This document shows positions 1 through 47,388 of a stretch of 47,388 nt of DNA, one piece after another. The stretch lies in the NCBI GenBank assembly GCA_018658715.1, contig JABHUQ010000105.1, forward strand, positions 1-47,388, written 5' to 3'. The first letter of the stretch is position 1. Every line of letters starts with the position of its first letter. Made by a program: the position numbers and the translations under genes. Source of the stretch: Fidelibacterota bacterium (GTDB lineage Bacteria; Fidelibacterota; Marinisomatia; Marinisomatales; UBA1611). A model generated the notes under the pieces. The model worked only from the letters and a program-made list of their open reading frames with translations, made no database searches and was not told where the DNA came from.

Positions 1-1
1 G

Positions 2-793
2 GATATGCATAATATTTTATGGCAATCATACAAGAAACAGTTAAAAAGAATTAAATGTTTACCTCAATTTGTCAAAGATTGGAGCATAAAAAGGTATAAA
101 GATCAAGAGGAAAATATTTGGAATAAATTTGAAGGATTAATCGCCATTAATCAAACAGAATTTGATTACATCAAAACCAATTTAAATAAAAAACAGGATG
201 TAATTTTAATTCCAATGGGAATTGATTTTTCCAAATGGGATATTGAGCGAAAAACTTCAAATCCTCCACGAGTAGGATATTATGGAGGTCTTGGGAGCAT
301 TCATAATCAAAGAGATGCATTAAAATGTTATAGAGACATTATGCCAAAGGTATGGGAAATAAATCCGAAAATTGAATTTTGGATTGTGGGTAGTAATCCT
401 CCTAAAGAGATTAGTGAATTACCAAAAATGGATAAAAGAGTACATGTCACTGGTTTCATCATGGAACCTTGGGAAATATTAAAAACCATGACTGTTATGG
501 TATTACCATGGGAAGGTACATATGGTTTCCGTAGTAGAATTATTGAAATGATAGCGATTGGAATACCAATTGTTACATCAAAAGATGCTATAGATGGTAT
601 GGATATAATAATTGATAACGGAATGATAATTGCAAAATCAATTAAGCAATTTAGTGAAAAAGTTATATTAGTAATAGCTGACCAAAATCTTAACAAAACT
701 ATGGAAATTAAATGTAAGAAATTGGTAATGAAAAAATTTGATCTAAAACATACGTATTCCAATGTAAATATCTTTTTATCAAAATATTTATAG
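2..793 (+). CDS. Glycosyltransferase family 4, C-terminal part (5' truncated by window edge)
   Basis: The reading frame is open to the first base, so the N-terminal acceptor domain lies outside the window; the ATG at 5 is only the first internal Met. The visible ~262 residues form the nucleotide-sugar-binding half of a GT-B enzyme: IPMGIDFSKW linker, GYYGGLGS strand-loop, WIVGSNPP, then the LPWEGTYGFRSRIIEMIAIG stretch, which stands where family-4 enzymes have the E-x7-E donor site. Family knowledge says it transfers a sugar from a nucleotide donor to a growing glycan at the inner membrane. It sits 19 bp upstream of another GT4. The donor sugar cannot be read from sequence. Confidence 0.8.
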   Translation, partial: DMHNILWQSYKKQLKRIKCLPQFVKDWSIKRYKDQEENIWNKFEGLIAINQTEFDYIKTNLNKKQDVILIPMGIDFSKWDIERKTSNPPRVGYYGGLGSIHNQRDALKCYRDIMPKVWEINPKIEFWIVGSNPPKEISELPKMDKRVHVTGFIMEPWEILKTMTVMVLPWEGTYGFRSRIIEMIAIGIPIVTSKDAIDGMDIIIDNGMIIAKSIKQFSEKVILVIADQNLNKTMEIKCKKLVMKKFDLKHTYSNVNIFLSKYL

Positions 794-812
794 CATCTAT
801 TAATATAATTTA

Positions 813-1958
813 TTGAAACTAATAATCATTTCTCATAAAGAAGTTTGGAAAGAGCAGGAAAGCTATTTCACATCAGGCGGGTTTCCATTTCAAATCAAAG
901 CTATGTCAGAAATATTTTCCGAAACAAGATTAATCTGCTCAATTAGGAGACAAAAAAAAGAAATTGGTCTCACAGAAATTTCCGGAAATCAATTATTAGT
1001 TTCTCCTTTACCTGAACCATGGTTTAGTGGATGGATGAGACATTTAGCGATTGGCCTTTGGATACCTATCCATTTAAAAACAGTTTGGAAAGAAATAAAA
1101 TCATCTGATATAGTTCATACAATGGTTCCAGGAGATATTGGTTTGATTGGAACTCTTCTTTCCTTAATTCTAAGGAAACCACTCTTTGTCCGACATTGTG
1201 GTACGTGGGGGAATCATACAACGATTACAGATCGTTTTATTCATTGGTTATTACCAAAAATTGCCAAAGGAAAAAATGTTGTAATGGCAACAGGTGGAGG
1301 CAAGGATTATCCTGAACCATTAAATAGAAATATCAAGTGGATTTTTTCAACGTCTATTACAAAACATGAGTGGGCAAATTTACAACTCGATAAACCATGG
1401 GATGGAGAAGAATCATTAAATCTTATTACAGTTGGTCGTTTATCTAATGACAAAAATGTTCAATCCATTATTCGTGCCTTACCCAAATTGCAAAAGCATT
1501 TTCAGATTAAATTAGACATAGTCGGAGATGGGGATAAATTAAATTCATTATTGGATGTTACTAAATCACTAGGATTGGAAAATAATGTCACTTTTCATGG
1601 AAATTGTCGCCATGATGAAGTATTAAAACTTTTATCGAATAACCACATTTTTGTTTTTCCCACAAATACAAAAGAAGGATTTCCAAAAGCTTTGCTTGAG
1701 GCTATGGCTTGCGGTCTTCCATCAATAGCAACTAGAGTTTCTGTTATCCCATTTCTTATTGAAAATAAATGTGGGATCGTAATAGATCATACAAATCCTA
1801 ATGCAATTGCAGATGCAGTTCTAGTTATGACTTCAATCAAGGATGAAATGAGGGAAATGGGCCAGAGAGCTCGAAAGATAAGTAAAGAGTACACATTAGA
1901 AAATTGGAGGGATATAATAGGGGCTAGATTGGAACAGATTTGGGGCCCTTTAAATTGA
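813..1958 (+). CDS. Glycosyltransferase family 4 (GT-B fold)
   Basis: 381 aa with a TTG start at 813 (TTG AAA CTA ATA), the usual length for a bacterial GT4. The N-terminal half has the Rossmann strand LIIISHKEVW, and the linker VGRLSNDKNV starts the donor-binding half, followed by VGDGDKL and VTFHGNCRHDEVLKLL. The donor-site signature EGFPKALLEAMACGLPSIAT contains the two glutamates of the E-x7-E motif. It is expected to act on the cytoplasmic face during surface-glycan assembly. It follows the truncated GT4 and is translationally coupled to the next gene: its TGA at 1956-1958 overlaps the TTG at 1955. Confidence 0.88.
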   Translation: MKLIIISHKEVWKEQESYFTSGGFPFQIKAMSEIFSETRLICSIRRQKKEIGLTEISGNQLLVSPLPEPWFSGWMRHLAIGLWIPIHLKTVWKEIKSSDIVHTMVPGDIGLIGTLLSLILRKPLFVRHCGTWGNHTTITDRFIHWLLPKIAKGKNVVMATGGGKDYPEPLNRNIKWIFSTSITKHEWANLQLDKPWDGEESLNLITVGRLSNDKNVQSIIRALPKLQKHFQIKLDIVGDGDKLNSLLDVTKSLGLENNVTFHGNCRHDEVLKLLSNNHIFVFPTNTKEGFPKALLEAMACGLPSIATRVSVIPFLIENKCGIVIDHTNPNAIADAVLVMTSIKDEMREMGQRARKISKEYTLENWRDIIGARLEQIWGPLN

Positions 1959-2791
1959 ATTTTTTTAATTCACTTATTTCTATGATTCTTTATTATACAG
2001 GACTATCCATAATTAGCCGTAAAACGGTAGGTCGAAATGGGAAATATATCCTTATGTTTCATGGAATATCAAAAAGTAAACGTAAGGATATTCCGTCTTA
2101 TATACAGCCACATTTGGATGTGGATGAATTTGAACACATTATTAAATGGGTTAAACATAGATTCTCAATAATAAAACCAGAAGATTTGCTCAACCCAAAA
2201 AGTAATGGAGCTTTGTTTACGTTTGATGATGGATTTTATAATAATTATGCCAACGTATTACCCCTTTTGGAAAAACATGAAATTCCAGGCCTATTTTTTA
2301 TCACGAACCAGCATATCAAAGATTCATCCCATTGGTTATCTTTTATTCAAAATAAACTCAATAATGCAAACATGGATATTGAAAATATCCCTAATATCAC
2401 TAAGAAAGATTATTACAATGGTATTTCAGAAACTCAGTTAAAAGAAATGGCTGATAATCCATGGGTAACAATAGGATCCCATTCTGAAACGCATGCAGAT
2501 TTAACAACTTGTAATGATCTTGAACTTGAGTTGGAAATAATCGATTCAAAAAAATATTTAGAAAATATATCAAAAAAACCTATGGAATTCTTTGCCTATC
2601 CATCTGGCCATTATAATGAACACGTGGTGAAATTGGTTGAGAATGCAGGATATAAAGCGGCATTTGGAATTGACAGAGTCCAAAAATTAGGACTCTCCAA
2701 ATATGAAATTCCCAGAATTGGGATTTATGAAAGTAAAAACTATTATTTATCGGCGAAATTAAGTGGTTTATACCAACGCCCATTAAAATGA
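1955..2791 (+). CDS. Polysaccharide deacetylase (NodB homology domain, CE4)
   Basis: About 278 aa from TTG 1955, chosen because it makes a TTGA overlap with the preceding stop; TTG 1940 (283 aa) and ATG 1982 (269 aa) are alternatives in the same frame. The CE4 motifs are present: TFDDG near residues 89-93 (catalytic Asp and metal Asp), SHSETH near 175-180 (two metal His), and YPSG near 215-218. Family knowledge: metal-dependent removal of N- or O-acetyl groups from glycans. A hydrophobic N-terminus (MILYYTGLSII) could anchor it in the inner membrane. Within a glycosyltransferase locus it probably trims acetyl groups from the glycan or a lipid-linked intermediate. Confidence 0.87.
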   Translation: MNFFNSLISMILYYTGLSIISRKTVGRNGKYILMFHGISKSKRKDIPSYIQPHLDVDEFEHIIKWVKHRFSIIKPEDLLNPKSNGALFTFDDGFYNNYANVLPLLEKHEIPGLFFITNQHIKDSSHWLSFIQNKLNNANMDIENIPNITKKDYYNGISETQLKEMADNPWVTIGSHSETHADLTTCNDLELELEIIDSKKYLENISKKPMEFFAYPSGHYNEHVVKLVENAGYKAAFGIDRVQKLGLSKYEIPRIGIYESKNYYLSAKLSGLYQRPLK

Positions 2792-2803
2792 TTGACAACC
2801 CTA

Positions 2804-2894
2804 TCATACTGAACGTAGCGAAGTATCTCAAATAAAAGATCAAGCACAATTTTAATGCTTAAGATTCTTCAATCGCGACGCCCTTTCAGAATGA
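2804..2894. repeat. Imperfect palindromic intergenic element
   Basis: The left arm starts TCATACTGAA (2804-2813) and continues with GCGAAGTATCTCA. The right arm ends TTCAGAATGA (2885-2894), whose reverse complement is TCATTCTGAA, preceded by a GAAGAATCT-like stretch on the opposite strand. The centre contains AGCA...TGCT around an A/T loop. The layout resembles the dispersed TCATTCTGA...GAAGAATCT intergenic palindromes found in many FCB-group genomes (from memory, not a search). A degraded third arm (AGCGACGAGAAGTACTTCA) lies at about 2919-2937. It fills most of the gap between the deacetylase and the next GT4. No second copy was seen in the window. Confidence 0.6.
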
Positions 2895-2985
2895 CATCCA
2901 GGGTTATGCCATGCTAAGCGACGAGAAGTACTTCATGACTCAAAACACAAATTAATTCTGTCCATCATCAAATAAATACTCTTTA

Positions 2986-4098
2986 ATGACCATCCATAAA
3001 AAAAAATGCATTGTATTTTTCATTGGACAAATAGGAATTGGTGGAACAGAAAAACAAATGACTCTCCTTCTAAAATATTTCAATCATAATAAATATGAAT
3101 ACCATATTATGGTTTTTAATCAAAGCCCATTTGGTGATTTAAAAAATGAAATAGAAAAAACAAGAGCAATCGTTCACTTCATTCCTGGTGAATTCCAATC
3201 AATACCTGCAAGAATATGGTATTTATACAAGTGGTTAAAAGAAAATGCTCCTGCAACTATTCATTCTTGGACGGTCCATGATAATGCTTATGCAGGAATT
3301 TTAGGAAAAGTATTAGGTGTTAAGAATATTATTGGGTCTTTAAGAGGTTCTATAAATGGAACAGGATATTCGAGAATGCCACATTATTTAAAATGGGCAT
3401 CACTTAATCTAGCCAATAATATTGTGGTAAACTCAAAAGTACTAAAGAATGAATTGCTAAATATGGGTATTCCTAAGAAACGCGTTACAATTATACCCAA
3501 TTCGGTGGAAGTGGTAAAAACACAAATGACACATAATAATCTGGATAAACCCATTATTTGCACTATTGGGAACCTTCGACAAAATAAAAATCAACTCTTT
3601 TTCATTCGAGTAATGAAAAAAGTAATTGATGTTTTACCAAACGTAGAAGGGTGGATCATTGGCCAACCTGTTAATGATGAACCAGAAATGAAAGAAAAAC
3701 TTGAGAATGAAATCAATCTTTTGAAATTAACTGGCCAAGTTAAACTATTAGGATTTCAACTTGATACGAAAGGTCTATTGAAAAAGTCTTCAATTTTTGT
3801 TTTACCTTCTATAAGTGAAGGACAACCGAATACAATTTTGGAAGCAATGTCATTAGGCATCCCTGTAGTTGCCTCTAATGTTGGTGGGATACCTGAGCTA
3901 ATATCCCATCAACGGAATGGACTATTGTTTGATCCAAAAGATGTGGATGGGTTTGTTCATGGAATTCTTACATTATTAAGAGATGAGAATGTGAAAACTA
4001 AATTTATGAAAAATAGTTTCAAGGCTGTACAAAATAAAAGAAATATTAGACAAATGGCCCAATCATATCATATCCTTTATAATGGAGTAATAATTTAA
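2986..4098 (+). CDS. Glycosyltransferase family 4 (GT-B fold)
   Basis: 370 aa, ATG start. The N-terminal GIGGTEKQM loop is typical of the GT4 acceptor domain. The interdomain linker IIPNSVEV precedes the donor-binding domain with IGNLRQNKNQ, GWIIGQPV and VKLLGF. The donor-site motif EGQPNTILEAMSLGIPVVAS carries the two conserved Glu residues and is followed by NVGGIPELI. It should transfer a hexose or related sugar to a lipid-linked glycan in the cytoplasm. It lies 194 bp after the deacetylase, across the palindromic element, so it may have its own promoter. Confidence 0.9.
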   Translation: MTIHKKKCIVFFIGQIGIGGTEKQMTLLLKYFNHNKYEYHIMVFNQSPFGDLKNEIEKTRAIVHFIPGEFQSIPARIWYLYKWLKENAPATIHSWTVHDNAYAGILGKVLGVKNIIGSLRGSINGTGYSRMPHYLKWASLNLANNIVVNSKVLKNELLNMGIPKKRVTIIPNSVEVVKTQMTHNNLDKPIICTIGNLRQNKNQLFFIRVMKKVIDVLPNVEGWIIGQPVNDEPEMKEKLENEINLLKLTGQVKLLGFQLDTKGLLKKSSIFVLPSISEGQPNTILEAMSLGIPVVASNVGGIPELISHQRNGLLFDPKDVDGFVHGILTLLRDENVKTKFMKNSFKAVQNKRNIRQMAQSYHILYNGVII

Positions 4099-4150
4099 TA
4101 TTTCTCAGAAAGTAAATAGTCTAGAATTGATGTACAGGGGCGCTTAACTT

Positions 4151-5164
4151 ATTAAACCAAATATAATTTCACTTAATAGAGTAAAAAAAAATATCATTGA
4201 TCGATATTTAATTGAAGAATTTCCTTCGAGAAAAGCCCTGTTCATTATTAACCATGGTGAATGGCTTCATAAAGGAAATAATAATAGGTTTGCTCTCGTT
4301 TTGGGCGAAAAAATAATTGGGTACTTTGGTATAATACCGACGAAAGTTCACTGGGAAAATAAATTAAAGGATGCCTTTTGGTGGATAGATTTAATTGTTT
4401 CAAAAGAGTATCGTGGTAAAGGATATCAATCAATTGTGGATGACTACATTCGTAATAGACCCGAAATAAAACTTGGCTTCCCAAATAAATTTGCAGCTAA
4501 AATACATAAAAAACATAATTGGAGAATTTTTGACCATTTAAAAATCATGTTATTTCCTATAAAACCATCAAAATCTTCAATAGTTGATGAAAAATCTTCA
4601 CTCTTTGGAGCCATATTAAATATATTGGTAATCCCTTTAGTTCACGTGAGAAAACACAAATCTCCCAGATGGTCATATATAGATATACATCCAAAATTTG
4701 ATGAGTATGCTCAGCTTTTTAAATCTACGCGTAGTGGGCAAGTTACAATAAAAAAGGATCTTGACTTTTTCAAATGGCGTTATTTGGATTCACCATATAG
4801 TCATGAATATGAATATTATTTTTGTCATAAATCGATTGAGACTCAAATAGCACTCATTTTACGCAAAGTTCAAACAGACCAAGGGTTAAATATTCGAATA
4901 CTGGATATGTTTGGAAGCCTGAAAGATTCAGCTGCTGTTAAGGATATGATTAAATTAGTGATTTCAGATGCGATTAAATTTGGTGCTAACCAGATTACTA
5001 TTATGGAATCAAATAAATTGCTTCAAAAAATATTATTCTCAATGGGCTTTATATTTTTTACTAAAGCGCGATTTTGTTACTACAAGGAAGGACGAAAAAA
5101 TATAAGAATTCAACCTATAATGAGGTGGACATTATCAGATAGTGATAATGATTTTTTAGATTAA
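4151..5164 (+). CDS. GNAT-fold acetyltransferase-like protein with no standard start codon
   Basis: The first ATG/GTG/TTG in the open frame is TTG 4301 (287 aa), but that start would cut into a GNAT beta strand. The frame reads sensible protein upstream to 4148 (for example RYLIEEFPSRKALFIINHG), bounded by an in-frame TAA at 4145-4147. An in-frame ATG at 4130 lies just before that stop. ATT at 4151, 10 nt after AGGGG (4136-4140), could serve as a rare start; a nonsense mutation or sequencing error at 4145 is equally possible. The GNAT core shows LVLGEKIIGYFGIIP then the acetyl-CoA-binding-like SKEYRGKGYQS. A second GNAT-like half follows at the C-terminus. It probably modifies an amino sugar or peptide of the surface glycan. 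The gene abuts the O-antigen ligase-like gene directly. Confidence 0.6.
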   Translation: MKPNIISLNRVKKNIIDRYLIEEFPSRKALFIINHGEWLHKGNNNRFALVLGEKIIGYFGIIPTKVHWENKLKDAFWWIDLIVSKEYRGKGYQSIVDDYIRNRPEIKLGFPNKFAAKIHKKHNWRIFDHLKIMLFPIKPSKSSIVDEKSSLFGAILNILVIPLVHVRKHKSPRWSYIDIHPKFDEYAQLFKSTRSGQVTIKKDLDFFKWRYLDSPYSHEYEYYFCHKSIETQIALILRKVQTDQGLNIRILDMFGSLKDSAAVKDMIKLVISDAIKFGANQITIMESNKLLQKILFSMGFIFFTKARFCYYKEGRKNIRIQPIMRWTLSDSDNDFLD

Positions 5165-6433
5165 ATGAAAAAATTAACACCGCTCATCATAATTCATATC
5201 TTATTAGCACCGGTAATTAAGATATATCCAATAATAGGATCAATCCATGCAATAACTATTGCTAGTTTAGCTGTTTATTATATGTTGACTGATCGTTCAT
5301 TTGAAAAAGGTTTACTGCTTATGGGCTATATCCTTGGATCCGAATTATTATGGCGTGGTTTTGGTGCAAATGTATTTTGGGAGTTTGGAAAAATTTCTAT
5401 ACTAATACTTCTTATCATTATTTTATTTAGATTAGGATACGATCAATTCAAATTAAATACAGGTATCTTATTCATCGCTTTTCTTCTACCTTCTATTTTT
5501 ATCATGAATGATTATTCTGATTTTACACATGCTTTATTAGGCCCAATTGTTATTGGTTTGTCAGTACTTATTTTTTTTCAAATCAAGTTAAACAAATTAT
5601 TACTTAAAAAAATACTTTTTTCGATCCTTTTACCCATTATTACTATATTTACAATTACTTTTTGGGACACATTTAATTCTGGCACATTTAATTTTACATC
5701 TGCCTATATATATCGTGTTGAAACGGGAGGTGTAGGTCCAAACCAAATGAGTAATATATTAGGACTTGGAGCATTCATATCATTTCTTTTATATAGAATC
5801 AATAATACGCATCGTTCATCAATAATATTTTTAATAATTTTTATTTTAACCATTACACAAACTATTCTTACGCATAGTCGAGGGGGTTTTTGGAATGCTT
5901 CATTAGCTATTATCGTATTCTATTATTATGAGATTGGTTATCAAAAAAATAAATTAAAATATTTGGGATCAATAGTGATCCTATTATCATTTCTCAATTT
6001 TGGTTTATTCCCATTATTAGATTCTTTATCGGGTGGTTCAATTGTAGATAGGTTTACAGATGCTAGCTTATCAAGTAGAGAAGAAATTATTAATACTGAA
6101 ATATCTATCTTTAATAAGTATCCAGTTTTTGGAATCGGTCCTGGGCAGTCTAGGAAATATCGATTAGAATATTTTGGAAATTATAAACATTCACATACAG
6201 AATATACTCGATTACTAGCCGAACACGGACTATTTGGGTTTTTTGCATTATTAACACTTGTATATATCATTTTTCAAGTATACACAAAAAAAGGAGGATT
6301 AGAAAAAAGTATTTCATTAGCCATTATAGTATGGGGTGTATTATTTATGTTCCATTCAGCCACTCGATTAGTTGCTCCTTGCTTTTTAATTGGATTTGCA
6401 TCAGCACAATTTCAATTAAAAGAAGAAATATAA
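5165..6433 (+). CDS. O-antigen ligase/polymerase family membrane protein
   Basis: 422 aa and very hydrophobic, with about 10-12 membrane segments. It has the large periplasmic loop of the Wzy_C/WaaL family, containing LTHSRGGF, then SSREEIINTEISIF, FGIGPGQS and HSHTEYTRLLAEHGLFGF. The SRGG motif and the H-x-E-Y-x-R-x-L-A-E-x-G stretch are the usual family marks. It could polymerise repeat units (Wzy) or ligate glycan to lipid A core (WaaL); the sequence does not distinguish these. It starts immediately after the GNAT stop codon, and its own stop overlaps the methyltransferase start (TAATG at 6431-6435). Confidence 0.85.
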   Translation: MKKLTPLIIIHILLAPVIKIYPIIGSIHAITIASLAVYYMLTDRSFEKGLLLMGYILGSELLWRGFGANVFWEFGKISILILLIIILFRLGYDQFKLNTGILFIAFLLPSIFIMNDYSDFTHALLGPIVIGLSVLIFFQIKLNKLLLKKILFSILLPIITIFTITFWDTFNSGTFNFTSAYIYRVETGGVGPNQMSNILGLGAFISFLLYRINNTHRSSIIFLIIFILTITQTILTHSRGGFWNASLAIIVFYYYEIGYQKNKLKYLGSIVILLSFLNFGLFPLLDSLSGGSIVDRFTDASLSSREEIINTEISIFNKYPVFGIGPGQSRKYRLEYFGNYKHSHTEYTRLLAEHGLFGFFALLTLVYIIFQVYTKKGGLEKSISLAIIVWGVLFMFHSATRLVAPCFLIGFASAQFQLKEEI

Positions 6434-7107
6434 TGTCTTCAATGATACATAATAACTTTATTTCATGGGATTCATCCAATTGGGGTCGAGCTTTACATTA
6501 TATAAGTGACAATAAAAACGGATCATTTAAAAACAAAAAAGTACTTGAAATTGGTGGAGCCAATGCATCATTATCACGATGGGCTGCAACTGATAATGGG
6601 AATGTGATTTGCAGTGATATTTTAGCTATTGATCAACAAGTGAAGGCTAAAAATAAATATTTAAAAAAGGGTAATATTGAATTTGAAATAATAGATGCAC
6701 TTTCCATCCCTTATACTAACTATTTTGACTATGTGATATTTAAATCAGTCCTAGGCGGGATTGGTCGAAATAATAACTATGATGCTATCTTAACAGTGAT
6801 GAAACAAATAAAAAAATGCCTTAGAAATAATGGTGAATGCCTTTTTATTGAAAATATGAAAAGTACTATTTTCCATCATTTAATAAGAAAACAATTTGGT
6901 GCAGGGAAAAATGGGTGGTACTACCCTTCAATAAGAGACTTTGTCCAATTATCTAAACAATTTTCTTCTGCAAAATATAGAACATTTGGATTATTCGGTA
7001 GTACAGGGAAACCATTTTTAACCTCGCGAAAAATGATAGATAAAAAAATTGATCAATATGTACCAGAAAAATGGAATTATATTTATGCTGGTATCTATAA
7101 AAAGTAA
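6433..7107 (+). CDS. Class I SAM-dependent methyltransferase
   Basis: 224 aa from ATG 6433, which shares one base with the preceding TAA; the frame is open further upstream but that part overlaps the ligase-like gene. Motif I is VLEIGGANASLSRW near residue 40. An acidic residue follows at the end of the next strand (ICSDI), and later come FEIIDALSIPY and FDYVIFKSVLGG, as in Methyltransf_11-type folds. It probably methylates a sugar or caps a glycan chain, given its position between the ligase-like protein and a glycosyltransferase. The substrate cannot be inferred. Confidence 0.8.
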   Translation: MSSMIHNNFISWDSSNWGRALHYISDNKNGSFKNKKVLEIGGANASLSRWAATDNGNVICSDILAIDQQVKAKNKYLKKGNIEFEIIDALSIPYTNYFDYVIFKSVLGGIGRNNNYDAILTVMKQIKKCLRNNGECLFIENMKSTIFHHLIRKQFGAGKNGWYYPSIRDFVQLSKQFSSAKYRTFGLFGSTGKPFLTSRKMIDKKIDQYVPEKWNYIYAGIYKK

Positions 7108-7116
7108 TCGATCTGT

Positions 7117-8079
7117 GTGAATATTCTTATTATTACAAGCGAATGGCCCACAAAATCCTATCCAAATGATGTCCCATTTTTAGTAGACAATATACGTTCT
7201 ATACAAGAACATGGAATATATACAGATGTACTTAAAGTAGACTCAGGCTCAATATATTCTCAATTTAATTCCATTTGGAAGATCAAAAATAAACTTTCAT
7301 TAAAACCGTATGATTTAATTCATACCCACTTTGGTTGGAATGGTCTAATAGGGATATGGTTTGATAAACCCCATATTATTTCATTTCATGGTAGCGATTT
7401 AAATCATCCAAATCGTTGGACAATTCGAACAATTATAATTCATATTATATCTCAACTTTCGACTCTTTTTTCAACAAGAAATATTTTTGTATCTGATTCT
7501 TTGGTGAATAGAAGTATTCGAAAAAGTATAAACCCAAATATCATACCGATGGGTGTCAATTTAGAGAAATTCAAACTAATGGACAAAAATGAATCTCGAC
7601 GTCAGTTAAATCTATCTTTGGACAAAAAAATAATTTTATTTGGTGGCAATAAAAGTCAGCCTGTTAAACGTGTTATTTTGGCACAAAAAGCGATGGCTCA
7701 ATTAGGTGATGATTATAAATTAATTACAATAGATTATGAGAATCATGATAAAATTCCTTTATATCTAAATGCGGTTGATGCGCTCCTAATGACATCTGAA
7801 AGTGAAGGATCTCCTATGATGGTAAAAGAAGCACTTGCGTGTAACCTCCCTATAATTTCGACGGATGTAGGAGATGTTAAAAGTATGATCTCAGGATTGG
7901 ATAACTGTCACATCATTAACAATGAATCTCCAGTTAGTATTGCTAAAATTGTGGAAGAGTGTATCTCCAATGGAATTCATCCAGTTGGTAGGGACAAAAT
8001 CAAAAAAAATTATTCTGTTGAAGCCATCGCAGACCAAGTTATTAATGTATATAAGGATGTGCTAAACAAAACGTTTTGA
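7117..8079 (+). CDS. Glycosyltransferase family 4, short form
   Basis: 320 aa, GTG start at 7117 just after the methyltransferase. It is shorter than the 370-400 aa typical of GT4, mainly in the acceptor domain. Features are ILIITSEWPTKSYPNDVPF at the N-terminus, HTHFGWNG, IISFHGSDLNHP, the linker IPMGVNLEKF, and ESEGSPMMVKEALACNLPII with the two donor-site acidic positions. ISTDVGDVKSMI completes the family pattern. Likely a cytoplasmic sugar transferase of the same glycan pathway. Its TGA (8077-8079) overlaps the TTG start of the next gene, so the two are probably translationally coupled. Confidence 0.87.
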   Translation: MNILIITSEWPTKSYPNDVPFLVDNIRSIQEHGIYTDVLKVDSGSIYSQFNSIWKIKNKLSLKPYDLIHTHFGWNGLIGIWFDKPHIISFHGSDLNHPNRWTIRTIIIHIISQLSTLFSTRNIFVSDSLVNRSIRKSINPNIIPMGVNLEKFKLMDKNESRRQLNLSLDKKIILFGGNKSQPVKRVILAQKAMAQLGDDYKLITIDYENHDKIPLYLNAVDALLMTSESEGSPMMVKEALACNLPIISTDVGDVKSMISGLDNCHIINNESPVSIAKIVEECISNGIHPVGRDKIKKNYSVEAIADQVINVYKDVLNKTF

Positions 8080-9107
8080 TTACGTTCATCCTCCCAATTC
8101 GAAATGAAGAACACTTTATTACTAAAACATTGGACTCAATTTTATCTCAATCAGACGATAACGTTGAAATCATTATTGCTGATGGATTATCAACAGATGG
8201 TACACGAGAAATCATCCAATCTTTTCAAGAGAGTAACCATAATATTCAATTGATAGATAATCCTGAAAAAATTGTTTCCACCGGATTTAATCGTGCTTTA
8301 ACTATGGCAAAAGGGGACATCATTATTCGGGTGGACGGTCACTCTGAGATTGCTCCAAACTATATAAATCGATGTATTACCCAATTACAAAATATAAATG
8401 CAGATTGTGTAGGTGGTGCTACAGATCATATTGCTTTGGGTGTTATTGGTCAATCTATTAATTTGGGCCAATCATCAAAGTTTGGTGCTGGTGGTGTACC
8501 ATTTCGTGAGGGCGTGGATAAGGGCAGGTATGTTGATACTTTAGCTTTTGGTGCTTACAAAAGAGAAGTCTTTGAAAAATTCGGTGGATATGATGAAGAA
8601 TTAGTACGGAATCAAGATGATGAATTCAATTTTCGTTTGATTCAAAATGGTGGGGAAATATGGCTGGACCCATCTATCAAATCAAAATACTTTGCTCGAA
8701 ATTCATTTATTAAATTATTCAAACAATATTTTCAGTATGGGTTTTACAAAATTCGAGTGATGCAAAAAAGACGGGCATTTGCTTCATGGCGACATCTTGT
8801 CCCTGGTATTTTCGTTTTATCGTTATTCGTCGGCCTTTTTCTTTGTTTCATTAATAATTCTCCAACATTAATCACTATAATTGGAGTCCCTTACGTGCTA
8901 CTCAGTTTGATATTTTCCATCGCTGAGTTATTCAAATCACCCAAACATGTTTTTTCCATCATTTTTCTACCATTCACATATTTTATTTTACATTTTTCGT
9001 ACGGCCTTGGATTTTTGTTAGGTATCCTTTATTATTGGAATAAATGGAATAATACAGAAGTGAAAGATGCTCATTTTGATAAAGTTTTATTTTTAGAGAA
9101 TGCTTAA
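8076..9107 (+). CDS. Glycosyltransferase family 2, ExoA-like, membrane-anchored
   Basis: 343 aa, TTG start at 8076 in a TTGA overlap. The GT-A domain opens with FILPIRNEEHFITKTLDSIL, then ADGLSTDGTREII, and IIRVDGHSEI gives the metal-binding D-x-D-like site. RNQDDEFNFRLIQNGG supplies the catalytic-base region. The last ~100 residues hold two to three membrane segments (LVPGIFVLSLFVGLFLCFI; LITIIGVPYVLLSLIF; IIFLPFTYFILHFSYGL), as in succinoglycan ExoA-type enzymes. It should add a sugar to an undecaprenyl-linked intermediate at the inner membrane. Confidence 0.88.
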   Translation: MITFILPIRNEEHFITKTLDSILSQSDDNVEIIIADGLSTDGTREIIQSFQESNHNIQLIDNPEKIVSTGFNRALTMAKGDIIIRVDGHSEIAPNYINRCITQLQNINADCVGGATDHIALGVIGQSINLGQSSKFGAGGVPFREGVDKGRYVDTLAFGAYKREVFEKFGGYDEELVRNQDDEFNFRLIQNGGEIWLDPSIKSKYFARNSFIKLFKQYFQYGFYKIRVMQKRRAFASWRHLVPGIFVLSLFVGLFLCFINNSPTLITIIGVPYVLLSLIFSIAELFKSPKHVFSIIFLPFTYFILHFSYGLGFLLGILYYWNKWNNTEVKDAHFDKVLFLENA

Positions 9108-9202
9108 GCTGAACCAAGGAAGTAAATTAAATAAAATCTTGGAAATTGAATTTAGAAAAAATAAAATCAGCCCCGTCAACAAGAGAGATTGACATTACAA
9201 AT

Positions 9203-10363
9203 ATGAATATACCCTATCATAGACCTATTTTACCCTCAGATATACATGATGTATTTCCAAAATCTATTCAGTCCGGCTGGTTAACAACTGGACCACAAGT
9301 AGAAAAATATGAAAATGCATTAAAGGCTTATCTAGGATCAGACCATGTTGTGGCTGTGAATTCCTGTACAGGAGCACTTCATTTAGCTCTTGCAGCAAAA
9401 GGTTTTGGCCCTGGAGAAAAATTTATTGTACCTACAAATACATTTGTCGCCTCAGCTGCTGTGGGAGAATGGTTGGGGATGGAACCAATACTGATTGATT
9501 GTGATCCAAATAGCCATAATTTTGATTTAAATCGTGTCGAAAAGGCCTTAACTCAAAACGCAAATATAAAAGCAATTGTGCCTGTTCATGTAGCAGGTGA
9601 ACCCGTAGATATGAAAGTTATTTTTGAATGGGCAGAAAAGTATAATTTATTTGTTATTGAAGATGCGGCTCATGCTTTAGAAGCTGAATCAACTGCAGGA
9701 AAAATTGGAAATACCAATCATGCTGCGGCTTTCTCCTTTTATGCAAATAAAAATATTACCACTGGTGGGGAAGGTGGCGCTTTATCTACCAATGATGAAC
9801 AATTAGCTTATGATGTAAAACATTTATCAATACATGGATTATCAAAAGATGGCTGGGAACGATATTCAGCCAAAAATGGCTGGAGATATGAAATTACTCA
9901 GTTAGGCTATAAATATAATATGACAGATATTTCGGGCGCATTTGGGATTACACAATTAACACATGTAGATGAATGGCATAAAAAAAGATTTCAAATTATT
10001 CAAAAGTTTAAAAGTGGATTTGATAAGATTAATGGACTTACTCTGCCTTCATTTAATATTCATGGAAAGCATGGATATCATCTATATATTGTTCAATTTA
10101 AAGAAGATCTGTGGCGAATATCTCGTGATGAGTTTATTAAAAAAGTAAATAAAAGCGGTATAGGTACTTCTGTTCATTATGTACCATTACATCTCCATTC
10201 CTATTATCAAAAAACGTACGGATATACAAATGGAGATTTCCCTGTTGCTACAGCATTATCAAACCGCATCATTTCACTTCCCCTTTATCCCGACTTGAAG
10301 GATGAAGAAGTAGAATATATAATCCACACATTAAATCAATTGTGGACTCAATATTCATTATAA
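9203..10363 (+). CDS. DegT/DnrJ/EryC1/StrS-family sugar aminotransferase
   Basis: 386 aa from ATG 9203; this start gives the family-typical opening MNIPYHRPILPSD. TTG 9146 would add 19 residues with no family resemblance. PLP-enzyme marks are SGWLTTGPQVEKYE, NSCTGALHLAL, PTNTFVASA, EDAAHALEA, and the Schiff-base lysine (about K183) in FSFYANKNITTGGEGGAL, close to the pattern of ArnB/PseC/PglE enzymes. It transfers an amino group, normally from glutamate, to a keto sugar nucleotide. Directly followed by a PglC/WcaJ-type transferase, it probably makes the amino sugar that starts or decorates the glycan. Confidence 0.92.
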   Translation: MNIPYHRPILPSDIHDVFPKSIQSGWLTTGPQVEKYENALKAYLGSDHVVAVNSCTGALHLALAAKGFGPGEKFIVPTNTFVASAAVGEWLGMEPILIDCDPNSHNFDLNRVEKALTQNANIKAIVPVHVAGEPVDMKVIFEWAEKYNLFVIEDAAHALEAESTAGKIGNTNHAAAFSFYANKNITTGGEGGALSTNDEQLAYDVKHLSIHGLSKDGWERYSAKNGWRYEITQLGYKYNMTDISGAFGITQLTHVDEWHKKRFQIIQKFKSGFDKINGLTLPSFNIHGKHGYHLYIVQFKEDLWRISRDEFIKKVNKSGIGTSVHYVPLHLHSYYQKTYGYTNGDFPVATALSNRIISLPLYPDLKDEEVEYIIHTLNQLWTQYSL

Positions 10364-10383
10364 TTATTGTTTAAATTATATAT

Positions 10384-11055
10384 ATGACCATTCATTTGAT
10401 TCCTCGCTTAATCGCGATTGCTCTATTTATTTTCCTTATACCACTACTCGTAGTATTGGTATTTATTAGTTTTTTATTTCATGGTCGCCCCATATTTTTT
10501 AAACAAAAACGAGTGGGGCTGAATTTCGATGAATTTGATCTTTTTAAGTTTAGAACATTAAATGGATTGGATGGACATTCAATTACAATTGGTCAAGATA
10601 TCCGAATCACAAAATGGGGACAATTTCTCAGACGGTGGAAATTAGATGAATTACCTCAACTCATTAATATTATTAAAGGAGATATGGGCTTTATTGGCCC
10701 TCGCCCTGAAGTGCCAGAATTTGTATCAATAAAAACATTCCCATTCCTAGAATCAGTTCGACCAGGCCTTTCTGATTTTGCATCCATTATTTTGATTGAT
10801 GAAAGTGAAATTCTAGACAAAATTCACCATAGTGACCCTTATCGATATATTTTACCTTTAAAATTATCCTTAGCGAATTATTATGTTGATGTAAAGGGAG
10901 TATACACGGACATTTCCATTGCGTTGCTAACACTTATTGCAATTATATTTCCAAATTTTGCATCGTGGTGGACTATTAAGTTTATGCTAAAAGATTATTT
11001 TAAGGAACATCCTATAGATTCTCTTGGACTGGATACAGTTGTAAAATCCCGATAG
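10384..11055 (+). CDS. Undecaprenyl-phosphate phosphoglycosyl transferase (PglC/WcaJ family)
   Basis: 223 aa, ATG start. One N-terminal hydrophobic segment (IAIALFIFLIPLLVVLVFISF) fits the re-entrant helix of short monotopic PglC-type enzymes rather than the long WbaP/WcaJ form. The catalytic core has FFKQKRVG, FKFRTL, KWGQFLRRWKLDELPQLINI with the key D-E pair, and GDMGFIGPRPE. It moves a phospho-sugar from UDP-sugar to undecaprenyl phosphate, priming glycan synthesis at the inner membrane. The upstream aminotransferase suggests the donor could be an amino sugar such as a bacillosamine-type UDP sugar, which is inference. Confidence 0.92.
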   Translation: MTIHLIPRLIAIALFIFLIPLLVVLVFISFLFHGRPIFFKQKRVGLNFDEFDLFKFRTLNGLDGHSITIGQDIRITKWGQFLRRWKLDELPQLINIIKGDMGFIGPRPEVPEFVSIKTFPFLESVRPGLSDFASIILIDESEILDKIHHSDPYRYILPLKLSLANYYVDVKGVYTDISIALLTLIAIIFPNFASWWTIKFMLKDYFKEHPIDSLGLDTVVKSR

Positions 11056-11074
11056 CTTAACAAACCATTAAAGG

Positions 11075-11104
11075 AAAAAGCCTCATTATTTAATGAGGCT
11101 TTTT
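11075..11104. terminator. Bidirectional Rho-independent terminator
   Basis: A perfect 14-bp stem, AAAAAGCCTCATTA against TAATGAGGCTTTTT, is closed by a 2-nt loop. It is flanked by A-runs on one side and T-runs on the other, so either strand produces a hairpin plus U-tract. It lies between the phosphoglycosyl transferase (plus strand) and the convergent GT2, whose TAA stop falls in the hairpin. Confidence 0.9.
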
Positions 11105-11767
11105 GTTTTTATTAGGTTTAATAATTCGTTTCAAAATAGTAAATCCATCACGTAATTTTAACTTCTTCCCTTCATTGGGACTTCTTCGATTATATGAAAT
11201 TGGTACTTCAATAATATTTTGCACCTTGTTATGAATAAAACTGGATAATTCAACTTCAATATCAAATGTTTTAGACTCTAAATCATTAATAGGAATATCA
11301 TTTTTATTAAATGCTTTCATACAGCATAAAACATCCGAGTATGATGAATTATTAACACAGTTAAATATAGAATTTAAAATCCAATTCCCAACGGAGAATA
11401 GCCCAAAACCATGCTTGCCATTGTGCCATCGTGACCCAAATACAGCACTTGATTCATTTTTCAATATTGGGCCTATGATAGCTGAAATATTATCCACATG
11501 AACTTCTAAATCACCATCCATAAGAATAACATGTGGATGAAGTGATTTATCAAGTCCTAATCTAAGAGCTTTTCCTTTTCCCCTTTGCCTATCATGAGAA
11601 TAAAGTTGAATGAATTTACATTCATTAAGCAGATCATATGTTTTATCGGTACTTCCATCATTCACAAATAGAATTTCATGTTGGGATGAGTATGGCTCTA
11701 ATTGTTGTAGTAACTCTTGTATTGAATTTTCCTCATTGAAAACAGGTATTATAATGGAAAAATTCAT
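11090..11767 (-). CDS. GT2 glycosyltransferase, dolichyl-phosphate-mannose-synthase-like
   Basis: 225 aa on the minus strand. It has the GT-A start FSIIIPVFNEENSI, ILFVNDGSTDKT, GKGKALRLGL, and the metal-binding ILMDGDLEVH (D-x-D-like). The motif order fits the soluble DPM1/polyprenyl-phosphate glycosyltransferase subgroup. There is no C-terminal membrane domain, which separates it from ArnC/GtrB-type enzymes. It may charge undecaprenyl phosphate with a sugar for periplasmic transfer. It lies 30 bp downstream of the WbpA-like gene on the same strand and is likely co-transcribed with it. Confidence 0.85.
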   Translation of the reverse strand: MNFSIIIPVFNEENSIQELLQQLEPYSSQHEILFVNDGSTDKTYDLLNECKFIQLYSHDRQRGKGKALRLGLDKSLHPHVILMDGDLEVHVDNISAIIGPILKNESSAVFGSRWHNGKHGFGLFSVGNWILNSIFNCVNNSSYSDVLCCMKAFNKNDIPINDLESKTFDIEVELSSFIHNKVQNIIEVPISYNRRSPNEGKKLKLRDGFTILKRIIKPNKNKKPH

Positions 11768-11797
11768 AATCGGTTAATAAGAATATGATTGAATTCT

Positions 11798-13105
11798 TTA
11801 TCCTACTCCAAGTTTAACAATATGCTCATCCCCATTAGCAGGATACACATTTCGCGTGTCAATAATCAATTTGGATGAATCTTTAACTAATTGATAATCA
11901 ACATCACTATGGTCGGTTAAGATTGCAACAGCATCGTAGGAATCCAATATGGCTGAAGATAAAGATTCGATGCCTGTTATTGTAGAATTAAATAATTTAA
12001 TAGATGGAACCCAGGGATCATAAAAATCAATTTCAGCTCCATGTTCATTTAGTAAATTAATCACATCTAAAGATGGTGATTCTCTCACATCATTAACATT
12101 TTTTTTATAAGCAACCCCAAGAATTAAGATTTGAGATCCATTAAGTGCTTTTTGATGTTCATTTAATCCATCAGAAATAATATTCACAACATGATTTGGC
12201 ATATTGGTATTTATTTCTCCAGCCAATTCTATAAAGCGTGCGTCATAATCCAATGCTTTCAATTTCCATGATAAATAATGGGGATCAACAGGAATACAAT
12301 GTCCACCTAGTCCAGGACCTGGGGTGAATTTCATAAATCCGAAAGGTTTAGTGGATGCTGCTTCAATGACTTCCCATGCATCAATACCCAGTTTTTCACA
12401 CATAATGGCTACTTCATTGGCTAAACCAATATTAATAGCTCTAAATGTATTTTCTAATAATTTAGTCATTTCTGCTGCAGCAGTTGAAGAAACAGGAACA
12501 ATTTCATTTACTATAGATTCATACAATAGTTTTCCAGCTTGAATACATTCAGGTGTTGTTCCGCCTAATACTTTGGGTGTATTATGTGTTTGAAATTGTT
12601 GATTGCCCGGATCAATTCGTTCAGGTGAAAAACATAAGAAAAAATCTTTGCCTACTTCAAGTCCAGAAGAAGATAAGGCTGGTAATACCAATTCCTGAGT
12701 TGAGCCAGGATACGTTGTACTCTCTAGGACAATAAGCATATCTTTATGTACCAATTTTTCTATTTCTTTTACAGCACTAATCACATAAGACATGTCTGGA
12801 TTTTTTAATTTATTTAGAGGGGTGGGAACGCAAATACTAATTGTATCCATTTCTGCTATTTTAGAAAAGTCATCAGTAGCATTAAATAGATTATTTTCTA
12901 CGGCATTTTTTAACTCAGAATCATTTACATCTGCTATATAGTTGTTACCTTCATTTAATAAAGCCACTTTTTCAACACTAATATCAAAGCCAGTTACGTT
13001 GAAGCCTGCCTTTACAAATTCCATTGTAAGTGGAAGGCCAACATAGCCAAGACCAATTACACCTACACGTGCAGATCGATTTTCAATTTTATTTAATAAA
13101 TTCAT
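11798..13105 (-). CDS. UDP-N-acetylglucosamine 6-dehydrogenase-like nucleotide sugar dehydrogenase (WbpA type)
   Basis: 435 aa, minus strand, ATG start. The NAD-binding fold opens VGVIGLGYVGLPL. SICVPTPL and ESTTYPGSTQE follow, then KLLENTFRAINIGLANE. The catalytic cysteine sits in GPGLGGHCIPVDP, a form typical of WbpA/UDP-GlcNAc dehydrogenases rather than the GPGFGGSC form of UDP-glucose dehydrogenases. The C-terminal domain ILGVAYKKNVNDVRESPS completes the family. It oxidises a UDP-HexNAc to the uronic acid with two NAD+. This fits an acidic amino-sugar residue in the locus glycan; substrate choice is inferred from motif flavour only. Confidence 0.9.
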   Translation of the reverse strand: MNLLNKIENRSARVGVIGLGYVGLPLTMEFVKAGFNVTGFDISVEKVALLNEGNNYIADVNDSELKNAVENNLFNATDDFSKIAEMDTISICVPTPLNKLKNPDMSYVISAVKEIEKLVHKDMLIVLESTTYPGSTQELVLPALSSSGLEVGKDFFLCFSPERIDPGNQQFQTHNTPKVLGGTTPECIQAGKLLYESIVNEIVPVSSTAAAEMTKLLENTFRAINIGLANEVAIMCEKLGIDAWEVIEAASTKPFGFMKFTPGPGLGGHCIPVDPHYLSWKLKALDYDARFIELAGEINTNMPNHVVNIISDGLNEHQKALNGSQILILGVAYKKNVNDVRESPSLDVINLLNEHGAEIDFYDPWVPSIKLFNSTITGIESLSSAILDSYDAVAILTDHSDVDYQLVKDSSKLIIDTRNVYPANGDEHIVKLGVG

Positions 13106-13255
13106 TTATATAATCCATATTTAAAGTCCGTAAAGTTACGGGGAAAAAAAACGCTACCAAATATTACAATACATACAAAGAAAACAAAAGAATGTGATTA
13201 ATATTGGGATTTAGAATTCCATCTCCCAATTCAATAAGTTAATTTCCAATTATCT
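13106..13255. promoter_or_regulatory. Divergent intergenic region with two small dyads
   Basis: This gap separates the minus-strand WbpA-like gene from folB on the plus strand and must contain both promoters. One perfect dyad, CCGTAA-AG-TTACGG, lies at 13128-13141, about 22 nt upstream of the dehydrogenase ATG. A second, ATTGGGA...TCCCAAT, lies at 13203-13230, 26 nt before folB. Neither has a T-tract in the direction of its downstream gene. They could be operators or leader hairpins; nothing here identifies a regulator. Confidence 0.4.
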
Positions 13256-13624
13256 ATGGACGTCATTCGCTTAAATAACATCTTAATCTATGCCCGGCAC
13301 GGTGTGCATATGGGCGAAAATGAATTAGGGGGTCAATTTGAAATTGACCTAGAATGTTTTTCCAATTTGAAAAATGCAGGAAAAGATGACGATTTAACTC
13401 AAACTGTAGATTATGGAGCGATTTATCAACGGGTTGTAGAATTATTTACGCAAAAACCATATAAATTAATTGAATCTGTTGGAGAAGCAATTTGCAAATC
13501 ATTGCTAAAGCAATTTCCAATCGAAAAAGTCACTATTCGAATTCGAAAACCACATGCTCCCATTGATGGCATATTAGATACAGTTGAAATTGAACTTTCT
13601 CGTACAGTTGAAGATTATGCCTGA
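13256..13624 (+). CDS. folB: Dihydroneopterin aldolase
   Basis: 122 aa, the normal family length. It starts DVIRLNNILIYARHGVHMGEN, the usual FolB opening with the substrate-pocket Tyr and catalytic-site Glu region. GGQFEIDLEC, LTQTVDYGAIYQRV and LIESVGEAI follow, and VTIRIRKPHAPIDG ends the core with the conserved lysine. It converts 7,8-dihydroneopterin to 6-hydroxymethyl-dihydropterin and glycolaldehyde in folate synthesis, as a cytosolic homo-oligomer. The folK start lies inside its last codons, so the two successive enzymes are coupled in translation. Confidence 0.93.
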   Translation: MDVIRLNNILIYARHGVHMGENELGGQFEIDLECFSNLKNAGKDDDLTQTVDYGAIYQRVVELFTQKPYKLIESVGEAICKSLLKQFPIEKVTIRIRKPHAPIDGILDTVEIELSRTVEDYA

Positions 13625-14123
13625 ATTAGCTTTTTTATCGATTGGATCCAATATAGGAGACAGAGAAGCGAATTTAGCGGGCGCAACAACAGCATTAGGG
13701 ACATATTATCAAATTAATAATATTCAATCATCATCTTATTACGAAACGGCACCATTAATTAATACTAAACAACCTAATTTTTTAAATGCAGTATTGTCTT
13801 GTGAGACAGATTTTACTTCATTTGCCTTATTGGATACGATTCAGCAAGTTGAATCTATTCTTGGACGGCCAGTCACTCGTAAAAAAAATCAACCCCGTAC
13901 GATTGATATTGATATTGTTACCCATGGAGATGCCGTAATTCAGACGAATGAATTAACTATTCCACATCCAGAAATATTGAATCGCAAATTTATTTTAATT
14001 CCACTGGAAGAAATCGCTCCAAACTTTGAAATTCCACTTCTGAAAATGACAGCTACAGAATGTTTAGAGATTACGAATGATATATCTAGGGTTGTAAAAC
14101 ATGTTATGGAGAAACAGGCTTGA
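13617..14123 (+). CDS. folK: 6-hydroxymethyl-7,8-dihydropterin pyrophosphokinase
   Basis: 168 aa from ATG 13617, which overlaps folB by 8 nt; the longer frame from 13584 would only re-read folB. HPPK motifs are ELAFLSIGSNIGDREANL at the N-terminus, YETAPL, PNFLNAVL, ILGRPVTRKKNQPRTIDIDI with the two metal-binding Asp residues, and IPHPEILNRKFILIPLEEIA. It transfers pyrophosphate from ATP to the FolB product, the step before dihydropteroate synthase. Its stop overlaps the TTG start of the next gene. folP is not in the window. Confidence 0.93.
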   Translation: MPELAFLSIGSNIGDREANLAGATTALGTYYQINNIQSSSYYETAPLINTKQPNFLNAVLSCETDFTSFALLDTIQQVESILGRPVTRKKNQPRTIDIDIVTHGDAVIQTNELTIPHPEILNRKFILIPLEEIAPNFEIPLLKMTATECLEITNDISRVVKHVMEKQA

Positions 14124-14761
14124 GAAATTTGTACTATATTGCGATTGAAGGTCCAATTGGTGTTGGGAAGAGTAGCTTAGCACGTTTATTATCTAAAGAA
14201 TTAGGAGCGAGATTAGTCGTTGAAGAATTTGAAGAAAATCCCTTTTTACCGGAATTTTATGTAGATCCTGAACGGTATGCATTTCAGACTCAATTATTTT
14301 TTCTTTTACAACGATACAGGCAGCAACAAGATTTAAGACAAGTGGATATGTTTCAAAAATTACTAGTCACTGATTATATGTTTGTGAAAGATCGGTTATT
14401 TGCTTCTCTTAATCTAAATGAAAAAGAAATGCAATTATATGATACAGTTGCTAATCTATTGGAGCGAAATGTCATTAATCCTGATTTAGTAATTTATCTC
14501 CAGGCAGATACAGACACATTAATGAAAAATATTGCAAAGCGTGGACGTGAGATGGAGAAAAATATTACGTATGAATATATTGACGCACTTAACCAAGTTT
14601 ATACTGAATTCTTTTTCCGTTATCAAGATACACCATTGGTAATCATTAATACAAATGATATTGATTTTGTTCATAATAAAAATGATTTAGAAGAAGTAAT
14701 TAGTTATATCAGGCAGCCAGTTTCAGGAACAAAATTCTTTAATCCAGCTTCAGGGTTTTAA
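14120..14761 (+). CDS. Deoxynucleoside kinase (dGK/dAK/dCK family)
   Basis: 213 aa, TTG start at 14120 in a TTGA overlap with folK. The P-loop is AIEGPIGVGKSSLARLL. EEFEENPFL supplies the base-side Glu, TDYMFVKDRLFA the D-R motif, and the LID region is RGREMEKNITYEYIDALN. These match bacterial deoxyadenosine/deoxyguanosine kinases. It phosphorylates salvaged deoxynucleosides to monophosphates in the cytosol. Fusion into a folate-synthesis operon links purine deoxynucleotide salvage with pterin and thymidylate metabolism. Which base it prefers is not clear from sequence. Confidence 0.88.
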   Translation: MRNLYYIAIEGPIGVGKSSLARLLSKELGARLVVEEFEENPFLPEFYVDPERYAFQTQLFFLLQRYRQQQDLRQVDMFQKLLVTDYMFVKDRLFASLNLNEKEMQLYDTVANLLERNVINPDLVIYLQADTDTLMKNIAKRGREMEKNITYEYIDALNQVYTEFFFRYQDTPLVIINTNDIDFVHNKNDLEEVISYIRQPVSGTKFFNPASGF

Positions 14762-14763
14762 TC

Positions 14764-14943
14764 TTGTTTCGAATATTATTTTTAGCACTTTTAGGCTATT
14801 TGACATTTAAGTTTCTTTCTTTTTTATGGAAAGTGAAAATCATTAAAGATAAAACGAAAGTTAAAGCAGAGAAGCAATCTTTCAGAACAAAATTATCTAA
14901 AATGGATGTAAAAGATGCAGAATATAAAGAAGTGGATGAATGA
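14764..14943 (+). CDS. Small membrane-anchored protein, 59 aa
   Basis: TTG 14764 opens 2 nt after the kinase stop and runs to TGA 14941-14943, whose bases overlap the DoxX ATG (ATGA at 14940). The product has one N-terminal hydrophobic helix (FRILFLALLGYLTFKFLSFLW), a strongly basic middle (KIIKDKTKVKAEKQ), and an acidic tail (DVKDAEYKEVDE). The layout resembles DUF4834-type small proteins known beside housekeeping genes in FCB bacteria; that resemblance is from memory. Tight packing between two overlapping genes argues that it is translated. Function unknown. Confidence 0.72.
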   Translation: MFRILFLALLGYLTFKFLSFLWKVKIIKDKTKVKAEKQSFRTKLSKMDVKDAEYKEVDE

Positions 14944-15374
14944 TTGATTTTATATTAGATAAGAAACCATACCAATATTGGCGAAATATTGGATTACTTA
15001 TATTAAGACTTATCGTAGGGTACTTTTTATTTTTTAATCATGGACTAGACAAACTATTTGCTGGACCTGAAAAGTGGGTGAAACTTGGATCTTTAGGAAT
15101 GGGTAGCTTAGGAATATCCTTTGGACATGTATTCTTTGGCTTCATGGCAGCATTTAGTGAAAGTATTTGTAGCTTACTTGTCATTCTTGGATTATTTACA
15201 AGGCCTGCATCTTTTTTAATTATACTAACGATGGGGGTGGCTGGCTTATTTCATGTGGGTCGAGGCGAATCTCCAGAATCAGCATTTTTATATCTAGTTG
15301 TATATTTCGCTATTTTCCTAATTGGGGCTGGGCCCTATAGTTTGGATCGAATAATATGGAAAAAGAATTCATGA
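14940..15374 (+). CDS. DoxX family membrane protein
   Basis: 144 aa with four predicted membrane segments: LLILRLIVGYFLFFNHGLDK, FGHVFFGFMAAFSESICSLLVILGLF, ASFLIILTMGVAGLF and LYLVVYFAIFLIGAGPYSLD. The first carries the family pattern R-x-x-x-G-x-x-x-x-x-x-G-x-x-K. DoxX proteins are inner-membrane subunits linked to thiosulfate:quinone reduction or to redox and detoxification complexes, but most, like this one, have no proven role. It overlaps the small membrane gene before it and the oxidoreductase after it (both ATGA), so its partners may be redox enzymes. Confidence 0.87.
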   Translation: MIDFILDKKPYQYWRNIGLLILRLIVGYFLFFNHGLDKLFAGPEKWVKLGSLGMGSLGISFGHVFFGFMAAFSESICSLLVILGLFTRPASFLIILTMGVAGLFHVGRGESPESAFLYLVVYFAIFLIGAGPYSLDRIIWKKNS

Positions 15375-16405
15375 TTGCAGCAAGATTTCATGAACATGGC
15401 GACCCCGATGTTCTTTCTATTGAGTCAGTTCCAATGCAACAACTATCTGATGATAAAATATTAATAGAAATGAAAGCTGCTGGCATGAATCATTTGGATC
15501 TTTGGATTAGGAAGGGCATTCCTGGAATTCAACTTCCCATGATACCCGGTAGTGATGGTGCTGGTGTTGTCTTGGATGTGGGGAAAAATATTTCGTCCTT
15601 TCAAAAAGGTGATAAAATAATGATTCAACCTTTGCTATTTTGTGGTAAATGCCATGATTGCAAAGAAGGGCACGAAAACCATTGCAATTCATTTGGAATT
15701 CTTGGGGAGACTCAAAATGGAACGTGTGCAACTCATATTATTGTATCAGAAAATAATTTAATCAAAATGCCAACACACTTATCTTTTGAAGAAGCAGCGG
15801 GATTTAGTCTTGTCGCCCAAACGTCTTACGAAATGTTAGTTAATAGAGCGCACATAAAAGAAGGGGAAACCGTTCTTATATGGGGAGCAAGTTCTGGTGT
15901 TGGGAGTATAGGTATCCAAATAGCAAAAGCATTGGGTTGTATGGTTATTGCCATAAGTAGTTCTAAAGAAAAATGTCGGAAAGTTCAATCATTAAGAGCA
16001 GATGAAATTATAAATCATAATTCAGAAAATGTATATGATAAAGTAATGGACATAACAGAACAAAAGGGTGTTGATGTAGTCTTTGAACATGTTGGACAAG
16101 CAACATGGAACACATCAATGAAAGTCTTAAAAAAGGGTGGAAGGATTGTTACATGTGGTGCTACTACCGGGCCAAAAGCATCCATCAATTTGACACATAT
16201 CTTTTATAAACAATTATCCATATTAGGGAGTACAATGGGTTCGTTTCAATCCATGAAAGAAGCGACAGCATTACTAAATTCCCAAAAAATTAAACCTATA
16301 ATAGATTCAGTATTTTCATTAAATGATATTCAGAAAGCTCATTCTTATTTGGAATCTGGAAATCAATTTGGTAAAGTTATCATTAAGATCCCAAGTGAAT
16401 TATAA
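15371..16405 (+). CDS. Zinc-binding alcohol dehydrogenase/quinone oxidoreductase-like protein (MDR superfamily)
   Basis: 344 aa from ATG 15371 (ATGA overlap with DoxX); a start at 15356 would add five residues. GroES-like domain: NHLDLWIRKG and PMIPGSDGAG. The structural zinc loop is intact, with cysteines near 91, 94, 97 and 105 in FCGKCHDCKEGHENHC. The Rossmann motif is VLIWGASSGVGSIGIQIAKA. The position that usually carries the catalytic-zinc cysteine (just before H-x-D) is Asn here, as in several quinone-reductase-like MDR members, so zinc alcohol dehydrogenase activity is doubtful. Probably an NAD(P)H-dependent reductase. The next gene starts inside its last codons. Confidence 0.85.
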   Translation: MIAARFHEHGDPDVLSIESVPMQQLSDDKILIEMKAAGMNHLDLWIRKGIPGIQLPMIPGSDGAGVVLDVGKNISSFQKGDKIMIQPLLFCGKCHDCKEGHENHCNSFGILGETQNGTCATHIIVSENNLIKMPTHLSFEEAAGFSLVAQTSYEMLVNRAHIKEGETVLIWGASSGVGSIGIQIAKALGCMVIAISSSKEKCRKVQSLRADEIINHNSENVYDKVMDITEQKGVDVVFEHVGQATWNTSMKVLKKGGRIVTCGATTGPKASINLTHIFYKQLSILGSTMGSFQSMKEATALLNSQKIKPIIDSVFSLNDIQKAHSYLESGNQFGKVIIKIPSEL

Positions 16406-16751
16406 TAAATATCTAAAACATGTATTTGTCTGTACTAATCAAAGATCTTTGGATAGGGGTTCGCAAGACTGCGCATCGTGCGGGGGGAATGAATTACGTC
16501 TTCAATTAGTAAAGTTAGTCAATAAACATGGACTAAAAGGGAAAGTTCGAATTAATAAAGCTGGGTGTTTAGATGTCTGTGAAAAGGGGCCTGCAATGGT
16601 TATTTATCCTGATGAGTATTGGTACTTAAATATCAAAGATGACAATATAGAAACTATATTTACCCAATCTATTATGAATAACGAAATTGTTAATGAATTA
16701 ATTGCAACTACTCGAGAATTTGATGAAATAAAAAGGATTCGTTTAAAATGA
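16395..16751 (+). CDS. Thioredoxin-like [2Fe-2S] ferredoxin
   Basis: 118 aa from GTG 16395, chosen because the family begins just before the KHVFVCTNQR strand; upstream residues only re-read the oxidoreductase. Cluster cysteines: C13, then C26 or C29, and C58-x3-C62 in KAGCLDVCEKGPAMVIYP, the C-x(10-14)-C...C-x3-C pattern of thioredoxin-fold ferredoxins (NuoE-like and Shethna types). It is a cytosolic electron carrier. Placed directly after an MDR oxidoreductase it may be its redox partner, which is inference. The extra Cys in CASC is uncommon. Confidence 0.88.
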   Translation: MNYNKYLKHVFVCTNQRSLDRGSQDCASCGGNELRLQLVKLVNKHGLKGKVRINKAGCLDVCEKGPAMVIYPDEYWYLNIKDDNIETIFTQSIMNNEIVNELIATTREFDEIKRIRLK

Positions 16752-17329
16752 AAAAATGGATAATTTTTTTATTGCCTGTCATAACATGCGCACAATTCTC
16801 CACAGTCCAAAATGCATTTGGTATAGATATTGGTACAAAAGGATCAGGACTTTTCTTTAATCGCTCTTGGCTACATGAAAATGAAAAAATTGCTTTCATG
16901 ACTGAATGGAGATTCTATGATATTAAAGGGAACAATGAAACGTATGTTTATAACTATTATTCGAATCAATACGAAACAGTAGGAAAAAGAAGTTTATTAT
17001 TATCACCAATATACATAGGTGGTAAATGGTTCCCCTTTGCAGGAAAAATTGACAATAATTTTTCACCATTTGCAACAATGCTAGGTGGACCGGTATTTGT
17101 AATGGATGGGGATGAAGGAAATTCGTTTAATGATAGGTGGGGAAACCCTGAAACTTTTTGGACTTATGGTATATTCGTCGGATTGGGGATTGATTTTAAA
17201 ATGATGACTCAATCAACTATTTCTGTGAATTTAGGTTTTGATTATTTACCAATGAATCGCGATGTGAATGGTGATTCTCAATTTGGCGGTTTCCTCATTC
17301 ATATTGCTTTTAATCGACCAAAAAAATGA
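16748..17329 (+). CDS. Predicted outer-membrane beta-barrel protein, unknown function
   Basis: 193 aa with a Sec signal peptide (MKKWIIFLLPVITCA, cleavage probably after position 15). The mature part is rich in alternating aromatic/polar strands such as KIAFMTEWRFYDI, SLLLSPIYIGGKWFPF, TYGIFVGLGIDFKM and GGFLIHIAF, fitting a small 8-strand barrel. No catalytic motif is visible. It overlaps the ferredoxin stop (ATGA) and rsmE (ATGA), so it is co-transcribed with housekeeping genes but need not share a function with them. Confidence 0.6.
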   Translation: MKKWIIFLLPVITCAQFSTVQNAFGIDIGTKGSGLFFNRSWLHENEKIAFMTEWRFYDIKGNNETYVYNYYSNQYETVGKRSLLLSPIYIGGKWFPFAGKIDNNFSPFATMLGGPVFVMDGDEGNSFNDRWGNPETFWTYGIFVGLGIDFKMMTQSTISVNLGFDYLPMNRDVNGDSQFGGFLIHIAFNRPKK

Positions 17330-18036
17330 GTCTAGATCATGCATTCTATGTTGAGCCGTCTTCAGTTTTAAATCAAACATTTACATTAAATGAAGATGAA
17401 TCTCATCATGCACATCATGTGTTAAGAATGAAACCAGGAAATCTCATTCGTTTATTAGATGGAAATGGGATTGGTTATACAGGTAAAATAATTGCATTAG
17501 GGAACCATATTTCAGGAAACATTATAGACATGCATCCACAATATGGAGAAAATACCATTCCAATTCATTTAGCATTGGGCATTATTAAAAAAGATCGATT
17601 TGAATTAGCATTAGAGAAAGCAACTGAACTAGGTGTACAATCTATTACACCATTAATTTTAGATAGATGTATAAAAAGAACGGTCAATTTAGAGCGATCA
17701 AGAAAGCAGGTAAAAGTTGCATCAAAGCAATGTCAACGTAGCTTTTTTCCTATGATTAATGAGCCAGCTAAATTGAATAATTGGATTATGGCAACTACTA
17801 ATGAAATTAGGATCGGATGTTTTATTGGAAGTGAAATGCCAATATCCAATGTGCCAAAATTATACCCTTCGAAATCATTACATATAGTCATCGGTCCTGA
17901 AGGCGATTTTTCAGAAGTAGAAACTAATCTATTAACTAAAAATAACGTTTTACCAGTATCGCTTGGACCAAGACGATTGAAATCCGAAACAGCCGTAATA
18001 ACAGCTCTCGCAGTTCTAAATGAATTTATAAATTGA
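17326..18036 (+). CDS. rsmE: 16S rRNA m3U1498 methyltransferase
   Basis: 236 aa, full length for the family. The N-terminal PUA-like domain has HAFYVEPS, DESHHAHHVLRMKPG and RLLDGNG. The C-terminal SPOUT knot contains LALGIIKKDRFELALEKATE, LGVQSITPL, IGPEGDFSEVE and VSLGPRRLKSETAVITAL, the SAM-binding trefoil loops. It methylates N3 of U1498 in the 30S decoding region. It overlaps the preceding barrel gene by 4 nt, and the HIT gene follows 11 nt after its stop. Confidence 0.94.
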   Translation: MSLDHAFYVEPSSVLNQTFTLNEDESHHAHHVLRMKPGNLIRLLDGNGIGYTGKIIALGNHISGNIIDMHPQYGENTIPIHLALGIIKKDRFELALEKATELGVQSITPLILDRCIKRTVNLERSRKQVKVASKQCQRSFFPMINEPAKLNNWIMATTNEIRIGCFIGSEMPISNVPKLYPSKSLHIVIGPEGDFSEVETNLLTKNNVLPVSLGPRRLKSETAVITALAVLNEFIN

Positions 18037-18047
18037 AAGGAATAATA

Positions 18048-18392
18048 ATGGGAGATTGCCTTTTTTGTAAAATAATAAAAAAAGAAATACCTGCAGAAAT
18101 TGTATACGAAAATGACAATGTATTAGCTTTTAAAGATATTAATCCACAAGCGCCCACCCATATTTTGATTATTCCGAAAATTCATGTGCCAACTTTAAAT
18201 GAATTAGAAGAATCTCATAAAGAAATGATGGGTGAATTATTACTGACATCTTCGAAAATTGCAAAACAGGAAGGAATTGCTGACGATGGATATAGAACTG
18301 GATTCAATTGTGGTGAAGCTGCTGGCCAAACAGTATGGCATATTCATCTTCATCTACTAGGTGGACGATCATTTAATTGGCCTCCTGGTTAA
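18048..18392 (+). CDS. HIT family nucleotide hydrolase (HinT-like)
   Basis: 114 aa from ATG 18048, preceded by the AAAGGA ribosome site at 18036-18041; TTG 18033 in frame is less likely. N-terminal CLFCKIIKKEIPAEIVYEND and FKDINPQAPTH are standard HinT features, with a partial zinc-type C-x2-C. The histidine triad HIHLHLLGG lies near the C-terminus. HinT enzymes hydrolyse purine nucleoside phosphoramidates and acyl-AMP in the cytosol. It ends the operon that starts with folB; a 90-bp gap follows before smc. Confidence 0.93.
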   Translation: MGDCLFCKIIKKEIPAEIVYENDNVLAFKDINPQAPTHILIIPKIHVPTLNELEESHKEMMGELLLTSSKIAKQEGIADDGYRTGFNCGEAAGQTVWHIHLHLLGGRSFNWPPG

Positions 18393-18482
18393 TCCATTTA
18401 CGGTATCAACATCAGTAGGATTGTTCCACTGGAATACTCGTCAGAAAAGTGTTAAAATCAACGCTCAATCCTCGGAAAATTA

Positions 18483-21400
18483 ATGTATATATCTGAACTA
18501 AAAATGCATGGTTTCAAATCCTTCGCAAGTAAGGAATCATTGAAACTGGGAGAAGGGATCACTACAGTAGTAGGTCCCAATGGCTGCGGTAAAACAAATA
18601 TTGTTGACGCTATTCGCTGGGTATTAGGGGAACAAAAGTCAAGTGTTCTTCGAAGCGGTAAAATGGAAGATGTTATTTTTAATGGTTCTGCTGGGCTCAA
18701 ACCTTTAAGTGTTTGTGAAGTGTCTCTTATTGTTCATAATAATAAAGGAAAACTTCCAATTGAATATAACGATATTGAGATTGGGCGTCGTGTATATAGA
18801 AGTGGAGAAAGTGAATATTTTCTAAATAAAACTCCCTGTAGGTTAAAAGATATTAATGAACTTTTTGTTGATACGGGTATGGGTGCAGATGCTTATTCTG
18901 TTATTGAATTAAAGATGATTGAACAAATTTTATCCGAAGCAGGAGACGATCGTCGAAGAATGTTTGAAGAAGCTGCTGGGATTAATAAATATCGCCATCA
19001 ACGGAAATCAACCCTCCGAAAATTTGAAGCAACTCATTTAGACCTAGAACGAATTAGTGATATTATTGCAGAAGTTGAACAAAAGGTTCATGGACTAGCT
19101 CTCCAATTAAAGCGTTTTGAACGCCATGCAAAATTAACTGATAAGTTAAAAAATGCAGATCTAGCATTAGCATTTTTACAAGTGAATCAATTGGCGCAAC
19201 AGTCAACTCCCTTACAATCTAAAATAACTGAACTACAATATTTAAGAGAATCCAAAGCCACTGAAGGATCTATTCATGAAAATGAACTCAACCAACTTCA
19301 GGAAGTTTATCAATCTCAAAGTAAAGAATTAACAGGCCAGCAAGAAGCACTTAATTCTCTGAACGATAAAAGGGAGTCGCTTCAAAATGATTTATTAGTT
19401 TGGACAGAGCAAAACAGATCTTCTGAACAATCTATTAATCGTCTCGACCTAGAAAAAAGAAATAATGAGAGTAAAAAAGAGCAACTCAAATCACATTCCA
19501 CAGAATTAGAAAAAGATATTGATACACTTGAGCCTATTATCAATAACCAACTTGAGTTATATCAAACAGAAAAAGAAAATTATGATTCTAAAAATCATAT
19601 TTATGAGACTGCATCAAAAGTATTAGATGCATTGCAAGATGAACGTTGGAGCATTCAAAGAAAAATTTCTAATGATGAATCTTTGTTAAAGCGGACCGAA
19701 GCTGTCATTCAGGAAAAAGAAAATAGATTTGAAAAACTAAAAGACCAAACTGTAGGTTTATCACAGGCAAAGAAGGAATTATTACAATCGACTAATTCCA
19801 TAGAAAATGAATGGACAAAAGCAGTTTCAGCACTTACGGAGAAAAAAGAATCTCTTATCAAATTTGAAAATCAAATATTCTCATTGCGAGAAGATGCAGA
19901 TGATTTGTCAAAAAGTCGACATTCTATTTCAGCACAAATTGAATCTTTAAAGGGGCAACATGGATTTTACCATGAATTAATAGAATCTAAAGAAGGCTTT
20001 CCTGAAGGGACTCGATATATTCTAGAAAACCCAAAAACATTTGATGGCGTTTTAGGTACAGTTGCGGATATTTTTGAAGTGGATCCTTCATATCGCAATG
20101 CTCTAGAAGCGGGACTAGGTGATTTATCTCATTGCTTAGTTGCAATAGACAGAAATGCAGCAGTAAATACACTTGAAAAAGCGAGGTCGCTTCAAGCGGG
20201 TGATTTAACTATTATTCCATTGAAAGAAGCTTCTAATCTGAAAATTACTCTTAAAAAATGCCCAGAAGGTGAAAATATAATTGGCCGTGCATCTGATCTT
20301 GTTAGCACAAATAAATCTTTAAAACCATTAGCAGAATACCTATTGGGGAATTTATTAATCATAGAAGATTTACAAGATGCTATGGACAATTCCCAATTTG
20401 ATGGGTGGAGTTTGGTTGATAAAAATGGTGCTTATTTGGGTGACGACCTTGTGTTGAAAAATCGCCAAGCATCTGAACATGGTCATATTATGGGTCGAAA
20501 AAAGAAGATTGAAACTATCAACCAAGAATTATCTGATCTTGAAAAAGAATTGTCAATAGTTGAAACTGCATTAGAGCAAAACCAAAATTCAATGAATGAA
20601 GCAAAAGAGGCTATTCAAGGAGGGCTTCAATCTGTCGAACAAGCCAATCAACATTTAAGCCAATGCGAGACAAATAAGTTGAGGAACCAATTTCAGTTAA
20701 CTCAGCAAATGGAAACTCTCGAAACGCTTTCACAAGAAATAAAAGACCTTGAGCAAGAAATTAAAGATGGACAAAAAGCTATTGAAGCATTAAAGCCCGC
20801 AATGGTTAAAGCTGAAAAACTTATGTCAGGATTTAAAGTTAAAATCGAAAAAGCAAATACTCATATGTTGGAATCTCGAAAAGAGCGTGATGATTTTAGT
20901 CAAAAAGTTCAGGATATTAGAATTGCACTATTAGAATTAGAGAGCCAAAGAGAAAACCTAGTATTTAAACTAAAAACGGGTAAAGAAACGATTGAAGAGT
21001 TAAGTCTACGTCAAAATGATATTCAAGTTGAAATGGAATCATTGAATGAAAAAAGAATTACACTTGATGAGAATTATACTTCAGGAGAAAAAGAACTAAC
21101 AACTTTAACAGGTGAGATTCAGAAACAAAAATCAATTTTAGATTTGAAACAATCTGCCTATAAAGAAACTTATGAATCTATAGAAGCTATTCAATCCAAA
21201 ATTCAATCCGAACAGCATGACCGTGAGCAATTATTAGAAGATTTAAAAAATGCGGAATTAGATGTTGCCGAGTCTAACCAAAAATTGGCTATTATTCGTG
21301 AACGAATTCAAGATCGATATCAAATGGCCATTCCAAAATCATTGCAAGTCGATGAAACAGAAGATGAATTATCATTTGATATCGATAAATTTACTCGCTC

Positions 21401-22004
21401 CCTAGAAAATATTGGTCCGGTGAATATGGCAGTAAAAGATGAATATGAAGAAGAAGTGGAACGACTAAATACTTTAAAAGTACAATGTGATGATTTATCT
21501 GAAGCAGAGGAAAATTTACGTGAAACCATAAGGAAGATAGATAGAATTGCCCGAAAAAGATTTCAAGAAACATTTGACTTAATTAAAACTAATTTTGAAA
21601 AACTTTTTCAAATGTTCTTTGAAGGTGGTCATGCAACATTACGCCTTGTGGGTGATCCTGACCCTTTGGATTCAAGTATAGCTATCGAAGCACAACCACC
21701 AGGAAAAAGGAATTCATCTCTAAGGCTATTATCAAGTGGAGAAAAAGCTTTAACCGCAATATCATTATTATTTGCTATATACCAAGTAAAACCTAGCCCA
21801 TATTGTATTCTTGATGAAGTTGATGCTCCTTTAGACGATGTGAACATTCATAAATTTACTCGAGTGCTTAAAAAGTTCTCTGATGAAACACAGTTCATTG
21901 TTGTAACCCATAATAAATTGACGATGGAAAATGCTGATATGATGTATGGTGTGACTCAAGAGAAAAAGGGTGTTTCAAAACTTGTATCTGTCAAATTTGA
22001 GTGA
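18483..22004 (+). CDS. smc: Chromosome segregation SMC ATPase
   Basis: 1173 aa, typical of bacterial SMC. The N-terminal head opens ISELKMHGFKSFA with Walker A GPNGCGKTNIVDAIRW. The first coiled coil runs about 170-500, then the hinge (about 510-660, with GVLGTVADIFEVDPSYRNAL and AGDLTIIPL), then the second coiled coil to about 1020. The C-terminal head carries the signature LRLLSSGEKALTA and Walker B YCILDEVDAPLDD. The signature reads LSSGE instead of the usual LSGGE. It forms the condensin ring with ScpA/ScpB, which are not in the window. polA follows 20 nt downstream. Confidence 0.96.
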   Translation: MYISELKMHGFKSFASKESLKLGEGITTVVGPNGCGKTNIVDAIRWVLGEQKSSVLRSGKMEDVIFNGSAGLKPLSVCEVSLIVHNNKGKLPIEYNDIEIGRRVYRSGESEYFLNKTPCRLKDINELFVDTGMGADAYSVIELKMIEQILSEAGDDRRRMFEEAAGINKYRHQRKSTLRKFEATHLDLERISDIIAEVEQKVHGLALQLKRFERHAKLTDKLKNADLALAFLQVNQLAQQSTPLQSKITELQYLRESKATEGSIHENELNQLQEVYQSQSKELTGQQEALNSLNDKRESLQNDLLVWTEQNRSSEQSINRLDLEKRNNESKKEQLKSHSTELEKDIDTLEPIINNQLELYQTEKENYDSKNHIYETASKVLDALQDERWSIQRKISNDESLLKRTEAVIQEKENRFEKLKDQTVGLSQAKKELLQSTNSIENEWTKAVSALTEKKESLIKFENQIFSLREDADDLSKSRHSISAQIESLKGQHGFYHELIESKEGFPEGTRYILENPKTFDGVLGTVADIFEVDPSYRNALEAGLGDLSHCLVAIDRNAAVNTLEKARSLQAGDLTIIPLKEASNLKITLKKCPEGENIIGRASDLVSTNKSLKPLAEYLLGNLLIIEDLQDAMDNSQFDGWSLVDKNGAYLGDDLVLKNRQASEHGHIMGRKKKIETINQELSDLEKELSIVETALEQNQNSMNEAKEAIQGGLQSVEQANQHLSQCETNKLRNQFQLTQQMETLETLSQEIKDLEQEIKDGQKAIEALKPAMVKAEKLMSGFKVKIEKANTHMLESRKERDDFSQKVQDIRIALLELESQRENLVFKLKTGKETIEELSLRQNDIQVEMESLNEKRITLDENYTSGEKELTTLTGEIQKQKSILDLKQSAYKETYESIEAIQSKIQSEQHDREQLLEDLKNAELDVAESNQKLAIIRERIQDRYQMAIPKSLQVDETEDELSFDIDKFTRSLENIGPVNMAVKDEYEEEVERLNTLKVQCDDLSEAEENLRETIRKIDRIARKRFQETFDLIKTNFEKLFQMFFEGGHATLRLVGDPDPLDSSIAIEAQPPGKRNSSLRLLSSGEKALTAISLLFAIYQVKPSPYCILDEVDAPLDDVNIHKFTRVLKKFSDETQFIVVTHNKLTMENADMMYGVTQEKKGVSKLVSVKFE

Positions 22005-22016
22005 CAATAGTTACTC
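21999..22016 (+). other. Small hairpin across the smc stop, before polA
   Basis: GAGTGAC-AATA-GTTACTC forms a 7-bp stem (one G·U pair) spanning the smc TGA and ending 8 nt before the polA ATG. There is no T-tract, so it is not a terminator. It occupies the place where a polA ribosome site would be, and no Shine-Dalgarno is visible there, so it could modulate polA translation. Low confidence; short dyads are common by chance in AT-rich DNA. Confidence 0.3.
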
Positions 22017-22024
22017 TATAAATA

Positions 22025-24745
22025 ATGTCAACTAAAACCCGCCGAAAACGTCTCTTCTTAATTGATGGATATGCTCTTTTATATAGGGCGCATTATGCAC
22101 TTATACGAAATCCACTTATTACAAGCTATGGTTTACATACGAGTGCTTTATATGGTTTTGTGAATCAAGTATTTAGTCTTATCCAGAAAGAAAAACCTGA
22201 ATATTTTGCGGCAATATTTGATTCAAAAGAAAAGACTTTCCGCCATGATAAATATCCAGAATACAAGTCACATCGCCCACCAATGCCAGATGAATTACAA
22301 TCTCAATTACCCCATTTATGGGATCTCCTCGATGCAATGCAAATTAGAACAATGAAAAAACCGGGGTTTGAAGCGGATGATATTATTGGTACGTTGGCTA
22401 AAGATGGCGACAAAAATGATATTGATGTTTATATTGTAAGTGGGGATAAAGATTTCATGCAATTAATGAATGAGCATATTTTCTTATACACTCCCGGACG
22501 CCGTGGGGAAAGTCCGACAATTTATGATCATGATGGAGTGGTTGATAGGTGGGGTGTTCCCCCTGATAAAATTATAGACTTATTAGGATTAATGGGAGAC
22601 AGCTCTGATAATGTGCCTGGTGTTGCTGGAGTGGGTCCTAAAACTGCAGTTAAATTGATTAAAAAGTATGGGTCTTTGGAAGCATCTTTAGACCAAGCTG
22701 AATCACAAAAAAATGCACGAGTTAGACGTGGATTAATGGAAGGTAAAGAGAACGCAATTCTTAGTAAAGAACTTGTAACTATTGATACAAATATGAAATT
22801 AGAATTTGGTGCTCTTGACCTATTACTTGAACCGTTCAGTTTTGATTTGTTAACAGCAAAATTAACAGAATTAGAATTTCATGCTTTAGTGAATAAACTA
22901 CCTTCCTTTTCAGATGATAAACCATTGCCTGAACCTGAATCACCTAAAAAAAATTATATGACAATTAATTCTCTAGAAGAATTAAAAAAAGTTGTAGCTG
23001 ATTTAGAAAAAGCGGATCTTATTTCGTTTGATCTTGAAACAACATCTGTCACTCCAATGGAAACTGATATTGTGGGTTTGAGTTTTTCCATCCGTCCTAA
23101 TGAAGGATGGTATATTCCCATTTTATTTAAAGATAAATCATCAAATTTGTTTGGAGATAACGATTTAGATATTGTTTTAGGTGAATGCAGAAATTTGTTA
23201 GAAAATGAACATATTCATCTTACAGGTCAAAATATAAAATTTGATGCACTTATTGTGAGGAATCATGGTATTCACCTTAGTGGGATTGTTTTTGATACTC
23301 TTATTGCTGCCCATTTAACGAACCCTATTTCTAATTCGTATAAATTAGATACATTAAGTTTAGATTTATTGAATTATCAAATGATGCCTATAGAAGATTT
23401 AATCGGAAAAGGTAGAAAACAAATTACAATGGCTGAAGTTGACTTGGCCAAAACATCATTTTATGCAGCAGAAGATGCTGATGTTGTTACCCAAATTACT
23501 CCCTTATTACAGGAGAAGTTGAAAAAAGAAAATATATCCGACTATTATCACAAGACTGAATTACCTCTTATTCCTGTATTATTAGAAATGGAATGGAATG
23601 GCACATATGTAAATAAAGAGTATTTAGGAAATATGTCTATTGAATTAGGAGAAAAAATTGACCTTCTAATTGATGGTATTCATAAAGAAGCTGGAACAGA
23701 ATTCAATGTGAATTCAACCCAGCAATTGGCGAATGTATTGTTTGACATAATTGGGTTAGACCCAATAAAAAAAAGGTCTACAGCAGAACCTATTCTTCAA
23801 AAGTTAAGAGATTTAAATCCTATTCCTGGCATGATTCTGGAGTATAGGAAATTCAATAAAATGAAAAATACTTATGTAGATGCTTTGCCAGAATTGATTC
23901 ACTCTAAAACTGGGCGAATCCATGGTACATTTAACCAATTCATCGCAGCAACGGGACGATTATCAAGCACAAACCCCAATTTCCAAAATATCCCAATACG
24001 TCATGAAGAAGGCAGAGAAATTAGGAAAGCATTCTGTGCTCAAAAGCCTGGGTGGAAAATCATGTCCGCAGATTATTCTCAAGTTGAACTTCGCATTATG
24101 GCGCATTTAAGTCAGGACCTTGAATTAATACAGGCTTTTCAAAATGGTGATGATATTCATACTCGTACGGCTAGTCTTGTCTTTGGCGTCCCTTTAGAAG
24201 ATGTATTACCAGATATGCGCCGAACAGCAAAAGTAGTAAACTTCGGAATTATGTATGGAGCTGGCCCATTTCGTATGAGTCAAGAATTAGGCATCCCGAG
24301 AGGAGAATCTCAATTAATTATTGATAACTATTTTAGGCAGTATTCAGGCATTCGAAATTATATTGATGAAACATTAGAAAAAGCTCGTACAGAAAAAATG
24401 GTTGAAACATTATTAGGGAGGCGCAGGCCTGTGTGGGATGCTGATAGTGAAAATGGATTAAGACGGCAAGCGGCAGAAAGAATGGCTATCAATATGCCTG
24501 TTCAAGGAACTGCAGCTGAGATGATTAAACTCGCTATGATTAATATTCATAAAAAATTGAAAGAATCTAAATTTCAAGCAAAAATGGTTTTACAAGTGCA
24601 TGATGAATTAGTTTTTGAAGTGCCTGAAAATGAAGTGGAATCACTAGCTAAAATGGTAGTTACAGAAATGGAGAATGCGCTCCCTTTAACTGTACCTGTT
24701 GTTGTAGATTGGGGAGTAGGTGAATCTTGGTTCGAAGCTCACTAA
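22025..24745 (+). CDS. polA: DNA polymerase I with 5' nuclease and intact 3'-5' exonuclease domains
   Basis: 906 aa, three domains. 5' nuclease (about 1-290): LIDGYALLYRAHYAL, FEADDIIGTLA, VSGDKDFMQL and the helix-hairpin-helix GVAGVGPKTAVKL. 3'-5' exonuclease (about 315-500): D-x-E in SFDLETTSVTP, GQNIKFDALI, and Y-x3-D in YAAEDADVV, so all catalytic residues are present, unlike in many degenerate PolA proteins. Polymerase: motif A SADYSQVELRIMAHL, motif B RRTAKVVNFGIMYG, motif C VLQVHDELVFEV. It fills repair gaps and removes RNA primers. It lies 20 nt after smc and is likely co-transcribed. Confidence 0.97.
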   Translation: MSTKTRRKRLFLIDGYALLYRAHYALIRNPLITSYGLHTSALYGFVNQVFSLIQKEKPEYFAAIFDSKEKTFRHDKYPEYKSHRPPMPDELQSQLPHLWDLLDAMQIRTMKKPGFEADDIIGTLAKDGDKNDIDVYIVSGDKDFMQLMNEHIFLYTPGRRGESPTIYDHDGVVDRWGVPPDKIIDLLGLMGDSSDNVPGVAGVGPKTAVKLIKKYGSLEASLDQAESQKNARVRRGLMEGKENAILSKELVTIDTNMKLEFGALDLLLEPFSFDLLTAKLTELEFHALVNKLPSFSDDKPLPEPESPKKNYMTINSLEELKKVVADLEKADLISFDLETTSVTPMETDIVGLSFSIRPNEGWYIPILFKDKSSNLFGDNDLDIVLGECRNLLENEHIHLTGQNIKFDALIVRNHGIHLSGIVFDTLIAAHLTNPISNSYKLDTLSLDLLNYQMMPIEDLIGKGRKQITMAEVDLAKTSFYAAEDADVVTQITPLLQEKLKKENISDYYHKTELPLIPVLLEMEWNGTYVNKEYLGNMSIELGEKIDLLIDGIHKEAGTEFNVNSTQQLANVLFDIIGLDPIKKRSTAEPILQKLRDLNPIPGMILEYRKFNKMKNTYVDALPELIHSKTGRIHGTFNQFIAATGRLSSTNPNFQNIPIRHEEGREIRKAFCAQKPGWKIMSADYSQVELRIMAHLSQDLELIQAFQNGDDIHTRTASLVFGVPLEDVLPDMRRTAKVVNFGIMYGAGPFRMSQELGIPRGESQLIIDNYFRQYSGIRNYIDETLEKARTEKMVETLLGRRRPVWDADSENGLRRQAAERMAINMPVQGTAAEMIKLAMINIHKKLKESKFQAKMVLQVHDELVFEVPENEVESLAKMVVTEMENALPLTVPVVVDWGVGESWFEAH

Positions 24746-24817
24746 TGAATATTAAAATCTTTTTGTAAAAATAAACATTATCCTAAATTTGAACTAGCTT
24801 TAACAAAAACGAACTTT

Positions 24818-25744
24818 ATGGAAGCAAGCGTAACACTAAAAAAAGTAGGGAAACTCGTCAAGGATAAAACTATCCTTGCTGGATTAACCTTTGGGATAGA
24901 AAAAGGATCGCTTGTAGCCATTGTCGGAGATAATGACGCAGGTAAGTCTACCATTTTACGTTTGTTGGCTGGATTCGAAAACCCTGACTATGGAAATATA
25001 TATCTGCATGGCTTGAATACAGATAAACGCAGATTAGAAACACGGAAGATGGTTGGATACGTTCCCCATGAAAATGATTTAGATCCATGGTTAACCCTTG
25101 GACAAAATATAAAATTTTATGGGAATCTTTTTGGCATAGATTCACAAACAATTCAGCGACGTTTGGACCATTATGCTGATCAGTTAGATTTAACTCCCTA
25201 TTTAAATGAACTAGCAAGTAGAGTTAGTCAAGGTATTCAAAAAAGAGCAATGATTATCAGAAGTTTAGTCCATAATCCTGATGTATTAATTATGGATGAA
25301 CCGACAGGATTTATGGATGCATCATCTATCCGAAAAACATGGGACTTAATTGAGAAATTAAAGGGCGATAAAACAATTATTTATGTCAGTAATTCATTGA
25401 ATGAAGTGGAACAATCTCATGATCGAATACTAGTATTTAATGATGGAAAAATTATATTAGATGGGCATTTAGACAAACTTCTAGAAAGCACGATTGAATA
25501 TCATCAATTCCAAATTGAATTTGAAGCTCTAACCGATGAATTGTTTAATCATTTATGTAAGGTGGTAACAGTTGTATCTCCAAATCGATTAGGAAATATT
25601 TTTCATTTTTATGGTAGAACGAGAAGTGTCTTTTTTGATGTTTTACAAGCAGCGAGTGGATTACCAATGGTTGACCTGAATGTGAAGAAATTGGGTTTAA
25701 GGGATTTATTAGACTCTGAATTTGCTGGAGATGGTTTAGCATGA
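24818..25744 (+). CDS. ABC transporter ATP-binding protein (ABC-2 exporter type)
   Basis: 308 aa, ATG start. Walker A GDNDAGKSTILRLLAGF, Q-loop VGYVPHENDLDPWLTL, a diverged signature ASRVSQGIQKRAMIIRSL where LSGGQ is expected, Walker B VLIMDEPTGFMD, and the switch region IIYVSNSLNEVEQ, which lacks the usual catalytic His. About 90 C-terminal residues beyond the ATPase core resemble the extension of NatA/CcmA-like exporters. Replacement of the switch histidine by Asn is unusual and may mean slow ATPase cycling. Its stop overlaps the permease ATG, so the two form one transporter. Confidence 0.87.
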   Translation: MEASVTLKKVGKLVKDKTILAGLTFGIEKGSLVAIVGDNDAGKSTILRLLAGFENPDYGNIYLHGLNTDKRRLETRKMVGYVPHENDLDPWLTLGQNIKFYGNLFGIDSQTIQRRLDHYADQLDLTPYLNELASRVSQGIQKRAMIIRSLVHNPDVLIMDEPTGFMDASSIRKTWDLIEKLKGDKTIIYVSNSLNEVEQSHDRILVFNDGKIILDGHLDKLLESTIEYHQFQIEFEALTDELFNHLCKVVTVVSPNRLGNIFHFYGRTRSVFFDVLQAASGLPMVDLNVKKLGLRDLLDSEFAGDGLA

Positions 25745-26490
25745 TTATTGCACTTTTAAAAAGGCGATTATGGCTATGGCAAAACCAATTTCTTTCCCTG
25801 TTAGTCTTATTTCTCATTTTTCCAATTGCTATTTTTTCTTTATTGGATTTATCAATGAGAAATATATTTATCCAAAGTTTAGGGAATATTCCATATGATC
25901 AATGGGCCTTTCCTGGAATAGTCGCTATTATTGGTTCATTGGTAATATTTCCGCCTATTTACCGAGATTTCTTTCATTTAAGAGTTCATGGAAAAGTATT
26001 AAAAACCGTTGCATTAGCTCCTTTTACGAAGAGATCAATGGTTATATCATTTCTTGGTATTGCTGTATTAGAAGCATTAATTATATCTATCGGAACGAGT
26101 ATTCTCTTCGTAAACATTATTTCAACTGGTTTTACAATTGGAGATTTGTTAATTCTTTATTTCTTCTTGGCTATTCTTTTTTGTTTAATTGGGAATTTAT
26201 TTATTTCAATGGCATTATGGATTGAGTCTGCAACATCATTTTTGTTAGCAACATTTTTAACATATTTTATCTTAGTTTTTGGGTCGGGTTTAATTTTTGA
26301 ATTAAACTATTTCCCTGTGTCCTTAGAATTTATTTTATCTCTATTTCCATTTAGTATATTAATTAAAACAATGCATTTATCTTTATTTGCAAATATCTTT
26401 GAATGGACAATCATAGTACCATTGATACTCCTAATTATTTTATGGTCCGCAGGGAATGGATTACTTCTGCGAAAGAAATTAATTCAATGA
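25741..26490 (+). CDS. ABC-2-type transporter permease
   Basis: 249 aa with six predicted membrane segments (for example FLSLLVLFLIFPIAIFSLL, GIVAIIGSLVIFPPIY, ISFLGIAVLEALIISIGTSI, LLILYFFLAILFCLIGNLF). The N-terminal cytoplasmic start and the segment order fit ABC-2 exporters, with an amphipathic stretch RDFFHLRVHGKVLKTVALAP before the third segment, where such permeases contact the ATPase. The substrate is unknown. It overlaps the ATPase gene (ATGA) and the following enzyme gene (ATGA), so all three are coupled. Confidence 0.82.
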   Translation: MIIALLKRRLWLWQNQFLSLLVLFLIFPIAIFSLLDLSMRNIFIQSLGNIPYDQWAFPGIVAIIGSLVIFPPIYRDFFHLRVHGKVLKTVALAPFTKRSMVISFLGIAVLEALIISIGTSILFVNIISTGFTIGDLLILYFFLAILFCLIGNLFISMALWIESATSFLLATFLTYFILVFGSGLIFELNYFPVSLEFILSLFPFSILIKTMHLSLFANIFEWTIIVPLILLIILWSAGNGLLLRKKLIQ

Positions 26491-26954
26491 TTGTATATTT
26501 ATCAGGAGCAATGGAATTTGCCGAAGGAGAAGGAGCAGATTGGCGTAGAGAAATAACTTTATGGCTAGCTGAGAATTTAGAACATATCGTAATTGATCCT
26601 GTGATTGAATCTGATAAATTAGCGATGAAACATAATGCATTAGGATTCCGAAAATGGAAAGAAGAGAACCATGAACTTTATATAGATTTTATTCAGAAAG
26701 CTGTGGATTATGACATTGATGCTGTTTTAAATAAAGCAGATTATTTGATTTGTTTGTGGAATGAAAGTGTTTTTAAGGGAGCTGGAACGCATGGAGAAGT
26801 CACGTTAGCCTATTATGCAGGTAAACCAATTTATTTAGTCAATCATGTAGCTCAAAGTGATTTAAGTGGTTGGATTGAGGCGTGCAAAACAGAAATGTTT
26901 AATAATTTCGATCAATTAAAGACCCATTTATTGTCTGCTTATTCTAATGGATAA
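26487..26954 (+). CDS. Nucleoside 2-deoxyribosyltransferase-like protein
   Basis: 155 aa from ATG 26487 (ATGA overlap with the permease). It opens MIVYLSGAMEFAEGEGADWR, the nucleotide-handling start of the NDT/DUF4406 group. The C-terminal half has NKADYLICLWNESVFKGAGTHGEVTLAYYAGKP in outline: an acidic strand end, G-T-H-G-E with the nucleophile-type Glu, and the GKP turn. Members cleave or transfer N-glycosidic bonds of nucleosides or nucleotides; many are uncharacterised. It is joined to alr by an 8-nt overlap, which does not explain its role. Confidence 0.7.
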   Translation: MIVYLSGAMEFAEGEGADWRREITLWLAENLEHIVIDPVIESDKLAMKHNALGFRKWKEENHELYIDFIQKAVDYDIDAVLNKADYLICLWNESVFKGAGTHGEVTLAYYAGKPIYLVNHVAQSDLSGWIEACKTEMFNNFDQLKTHLLSAYSNG

Positions 26955-28059
26955 TCCAGGACCAAAGGCTATTATAAATCTTAATCGCCTAAAGGAAAAT
27001 ATTCAAAATATAATAGAGCATGTAGGGGATACTCCTATTTGCTGTGTAGTAAAAGCAAATGCATATGGGCATGGTGCAATCCCGATAACTCAAACTTTAG
27101 AAAAAGAAGGTATTTCTCTATTTGCTGTTTTTTCCATTGGTGAAGCTTTAGAATTGAGACAGGCCGGTATTCAATCTGATATCTTAATCTTTTCAAAAAT
27201 AAATGCTAACCGGATCCAGGAAGCAGTTGATAACGATTTAATTCTCAATTTTAGTTCATTAGGTGATTTAAATATATTTGAACAATTTGAATCTAAATAT
27301 AGTCAATCACCCCGGTTTCATATCAAGTTTGATACAGGTATGACGCGATTAGGTTTAGATGTTCAAGATGCGGATAAAGTATTCAAGGCTATATCTAAAA
27401 ATCCGAAACTAAGATGTGAAGGTATTTATTCTCATTTTGCAACAGCAGACGAGGGAGAACTAAGTTATGCACATCATCAATTAAATATGTTTAATTCCTT
27501 GGTAGAACTAGGTGAAAAATCGGGTCTGAGTTTCAAATTTATTCATTGCTCAAATAGTGGTGCTATTCTGAATCTACCGGAATCTCGCTTTAACCTTGTT
27601 CGTGTTGGCATGTTAATGTATGGAACAATGCCATCTGATGAAGTACCAAATAATGTTGCCGTAAAGCCTGTGATGAATTACGAAGGTACCATTGTAAATA
27701 AACGACGTGTTCCGAAAGGAACCTCTATCAGTTATGGTGGCATATATGTCACAGATAAAGAAACAACCATCGCAGTGGTGCAAGCAGGATTTGCTGATGG
27801 ATTTCCTAGACCGTGGTATACGGATGGATATGTTGGATATCAGGGAAAAGATTATAAAATTGCCGGTAGAGTTTGTATGGACTCATTTATGGTTGATTTC
27901 GGAGATGATACACCTGAGATTGGAAAAAATGTTTTATTCTTTGGATTAAGCAAAGAAAATCATATTCCAGTTGAAACAATTGCAAAAAATATTGATTCTA
28001 CTACATATGTTTTATTAACGGCTATTGGTGGGCGTACAGAGTATTTTTATAGAGATTAG
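26947..28059 (+). CDS. alr: Alanine racemase
   Basis: 370 aa, family-typical. The PLP lysine is about K36 in CCVVKANAYGHG. The barrel shows FHIKFDTGMTRLG, YSHFATADE and HCSNSGAIL. The second domain has the catalytic tyrosine region TSISYGGIYVT and VCMDSFMVDFG. The usual GYGDG loop reads AGFADGFPR. It interconverts L- and D-alanine for peptidoglycan. It ends a coupled run that begins with the ABC ATPase and is followed by a strong terminator at 28216-28257. Confidence 0.94.
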   Translation: MDNPGPKAIINLNRLKENIQNIIEHVGDTPICCVVKANAYGHGAIPITQTLEKEGISLFAVFSIGEALELRQAGIQSDILIFSKINANRIQEAVDNDLILNFSSLGDLNIFEQFESKYSQSPRFHIKFDTGMTRLGLDVQDADKVFKAISKNPKLRCEGIYSHFATADEGELSYAHHQLNMFNSLVELGEKSGLSFKFIHCSNSGAILNLPESRFNLVRVGMLMYGTMPSDEVPNNVAVKPVMNYEGTIVNKRRVPKGTSISYGGIYVTDKETTIAVVQAGFADGFPRPWYTDGYVGYQGKDYKIAGRVCMDSFMVDFGDDTPEIGKNVLFFGLSKENHIPVETIAKNIDSTTYVLLTAIGGRTEYFYRD

Positions 28060-28090
28060 TTGAATCTGGGTTTTGGATAGATATTAACTA

Positions 28091-28200
28091 GGGGAAATAT
28101 CATAAAAGGGGAGACCGTCGTGAAGGTTTACCCATTCTACTTTATGCCTTCCCGAACAAATGCAATAGGTAGTCCAGATAAAGCAATTAATATTGGTTGA
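28091..28200 (+). other. Structured non-coding stretch after alr
   Basis: No supported gene occupies this stretch. G-rich runs (28091-28094, 28108-28111) and C-rich runs (28131-28133, 28151-28153) can pair in alternative ways: GGG/ACC with GGT/CCC around 28108-28133, or GGGA and GAAGG (28122-28126) with CCTTC and TCCC (28147-28153). It is more GC-rich than its surroundings and leads into a good plus-strand terminator. A small RNA or a structured 3' UTR is possible. It matches no riboswitch or RNA family that I recognise. Confidence 0.35.
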
Positions 28201-28215
28201 TAATTATTCCATCTG

Positions 28216-28257
28216 ACCTTAAGAGAGATTTTAATTGAATCTCTTATGGTATTTTTG
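28216..28257 (+). terminator. Rho-independent terminator of the alr transcript
   Basis: A long stem, ACC-T-TAAGAGA-(GA)-TT paired with AATCTCTTA-T-GGT, has one mismatch and a 2-nt bulge and is closed by a 7-nt loop. ATTTTTG follows directly. It ends plus-strand transcription 157 nt after alr, before the convergent genes. Confidence 0.75.
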
Positions 28258-28358
28258 TCAGGTAATTATTGGGCTTCATTCTCTAACTGTTTTTGACAAA
28301 AAACCACCCCAATAGATAGTAATAGCGAAATAAATTTTCTTACCATTAGATATTATGA

Positions 28359-28676
28359 CTATTTTTTAGGTGAACGCACCCAAGATCGTCTTTCTTCGAA
28401 GACTTTGATTTTTAAATCTGCCCAATCATTTATAATATCTTTTAACTGTTCAGATTGTTCTGGGTGGTTTGAAAGATTCTCATCTATAACATTGAAAAGG
28501 GCATCTCTTCTTTCCTGAACTTGGCCATAAGACATAATATCTTCTTCCGCGTATTCTTCTTTTTGATGAATCATACCATCTCTTTTATGTTCAGCCTTTT
28601 CTGTTTTTTCTTTCCGGCTAGCATAGAAAGCGAGGCTGACTACAATTAGAATAATAAATAAAAACATTAATTCCAT
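28359..28676 (-). CDS. Small single-span membrane protein next to DASS transporter
   Basis: 105 aa, minus strand, with an unusually strong ribosome site (TAGGAGGTAC) 7 nt before ATG. One N-terminal hydrophobic helix (LMFLFIILIVVSLAFYA) is followed by a charged stretch (SRKEKTEKAEHKRDG) and a mostly helical soluble tail rich in Glu and Asp ending in RRSWVRSPKK. It starts 12 nt after the transporter stop, so it is co-transcribed and may be a small accessory subunit. I do not recognise the family. Confidence 0.65.
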   Translation of the reverse strand: MELMFLFIILIVVSLAFYASRKEKTEKAEHKRDGMIHQKEEYAEEDIMSYGQVQERRDALFNVIDENLSNHPEQSEQLKDIINDWADLKIKVFEERRSWVRSPKK

Positions 28677-28688
28677 AATTTGTACCTC

Positions 28689-30227
28689 CTAAAATCCTAT
28701 ACCAGCAGGGTCAATGCCCAAAACTCCAACCCAATAAAAAATGACCATTACAACTAATACCATTATCGCTACTGGCCATCCTAAACTTGCCATCCGAATA
28801 AAATCTTTTGATTCCAATTGACCGCTCGCATAAACAATGGAACTTGCGGGTGTTCCTATGACTAGCCAATAAGCCATAGATGTTGCAATAGCCAGCCCAA
28901 CTCCTACTAAGATTGGATTTGTCCCTGATGATTGAGCCATATCAAGCACTACAGGTCCAATAACAGCAACTGTTGCTCCGGCACTCATGAGATTGGTTAA
29001 TGTTGCTCCAATGACACCAACTAATACAACAAGTCCAACTCCAGAGTTTAGACCCAATGGGGCTACAAGATTAATAATTTGATCTGCAAACCAACTTGAT
29101 GCACCCGTTGCTTTAAAAACACTTCCAAGACTAATACAACCCGCATAAAGTATAATAACACCCCAGCTAACTTTTTCTTCATAATCTTGCCAAGATGTTA
29201 ATCCAAGTATCATGTATAAAACAGCACCTGTTATGGCAACACCTCCTAAACCAAGAGAGAATCCAAGTACTTGAACCGTGAGTGATTTATCTACGATCCA
29301 TCCAATAACAACCATAAGCATAACAAATGCCACTAGCCATTGTTTTTGAGTCATAGGGCCATGTTTATCTAAATCTTTTTTCAAGTCTGATACTGCACCA
29401 CTTAAATCATCTACTTCAGGCTTAAATAATAATGGTAATAAAAATGACATCACAATAGACATGACGAACGTATAAAAAACACCCATTGCAATCCATTGCC
29501 CAAATGATACATCCACTCCAATATTAGATAAAAAACCTATCATAAGAGCATTCCGAGCTCCACCTGTTGGACTCATTGGGCCACCAATCATACAGCCAAC
29601 AGCGATGGTAACCATTAGTAATGTTCCTAATTTGGGAGCTGGAGTTGTTTTATTTGTTAAGGTATAGAGAGCCATAGCAATAGGTACATACATAGCTGCA
29701 ACTGCATGCTCGCCAACAAATGCAGTTGGGATTGCTGTCCCTAATAATATACCAATCACTATCATTCTAGTTTTTGTACCTGCTAAATTAATAACAAGCA
29801 TTCCAACACGTTTATCTAAACCATATTTTACAAGAGTAGCACCTAATGCTAAGGATCCAGCAATAAACCAAACAGCATCATGAGCATAAGTGCCGACAAT
29901 TGCTTTTGGGGCTGTTATTCCAAAAAAGAGTTGTACAAGCCCAATAATAAGAGCAACAGCGGGCATAGGAATAGCTTCTGTGGCAAAAAAGACAACACAG
30001 GTTGCTAATAGAGCAATTGTAATTTTGATGTGGTATGCTTTTAAAGCAAAATCAACGTTAGAATCAGTTCCGAAAATATCCTTTGCTTTCTCTAACATGG
30101 AATCTGGTAGTGGCATTACAATACCTACAAGGAAAAATAAAACTAAGCCGACCCCCAGCCACTTGAAATCAGTGGTTTTTGCAAATCCACTGGCTTTTTT
30201 TTCTGTATTTTGTTTTGGTTTGCTCAT
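28689..30227 (-). CDS. DASS/SLC13-family sodium:dicarboxylate or sulfate symporter
   Basis: 512 aa, minus strand, with about 11-13 membrane segments. It opens with a charged tail and WLGVGLVLFFLVGIVMPLP. Family marks are two repeats with hairpin signatures: MIGGPMSPTGGARNALMIGF in the first half and IGATLTNLMSAGATVAVIGP in the second, plus VIGTPASSIVYASGQLESKD near the C-terminus, the SLC13 pattern. It would import C4-dicarboxylates, sulfate or a similar anion with sodium. The helper gene lies directly downstream. The divergent SSS symporter gene starts only 68-110 bp away. Confidence 0.88.
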   Translation of the reverse strand: MSKPKQNTEKKASGFAKTTDFKWLGVGLVLFFLVGIVMPLPDSMLEKAKDIFGTDSNVDFALKAYHIKITIALLATCVVFFATEAIPMPAVALIIGLVQLFFGITAPKAIVGTYAHDAVWFIAGSLALGATLVKYGLDKRVGMLVINLAGTKTRMIVIGILLGTAIPTAFVGEHAVAAMYVPIAMALYTLTNKTTPAPKLGTLLMVTIAVGCMIGGPMSPTGGARNALMIGFLSNIGVDVSFGQWIAMGVFYTFVMSIVMSFLLPLLFKPEVDDLSGAVSDLKKDLDKHGPMTQKQWLVAFVMLMVVIGWIVDKSLTVQVLGFSLGLGGVAITGAVLYMILGLTSWQDYEEKVSWGVIILYAGCISLGSVFKATGASSWFADQIINLVAPLGLNSGVGLVVLVGVIGATLTNLMSAGATVAVIGPVVLDMAQSSGTNPILVGVGLAIATSMAYWLVIGTPASSIVYASGQLESKDFIRMASLGWPVAIMVLVVMVIFYWVGVLGIDPAGIGF

Positions 30228-30337
30228 AAATATGAGTTAAAAATGGTGATTTTTTCTTTTTACTGCAAGAGGAAAGTATAAATCCCCTAAATTAGATGAT
30301 TCATAGAACACATTTTATTGAAGGAAATAATAGCGTC

Positions 30338-31732
30338 ATGAGTTGGATTGACCTTACAATTATAATCTTTTTTCTCACTGGAGTTACTGCCTATGGGATT
30401 TATTCTGGAAGATTTAATAAAACAACGGAAGATTACTTCTTAGGAGGAAGAAACCTTCCTTGGGTTGTGGCTCTTTTTTCAATTGTGGCGACAGAAACAT
30501 CCGTTTTAACATTTGTTAGTGTACCAGGAATGGCATATCGTGGTGATTGGACTTTTCTACAATTAGCGATGGGTTATATCCTTGGTCGTATTTTGGTTTC
30601 ATTATATTTACTTCCAAAATTCTATAATTCAGGTGTTACATCCATTTATGAAATTATTGGGAATCGTTTTTCTCCAAACGTTCAAAAAGCCGCTTCAGGT
30701 GTATTTCTAGTTACTCGTTTATTAGCCGATGGAATTAGGTATTTAGCGACAGCTGTTGTTGTTCAGGCTGTAACGGGTTGGCCCATCTGGATGGCAGTTA
30801 TCCTGATTGGAATTATTACATTAATCTATACATTGTCGGGTGGGATTCGAACGGTTATGTGGATTGATAGTTTTCAATTTATCCTATATTTAGGAGGTGG
30901 ATTAATTGCCATCTTTTTTAGTCTACAAGCATTGGATGGATCCATTCCAGAAATTATGGCTTCTTTGTCCAAAGCAGGGAAAACTAAAGTTTTTAATTGG
31001 GGCTGGAATTGGTTTAGTGATCCTTGGCTCTTTGGAAGTGCTTTTATTGGAGGCTCATTTTTATCATTTGCATCTCATGGAGCAGATCATATGATGGTAC
31101 AAAGAGTATTAGGAACACGCAATTTGCAATCTGCTAAAAAGGCTATGATTGGAAGTGGCTTTTTTGTATTACTCCAGTTCTTTATTTTTCTTTTAGTTGG
31201 TTCTTTAATTTATCTTCAAATGGGCGGAGTAGAGATTCAAAAAGATCGAGAATTCACTATCTTTATTACCGAATATTTACCTATTGGTGTTCGAGGCTTA
31301 TTATTAGCTGGAATTTTATCTGCAGCTATGTCGACACTTAGTTCATCTATTAATGCATTGGCGTCTTCAACCGTCATTGATTGGTTTGGGAAAAATGCGA
31401 GTCTTTCTCTTTCGAAATCGTTCAGTGTTTTTTGGGCTATTATTCTTATCATTATTGCATTAGTATTTGATGAAGGTGATTCAGCCATTGTTATTATTGG
31501 GCTTCAAATAGCTTCTTTTACCTATGGTGGATTGCTGGGCTTATTTATATTAACTAAGCTTAACAGAGATTTTTCATCTGTGTCCTTAATTGTTGGTTTA
31601 ATTGGAAGTTTAGTGACAGTTTTTATATCAAAATCTTATGGTTTAGCTTGGACATGGTTTATAGCATTCTCCACTTTGGTTAATATAGGATTAACTCACA
31701 TAGTGGATATGTTTTTCCCATCTAAAAAATAA
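30338..31732 (+). CDS. Sodium:solute symporter (SSS family)
   Basis: 464 aa from ATG 30338, preceded by AAGGA; ATG 30296 in frame would add 14 residues. The start SWIDLTIIIFFLTGVTAYGIYSG and DYFLGGRNLPW are classic SSS features. ATETSVLTFVSVPGMAYRGD carries the sodium-site region, and ILSAAMSTLSSSINALASS supplies the second sodium-site serines. About 13 membrane segments. Its stop overlaps the next ATG (TAATG), so it is co-transcribed with the NamZ-like gene and may import the muramyl sugar that enzyme releases. Confidence 0.88.
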   Translation: MSWIDLTIIIFFLTGVTAYGIYSGRFNKTTEDYFLGGRNLPWVVALFSIVATETSVLTFVSVPGMAYRGDWTFLQLAMGYILGRILVSLYLLPKFYNSGVTSIYEIIGNRFSPNVQKAASGVFLVTRLLADGIRYLATAVVVQAVTGWPIWMAVILIGIITLIYTLSGGIRTVMWIDSFQFILYLGGGLIAIFFSLQALDGSIPEIMASLSKAGKTKVFNWGWNWFSDPWLFGSAFIGGSFLSFASHGADHMMVQRVLGTRNLQSAKKAMIGSGFFVLLQFFIFLLVGSLIYLQMGGVEIQKDREFTIFITEYLPIGVRGLLLAGILSAAMSTLSSSINALASSTVIDWFGKNASLSLSKSFSVFWAIILIIIALVFDEGDSAIVIIGLQIASFTYGGLLGLFILTKLNRDFSSVSLIVGLIGSLVTVFISKSYGLAWTWFIAFSTLVNIGLTHIVDMFFPSKK

Positions 31733-33033
31733 TGAAATATTTTTTCCATATATTACTAATTGCACAATGTGCTATGGGTGAATCTGATTCATCAAAATTT
31801 TTTTATTCACAGGTAATGGATATCCCAGATTTATCTTTTTTAAATCGTGTGTATTCTGGACTAGATATTTTGGAACAGATGGATTTTAAACCGTTACGTG
31901 GAAAAAATATTGGAATTTTATGTAATCAAACATCTGTGAATCACAATGGGAAACATATTTTAGATTTACTAAAACCATTTGAAGATATTGATGTATCAGT
32001 CCTTTTTTCACCAGAATATGGATTATGGGGATCGGATGATAAACGAATTATTTTAAATAGTGGGCATGAAATTGATCCTGTTCATGGAGCTAGAATTATT
32101 GATTTATTTGAGCGATATAAAGTGCCACCAAAGTGGGCCATTTCTAAACTGGATTACATAATAGTAGATATCCAAGATACGGGTGTTCGCTATTCAACAT
32201 TTATGACATCTATTACTAAATTAATGGAAACAGCCAGTGATCATAAAGTGCCAGTCATGATTTTGGATCGCCCTAATCCTATCCGCGCCAATACCTTTGA
32301 TGGCCCCATCCCAAGGCCGGAATATCAATCGTTTGAAGCGTACCATTTAGTGCCGATACGCCATGGGTTAACGATTGGGGAATATGCCATTCTTGTAAAT
32401 GAAAATGGATGGGTTCGAGAATTGAAAAGGGTAGACCTTCATATTATTCCAATGGCCAACTATAAACGTAATATGTCTTTTGGTGATACCAAATTGCCTT
32501 GGATAAATCCAACACCATTTTTAAAAGATGTTGAATCAACACTCATGTATGCGGGTATGGATCTTTTTCGTGGAACCAATATTAATGTTGGATTTGGAAC
32601 AGATAAACCCTACTTAAGATTTGGATCTCCTTGGCTATCCAACCGATATTTAAAAGAACAATTAGATAATTTAAATATGCCTGGCGTATCGTTTAAATTG
32701 CTAAAGTATAAACCAATGGGACATGAAGGTAAAAAGAAAGTCCCGCAATATGACCAATCATTCTGTAGTGGTATTGAAATACAAATTACAGATCCAGCAA
32801 CCTGCAATCCCATTATAGTTGGCACATCGATCCTACTATTAATTGAACGAATTCATCCGCGAGAGTTTCAGTGGATTGGGAATGGGTATGTGGACAAATT
32901 ATATGGATCAAACTTTTTTAGAATATTTGCTGCACAAAAAAAACCACCATCTCATTTACCATCCTTATGGATGCATGACATTCTAAAATTTAGCACATTT
33001 CGGAATACCTATCTTATTTATGGTAATGCCTAA
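31732..33033 (+). CDS. DUF1343 protein, NamZ-like exo-N-acetylmuramidase (GH171)
   Basis: 433 aa with an N-terminal signal sequence (KYFFHILLIAQCAMG). Family marks are IGILCNQTSVNHNGKH, LFSPEYGLWG (the catalytic-Glu region, usually PEHGFRG), IIVDIQDTGVRYSTF, MILDRPNPI and the C-terminal GMDLFRGTNINVGFGTDKP. Characterised NamZ releases N-acetylmuramic acid from the non-reducing ends of peptidoglycan fragments. The PEYG variant replaces the family His with Tyr. It is likely periplasmic and sits between an SSS symporter and an outer-membrane barrel. Confidence 0.85.
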   Translation: MKYFFHILLIAQCAMGESDSSKFFYSQVMDIPDLSFLNRVYSGLDILEQMDFKPLRGKNIGILCNQTSVNHNGKHILDLLKPFEDIDVSVLFSPEYGLWGSDDKRIILNSGHEIDPVHGARIIDLFERYKVPPKWAISKLDYIIVDIQDTGVRYSTFMTSITKLMETASDHKVPVMILDRPNPIRANTFDGPIPRPEYQSFEAYHLVPIRHGLTIGEYAILVNENGWVRELKRVDLHIIPMANYKRNMSFGDTKLPWINPTPFLKDVESTLMYAGMDLFRGTNINVGFGTDKPYLRFGSPWLSNRYLKEQLDNLNMPGVSFKLLKYKPMGHEGKKKVPQYDQSFCSGIEIQITDPATCNPIIVGTSILLLIERIHPREFQWIGNGYVDKLYGSNFFRIFAAQKKPPSHLPSLWMHDILKFSTFRNTYLIYGNA

Positions 33034-34591
33034 AAGGTTATTGCGTCTCACCCTACTTATTATTTTGCTAAACATTTCGGTTAGTTTTAGTCATAATTAT
33101 CGAACTGTTCCAGCAAATGTTTGGAGACTATCTGTTCAATCAAATTTTGAGAATTATAGTTGGAATATCCCAAATCAACCCATAAATCTCAGGGAATTAG
33201 GTCGACGATATTTTGATGATCAAACCATAGATGAAAATGGGTTTTATTCTAGTATGATGGATTTTGTTCAACTAGGAAAAACACCGTTAGATACAATTCA
33301 AACAATTGGTCAATATTTAGATAGCTTAAATCAATCAAATGGTTTTTCATTACCTGCTTTTTCAAGTGAATATTTTGACACTACCCAAGCATTAGATGTA
33401 AGTTGTGTAATATCTGAAAAAAGATCTAAAACATTAGCGACAAATACTTATATGATTGATTATGGTTTAACGGATATTTTCACTGCACATTTGTCCGTAC
33501 CAATGATACAAAAGCAAACTATTTCGATTGAATATTTTGACTTGAAGAGTAATGAGATTCAAGGATTAAGTGACTTTATTTCTTATCATCAAAATGCGAG
33601 AACAGACTTTGAATTATTTTTATTGTCGAATGATTATGCATCTTTATCGGCAAATGATAAGTCTAATATTCAATTAATATATAATCAATTATATTCTGAA
33701 GGTGGTGATCAATCGATGTTATGGGCATTGGATAGTGGAGAAAACCCATTGGCAAATGGATTATTTCTATCTGACTTCAACCCCACCACACAGAAAGATA
33801 GTGTTACTTATTCGGACTTATTATCTTACTATTACCCGGAATCCTATAGTGCAGCAGGACTTGGAGATATTTCTATTGGAGTATCATTTTTAATCTATGG
33901 AGATGCACCATGGTTTGGAAAGAAACCTTATGCATTTTTTGGTCATCTTTCTTCCATTCTTCCAATAGGGAAAACAGTTGATTATTACACATCTCAAAAG
34001 GATTCATCAAATAAACGATTGCAATTTTCGTCAATGTCCGTTGGCTCAGGTGTTGCATCATACCAAATTGGATTTGGGTGGAATATTAATTTAAAACATG
34101 ATTTAAATCCTCGATGGTTTGGTGCAATAGATTCTAGAGTATCAATCGCAGAAAAATTACCCACCCCTATTCGGTTGCTTGGATTCGGCCATACTCATCC
34201 AGATTCAAATGTTGTATCTGTTGGCAGGGAATACAGGTTTAAACCTGGGGATGCATTGTTATTTGAGACAGGAATGGAATTATTTCCTGATGCCAAACAT
34301 CGATTATCTATTCAATTTAAATATCAATATTTTTCGAAGAAACAGGATTCATTTGTAAGTTTAGATTCCGATTGGAACCAATGGATGCAATCTCATAATG
34401 GATATGATACTAAAAATCATGCAGGGCTGATTCACTTTTCTCTTTGGTTGCATAATAACCAGCCGCGATTTCAAATGGGCCCAATACCTTTCAATGCTAT
34501 GATGTATTTTAGTTTACCTGCTGGTGCTAAAAATATTTGGTCTGGATTGACAGGAGGGTTTGGTTTAACATTTTATTTTCAGAAGTGGTAA
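33020..34591 (+). CDS. Predicted outer-membrane beta-barrel protein
   Basis: 523 aa; ATG 33020 or 33026, both overlapping the NamZ-like stop. Signal peptide LLRLTLLIILLNISVSFS. The N-terminal ~250 residues hold a large segment with few barrel strands (RRYFDDQTIDENGFYSSM and similar). The C-terminal half has alternating strands (LGDISIGVSFLIYGD, YQIGFGWNINLKH, ALLFETGMELFP, LSIQFKYQYFSK, IHFSLWLHNN). It ends in an aromatic residue pair near the C-terminus (FYFQKW), as outer-membrane proteins often do. Function unknown; it may be a porin-like uptake route for the locus. Confidence 0.6.
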   Translation: MVMPKRLLRLTLLIILLNISVSFSHNYRTVPANVWRLSVQSNFENYSWNIPNQPINLRELGRRYFDDQTIDENGFYSSMMDFVQLGKTPLDTIQTIGQYLDSLNQSNGFSLPAFSSEYFDTTQALDVSCVISEKRSKTLATNTYMIDYGLTDIFTAHLSVPMIQKQTISIEYFDLKSNEIQGLSDFISYHQNARTDFELFLLSNDYASLSANDKSNIQLIYNQLYSEGGDQSMLWALDSGENPLANGLFLSDFNPTTQKDSVTYSDLLSYYYPESYSAAGLGDISIGVSFLIYGDAPWFGKKPYAFFGHLSSILPIGKTVDYYTSQKDSSNKRLQFSSMSVGSGVASYQIGFGWNINLKHDLNPRWFGAIDSRVSIAEKLPTPIRLLGFGHTHPDSNVVSVGREYRFKPGDALLFETGMELFPDAKHRLSIQFKYQYFSKKQDSFVSLDSDWNQWMQSHNGYDTKNHAGLIHFSLWLHNNQPRFQMGPIPFNAMMYFSLPAGAKNIWSGLTGGFGLTFYFQKW

Positions 34592-34599
34592 AGAAATAT

Positions 34600-35874
34600 A
34601 TGAAATACGATAAAGAGATTTGGAGTTGGTCCATTTATGACTGGGCAAATTCTGCATTTTCAACAACAGTTATGGCTGGGTTTTTCCCCATCTTTTTTGA
34701 AAAATATTGGTCGAATCCAGATGATGTAATTCAAAGTACATACATGCTTGGAATGGGAAACGCTGCCGGATCGATTATTATTGCTGCATTGGCTCCTTTT
34801 TTAGGCGCCATAGCTGATCGCGGCTCTGCAAAGAAAAAGTTTTTATTTATTTTTGTGCTTATGGGTATTCTTTCGACAGGAGCTCTCTGGATGGTGGCAC
34901 AAGGGCAGTGGGATATGGCCATGTTTCTTTATATTATTGCAACCGTTGGATTTATGGGAAGTAACATATTTTATGATTCTTTACTGCCATCTATTTCGAC
35001 TAATAAAACAGTGGATTCAGTTTCATCTCTTGGATATGCTTTAGGATATATTGGTGGTGGGCTCCTTTTCCTCGTTAATGTTTTAATGTATCAAAATCCA
35101 GATTGGTTTGGAATAGCAGATCAACCTACAGCTATTAAATTATCTTTTTTATCTGTTGCTATTTGGTGGGGAATCTTTACCATTCCAATTTTCCTTTTTG
35201 TTCAAGAGCCAAAAAATCCTAATGCTACACCGCTTGGAAAAGCAGTATTTCAAGGATGGGGTCAGCTAAAAATCACCTTGTCACATATTCGATCTCTTAA
35301 AGTAACAGGACTGTTTCTTATGGCATATTGGCTTTATATAGATGGAGTTGACACTATAATTAAAATGGCTGTCAAAATGGGATCCACACTTGGTTTTGGG
35401 ACAACCACTCTCATTGCTGCATTACTCATGGTTCAATTCATTGCGTTCCCAGCGGCGTTAGCTTATAATTGGTTTGCCAGTAAAATTGGAACAAAAAAGG
35501 CTGTCCAAATTGCCATTGGCGGATATGCTGCTGGAACGATTCTTGGTACATTTATGACGAGTGAATTACACTTTTTTGGATTAGCTGCTTTAATTGGAAT
35601 ATTCCAAGGTGGTATCCAAGCATTAAGTCGGAGTTTATTTGCTAGGTTAATTCCAAAAGGGAAGGAAGCAGAATTTTACGGATTCTATAATATGCTAGGG
35701 AAATTTGCCGCTGTCATTGGTCCCGTCTTAATGGGTTGGGTTACACTTGTGACTGAAAATGCTCGATTTGGTATTTTTTCCATTACAATATTATTTATAG
35801 CCGGTAGCTATTTATTATCAAAAGTTGATATGGAAAAAGGAGAAAAAATGGCAAAGGAGTTTAGCCATATTTAG
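34600..35874 (+). CDS. UMF1-type MFS transporter (Atg22-like)
   Basis: 424 aa from ATG 34600; upstream Mets lie in the previous gene. It opens IWSWSIYDWANSAFSTTV, the hallmark of the UMF1/Vps22-Atg22 MFS subgroup, and ends with SRSLFARLIPKGKEAEFYGF and GKFAAVIGPVLMGW, also typical. Twelve membrane segments. Fungal Atg22 exports amino acids from the vacuole; bacterial members are not characterised. It lies 8 nt after the barrel gene and may export or import a breakdown product of the same pathway, which is inference. Confidence 0.87.
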   Translation: MKYDKEIWSWSIYDWANSAFSTTVMAGFFPIFFEKYWSNPDDVIQSTYMLGMGNAAGSIIIAALAPFLGAIADRGSAKKKFLFIFVLMGILSTGALWMVAQGQWDMAMFLYIIATVGFMGSNIFYDSLLPSISTNKTVDSVSSLGYALGYIGGGLLFLVNVLMYQNPDWFGIADQPTAIKLSFLSVAIWWGIFTIPIFLFVQEPKNPNATPLGKAVFQGWGQLKITLSHIRSLKVTGLFLMAYWLYIDGVDTIIKMAVKMGSTLGFGTTTLIAALLMVQFIAFPAALAYNWFASKIGTKKAVQIAIGGYAAGTILGTFMTSELHFFGLAALIGIFQGGIQALSRSLFARLIPKGKEAEFYGFYNMLGKFAAVIGPVLMGWVTLVTENARFGIFSITILFIAGSYLLSKVDMEKGEKMAKEFSHI

Positions 35875-35901
35875 CCACTGATTTTCATAATTCGAAAAAG
35901 T

Positions 35902-35931
35902 TTGCCTTAAAAAAGGTTCTATACTTATATT
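35902..35931 (+). promoter_or_regulatory. Possible promoter before the thioesterase leader
   Basis: TTGCCT (35902-35907) and TATATT (35926-35931) are separated by 18 bp, giving a predicted start near 35938, right at the base of the large hairpin at 35940. The -35 is weak, and AT-rich DNA gives many such matches. Confidence 0.35.
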
Positions 35932-35939
35932 TTAGAGAG

Positions 35940-36012
35940 AATAAGCCTTGTTGATATGGCGTGCTCTTCAGAGAAAAATGTTTTTCTCGAGGGTTAATCA
36001 ACAGGGCTTATT
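35940..36012. promoter_or_regulatory. Two-tier leader hairpin or terminator upstream of the thioesterase
   Basis: The outer stem is 16 bp: AATAAGCCTTGTTGAT (35940-35955) against ATCAACAGGGCTTATT (35997-36012), all paired as RNA with one G·U. Inside is a second perfect 8-bp hairpin, GAGAAAAA-TG-TTTTTCTC (35971-35988). The right arm is followed by a T-rich stretch (TTGTTTTATTGTTG), and the thioesterase ATG lies 34 nt downstream. It could terminate the MFS transcript or be a leader attenuator for the thioesterase. Confidence 0.6.
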
Positions 36013-36045
36013 TGTTTTATTGTTGTAAATTCAACTACACATTTT

Positions 36046-36441
36046 ATGAAATATTCTGCAAAATACTCCCAACTCGTCATGCCACAGGATACAAATATTC
36101 TTGGGACACTTTTCGGGGGAAAAATGATTTCTTGGATGGATATAGCTGCAGCCAAAGCAGCGCATCGATGTTTAATAGATGTGTCGGCCGATTCCATTGT
36201 AACACGAGCAATGGAAACTATTGAATTTCAAGAAGCAGTAGAAATGGGTGAATGGGTCAATTTAGAGAGTGTAGTTGTTTCTGTTGGTAAAACTTCTTTT
36301 AAAATAAAAGTAGAAGCCTATGCAGAGCGAATAGGCGGAGAAAAACGTTTAGCATGTTCTGGAATTTTTACAATGGTATCTGTCTGTAAAAATGAAGACG
36401 GAACTTTTAAAAGTGTGGCGCATGGCTTAAATCTATCATAA
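36046..36441 (+). CDS. Acyl-CoA thioesterase, hotdog fold (YciA/BFIT-like)
   Basis: 131 aa. The hotdog pattern is VMPQDTNILGTLFGGKMISWMDIAAAKAA, with N-x-x-G-x-x-F-G-G and the catalytic Asp after the helix start, then RAMETIEFQEAVEMGEWV and SFKIKVEAYAE. This matches the short YciA-type acyl-CoA thioesterases, which hydrolyse a broad range of acyl-CoA in the cytosol as oligomers. It is preceded by the large hairpin at 35940-36012, suggesting regulation. Acetyl-CoA synthetase follows 101 bp downstream, so both concern CoA-thioester balance. Confidence 0.88.
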   Translation: MKYSAKYSQLVMPQDTNILGTLFGGKMISWMDIAAAKAAHRCLIDVSADSIVTRAMETIEFQEAVEMGEWVNLESVVVSVGKTSFKIKVEAYAERIGGEKRLACSGIFTMVSVCKNEDGTFKSVAHGLNLS

Positions 36442-36542
36442 TTTAACAAAGACCTTTATAATACCTACAGTGTAAAGGAAATAATATTTCTTCATGTGTA
36501 TTTGGGATTGCTAGGGCATCTAATAAGAAAGGAATTACACTC

Positions 36543-38486
36543 ATGTCTGACCAAATTTATTCACCATCGAATGCATTTTCTGAAAAAGCTTTGGTGTCGT
36601 CGATGAATGATTATCGGAATCTTTATAATAATTCGATAAAATATCCGGAAGCCTTTTGGGCTGAAGTGGCTGATCGTATTACATGGACCAAAAAATGGGA
36701 CAATGTGCGGGACTTCGACTTTGTCAAAGGGCAGATCAAATGGTACGAAGGTGGAAAACTGAATGTAAGCTACAATTGCTTGGACCGTCATGTTGAAGAT
36801 GGCCATGGAAATCAAACGGCTTTAATTTGGGAAGGGAATAATCCTGAAGAAGATGAAACATATACTTTTAACGAATTATTACATGAAGTCCAAAAATTTG
36901 CTAATGTTCTTAAAGGGCTAGGCGTAGAGAAAGGTGATCGCGTATGTATGTATATGCAAATGATTCCCCAACTTCCAGTGGCTATGTTAGCTTGTGCGCG
37001 AATTGGGGCAGTTCATTCCATTGTATTTGGTGCGTTTAGTGCTGAATCATTGCGAGATAGAATTAATGATTCATCCTGTAAAATTTTGATTACACAAGAT
37101 ACAGGTGTTCGCGGAACAAAATTAAATATCCCCATGAAAAGTAATGCAGATAAAGCTGTGGCAGAAACGCCATCCATTCAGCATGTAGTTGTTGTGCAAC
37201 GTACTGGAGAATCTGTGGATATGACCGAAGGAAGAGATACTTGGTGGCACGAATCTATGGCTTCCGCTGATGCAGTCTGCAAACCAGTTGAAATGGATGC
37301 AGAAGATCCACTTTTCATTTTATATACATCTGGTTCAACGGGCCAGCCTAAAGGTGTATTACATACAACAGGCGGATATTTGGTCTATACTTCCTATACC
37401 CATGAAAAAATCTTCGATTATAAAGAAGGAGATATTTATTGGTGTACAGCCGACATTGGTTGGATAACGGGTCATTCCTACATTGTGTATGGACCATTAG
37501 CCAATCGAGCTACAACCGTCATGTTTGAAGGTGTGCCAAATTTCCCTGATTATGGTCGTTTCTGGGATGTCGTGGATAAACATAAAATCAATCAATTCTA
37601 CACCGCGCCTACAGCTTTACGTGCATTAATGAAAGAGGGGAATGATCATGTTACATCACGGGACTTATCTTCTTTAAGATTACTTGGATCTGTGGGTGAA
37701 CCGATCAAAGAACCAGAATGGAAATGGTATCATGAAATAATAGGGAAAGGGACATGTCCGATTGTAGATACATGGTGGCAGACAGAAACCGGTGGCATTA
37801 TGCTTACTCCATTGCCAGGTGCAACACCATTAAAACCCGGATCAGCAACTTTCCCATATTTTGGCATTGAGCCAGTATTACTCACAGAAGAAGGACAAGA
37901 AATAGATGGAAATAATGTAGCCGGTTTATTGGCAATAAAAACATCCTGGCCCGGACAAATGCGAACCATTTATGGCGATCATGATCGTTTTATACAAACA
38001 TACTTTGCCATGTATCCTGGATATTATTTTACAGGAGATGGTGCTCGTCGAGATAAGGATGGATATTACTGGATTACTGGACGTGTGGATGATGTATTGA
38101 ATGTATCTGGTCATCGGATTGGGACTGCAGAAGTAGAAGGTTCTATCGGAAAAGCCATAGGTGTGGCAGAAGCAGCTGTAGTTGGTTTCCAGCATGTTAT
38201 TAAAGGGCAAGGCATTTATGCTTATGTTACCCTCATGACGGGTGTGGATGAAAGTGATGATATTAAAGCATCTATATTGGCTTCAGTTACAAAAGAGATT
38301 GGACCCCATTCTAAACCGGATGTGATTCAATTTACACCTGCATTGCCGAAAACACGTTCCGGGAAAATCATGCGAAGAATTCTTCGAAAAATCGCAGAAA
38401 ATGAATTAGATAGTATGGGAGATATTTCTACTTTGGCTGACCCAAGTATTGTGCAAAAATTAATCAAAACACGCCCAGCTATTTAA
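36543..38486 (+). CDS. acsA: Acetyl-CoA synthetase (AMP-forming)
   Basis: 647 aa, full length, with AAGAAAGGA before the ATG. ANL-family motifs are [19 protein letters not shown], the P-loop [46 protein letters not shown], the adenylate-binding [18 protein letters not shown], and C-terminal [14 protein letters not shown] with the acetylation-prone lysine. It makes acetyl-CoA from acetate, ATP and CoA. The 101-bp leader has two small dyads, CCTTTA/TAAAGG (36453-36478) and a GAAAT/ATTTC repeat just after, of unknown meaning. Confidence 0.96.
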
Positions 38487-38777
38487 ATTGTTTCATGAAT
38501 TAATGGAGACTCAGACCTTTTTGGGATGAGCCACCATTATTTATATAAACACTTTTCTCTTTTTTGAAAGATAACGAACTGGTCGTCCTTATCCAAAGTG
38601 TATACAATTGATGAGACTGATGGATCAATATATCTTTTTGGCGTATCTGTGTCTGTGGCTCAAGAACTCATCCATAAATATTTATTCACAAACCATCCAC
38701 GAATAACAATTGAATGCATTAAGAGGAAAAAGTAATTTCCTTAGCAAGTTTTAAACTTAAAAAGAAAGAAATCAATC
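38487..38777. other. Gap between acsA and pepA, with a marginal small ORF
   Basis: This 291-bp gap shows no clear terminator or recognised element. One frame is open from 38568 to TAA 38733-38735 and reads protein-like residues (VYTIDETDGSIYLFGVSVSV, then AQELIHKYLF and RITIECIKRKK), but its only start is GTG 38598 (45 aa) with no ribosome site. It might be a decayed gene remnant. An AAAGAAAG stretch just before 38778 serves pepA. Confidence 0.3.
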
Positions 38778-40226
38778 ATGTCGTATGTATCAAACGTAAC
38801 TCAATCCAATGAAGCTTGGCTAAATAATGAAAAAACATTTATTGTATTAGGCCAATTTCAAGATGAACCTGTATCAGTTCAGGCTGATGCTATTAGTGCC
38901 CAATTAAATGCCGCTTTAAAATTAGGGGATTTCAAAGGGAAAACAGGCGAAAATAGAACCTTTTATTTAGGTGGAAAAACCATTGTTGTAACAGGATTAG
39001 GCAAAAAAGATAAATTTGATGCAGATGCAGCGCGTAAAGCTGCCGGACAAGCGTGCCGAATTGCTATTAGCCGTAAAGTCAATAACATTGCAATTGAATG
39101 TTTTGGGGGTGAAGAATATTCGCAAGCTATTGGTGAAGGTGTTACCCTAGGGAGTTATCAATTTTTAGATTATAAAACAAAAAAGAAAGATACATTTGAG
39201 CTGAGTTCGGTGACAGTCTTAGGTGGCGAAAAGGATGATATCCAAAAAGGAGCCACGATAGGTTCGAGTGTATGTTTTTCTCGTGATTTAGGTAATCATC
39301 CTGGAAATACATCCACACCAACCCATTTAGCAAATGTTGCACAATCCATTGCAAAAGAAGGAAACATGTCTATTACTGTTTTTGAACGAGAAGAATTCAC
39401 AGAAATGGGAATGGGTGGATTAGCTGGAGTTGCTCAAGGAACAGATGAACCGCCTAAATTTATCATTTTGGAATATTATGGTGCCGAAGATAAAGATGAA
39501 AAACCAAAAGTCCTTGTTGGGAAAGGGCTTACCTTTGATGCAGGCGGAATATCGATTAAGCCGGGCGCAAGTATGGATGAAATGAAATATGACATGTGTG
39601 GGTCAGCAACTGTTTTAGGTGTAATGCATGCCATTGCATCTTTAAAACCAAAAATTAATGTAGTCATGATTGTGCCATCCACAGAAAATTTACTTGGAGC
39701 AAAGGCTTATAAACCGGGTGATATATTAACCGCATACAATGGGAAAACGATTGAAGTATTAAATACAGATGCAGAAGGGCGACTCATTCTTGCAGATGGT
39801 TTATCCTATGCAAGCAAACATTATGATCCCGAATTCATTTTAGATTTTGCCACATTAACGGGTGCTATTTTATTCGCATTAGGCCATGAAGCCACTGGTG
39901 TGATGGGAACAAATAATGCATTAATGGATCAAGTGAAAGCATCTTCTAAAAATACGGGCGAAAAAGTTTGGGGTTTCCCGCTTTGGCCAGAATATTGCAA
40001 ACAAATTAAATCAGATATTGCAGACGTAAAAAATATGGGTGCACCCCGTCAAGCTGGATCCATAGCCGCTGGCGCCTTTTTGAAAGAATTTGTTGGGAAA
40101 GATATTCCATGGATTCATTTTGATATTGCTGGAACTGCTTGGGGTGGGAAACCTACCAGTATTGATCCAAAAGGGAGTGCAACAGGATGGGGTGTTCGAC
40201 TTGTCCTAGATTTGTTGAATGTCTAA
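38778..40226 (+). CDS. pepA: Leucyl aminopeptidase (M17 family)
   Basis: 482 aa with the two-domain M17 layout. The catalytic domain has VGKGLTFDAGGISIKPG (first metal Lys and Asp), MDEMKYDMCGSATVLG (metal Asp) and the signature NTDAEGRLILADGL (Asp, Glu, Arg). TGAILFALGHEATGVM and AWGGKPTSIDPKGSATG complete it. It removes N-terminal residues from peptides as a cytosolic hexamer with two metal ions. The last 8 nt overlap the start of the secreted nuclease-like gene, but the two products act in different compartments. Confidence 0.95.
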   Translation: MSYVSNVTQSNEAWLNNEKTFIVLGQFQDEPVSVQADAISAQLNAALKLGDFKGKTGENRTFYLGGKTIVVTGLGKKDKFDADAARKAAGQACRIAISRKVNNIAIECFGGEEYSQAIGEGVTLGSYQFLDYKTKKKDTFELSSVTVLGGEKDDIQKGATIGSSVCFSRDLGNHPGNTSTPTHLANVAQSIAKEGNMSITVFEREEFTEMGMGGLAGVAQGTDEPPKFIILEYYGAEDKDEKPKVLVGKGLTFDAGGISIKPGASMDEMKYDMCGSATVLGVMHAIASLKPKINVVMIVPSTENLLGAKAYKPGDILTAYNGKTIEVLNTDAEGRLILADGLSYASKHYDPEFILDFATLTGAILFALGHEATGVMGTNNALMDQVKASSKNTGEKVWGFPLWPEYCKQIKSDIADVKNMGAPRQAGSIAAGAFLKEFVGKDIPWIHFDIAGTAWGGKPTSIDPKGSATGWGVRLVLDLLNV

Positions 40227-41985
40227 GTCTCTCATAAAAAAACAAATAATATTTGGGCTATTCCAAATATTGGGTATTCCTTTTTTATGCTCGACTCTCT
40301 TTGCTGGTCACAGCATTACAATTGATGGACAATTTCAAGATTGGGATAATGTGAATGTAGCTTATGCGGATGGGCAAACAGATGGCATGAGTGCTGATTT
40401 TGCTGATATTAAAATCACCTATGATATGGACTTTTTATTCATTTATTTTTCATTTCACGATGGCGAATTTCTTTTGCAAGATGGAAATACTTTCAATCTG
40501 TATATAGATAGTGACAATAATCCTGAAACTGGATTAGAGAAAAATGGTATTGGAGCTGAATTACATTGGGTATTTGGTCAACGACAAGGAACGTGGCATA
40601 GCAATGGAAATCAAATATCCATTTGGCAAAATGATATTACATTAAGAACGGGCCCAACAATTACTTCCAATGAATTTGAAATAGCCATATCACGATATTG
40701 TGATGTATTTGGTGGAGAAATTGTTGAAGGAAATCTCATTATTGAAGAAGTATCGTCAAATTCCGATACCGTTCCCAATGAGTCCGGTGGTATTTATTTT
40801 TCTATTGGTGAAGATGCCGTCCCGTATCCCGAACCCATTCCATTTGAACGACGTCATGAAAATGATATTCGTATTCTGTCTTACAATACATTACACACCG
40901 GCATTGTGGAGCCTGATCGCCAACCCCATTTTGAACGGATTATTAAAGCCATAGATCCGGACATTATTGCATTACAAGAACATAGTGAATGGGATGAAAT
41001 TGAAGATATTATTCAATCATGGTTTCCAGAAGATAATTGGACTGCCAGTTGGACGTATCGTGATTTAATTGTTCTATCACGATTCCCACTTATCAATGAT
41101 GCAAATCTGATTAGTTCTGAACGGTCCATGTGTGCATTACTCGACACAGAAAATGAAATGGGACACAATCTTTTAATCATGAATTCTCATTTATCCTGTT
41201 GCGATAATGATGAAGCGCGCCAACAACAAGTGGACGAATTTGCATCCGTTTGGCGTGATTGGAGACTTGGCGGTAATGGGCCATTCCCATTAGAAGCAGA
41301 AACACCTTTTATTCATGTAGGCGATTTTAATTTTGTGGGGCAAAAGCAACAAGTAATAACATTGCGAGATGGAGATATTCTGGATGAAAGTACTTATGGT
41401 GCAGATTATCCGCCTGATTGGGATGAGTCATCCATTATTGATTTATTTTCCAGACATACTGAAAAACGAATGGGATATACTTGGAGAAGTGATGGAAGTT
41501 CCTTTAATCCAGGTAAATTGGATTATATCTTTTATTCAGATGCAACAATCGATTCAGGGCGGCATTTTGTGGTGAATACATTAGCTATGAGTCCGGAAAC
41601 GTTAGCTGAAAATGGATTGGAATGGAATGATACTCAAGAAGCGTCTGATCATTTACCGCGGGTTTTTGATATTTCTCTTAATCCCAATGCAAGTATTGGA
41701 CATGAAGAAGGTTCTCCGGCTGAATTTATTATAATGGCTAATTATCCAAATCCATTTAATCCTATAACGACCATTTCACTCACCATTAATAATCCTATTC
41801 AGAATGGTTCAATGGATATTATTGATATGAATGGACGAATTGTAGATCACATGTGGTCTGGAAACCTAATATCAGGTTCACATACATTTAAGTGGGACGG
41901 ACAGATAAAATCTAGTGGCATATATTTCGCTCGATTACATGGAAATGGAATAAGCCGAACCCACAAAATGATTTTACTAAAATAG
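40219..41985 (+). CDS. Secreted endonuclease/exonuclease/phosphatase protein with type IX-like sorting domain
   Basis: 588 aa with a signal peptide (about 1-29). Domain 1 (about 30-190) starts ITIDGQFQDWDNV and is a CBM9/DOMON-like beta sandwich. Domain 2 (about 215-485) is EEP: ILSYNTLHTG, IIALQEHSEW (catalytic Glu), MNSHLSCC, HVGDFNFVG (D-x-N), KLDYIFYSD and SDHLPRVFDI (terminal SDH). All key residues are present. Domain 3 (about 505-588) opens NYPNPFNPITT and ends THKMILLK, the Por/T9SS-type sorting signal. It probably cuts DNA, RNA or phosphoesters outside the cell for phosphorus or nucleoside scavenging. The exact substrate is unknown. Confidence 0.85.
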   Translation: MSKSLIKKQIIFGLFQILGIPFLCSTLFAGHSITIDGQFQDWDNVNVAYADGQTDGMSADFADIKITYDMDFLFIYFSFHDGEFLLQDGNTFNLYIDSDNNPETGLEKNGIGAELHWVFGQRQGTWHSNGNQISIWQNDITLRTGPTITSNEFEIAISRYCDVFGGEIVEGNLIIEEVSSNSDTVPNESGGIYFSIGEDAVPYPEPIPFERRHENDIRILSYNTLHTGIVEPDRQPHFERIIKAIDPDIIALQEHSEWDEIEDIIQSWFPEDNWTASWTYRDLIVLSRFPLINDANLISSERSMCALLDTENEMGHNLLIMNSHLSCCDNDEARQQQVDEFASVWRDWRLGGNGPFPLEAETPFIHVGDFNFVGQKQQVITLRDGDILDESTYGADYPPDWDESSIIDLFSRHTEKRMGYTWRSDGSSFNPGKLDYIFYSDATIDSGRHFVVNTLAMSPETLAENGLEWNDTQEASDHLPRVFDISLNPNASIGHEEGSPAEFIIMANYPNPFNPITTISLTINNPIQNGSMDIIDMNGRIVDHMWSGNLISGSHTFKWDGQIKSSGIYFARLHGNGISRTHKMILLK

Positions 41986-42031
41986 CTGTGTTTCACTTTT
42001 CCCTTTTGCAAGAAATCTTGTAGGTTTACCC

Positions 42032-43129
42032 ATGACTACATCTTTAGGAATGATTCTTTTTATCATAGGTTTTGCCGGTGGTGCCGGAGTGATTTGGTTT
42101 CTCAGACAAAAAGAAATCGATAATATTCAATCAAATACAGAACAAATGAAGGATGCTTTCGGAAATTTATCCAAAGAAGCCTTGGGCGAAGTTCAAAATA
42201 CGTTTATGGAATTAGCCAAAAATCAATTGGAATCCCATTTAAAATCATCTGATGATCAATTAGATAATAAAAAGAAACTTATTGATTCATCTTTGAAAGA
42301 ATTGAAAGACCAGTTGGAAAACTTGAATAAGCGAACTGGCGAACTCAAAGGTCAGATGGAACAATCTCAATCCGGGATTTCCCAATTAGCAGATTCTACA
42401 TCCCAGTTGCGTCAAATATTATCTAGTTCTCAAGCTCGTGGTCAATGGGGAGAACGGATGGTGGAAGATATCTTGAATTTCATTGGTCTTGCAGAAGGGA
42501 TCAATTACAGTAAACAATCACAATCCGGTTCAGACCGTCCCGATTTCACCTTTTTCCTTCCGGATGAAAAAATTATCAATATGGATGTCAAATTTCCATT
42601 GGCACATTATGAAAAATTTATTGCTGCTGATAGCGACATAGAAAAAGAATCGGAAAAAAAGGCTTTTCTTAGAGATGTACGTGAACGTGTGAAAGAAGTG
42701 GCCAAAAGAACTTACATCAATACAGAAGGTGGAACAGTTGATTATGTGTTGCTCTTTATTCCAAATGAAAGTATTTATGCTTTCCTAAACCAGGAAGACC
42801 ATGATTTAATCGACTTCTCTCTTGAAAAGAAAATTTTACTCTGTTCACCCATTACTCTTTATGCAATCTTATCATTAATTCGCCAAGCAGTTTCCAATTT
42901 TGCCATGGAACAGAAAGCAGGTGAAATGCAGGCTCAGGTAGGGAAATTCAGAGAACAATGGACAAAATTTATAGAAAAATTGGAATCTTTGGGAAAAACA
43001 TTAGGTACAGCGACAACCCATTATGAATCTTTGACAGGGCCACGATTACGAGCTTTGGAAAAGCCCATGGATAAAATAAATGAACTTCAATTAGGACAAG
43101 ATAAAACTAGGAAAGAAATAGAAGAATGA
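42032..43129 (+). CDS. rmuC: DNA recombination protein RmuC
   Basis: 365 aa. An N-terminal membrane helix (LGMILFIIGFAGGAGVIWFL) is followed by a coiled coil (about 30-130, QSNTEQMKDAF onward). The conserved RmuC core has SSSQARGQWGERMVEDIL, and a nuclease-like region with SGSDRPDFTFFLPD and INMDVKFPLAHYEKF (D...D-x-K, a PD-(D/E)xK-like arrangement). VLLFIPNESIYAFL and SPITLYAILSLI are standard. RmuC limits DNA inversions and recombination at repeats. Its TGA overlaps the lipoprotein ATG. Confidence 0.93.
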   Translation: MTTSLGMILFIIGFAGGAGVIWFLRQKEIDNIQSNTEQMKDAFGNLSKEALGEVQNTFMELAKNQLESHLKSSDDQLDNKKKLIDSSLKELKDQLENLNKRTGELKGQMEQSQSGISQLADSTSQLRQILSSSQARGQWGERMVEDILNFIGLAEGINYSKQSQSGSDRPDFTFFLPDEKIINMDVKFPLAHYEKFIAADSDIEKESEKKAFLRDVRERVKEVAKRTYINTEGGTVDYVLLFIPNESIYAFLNQEDHDLIDFSLEKKILLCSPITLYAILSLIRQAVSNFAMEQKAGEMQAQVGKFREQWTKFIEKLESLGKTLGTATTHYESLTGPRLRALEKPMDKINELQLGQDKTRKEIEE

Positions 43130-43554
43130 AACGAAATATGATTTCAATAATATTTACTTTAATGATGTTGTCAAATTGTGTAGATCCACCAGAATATAAC
43201 GATGGGTTGCTTGAGAATATTCCGGCTATTGTCAATGAAACAGATTTTTTTTCATTAGCCTTAAAAGGAGAAAAAATTACGTCTGAAGAATCATGGGATT
43301 TAAGCATGATTCCTGATTCTAATGCAATCCTTCATACCACTTTGCGTGTAGATTATACAGGCAAAGCATCAGATTCTTCTTTTATCAATCTCATGACGGA
43401 ATCAGATACTGTATTAATGGCATTTTTGGTCAGTAGTAGTGGTTCGGTCATTTTTGATGATACATTAGCTCAATGGACAAAGTACCCGCAGAAAGTGACT
43501 TTTAATGCAAATGCCTTTTCCGGTTCGTTGGACTATCAAATTATTAAAAAATAA
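43126..43554 (+). CDS. Small lipoprotein, unknown function
   Basis: 142 aa. The signal sequence ends in a lipobox-like LSNC (MISIIFTLMMLSNC), so it should be lipid-anchored; Asn before the Cys is less usual but accepted in FCB bacteria. The mature part looks all-beta (WDLSMIPDSNAILHTTLRV, MAFLVSSSGSVIFDD, QKVTFNANAFSGSLDYQI). No family was recognised. It is translationally coupled to rmuC and lies 36 bp before an SSS symporter. Confidence 0.6.
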   Translation: MKRNMISIIFTLMMLSNCVDPPEYNDGLLENIPAIVNETDFFSLALKGEKITSEESWDLSMIPDSNAILHTTLRVDYTGKASDSSFINLMTESDTVLMAFLVSSSGSVIFDDTLAQWTKYPQKVTFNANAFSGSLDYQIIKK

Positions 43555-43590
43555 TTTGGGTTTTTATAAGGGGTAAATCTTCCATTCTAT

Positions 43591-45024
43591 ATGATTTATC
43601 TTATTACAATTTCCATTTATCTTTTTACACTCATTGGATTAGGTGTTTATAAATCTTGGAAAATAAAAACACAATCTGATTTTTCTGTTGCAGGTCGTTC
43701 ATTAACACCATGGGTGTTGGTTGGAACCATGTTAGCCACTTGGATTGGAACTGGGTCCATCCTAGGAAATGCTGGGAAAGCCTATCAAACGGGATTAGCT
43801 GCACTCATGTTACCCATGGGCGGTGTGTTTGGCATTATCATTTTGACACAGATTGCAGGAAAAGTAAGAGCATTTGAAAAGTTTACGGTTCCAGAAATCA
43901 TTGGCGACCGATATGGATCGAAGGCACGAATTTTAAGTGTAATCGCTTTAGTCATAGCTTATATGGTGATTGTGAGTTATCAATTCAATGCAGGGGGAGC
44001 AGTCCTCAAAACTGTATTGCAGGATGGTCATGGAAATCCACTCATTACAGTTCAAACTGGAACCATCATTGCAGCCATATTTATTATTGCGTATACCATG
44101 TTGGCTGGACTTGTAAGTGTAGCGTATACTGACGTTGCCAACGGTATTATTATGACACTTGCTTTAGCCATAGCTTTTCCCATTTTTTGGTTGAAAGCTG
44201 GCGGATGGAGTGGAATGGAATATTCTTTTGGTCAAATGGAGAAGCCAGAGCATATGCAATTTTGGGGCGTATATTCAGGGATGGATATTTTGAATTTTTG
44301 TTTACCACCTTTTTTATTGGTTCTGGGCGATGCCAATATGTATCAACGGTTTTTTGCAAGTAAAGATGCAAAAGGAGCGAAAAAAGCTACAACCGTATTG
44401 GTTGTTGTTATTGCTATTATTGAAATATTGATTATTGCTTCTGCGTGGGTGAGTTCAAGTTTAATCCCAGACGCCGTAAATGGGCGGCATGTTTTAATCT
44501 ATGCAGCTCATTCTTTTCTGCCACCATTCATTGGTGCTATTATGATGACTACAATTGTGGGTATCATAATTTCAACCGCTGATTCTTATTTATTAGTTCC
44601 TGCAACAACATTAATGAGAGATATTTATCAAACATATATCAACCCCAAAGTGAGTGAAACGAAAGCTGTTCTATTAAGCCGACTTCTTGTTTTAGGGTTA
44701 GGCATTTTAGCTTATATTGTATCTTTGGGCTTTGCAAAATCAGAAGGATTCTTTGAACGTGCATTATATGCATATACAATTTATGGAGCGGCTATTACCC
44801 CTGCATTAGTGGCAGCATTATTTTGGGAAAGGGCATCGTCAATGGGTGCAATTGCATCTATTATTTCTGGGACCGTTATGACATTATTATGGAAAGAGGT
44901 GTCGTTTTTTCAAACAATATTACCCAATGGCATGTATCAATCGATTGATGAAGTATTGCCTGCGATTCTTGTTTCAATTATTGCGTTAGTTGGTGGAAGT
45001 ATATTATACCCGAATAAGCGTTAA
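43591..45024 (+). CDS. Sodium:solute symporter (SSS family, second copy)
   Basis: 477 aa with 13 predicted membrane segments. It opens with TISIYLFTLIGLGVYKSWKI and DFSVAGRSLTPW, the SSS start. ATWIGTGSILGNAGKAYQTG is the sodium-site loop. IISTADSYLLVPATTLMRD carries the second sodium-site serines and DYxxVP-like region. It differs clearly from the copy at 30338-31732, so it is not a recent duplicate, and it is closer in flavour to pantothenate/proline-type members. Preceded by AGGGG at 43570. The convergent GNAT gene overlaps its last 4 nt. Confidence 0.88.
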   Translation: MIYLITISIYLFTLIGLGVYKSWKIKTQSDFSVAGRSLTPWVLVGTMLATWIGTGSILGNAGKAYQTGLAALMLPMGGVFGIIILTQIAGKVRAFEKFTVPEIIGDRYGSKARILSVIALVIAYMVIVSYQFNAGGAVLKTVLQDGHGNPLITVQTGTIIAAIFIIAYTMLAGLVSVAYTDVANGIIMTLALAIAFPIFWLKAGGWSGMEYSFGQMEKPEHMQFWGVYSGMDILNFCLPPFLLVLGDANMYQRFFASKDAKGAKKATTVLVVVIAIIEILIIASAWVSSSLIPDAVNGRHVLIYAAHSFLPPFIGAIMMTTIVGIIISTADSYLLVPATTLMRDIYQTYINPKVSETKAVLLSRLLVLGLGILAYIVSLGFAKSEGFFERALYAYTIYGAAITPALVAALFWERASSMGAIASIISGTVMTLLWKEVSFFQTILPNGMYQSIDEVLPAILVSIIALVGGSILYPNKR

Positions 45025-45617
45025 CGATTCTTTTTGGAATGAAGATTTTCCGGATCAATATTCCGTCGATAATATTCGAATGTATGGCCTGTTCCTTGCC
45101 AATTTTCCACACGATTAATTATTTTAATATCCCCACTGAATTTGGAAGAAATACCTAATTTAACATGACCCGTTACGAACTGAAGTGTTCCCTGTTTTTT
45201 AGCCCAATTCAAATAAACACGCTTTAACATTTTAGCATATCCATTTCCTTTGAATTTGGATTTAATAACAAAAGCATAAGTATATAATGTATTTAATTGC
45301 CCAAAGTTTGGATCAACCCGTGCCCAAGATTCTTTATTCAATGCTTCCAATTGAACACCAATAATATAACCAATAATTTCACCACGATATCTTGCAATAA
45401 AGGGAAGAGACCCTTTTCGATTAAAATAGCGTTGAATTGTGCCATGAGTAAGAATTGCAGGTTTACCAAAATCTTCCGCAAGAGCTTCGGAAATATGGAT
45501 TAATGCAGGGTAATCATTGAGCCCAACCGATTCAATATATTCGATTTGAAAAACCCCACTGGATGCAATAATCCGAGTTTTGGATACCTTACCTGGTTGT
45601 AATGTGGGCTCAGCCAT
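45021..45617 (-). CDS. GNAT family N-acetyltransferase
   Basis: 198 aa, minus strand. The first ~25 residues look like an unstructured tail. The GNAT core shows SLPFIARYRGEIIGYIIGV (strands 2-3) and TYAFVIKSKFKGNGYAKML, the acetyl-CoA pyrophosphate loop in the form R/K-x-x-G-x-G/A. KRVYLNWAKKQG follows. Probably a cytosolic acyltransferase acting on a small molecule or protein amine. It overlaps the SSS symporter tail to tail and shares an 87-bp divergent region with pyrF. Confidence 0.75.
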   Translation of the reverse strand: MAEPTLQPGKVSKTRIIASSGVFQIEYIESVGLNDYPALIHISEALAEDFGKPAILTHGTIQRYFNRKGSLPFIARYRGEIIGYIIGVQLEALNKESWARVDPNFGQLNTLYTYAFVIKSKFKGNGYAKMLKRVYLNWAKKQGTLQFVTGHVKLGISSKFSGDIKIINRVENWQGTGHTFEYYRRNIDPENLHSKKNR

Positions 45618-45704
45618 ATATAAAAATTACGGACAAAACTTTATTCGAATCTTTCCCTATTTCTTATTAGGTCACTTTTTTTTATCTCGGTAAATTGTAT
45701 ATCT
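45618..45704. promoter_or_regulatory. Divergent promoter region between the GNAT gene and pyrF
   Basis: 87 bp of AT-rich DNA that must drive pyrF-pyrE to the right and the GNAT gene to the left. TAAATTGTATATCTATG immediately precedes pyrF. A possible -10 element is ambiguous among several AT-rich hexamers. No pyrimidine-attenuator-like hairpin with a T-tract was seen. Confidence 0.35.
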
Positions 45705-46505
45705 ATGATTTCTTTTAATCAAAGATTACAAAACAGAATAAACCATATCCAATCTTGGCTGTGTGTCGGGATTGATGTGGCACCCGAACGCTTTCCCACT
45801 TCGGAATCATCCTTGGATGAAATGAAGGATCATGCGGAAAAAATTGTAAATGCCACGGCTGATTTAACTGTGGCTTATAAACCTAATTTCGCCTTCTTTG
45901 AGCGTTGGGGAAGTGCAGGGTTTGATTGGTTGAAGGAATTAGTGAAATTGATTCCAGATGGGCCCCTATTAATTGCTGATGCTAAACGTGGAGATATTGG
46001 AAGTACTGCAGAACAATATGTAAAAAGTATATTTGATTATTTTGGATTTGATGCAGTTACACTAAGTCCTTATATGGGAAGTGATTCAATCCAGCCATTT
46101 ATTAATAATCCTGAAAAAGGAGCTTTTATTTTAACAAGGACATCTAATCCATCTGCCAAAGATATTCAAAATATGGCAATCGATTCTGAACCATTATTTA
46201 TGAAAGTATCACAATGGGCGACTACTTTAAATTTAAACGAGAATGTAGGATTAGTCGTAGGAGCTACAGCCCTAGATGAATTAAAAATGATTCGAGATGC
46301 AACACCTAACTTACCATTTCTTATTCCTGGTATTGGAGCACAAGGCGGAGACCTAGAAACAAGTATGAAAGTTGGGAACCAAAAGGGCATTGGCCTCATT
46401 AATGTTTCAAGGGGAATCAATTTTGCAGGAGATTTAAGTGAAAAATCTATTCGACTAGCAGCAAAATCTTATGTAGAAAAAATGCAAACTATTATGGAAT
46501 CATGA
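45705..46505 (+). CDS. pyrF: Orotidine 5'-phosphate decarboxylase, type 2
   Basis: 266 aa; the longer type 2 (mycobacterial-like) form. It opens NRINHIQSWLCVGIDVAPERFP. The catalytic lysine and Asp residues lie in LLIADAKRGDIGSTAEQY (D-x-K-x-x-D). YKPNFAFFERWG, SPYMGSDS, FILTRTSNPSA and PFLIPGIGAQGGD form the phosphate and substrate loops. It converts OMP to UMP. The TGA overlaps the pyrE ATG, so the last two steps of UMP synthesis are coupled in reverse order. Confidence 0.94.
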   Translation: MISFNQRLQNRINHIQSWLCVGIDVAPERFPTSESSLDEMKDHAEKIVNATADLTVAYKPNFAFFERWGSAGFDWLKELVKLIPDGPLLIADAKRGDIGSTAEQYVKSIFDYFGFDAVTLSPYMGSDSIQPFINNPEKGAFILTRTSNPSAKDIQNMAIDSEPLFMKVSQWATTLNLNENVGLVVGATALDELKMIRDATPNLPFLIPGIGAQGGDLETSMKVGNQKGIGLINVSRGINFAGDLSEKSIRLAAKSYVEKMQTIMES

Positions 46506-47077
46506 AAAAAGACGATATAATAAAAATATTTGAATCAACTGAAGCATTATTATCTGGCCACTTTGTTTTAACATCTGGTCGACATAGTGCTTCCTATTTT
46601 CAATGTGCAAAAGTGTTGCAGTATCCTGAATATTTAACCATGTTTGCATTGGAAATTGCGGACAATTTTGAAATGGAAAATGTAGACGTTGTTTTATCGC
46701 CGGCAGTGGGTGGAATTGTATTAGGTACTGAGGTGGGTCGCCAATTAGGCGTAAGAACAATTTTTACGGAACGAAAAAATGGTAAAATGGTATTAAGACG
46801 CGGATTTAATATTGAAAATAAAGAGCGAATTCTGGTTGTAGAAGATGTGGTTACGACTGGTGGCTCCGTAAAAGAAGCGATTGAATTAGCAAAAAATGAA
46901 GATGGCATTGTTGTTGGTGCTGGAATTTTAGTGGATAGGAGTAACGGAAATGTGAATATTCATTCTAATCAATATGCCATAACAACTATGGAAAGTGAAA
47001 GCTTTCATCCTAATAATGTGCCAGATAAATTGGCCATTATCCCAATACAGAAACCAGGGAGTAGATATATCGTATGA
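46502..47077 (+). CDS. pyrE: Orotate phosphoribosyltransferase
   Basis: 191 aa. It has the start GHFVLTSGRHSASYFQCAKV (orotate-binding loop), VVLSPAVGGIVLGTEVGRQL, IFTERKNGKMVLRRGF and the PRPP-binding signature ILVVEDVVTTGGSVKEA. It joins orotate and PRPP to make OMP, the substrate for the preceding gene product. Cytosolic dimer in the family. Overlaps pyrF before it and the cyclophilin gene after it (both ATGA), so all three are translated together. Confidence 0.95.
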   Translation: MKKDDIIKIFESTEALLSGHFVLTSGRHSASYFQCAKVLQYPEYLTMFALEIADNFEMENVDVVLSPAVGGIVLGTEVGRQLGVRTIFTERKNGKMVLRRGFNIENKERILVVEDVVTTGGSVKEAIELAKNEDGIVVGAGILVDRSNGNVNIHSNQYAITTMESESFHPNNVPDKLAIIPIQKPGSRYIV

Positions 47078-47388
47078 AAAAGAACTTAATTTTATTGAGT
47101 ATTTTATTAACCTTAACAGTGAGTTGTAGTATGAATAATAAAGAAGAAGTTGCAGTAATATCCACAAAATTTGGTGATATTGTTGTTGAATTTTTTGATC
47201 AAGCAGCACCTAAACATGTGGAAAGTTTTAAACTTCACGTACAAAACGGTTATTTTGATAATTCAATTTTTCATCGTGTCATTCCAGGATTTGTTATCCA
47301 GGGTGGCGATCCAAATAGTAAATCAGAAGATCGAACAATGCACGGTATGGGAGGACATGCAGCTAAATATTTCGGGATAGGGAATGAA
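47074..47388 (+). CDS. Cyclophilin-type peptidyl-prolyl isomerase lipoprotein (3' truncated by window edge)
   Basis: ATG 47074 overlaps the pyrE stop (ATGA). The open frame runs 105 codons to the window end with no stop. A signal sequence (NLILLSILLTLTVSC) with a lipobox-like VSC predicts lipidation. The cyclophilin core follows: STKFGDIVVEFFDQAAPKHVE, then GYFDNSIFHRVIPGFVIQGG with the catalytic Arg and Phe, then DPNSKSEDRTMHGMGG. It should isomerise X-Pro bonds in the periplasm. The C-terminal third is missing, so completeness cannot be judged. Confidence 0.87.
   Translation, partial: MKKNLILLSILLTLTVSCSMNNKEEVAVISTKFGDIVVEFFDQAAPKHVESFKLHVQNGYFDNSIFHRVIPGFVIQGGDPNSKSEDRTMHGMGGHAAKYFGIGNE

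Follow-up and report, generated by a model that had tools for sequence, protein, structure and literature searches.

A conserved gene module of Candidatus Neomarinimicrobiota with an altered NamZ protein, probably for peptidoglycan-related transport

Four tandem genes of a Candidatus Neomarinimicrobiota genome (Fidelibacterota, SAR406; assembly of 2.46 Mb in 115 contigs, estimated completeness 96%) probably contain a conserved, peptidoglycan-related transport module. They lie on one strand at positions 30338 to 35874 of the stretch of DNA analysed here (47,388 nucleotides, hereafter the window). Our preferred reading, to which we give a probability of roughly 0.55, is that they represent an outlying operon of the peptidoglycan-recycling or salvage system of these bacteria, in which the sodium symporter of the SSS family imports muramyl sugars and the NamZ-fold protein, called NamZ-A below, is altered.

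A sequence-only reading of the window had described the four genes as tightly spaced or overlapping, and the ORF coordinates bore this out: the NamZ-A gene shares 1 base with the SSS gene and 14 bases with the third gene, whereas UMF1 starts at the ATG at 34600, 8 bases past the end of the third gene. The possible starts of the SSS gene are 30296 and 30338, the latter being the one chosen in that reading and the one that agrees with the start in the closest relative. Flags of one internal stop, raised when searching for NamZ and SSS, were taken as the terminal stops at the last query residues. The operon promoter is presumed to lie between the DASS and SSS genes; a scan of promoter and terminator consensus sequences gave no match above chance. 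The features are as follows.

30228-30337, no strand assigned: short intergenic region between the divergent DASS transporter gene (minus strand) and the SSS gene (plus strand), from the layout
30338-31732, plus strand: SSS-family Na+ symporter, probable muramyl-sugar importer (Pfam SSF, 3.5e-26)
31732-33033, plus strand: NamZ-A, an exported protein of the NamZ fold in which family-invariant residues are eroded (Pfam NamZ_N, 2.6e-60; NamZ_C, 1.4e-30)
32014-32019, plus strand: codons of E95-Y96 at the canonical PEHG position (Glu-Tyr here, Glu-His in canonical NamZ; residue comparison)
32569-32595, plus strand: codons of R280-F288 at the canonical EGTxxxxGRGT position (Glu and Arg both lost; residue comparison)
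33020-34591, plus strand: predicted outer-membrane beta-barrel channel of the FapF/COG4313 type, 523 aa (AlphaFold2, Foldseek)
34600-35874, plus strand: UMF1/ATG22-family MFS permease, probably not dedicated to the module (PF11700, 3.1e-69)
35933-36019, plus strand: strong hairpin 3' of UMF1, candidate transcript end (RNA fold -35.3 kcal/mol, z -5.8)

The gene neighbourhood was compared across 130 genomes from the order to which the window's organism belongs, among which 69 NamZ-A loci were examined for their neighbours. NamZ proteins were found in 102 of these genomes and NamZ-A, i.e. close relatives of the window's protein (about 38-85% identity), in 89. The gene order is kept in relatives and is the same in the closest named one, a Candidatus Neomarinimicrobiota MAG with 85% NamZ identity, which is apparently genome G106 of the same genus. 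In 62 of 68 loci the gene immediately downstream of NamZ-A encodes the barrel, which argues against a chance juxtaposition; SSS lies directly upstream in 35/69 loci, UMF1 at most four genes downstream in 57 of the 69 and the alanine racemase gene (Alr) at most seven genes upstream in 49/69, all of these being raw counts that are uncorrected for shared ancestry. A NamZ::SSS fusion takes the upstream position in four further NamZ-A loci, and much of the window's own family lacks SSS beside NamZ-A, which is there abutted by the divergent DASS gene. The surrounding housekeeping order (PolA-ABC-Alr and UMF1-thioesterase-Acs-PepA) is conserved too, as would be expected if the whole set had been inherited vertically as an ordered block whose genes have no function in common. 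We consider this very unlikely, since NamZ-A and the barrel persist over several families though their upstream neighbours change, SSS relocates specifically to peptidoglycan-recycling clusters, and fusions occur.

The barrel and the UMF1 permease had both been listed as non-standard partners in the set. While the barrel proved to be tied to NamZ-A, the membership of UMF1 found no support. UMF1 is present in 119 of the 130 genomes and does not occur only together with NamZ-A and recycling genes. It is kept in the streamlined sister family f9, in which it lies near thioesterase and aminopeptidase genes and from which NamZ, SSS and NagZ are jointly missing, no match to any of the three and no full-length match to murQ being obtained in its genomes. 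As UMF1 is retained where NamZ, the channel and the recycling genes are missing, it is probably a co-located housekeeping permease and not a dedicated partner. No AmpG match was obtained in the window's own genus, and UMF1 was therefore considered as a substitute for AmpG; this was ruled out by its presence in genomes devoid of any recycling genes.

NamZ-A carries both Pfam domains of the NamZ (GH171) family, and its predicted fold (AlphaFold2, pLDDT 82.6) matches 4k05 (Foldseek E 7e-31) and 4jja, the Bacteroides fragilis fold representatives of the GH171/NamZ exo-beta-N-acetylmuramidases. To this extent its earlier designation as a NamZ-like, exo-muramidase-like enzyme holds, but residues that are invariant in 22 other NamZ proteins have been lost. 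This canonical set consists of 12 NamZ-B sequences, eight plasmid-borne ones (from several phyla, a haloarchaeon among the sources), 4k05 and 4jja, and NamZ-A forms one separate clade with 100% support. The compared positions were set by invariance in the alignment, not by active-site placement, and were counted in 70 NamZ-A orthologues: Glu95 (canonical 22/22) is kept in 48 and replaced by Gln in 22, His96 (22/22) is kept in 20 and lost in 50, Glu280 (22/22) is kept in 15 and lost in 55, and Arg288 (21/22) is kept in 5 and lost in 65. The window's protein retains Glu95 and has Tyr at position 96, Arg at 280 and Phe at 288, so that the canonical PEHG, EGT and GRGT residues are not intact, and NamZ-A has invariant residues of its own (H75, K163, H205, H211, E224 and R246). 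This loss makes a muramidase activity of NamZ-A doubtful on sequence grounds. NamZ-A might nevertheless be a working exo-muramidase, the released MurNAc being imported by SSS and the barrel and UMF1 acting as membrane partners in scavenging. The full-length NamZ_N and NamZ_C domains, the 4k05-like predicted fold, the retention of the PEHG Glu by the window's protein and most orthologues, the adjoining SSS gene and the murQ and anmK genes of the genome would fit this scenario, which we nonetheless find improbable in view of the change of this Glu to Gln in 22/70, the loss of the other three residues in most NamZ-A, the retention of UMF1 without NamZ and the occurrence in the same genome of a second paralogue, NamZ-B, with full motifs. 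NamZ-B is about 34% identical to NamZ-A and is encoded on another contig (C28) beside an Amidase_2 gene.

The symporter is the best-supported part of the salvage reading, and its assignment is fairly strong. SSS orthologues occur in 70 of the 102 genomes with NamZ and in none of the 28 without it. Among 55 high-scoring orthologues placed by contig position, 22 are beside NamZ-A (within 3.2 kb), 27 are instead within 8.5 kb of NagZ, AnmK, NamZ-B or AmpG, and six are near none of these, which places 49/55 at NamZ-A or at muramyl-sugar recycling genes. At one locus (L147) the genes for a NagZ-beta-lactamase, an AmiA-like amidase and SSS abut on one strand. In the deep-branching families f10, f11 and f14, a PF00933 (GH3) gene lies ~3 kb from SSS at the NamZ-A operon; a protein of 938-941 aa is encoded directly upstream of SSS, where the PF00933 (GH3/NagZ) matches are located. 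AmpG matches divided by SSS position (3/37 versus 17/27, counts that ignore phylogeny) are suggestive of a trade-off between AmpG and the position of SSS, which was kept out of the main evidence because it is not corrected for phylogeny.

Among solved structures, that of the sialic acid transporter SiaT (5nv9) is nearest to the symporter; SiaT belongs to the same family, and its substrate is an acidic amino sugar. Both proteins have the Na2 and Na3 site residues, as well as Ser60 and Thr63, which in SiaT bind the carboxylate of sialic acid (PMC5931594) and are conserved in 41/41. Arg135 of SiaT forms a salt bridge with the substrate carboxylate, whereas the window's SSS has Ala at this position; two arginines near it on the same helix are invariant in 41/41. 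The linkage to recycling genes, the kinship and shared residues with SiaT, and the membership in the same superfamily of the known MurNAc importer Tf_MurT (PMC5790795) make it likely that the substrate is a muramyl sugar or another acidic amino sugar. The suggestion that the adjacent SSS protein imports muramyl sugars is thus strengthened by its linkage to NamZ-A and recycling clusters, and MurNAc itself is a substrate that we infer. SSS proteins as a family carry many solutes, which counts against a firm substrate call. The window's genome has ten SSF matches, one of them a split frame.

The third gene had been read as an outer-membrane barrel, in agreement with its predicted structure. The 523-aa protein had no Pfam or NCBIfam match, and a sequence search of the PDB gave no match at E 0.1. 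AlphaFold2, run on 36 relatives (pLDDT 87.5), predicted a beta-barrel with about 12 long strands, whose best structural matches are FapF (Foldseek E 3.9e-13) and a COG4313 channel (5o65, 4rl8). The barrel fold is shared with a TM-score of about 0.7 on the target, but identity in the structural alignment is about 10% and the third-gene protein has long extra helical segments. A signal-like N-terminus and a C-terminal aromatic residue are also present, and we regard the protein as a predicted outer-membrane channel of the FapF/COG4313 type. Members of this protein family are almost exclusive to the order; the one match outside it, from a different family within the phylum (G222), had no NamZ close to it.

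The barrel is more tightly associated with NamZ-A than SSS is (direct neighbours in 62/68 versus 35/69 loci), and FapF, the nearest fold, is labelled a polypeptide transporter in its PDB entry. NamZ-A and the channel could accordingly be a pair for envelope maintenance or secretion that acts on the cell's own wall, SSS being a recycling transporter and a chance neighbour that moves to other clusters; the frequent proximity of Alr (49/69) would also agree with this. Such a pair appears unlikely to us, as one genus has SSS fused with a NamZ domain and the operon of the deep-branching families includes a GH3/NagZ gene.

As the sequence-only reading stated, neither a MurNAc kinase nor MurQ is encoded in the window; murQ (contig C9) and anmK are elsewhere in the genome. 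In addition to NamZ-B, contig C28 encodes AnmK and a SpoIID-domain protein, and the genes for a NagZ-beta-lactamase fusion, an AmiA-like amidase and a regulator of the ROK family are clustered there. A kinase-like ORF beside these recycling genes had no Pfam match; judged by eye, we take it to resemble the BadF-type kinases, and a 773-aa ORF presumably resembles NagB. The genome (G000) also contains murA, above the cut-off and the sole synthesis marker tested. By this one marker the organism is not a wall-building auxotroph, and a peptidoglycan auxotrophy of the Fidelibacter type was ruled out on murA alone. The idea of peptidoglycan scavenging is therefore upheld in part: murQ, anmK, NagZ and a second NamZ are in the genome, and the joint absence of NamZ, SSS and NagZ from the streamlined family speaks for it too, but with murA present the recycling of the own wall fits as well as scavenging from other cells, and both are possible.

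Two organisms offer a comparison. Fidelibacter multiformis, the first cultured member of the phylum, has an established dependence on muropeptides and lives on the wall fragments of others; it too has muropeptide recycling genes, but its lineage (class AB16) is devoid of genes required for peptidoglycan synthesis (PMC11652737), whereas murA is present here. Tannerella forsythia combines MurT-MurK-MurQ uptake with NamZ1 and NamZ2 (PMC5790795, PMC10465942) and thus likewise unites in one genome a MurNAc importer of the sodium-symporter superfamily, MurQ, NamZ proteins and recycling genes. In contrast to T. forsythia, murA and AnmK are found here, and SSS is located beside a motif-eroded NamZ and a FapF-type channel.

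The sequences show the identities of the genes, their conserved linkage, the downstream pathway genes, the lost NamZ-invariant residues, the fold predicted for the channel and the natural fusions. For the substrate, the direction of flow and a binding role of NamZ-A, we infer the following scheme. Muramyl sugars (MurNAc, anhydroMurNAc or related fragments) would arise in the periplasm through NamZ-B, NagZ and the amidases of the other cluster or, alternatively, would enter via the FapF-type channel. NamZ-A may bind these sugars or process them in a changed way, the symporter would import them with Na+, and AnmK, possibly another kinase, MurQ and the NagB-like enzyme would lead them to central metabolism.

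The strongest hint that NamZ-fold proteins may work with the symporter comes from natural fusions, in which wall enzymes and this symporter type are joined in single chains. NamZ::SSS fusions of 876-900 aa are encoded in four genomes of one genus; in one of them (L076), NamZ_N, NamZ_C and SSF are found in an 886-aa protein, and the architecture is near-identical in the three others. By reading, the NamZ part of these fusions also has no PEHG sequence and the domain is degenerate. Another genome (G092) encodes SSS in one chain with a beta-lactamase2 domain, and an ORF of like size is present in G093. From the fusion of a degenerate NamZ to the symporter, it may be that NamZ-A binds or hands over muramyl sugars and does not cut them. 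More speculatively, and with a low likelihood in our estimation, NamZ-A and the fused NamZ domain could both be former glycosidases that now serve as periplasmic sugar-capture domains feeding the Na+ symporter and coupled to the FapF-type outer-membrane channel. We know of no binding-domain-assisted SSS transporter of this type. If true, the reuse of a glycosidase fold beside, or fused to, a sodium symporter would represent an unusual way of building a transport system.

Bacteria of the Neomarinimicrobiota (SAR406) are widespread in the sea, where peptidoglycan constitutes a major reservoir of organic nitrogen. A conserved muramyl-sugar uptake outside the Fidelibacter lineage would help explain the recycling of marine peptidoglycan.

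The region upstream of the SSS symporter gene holds two genes that keep their place in other loci, and a hairpin lies downstream of the UMF1 permease gene in the window sequence:

26403-26954, ORF of 183 aa between an ABC permease and an alanine racemase gene
28689-30227, - strand, gene for an anion symporter of the DASS family, transcribed divergently from the SSS gene
35933-36019, hairpin of very high stability in the space from the UMF1 gene to a thioesterase gene

The 183-aa ORF gave no match in Pfam or NCBIfam searches and its position is kept in 35 loci. The DASS gene stays at the same spot in relatives, including loci devoid of the SSS gene.

DUF1343/NamZ genes are also carried by several haloarchaeal plasmids, and on that of Haladaptatus pallidirubidus (locus L128) such a gene, at 3830-5209, adjoins a GH3 gene; peptidoglycan synthesis is not known in haloarchaea.

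Other SSS symporters were found as a separate gene of the window, distant from the studied one, and as fusions in other loci (L numbers):

Window 43591-45024, second SSS symporter gene
L143:3273-5900, SSS symporter with a C-terminal beta-lactamase2 domain in a single protein (Pfam)
L144:1589-4219, ORF matching the L143 fusion in length
L076:10348-13005, NamZ::SSS fusion
L078:10285-12912, NamZ::SSS fusion
L082:10306-12963, NamZ::SSS fusion
L084:6300-8999, NamZ::SSS fusion

At the positions that bind the substrate carboxylate in the sialic acid symporter SiaT, the second window symporter differs, Ser being replaced by Gly and Thr by Ser. The natural NamZ::SSS fusions (876-900 aa) occur in four loci of one related genus, with NamZ-A encoded immediately downstream.
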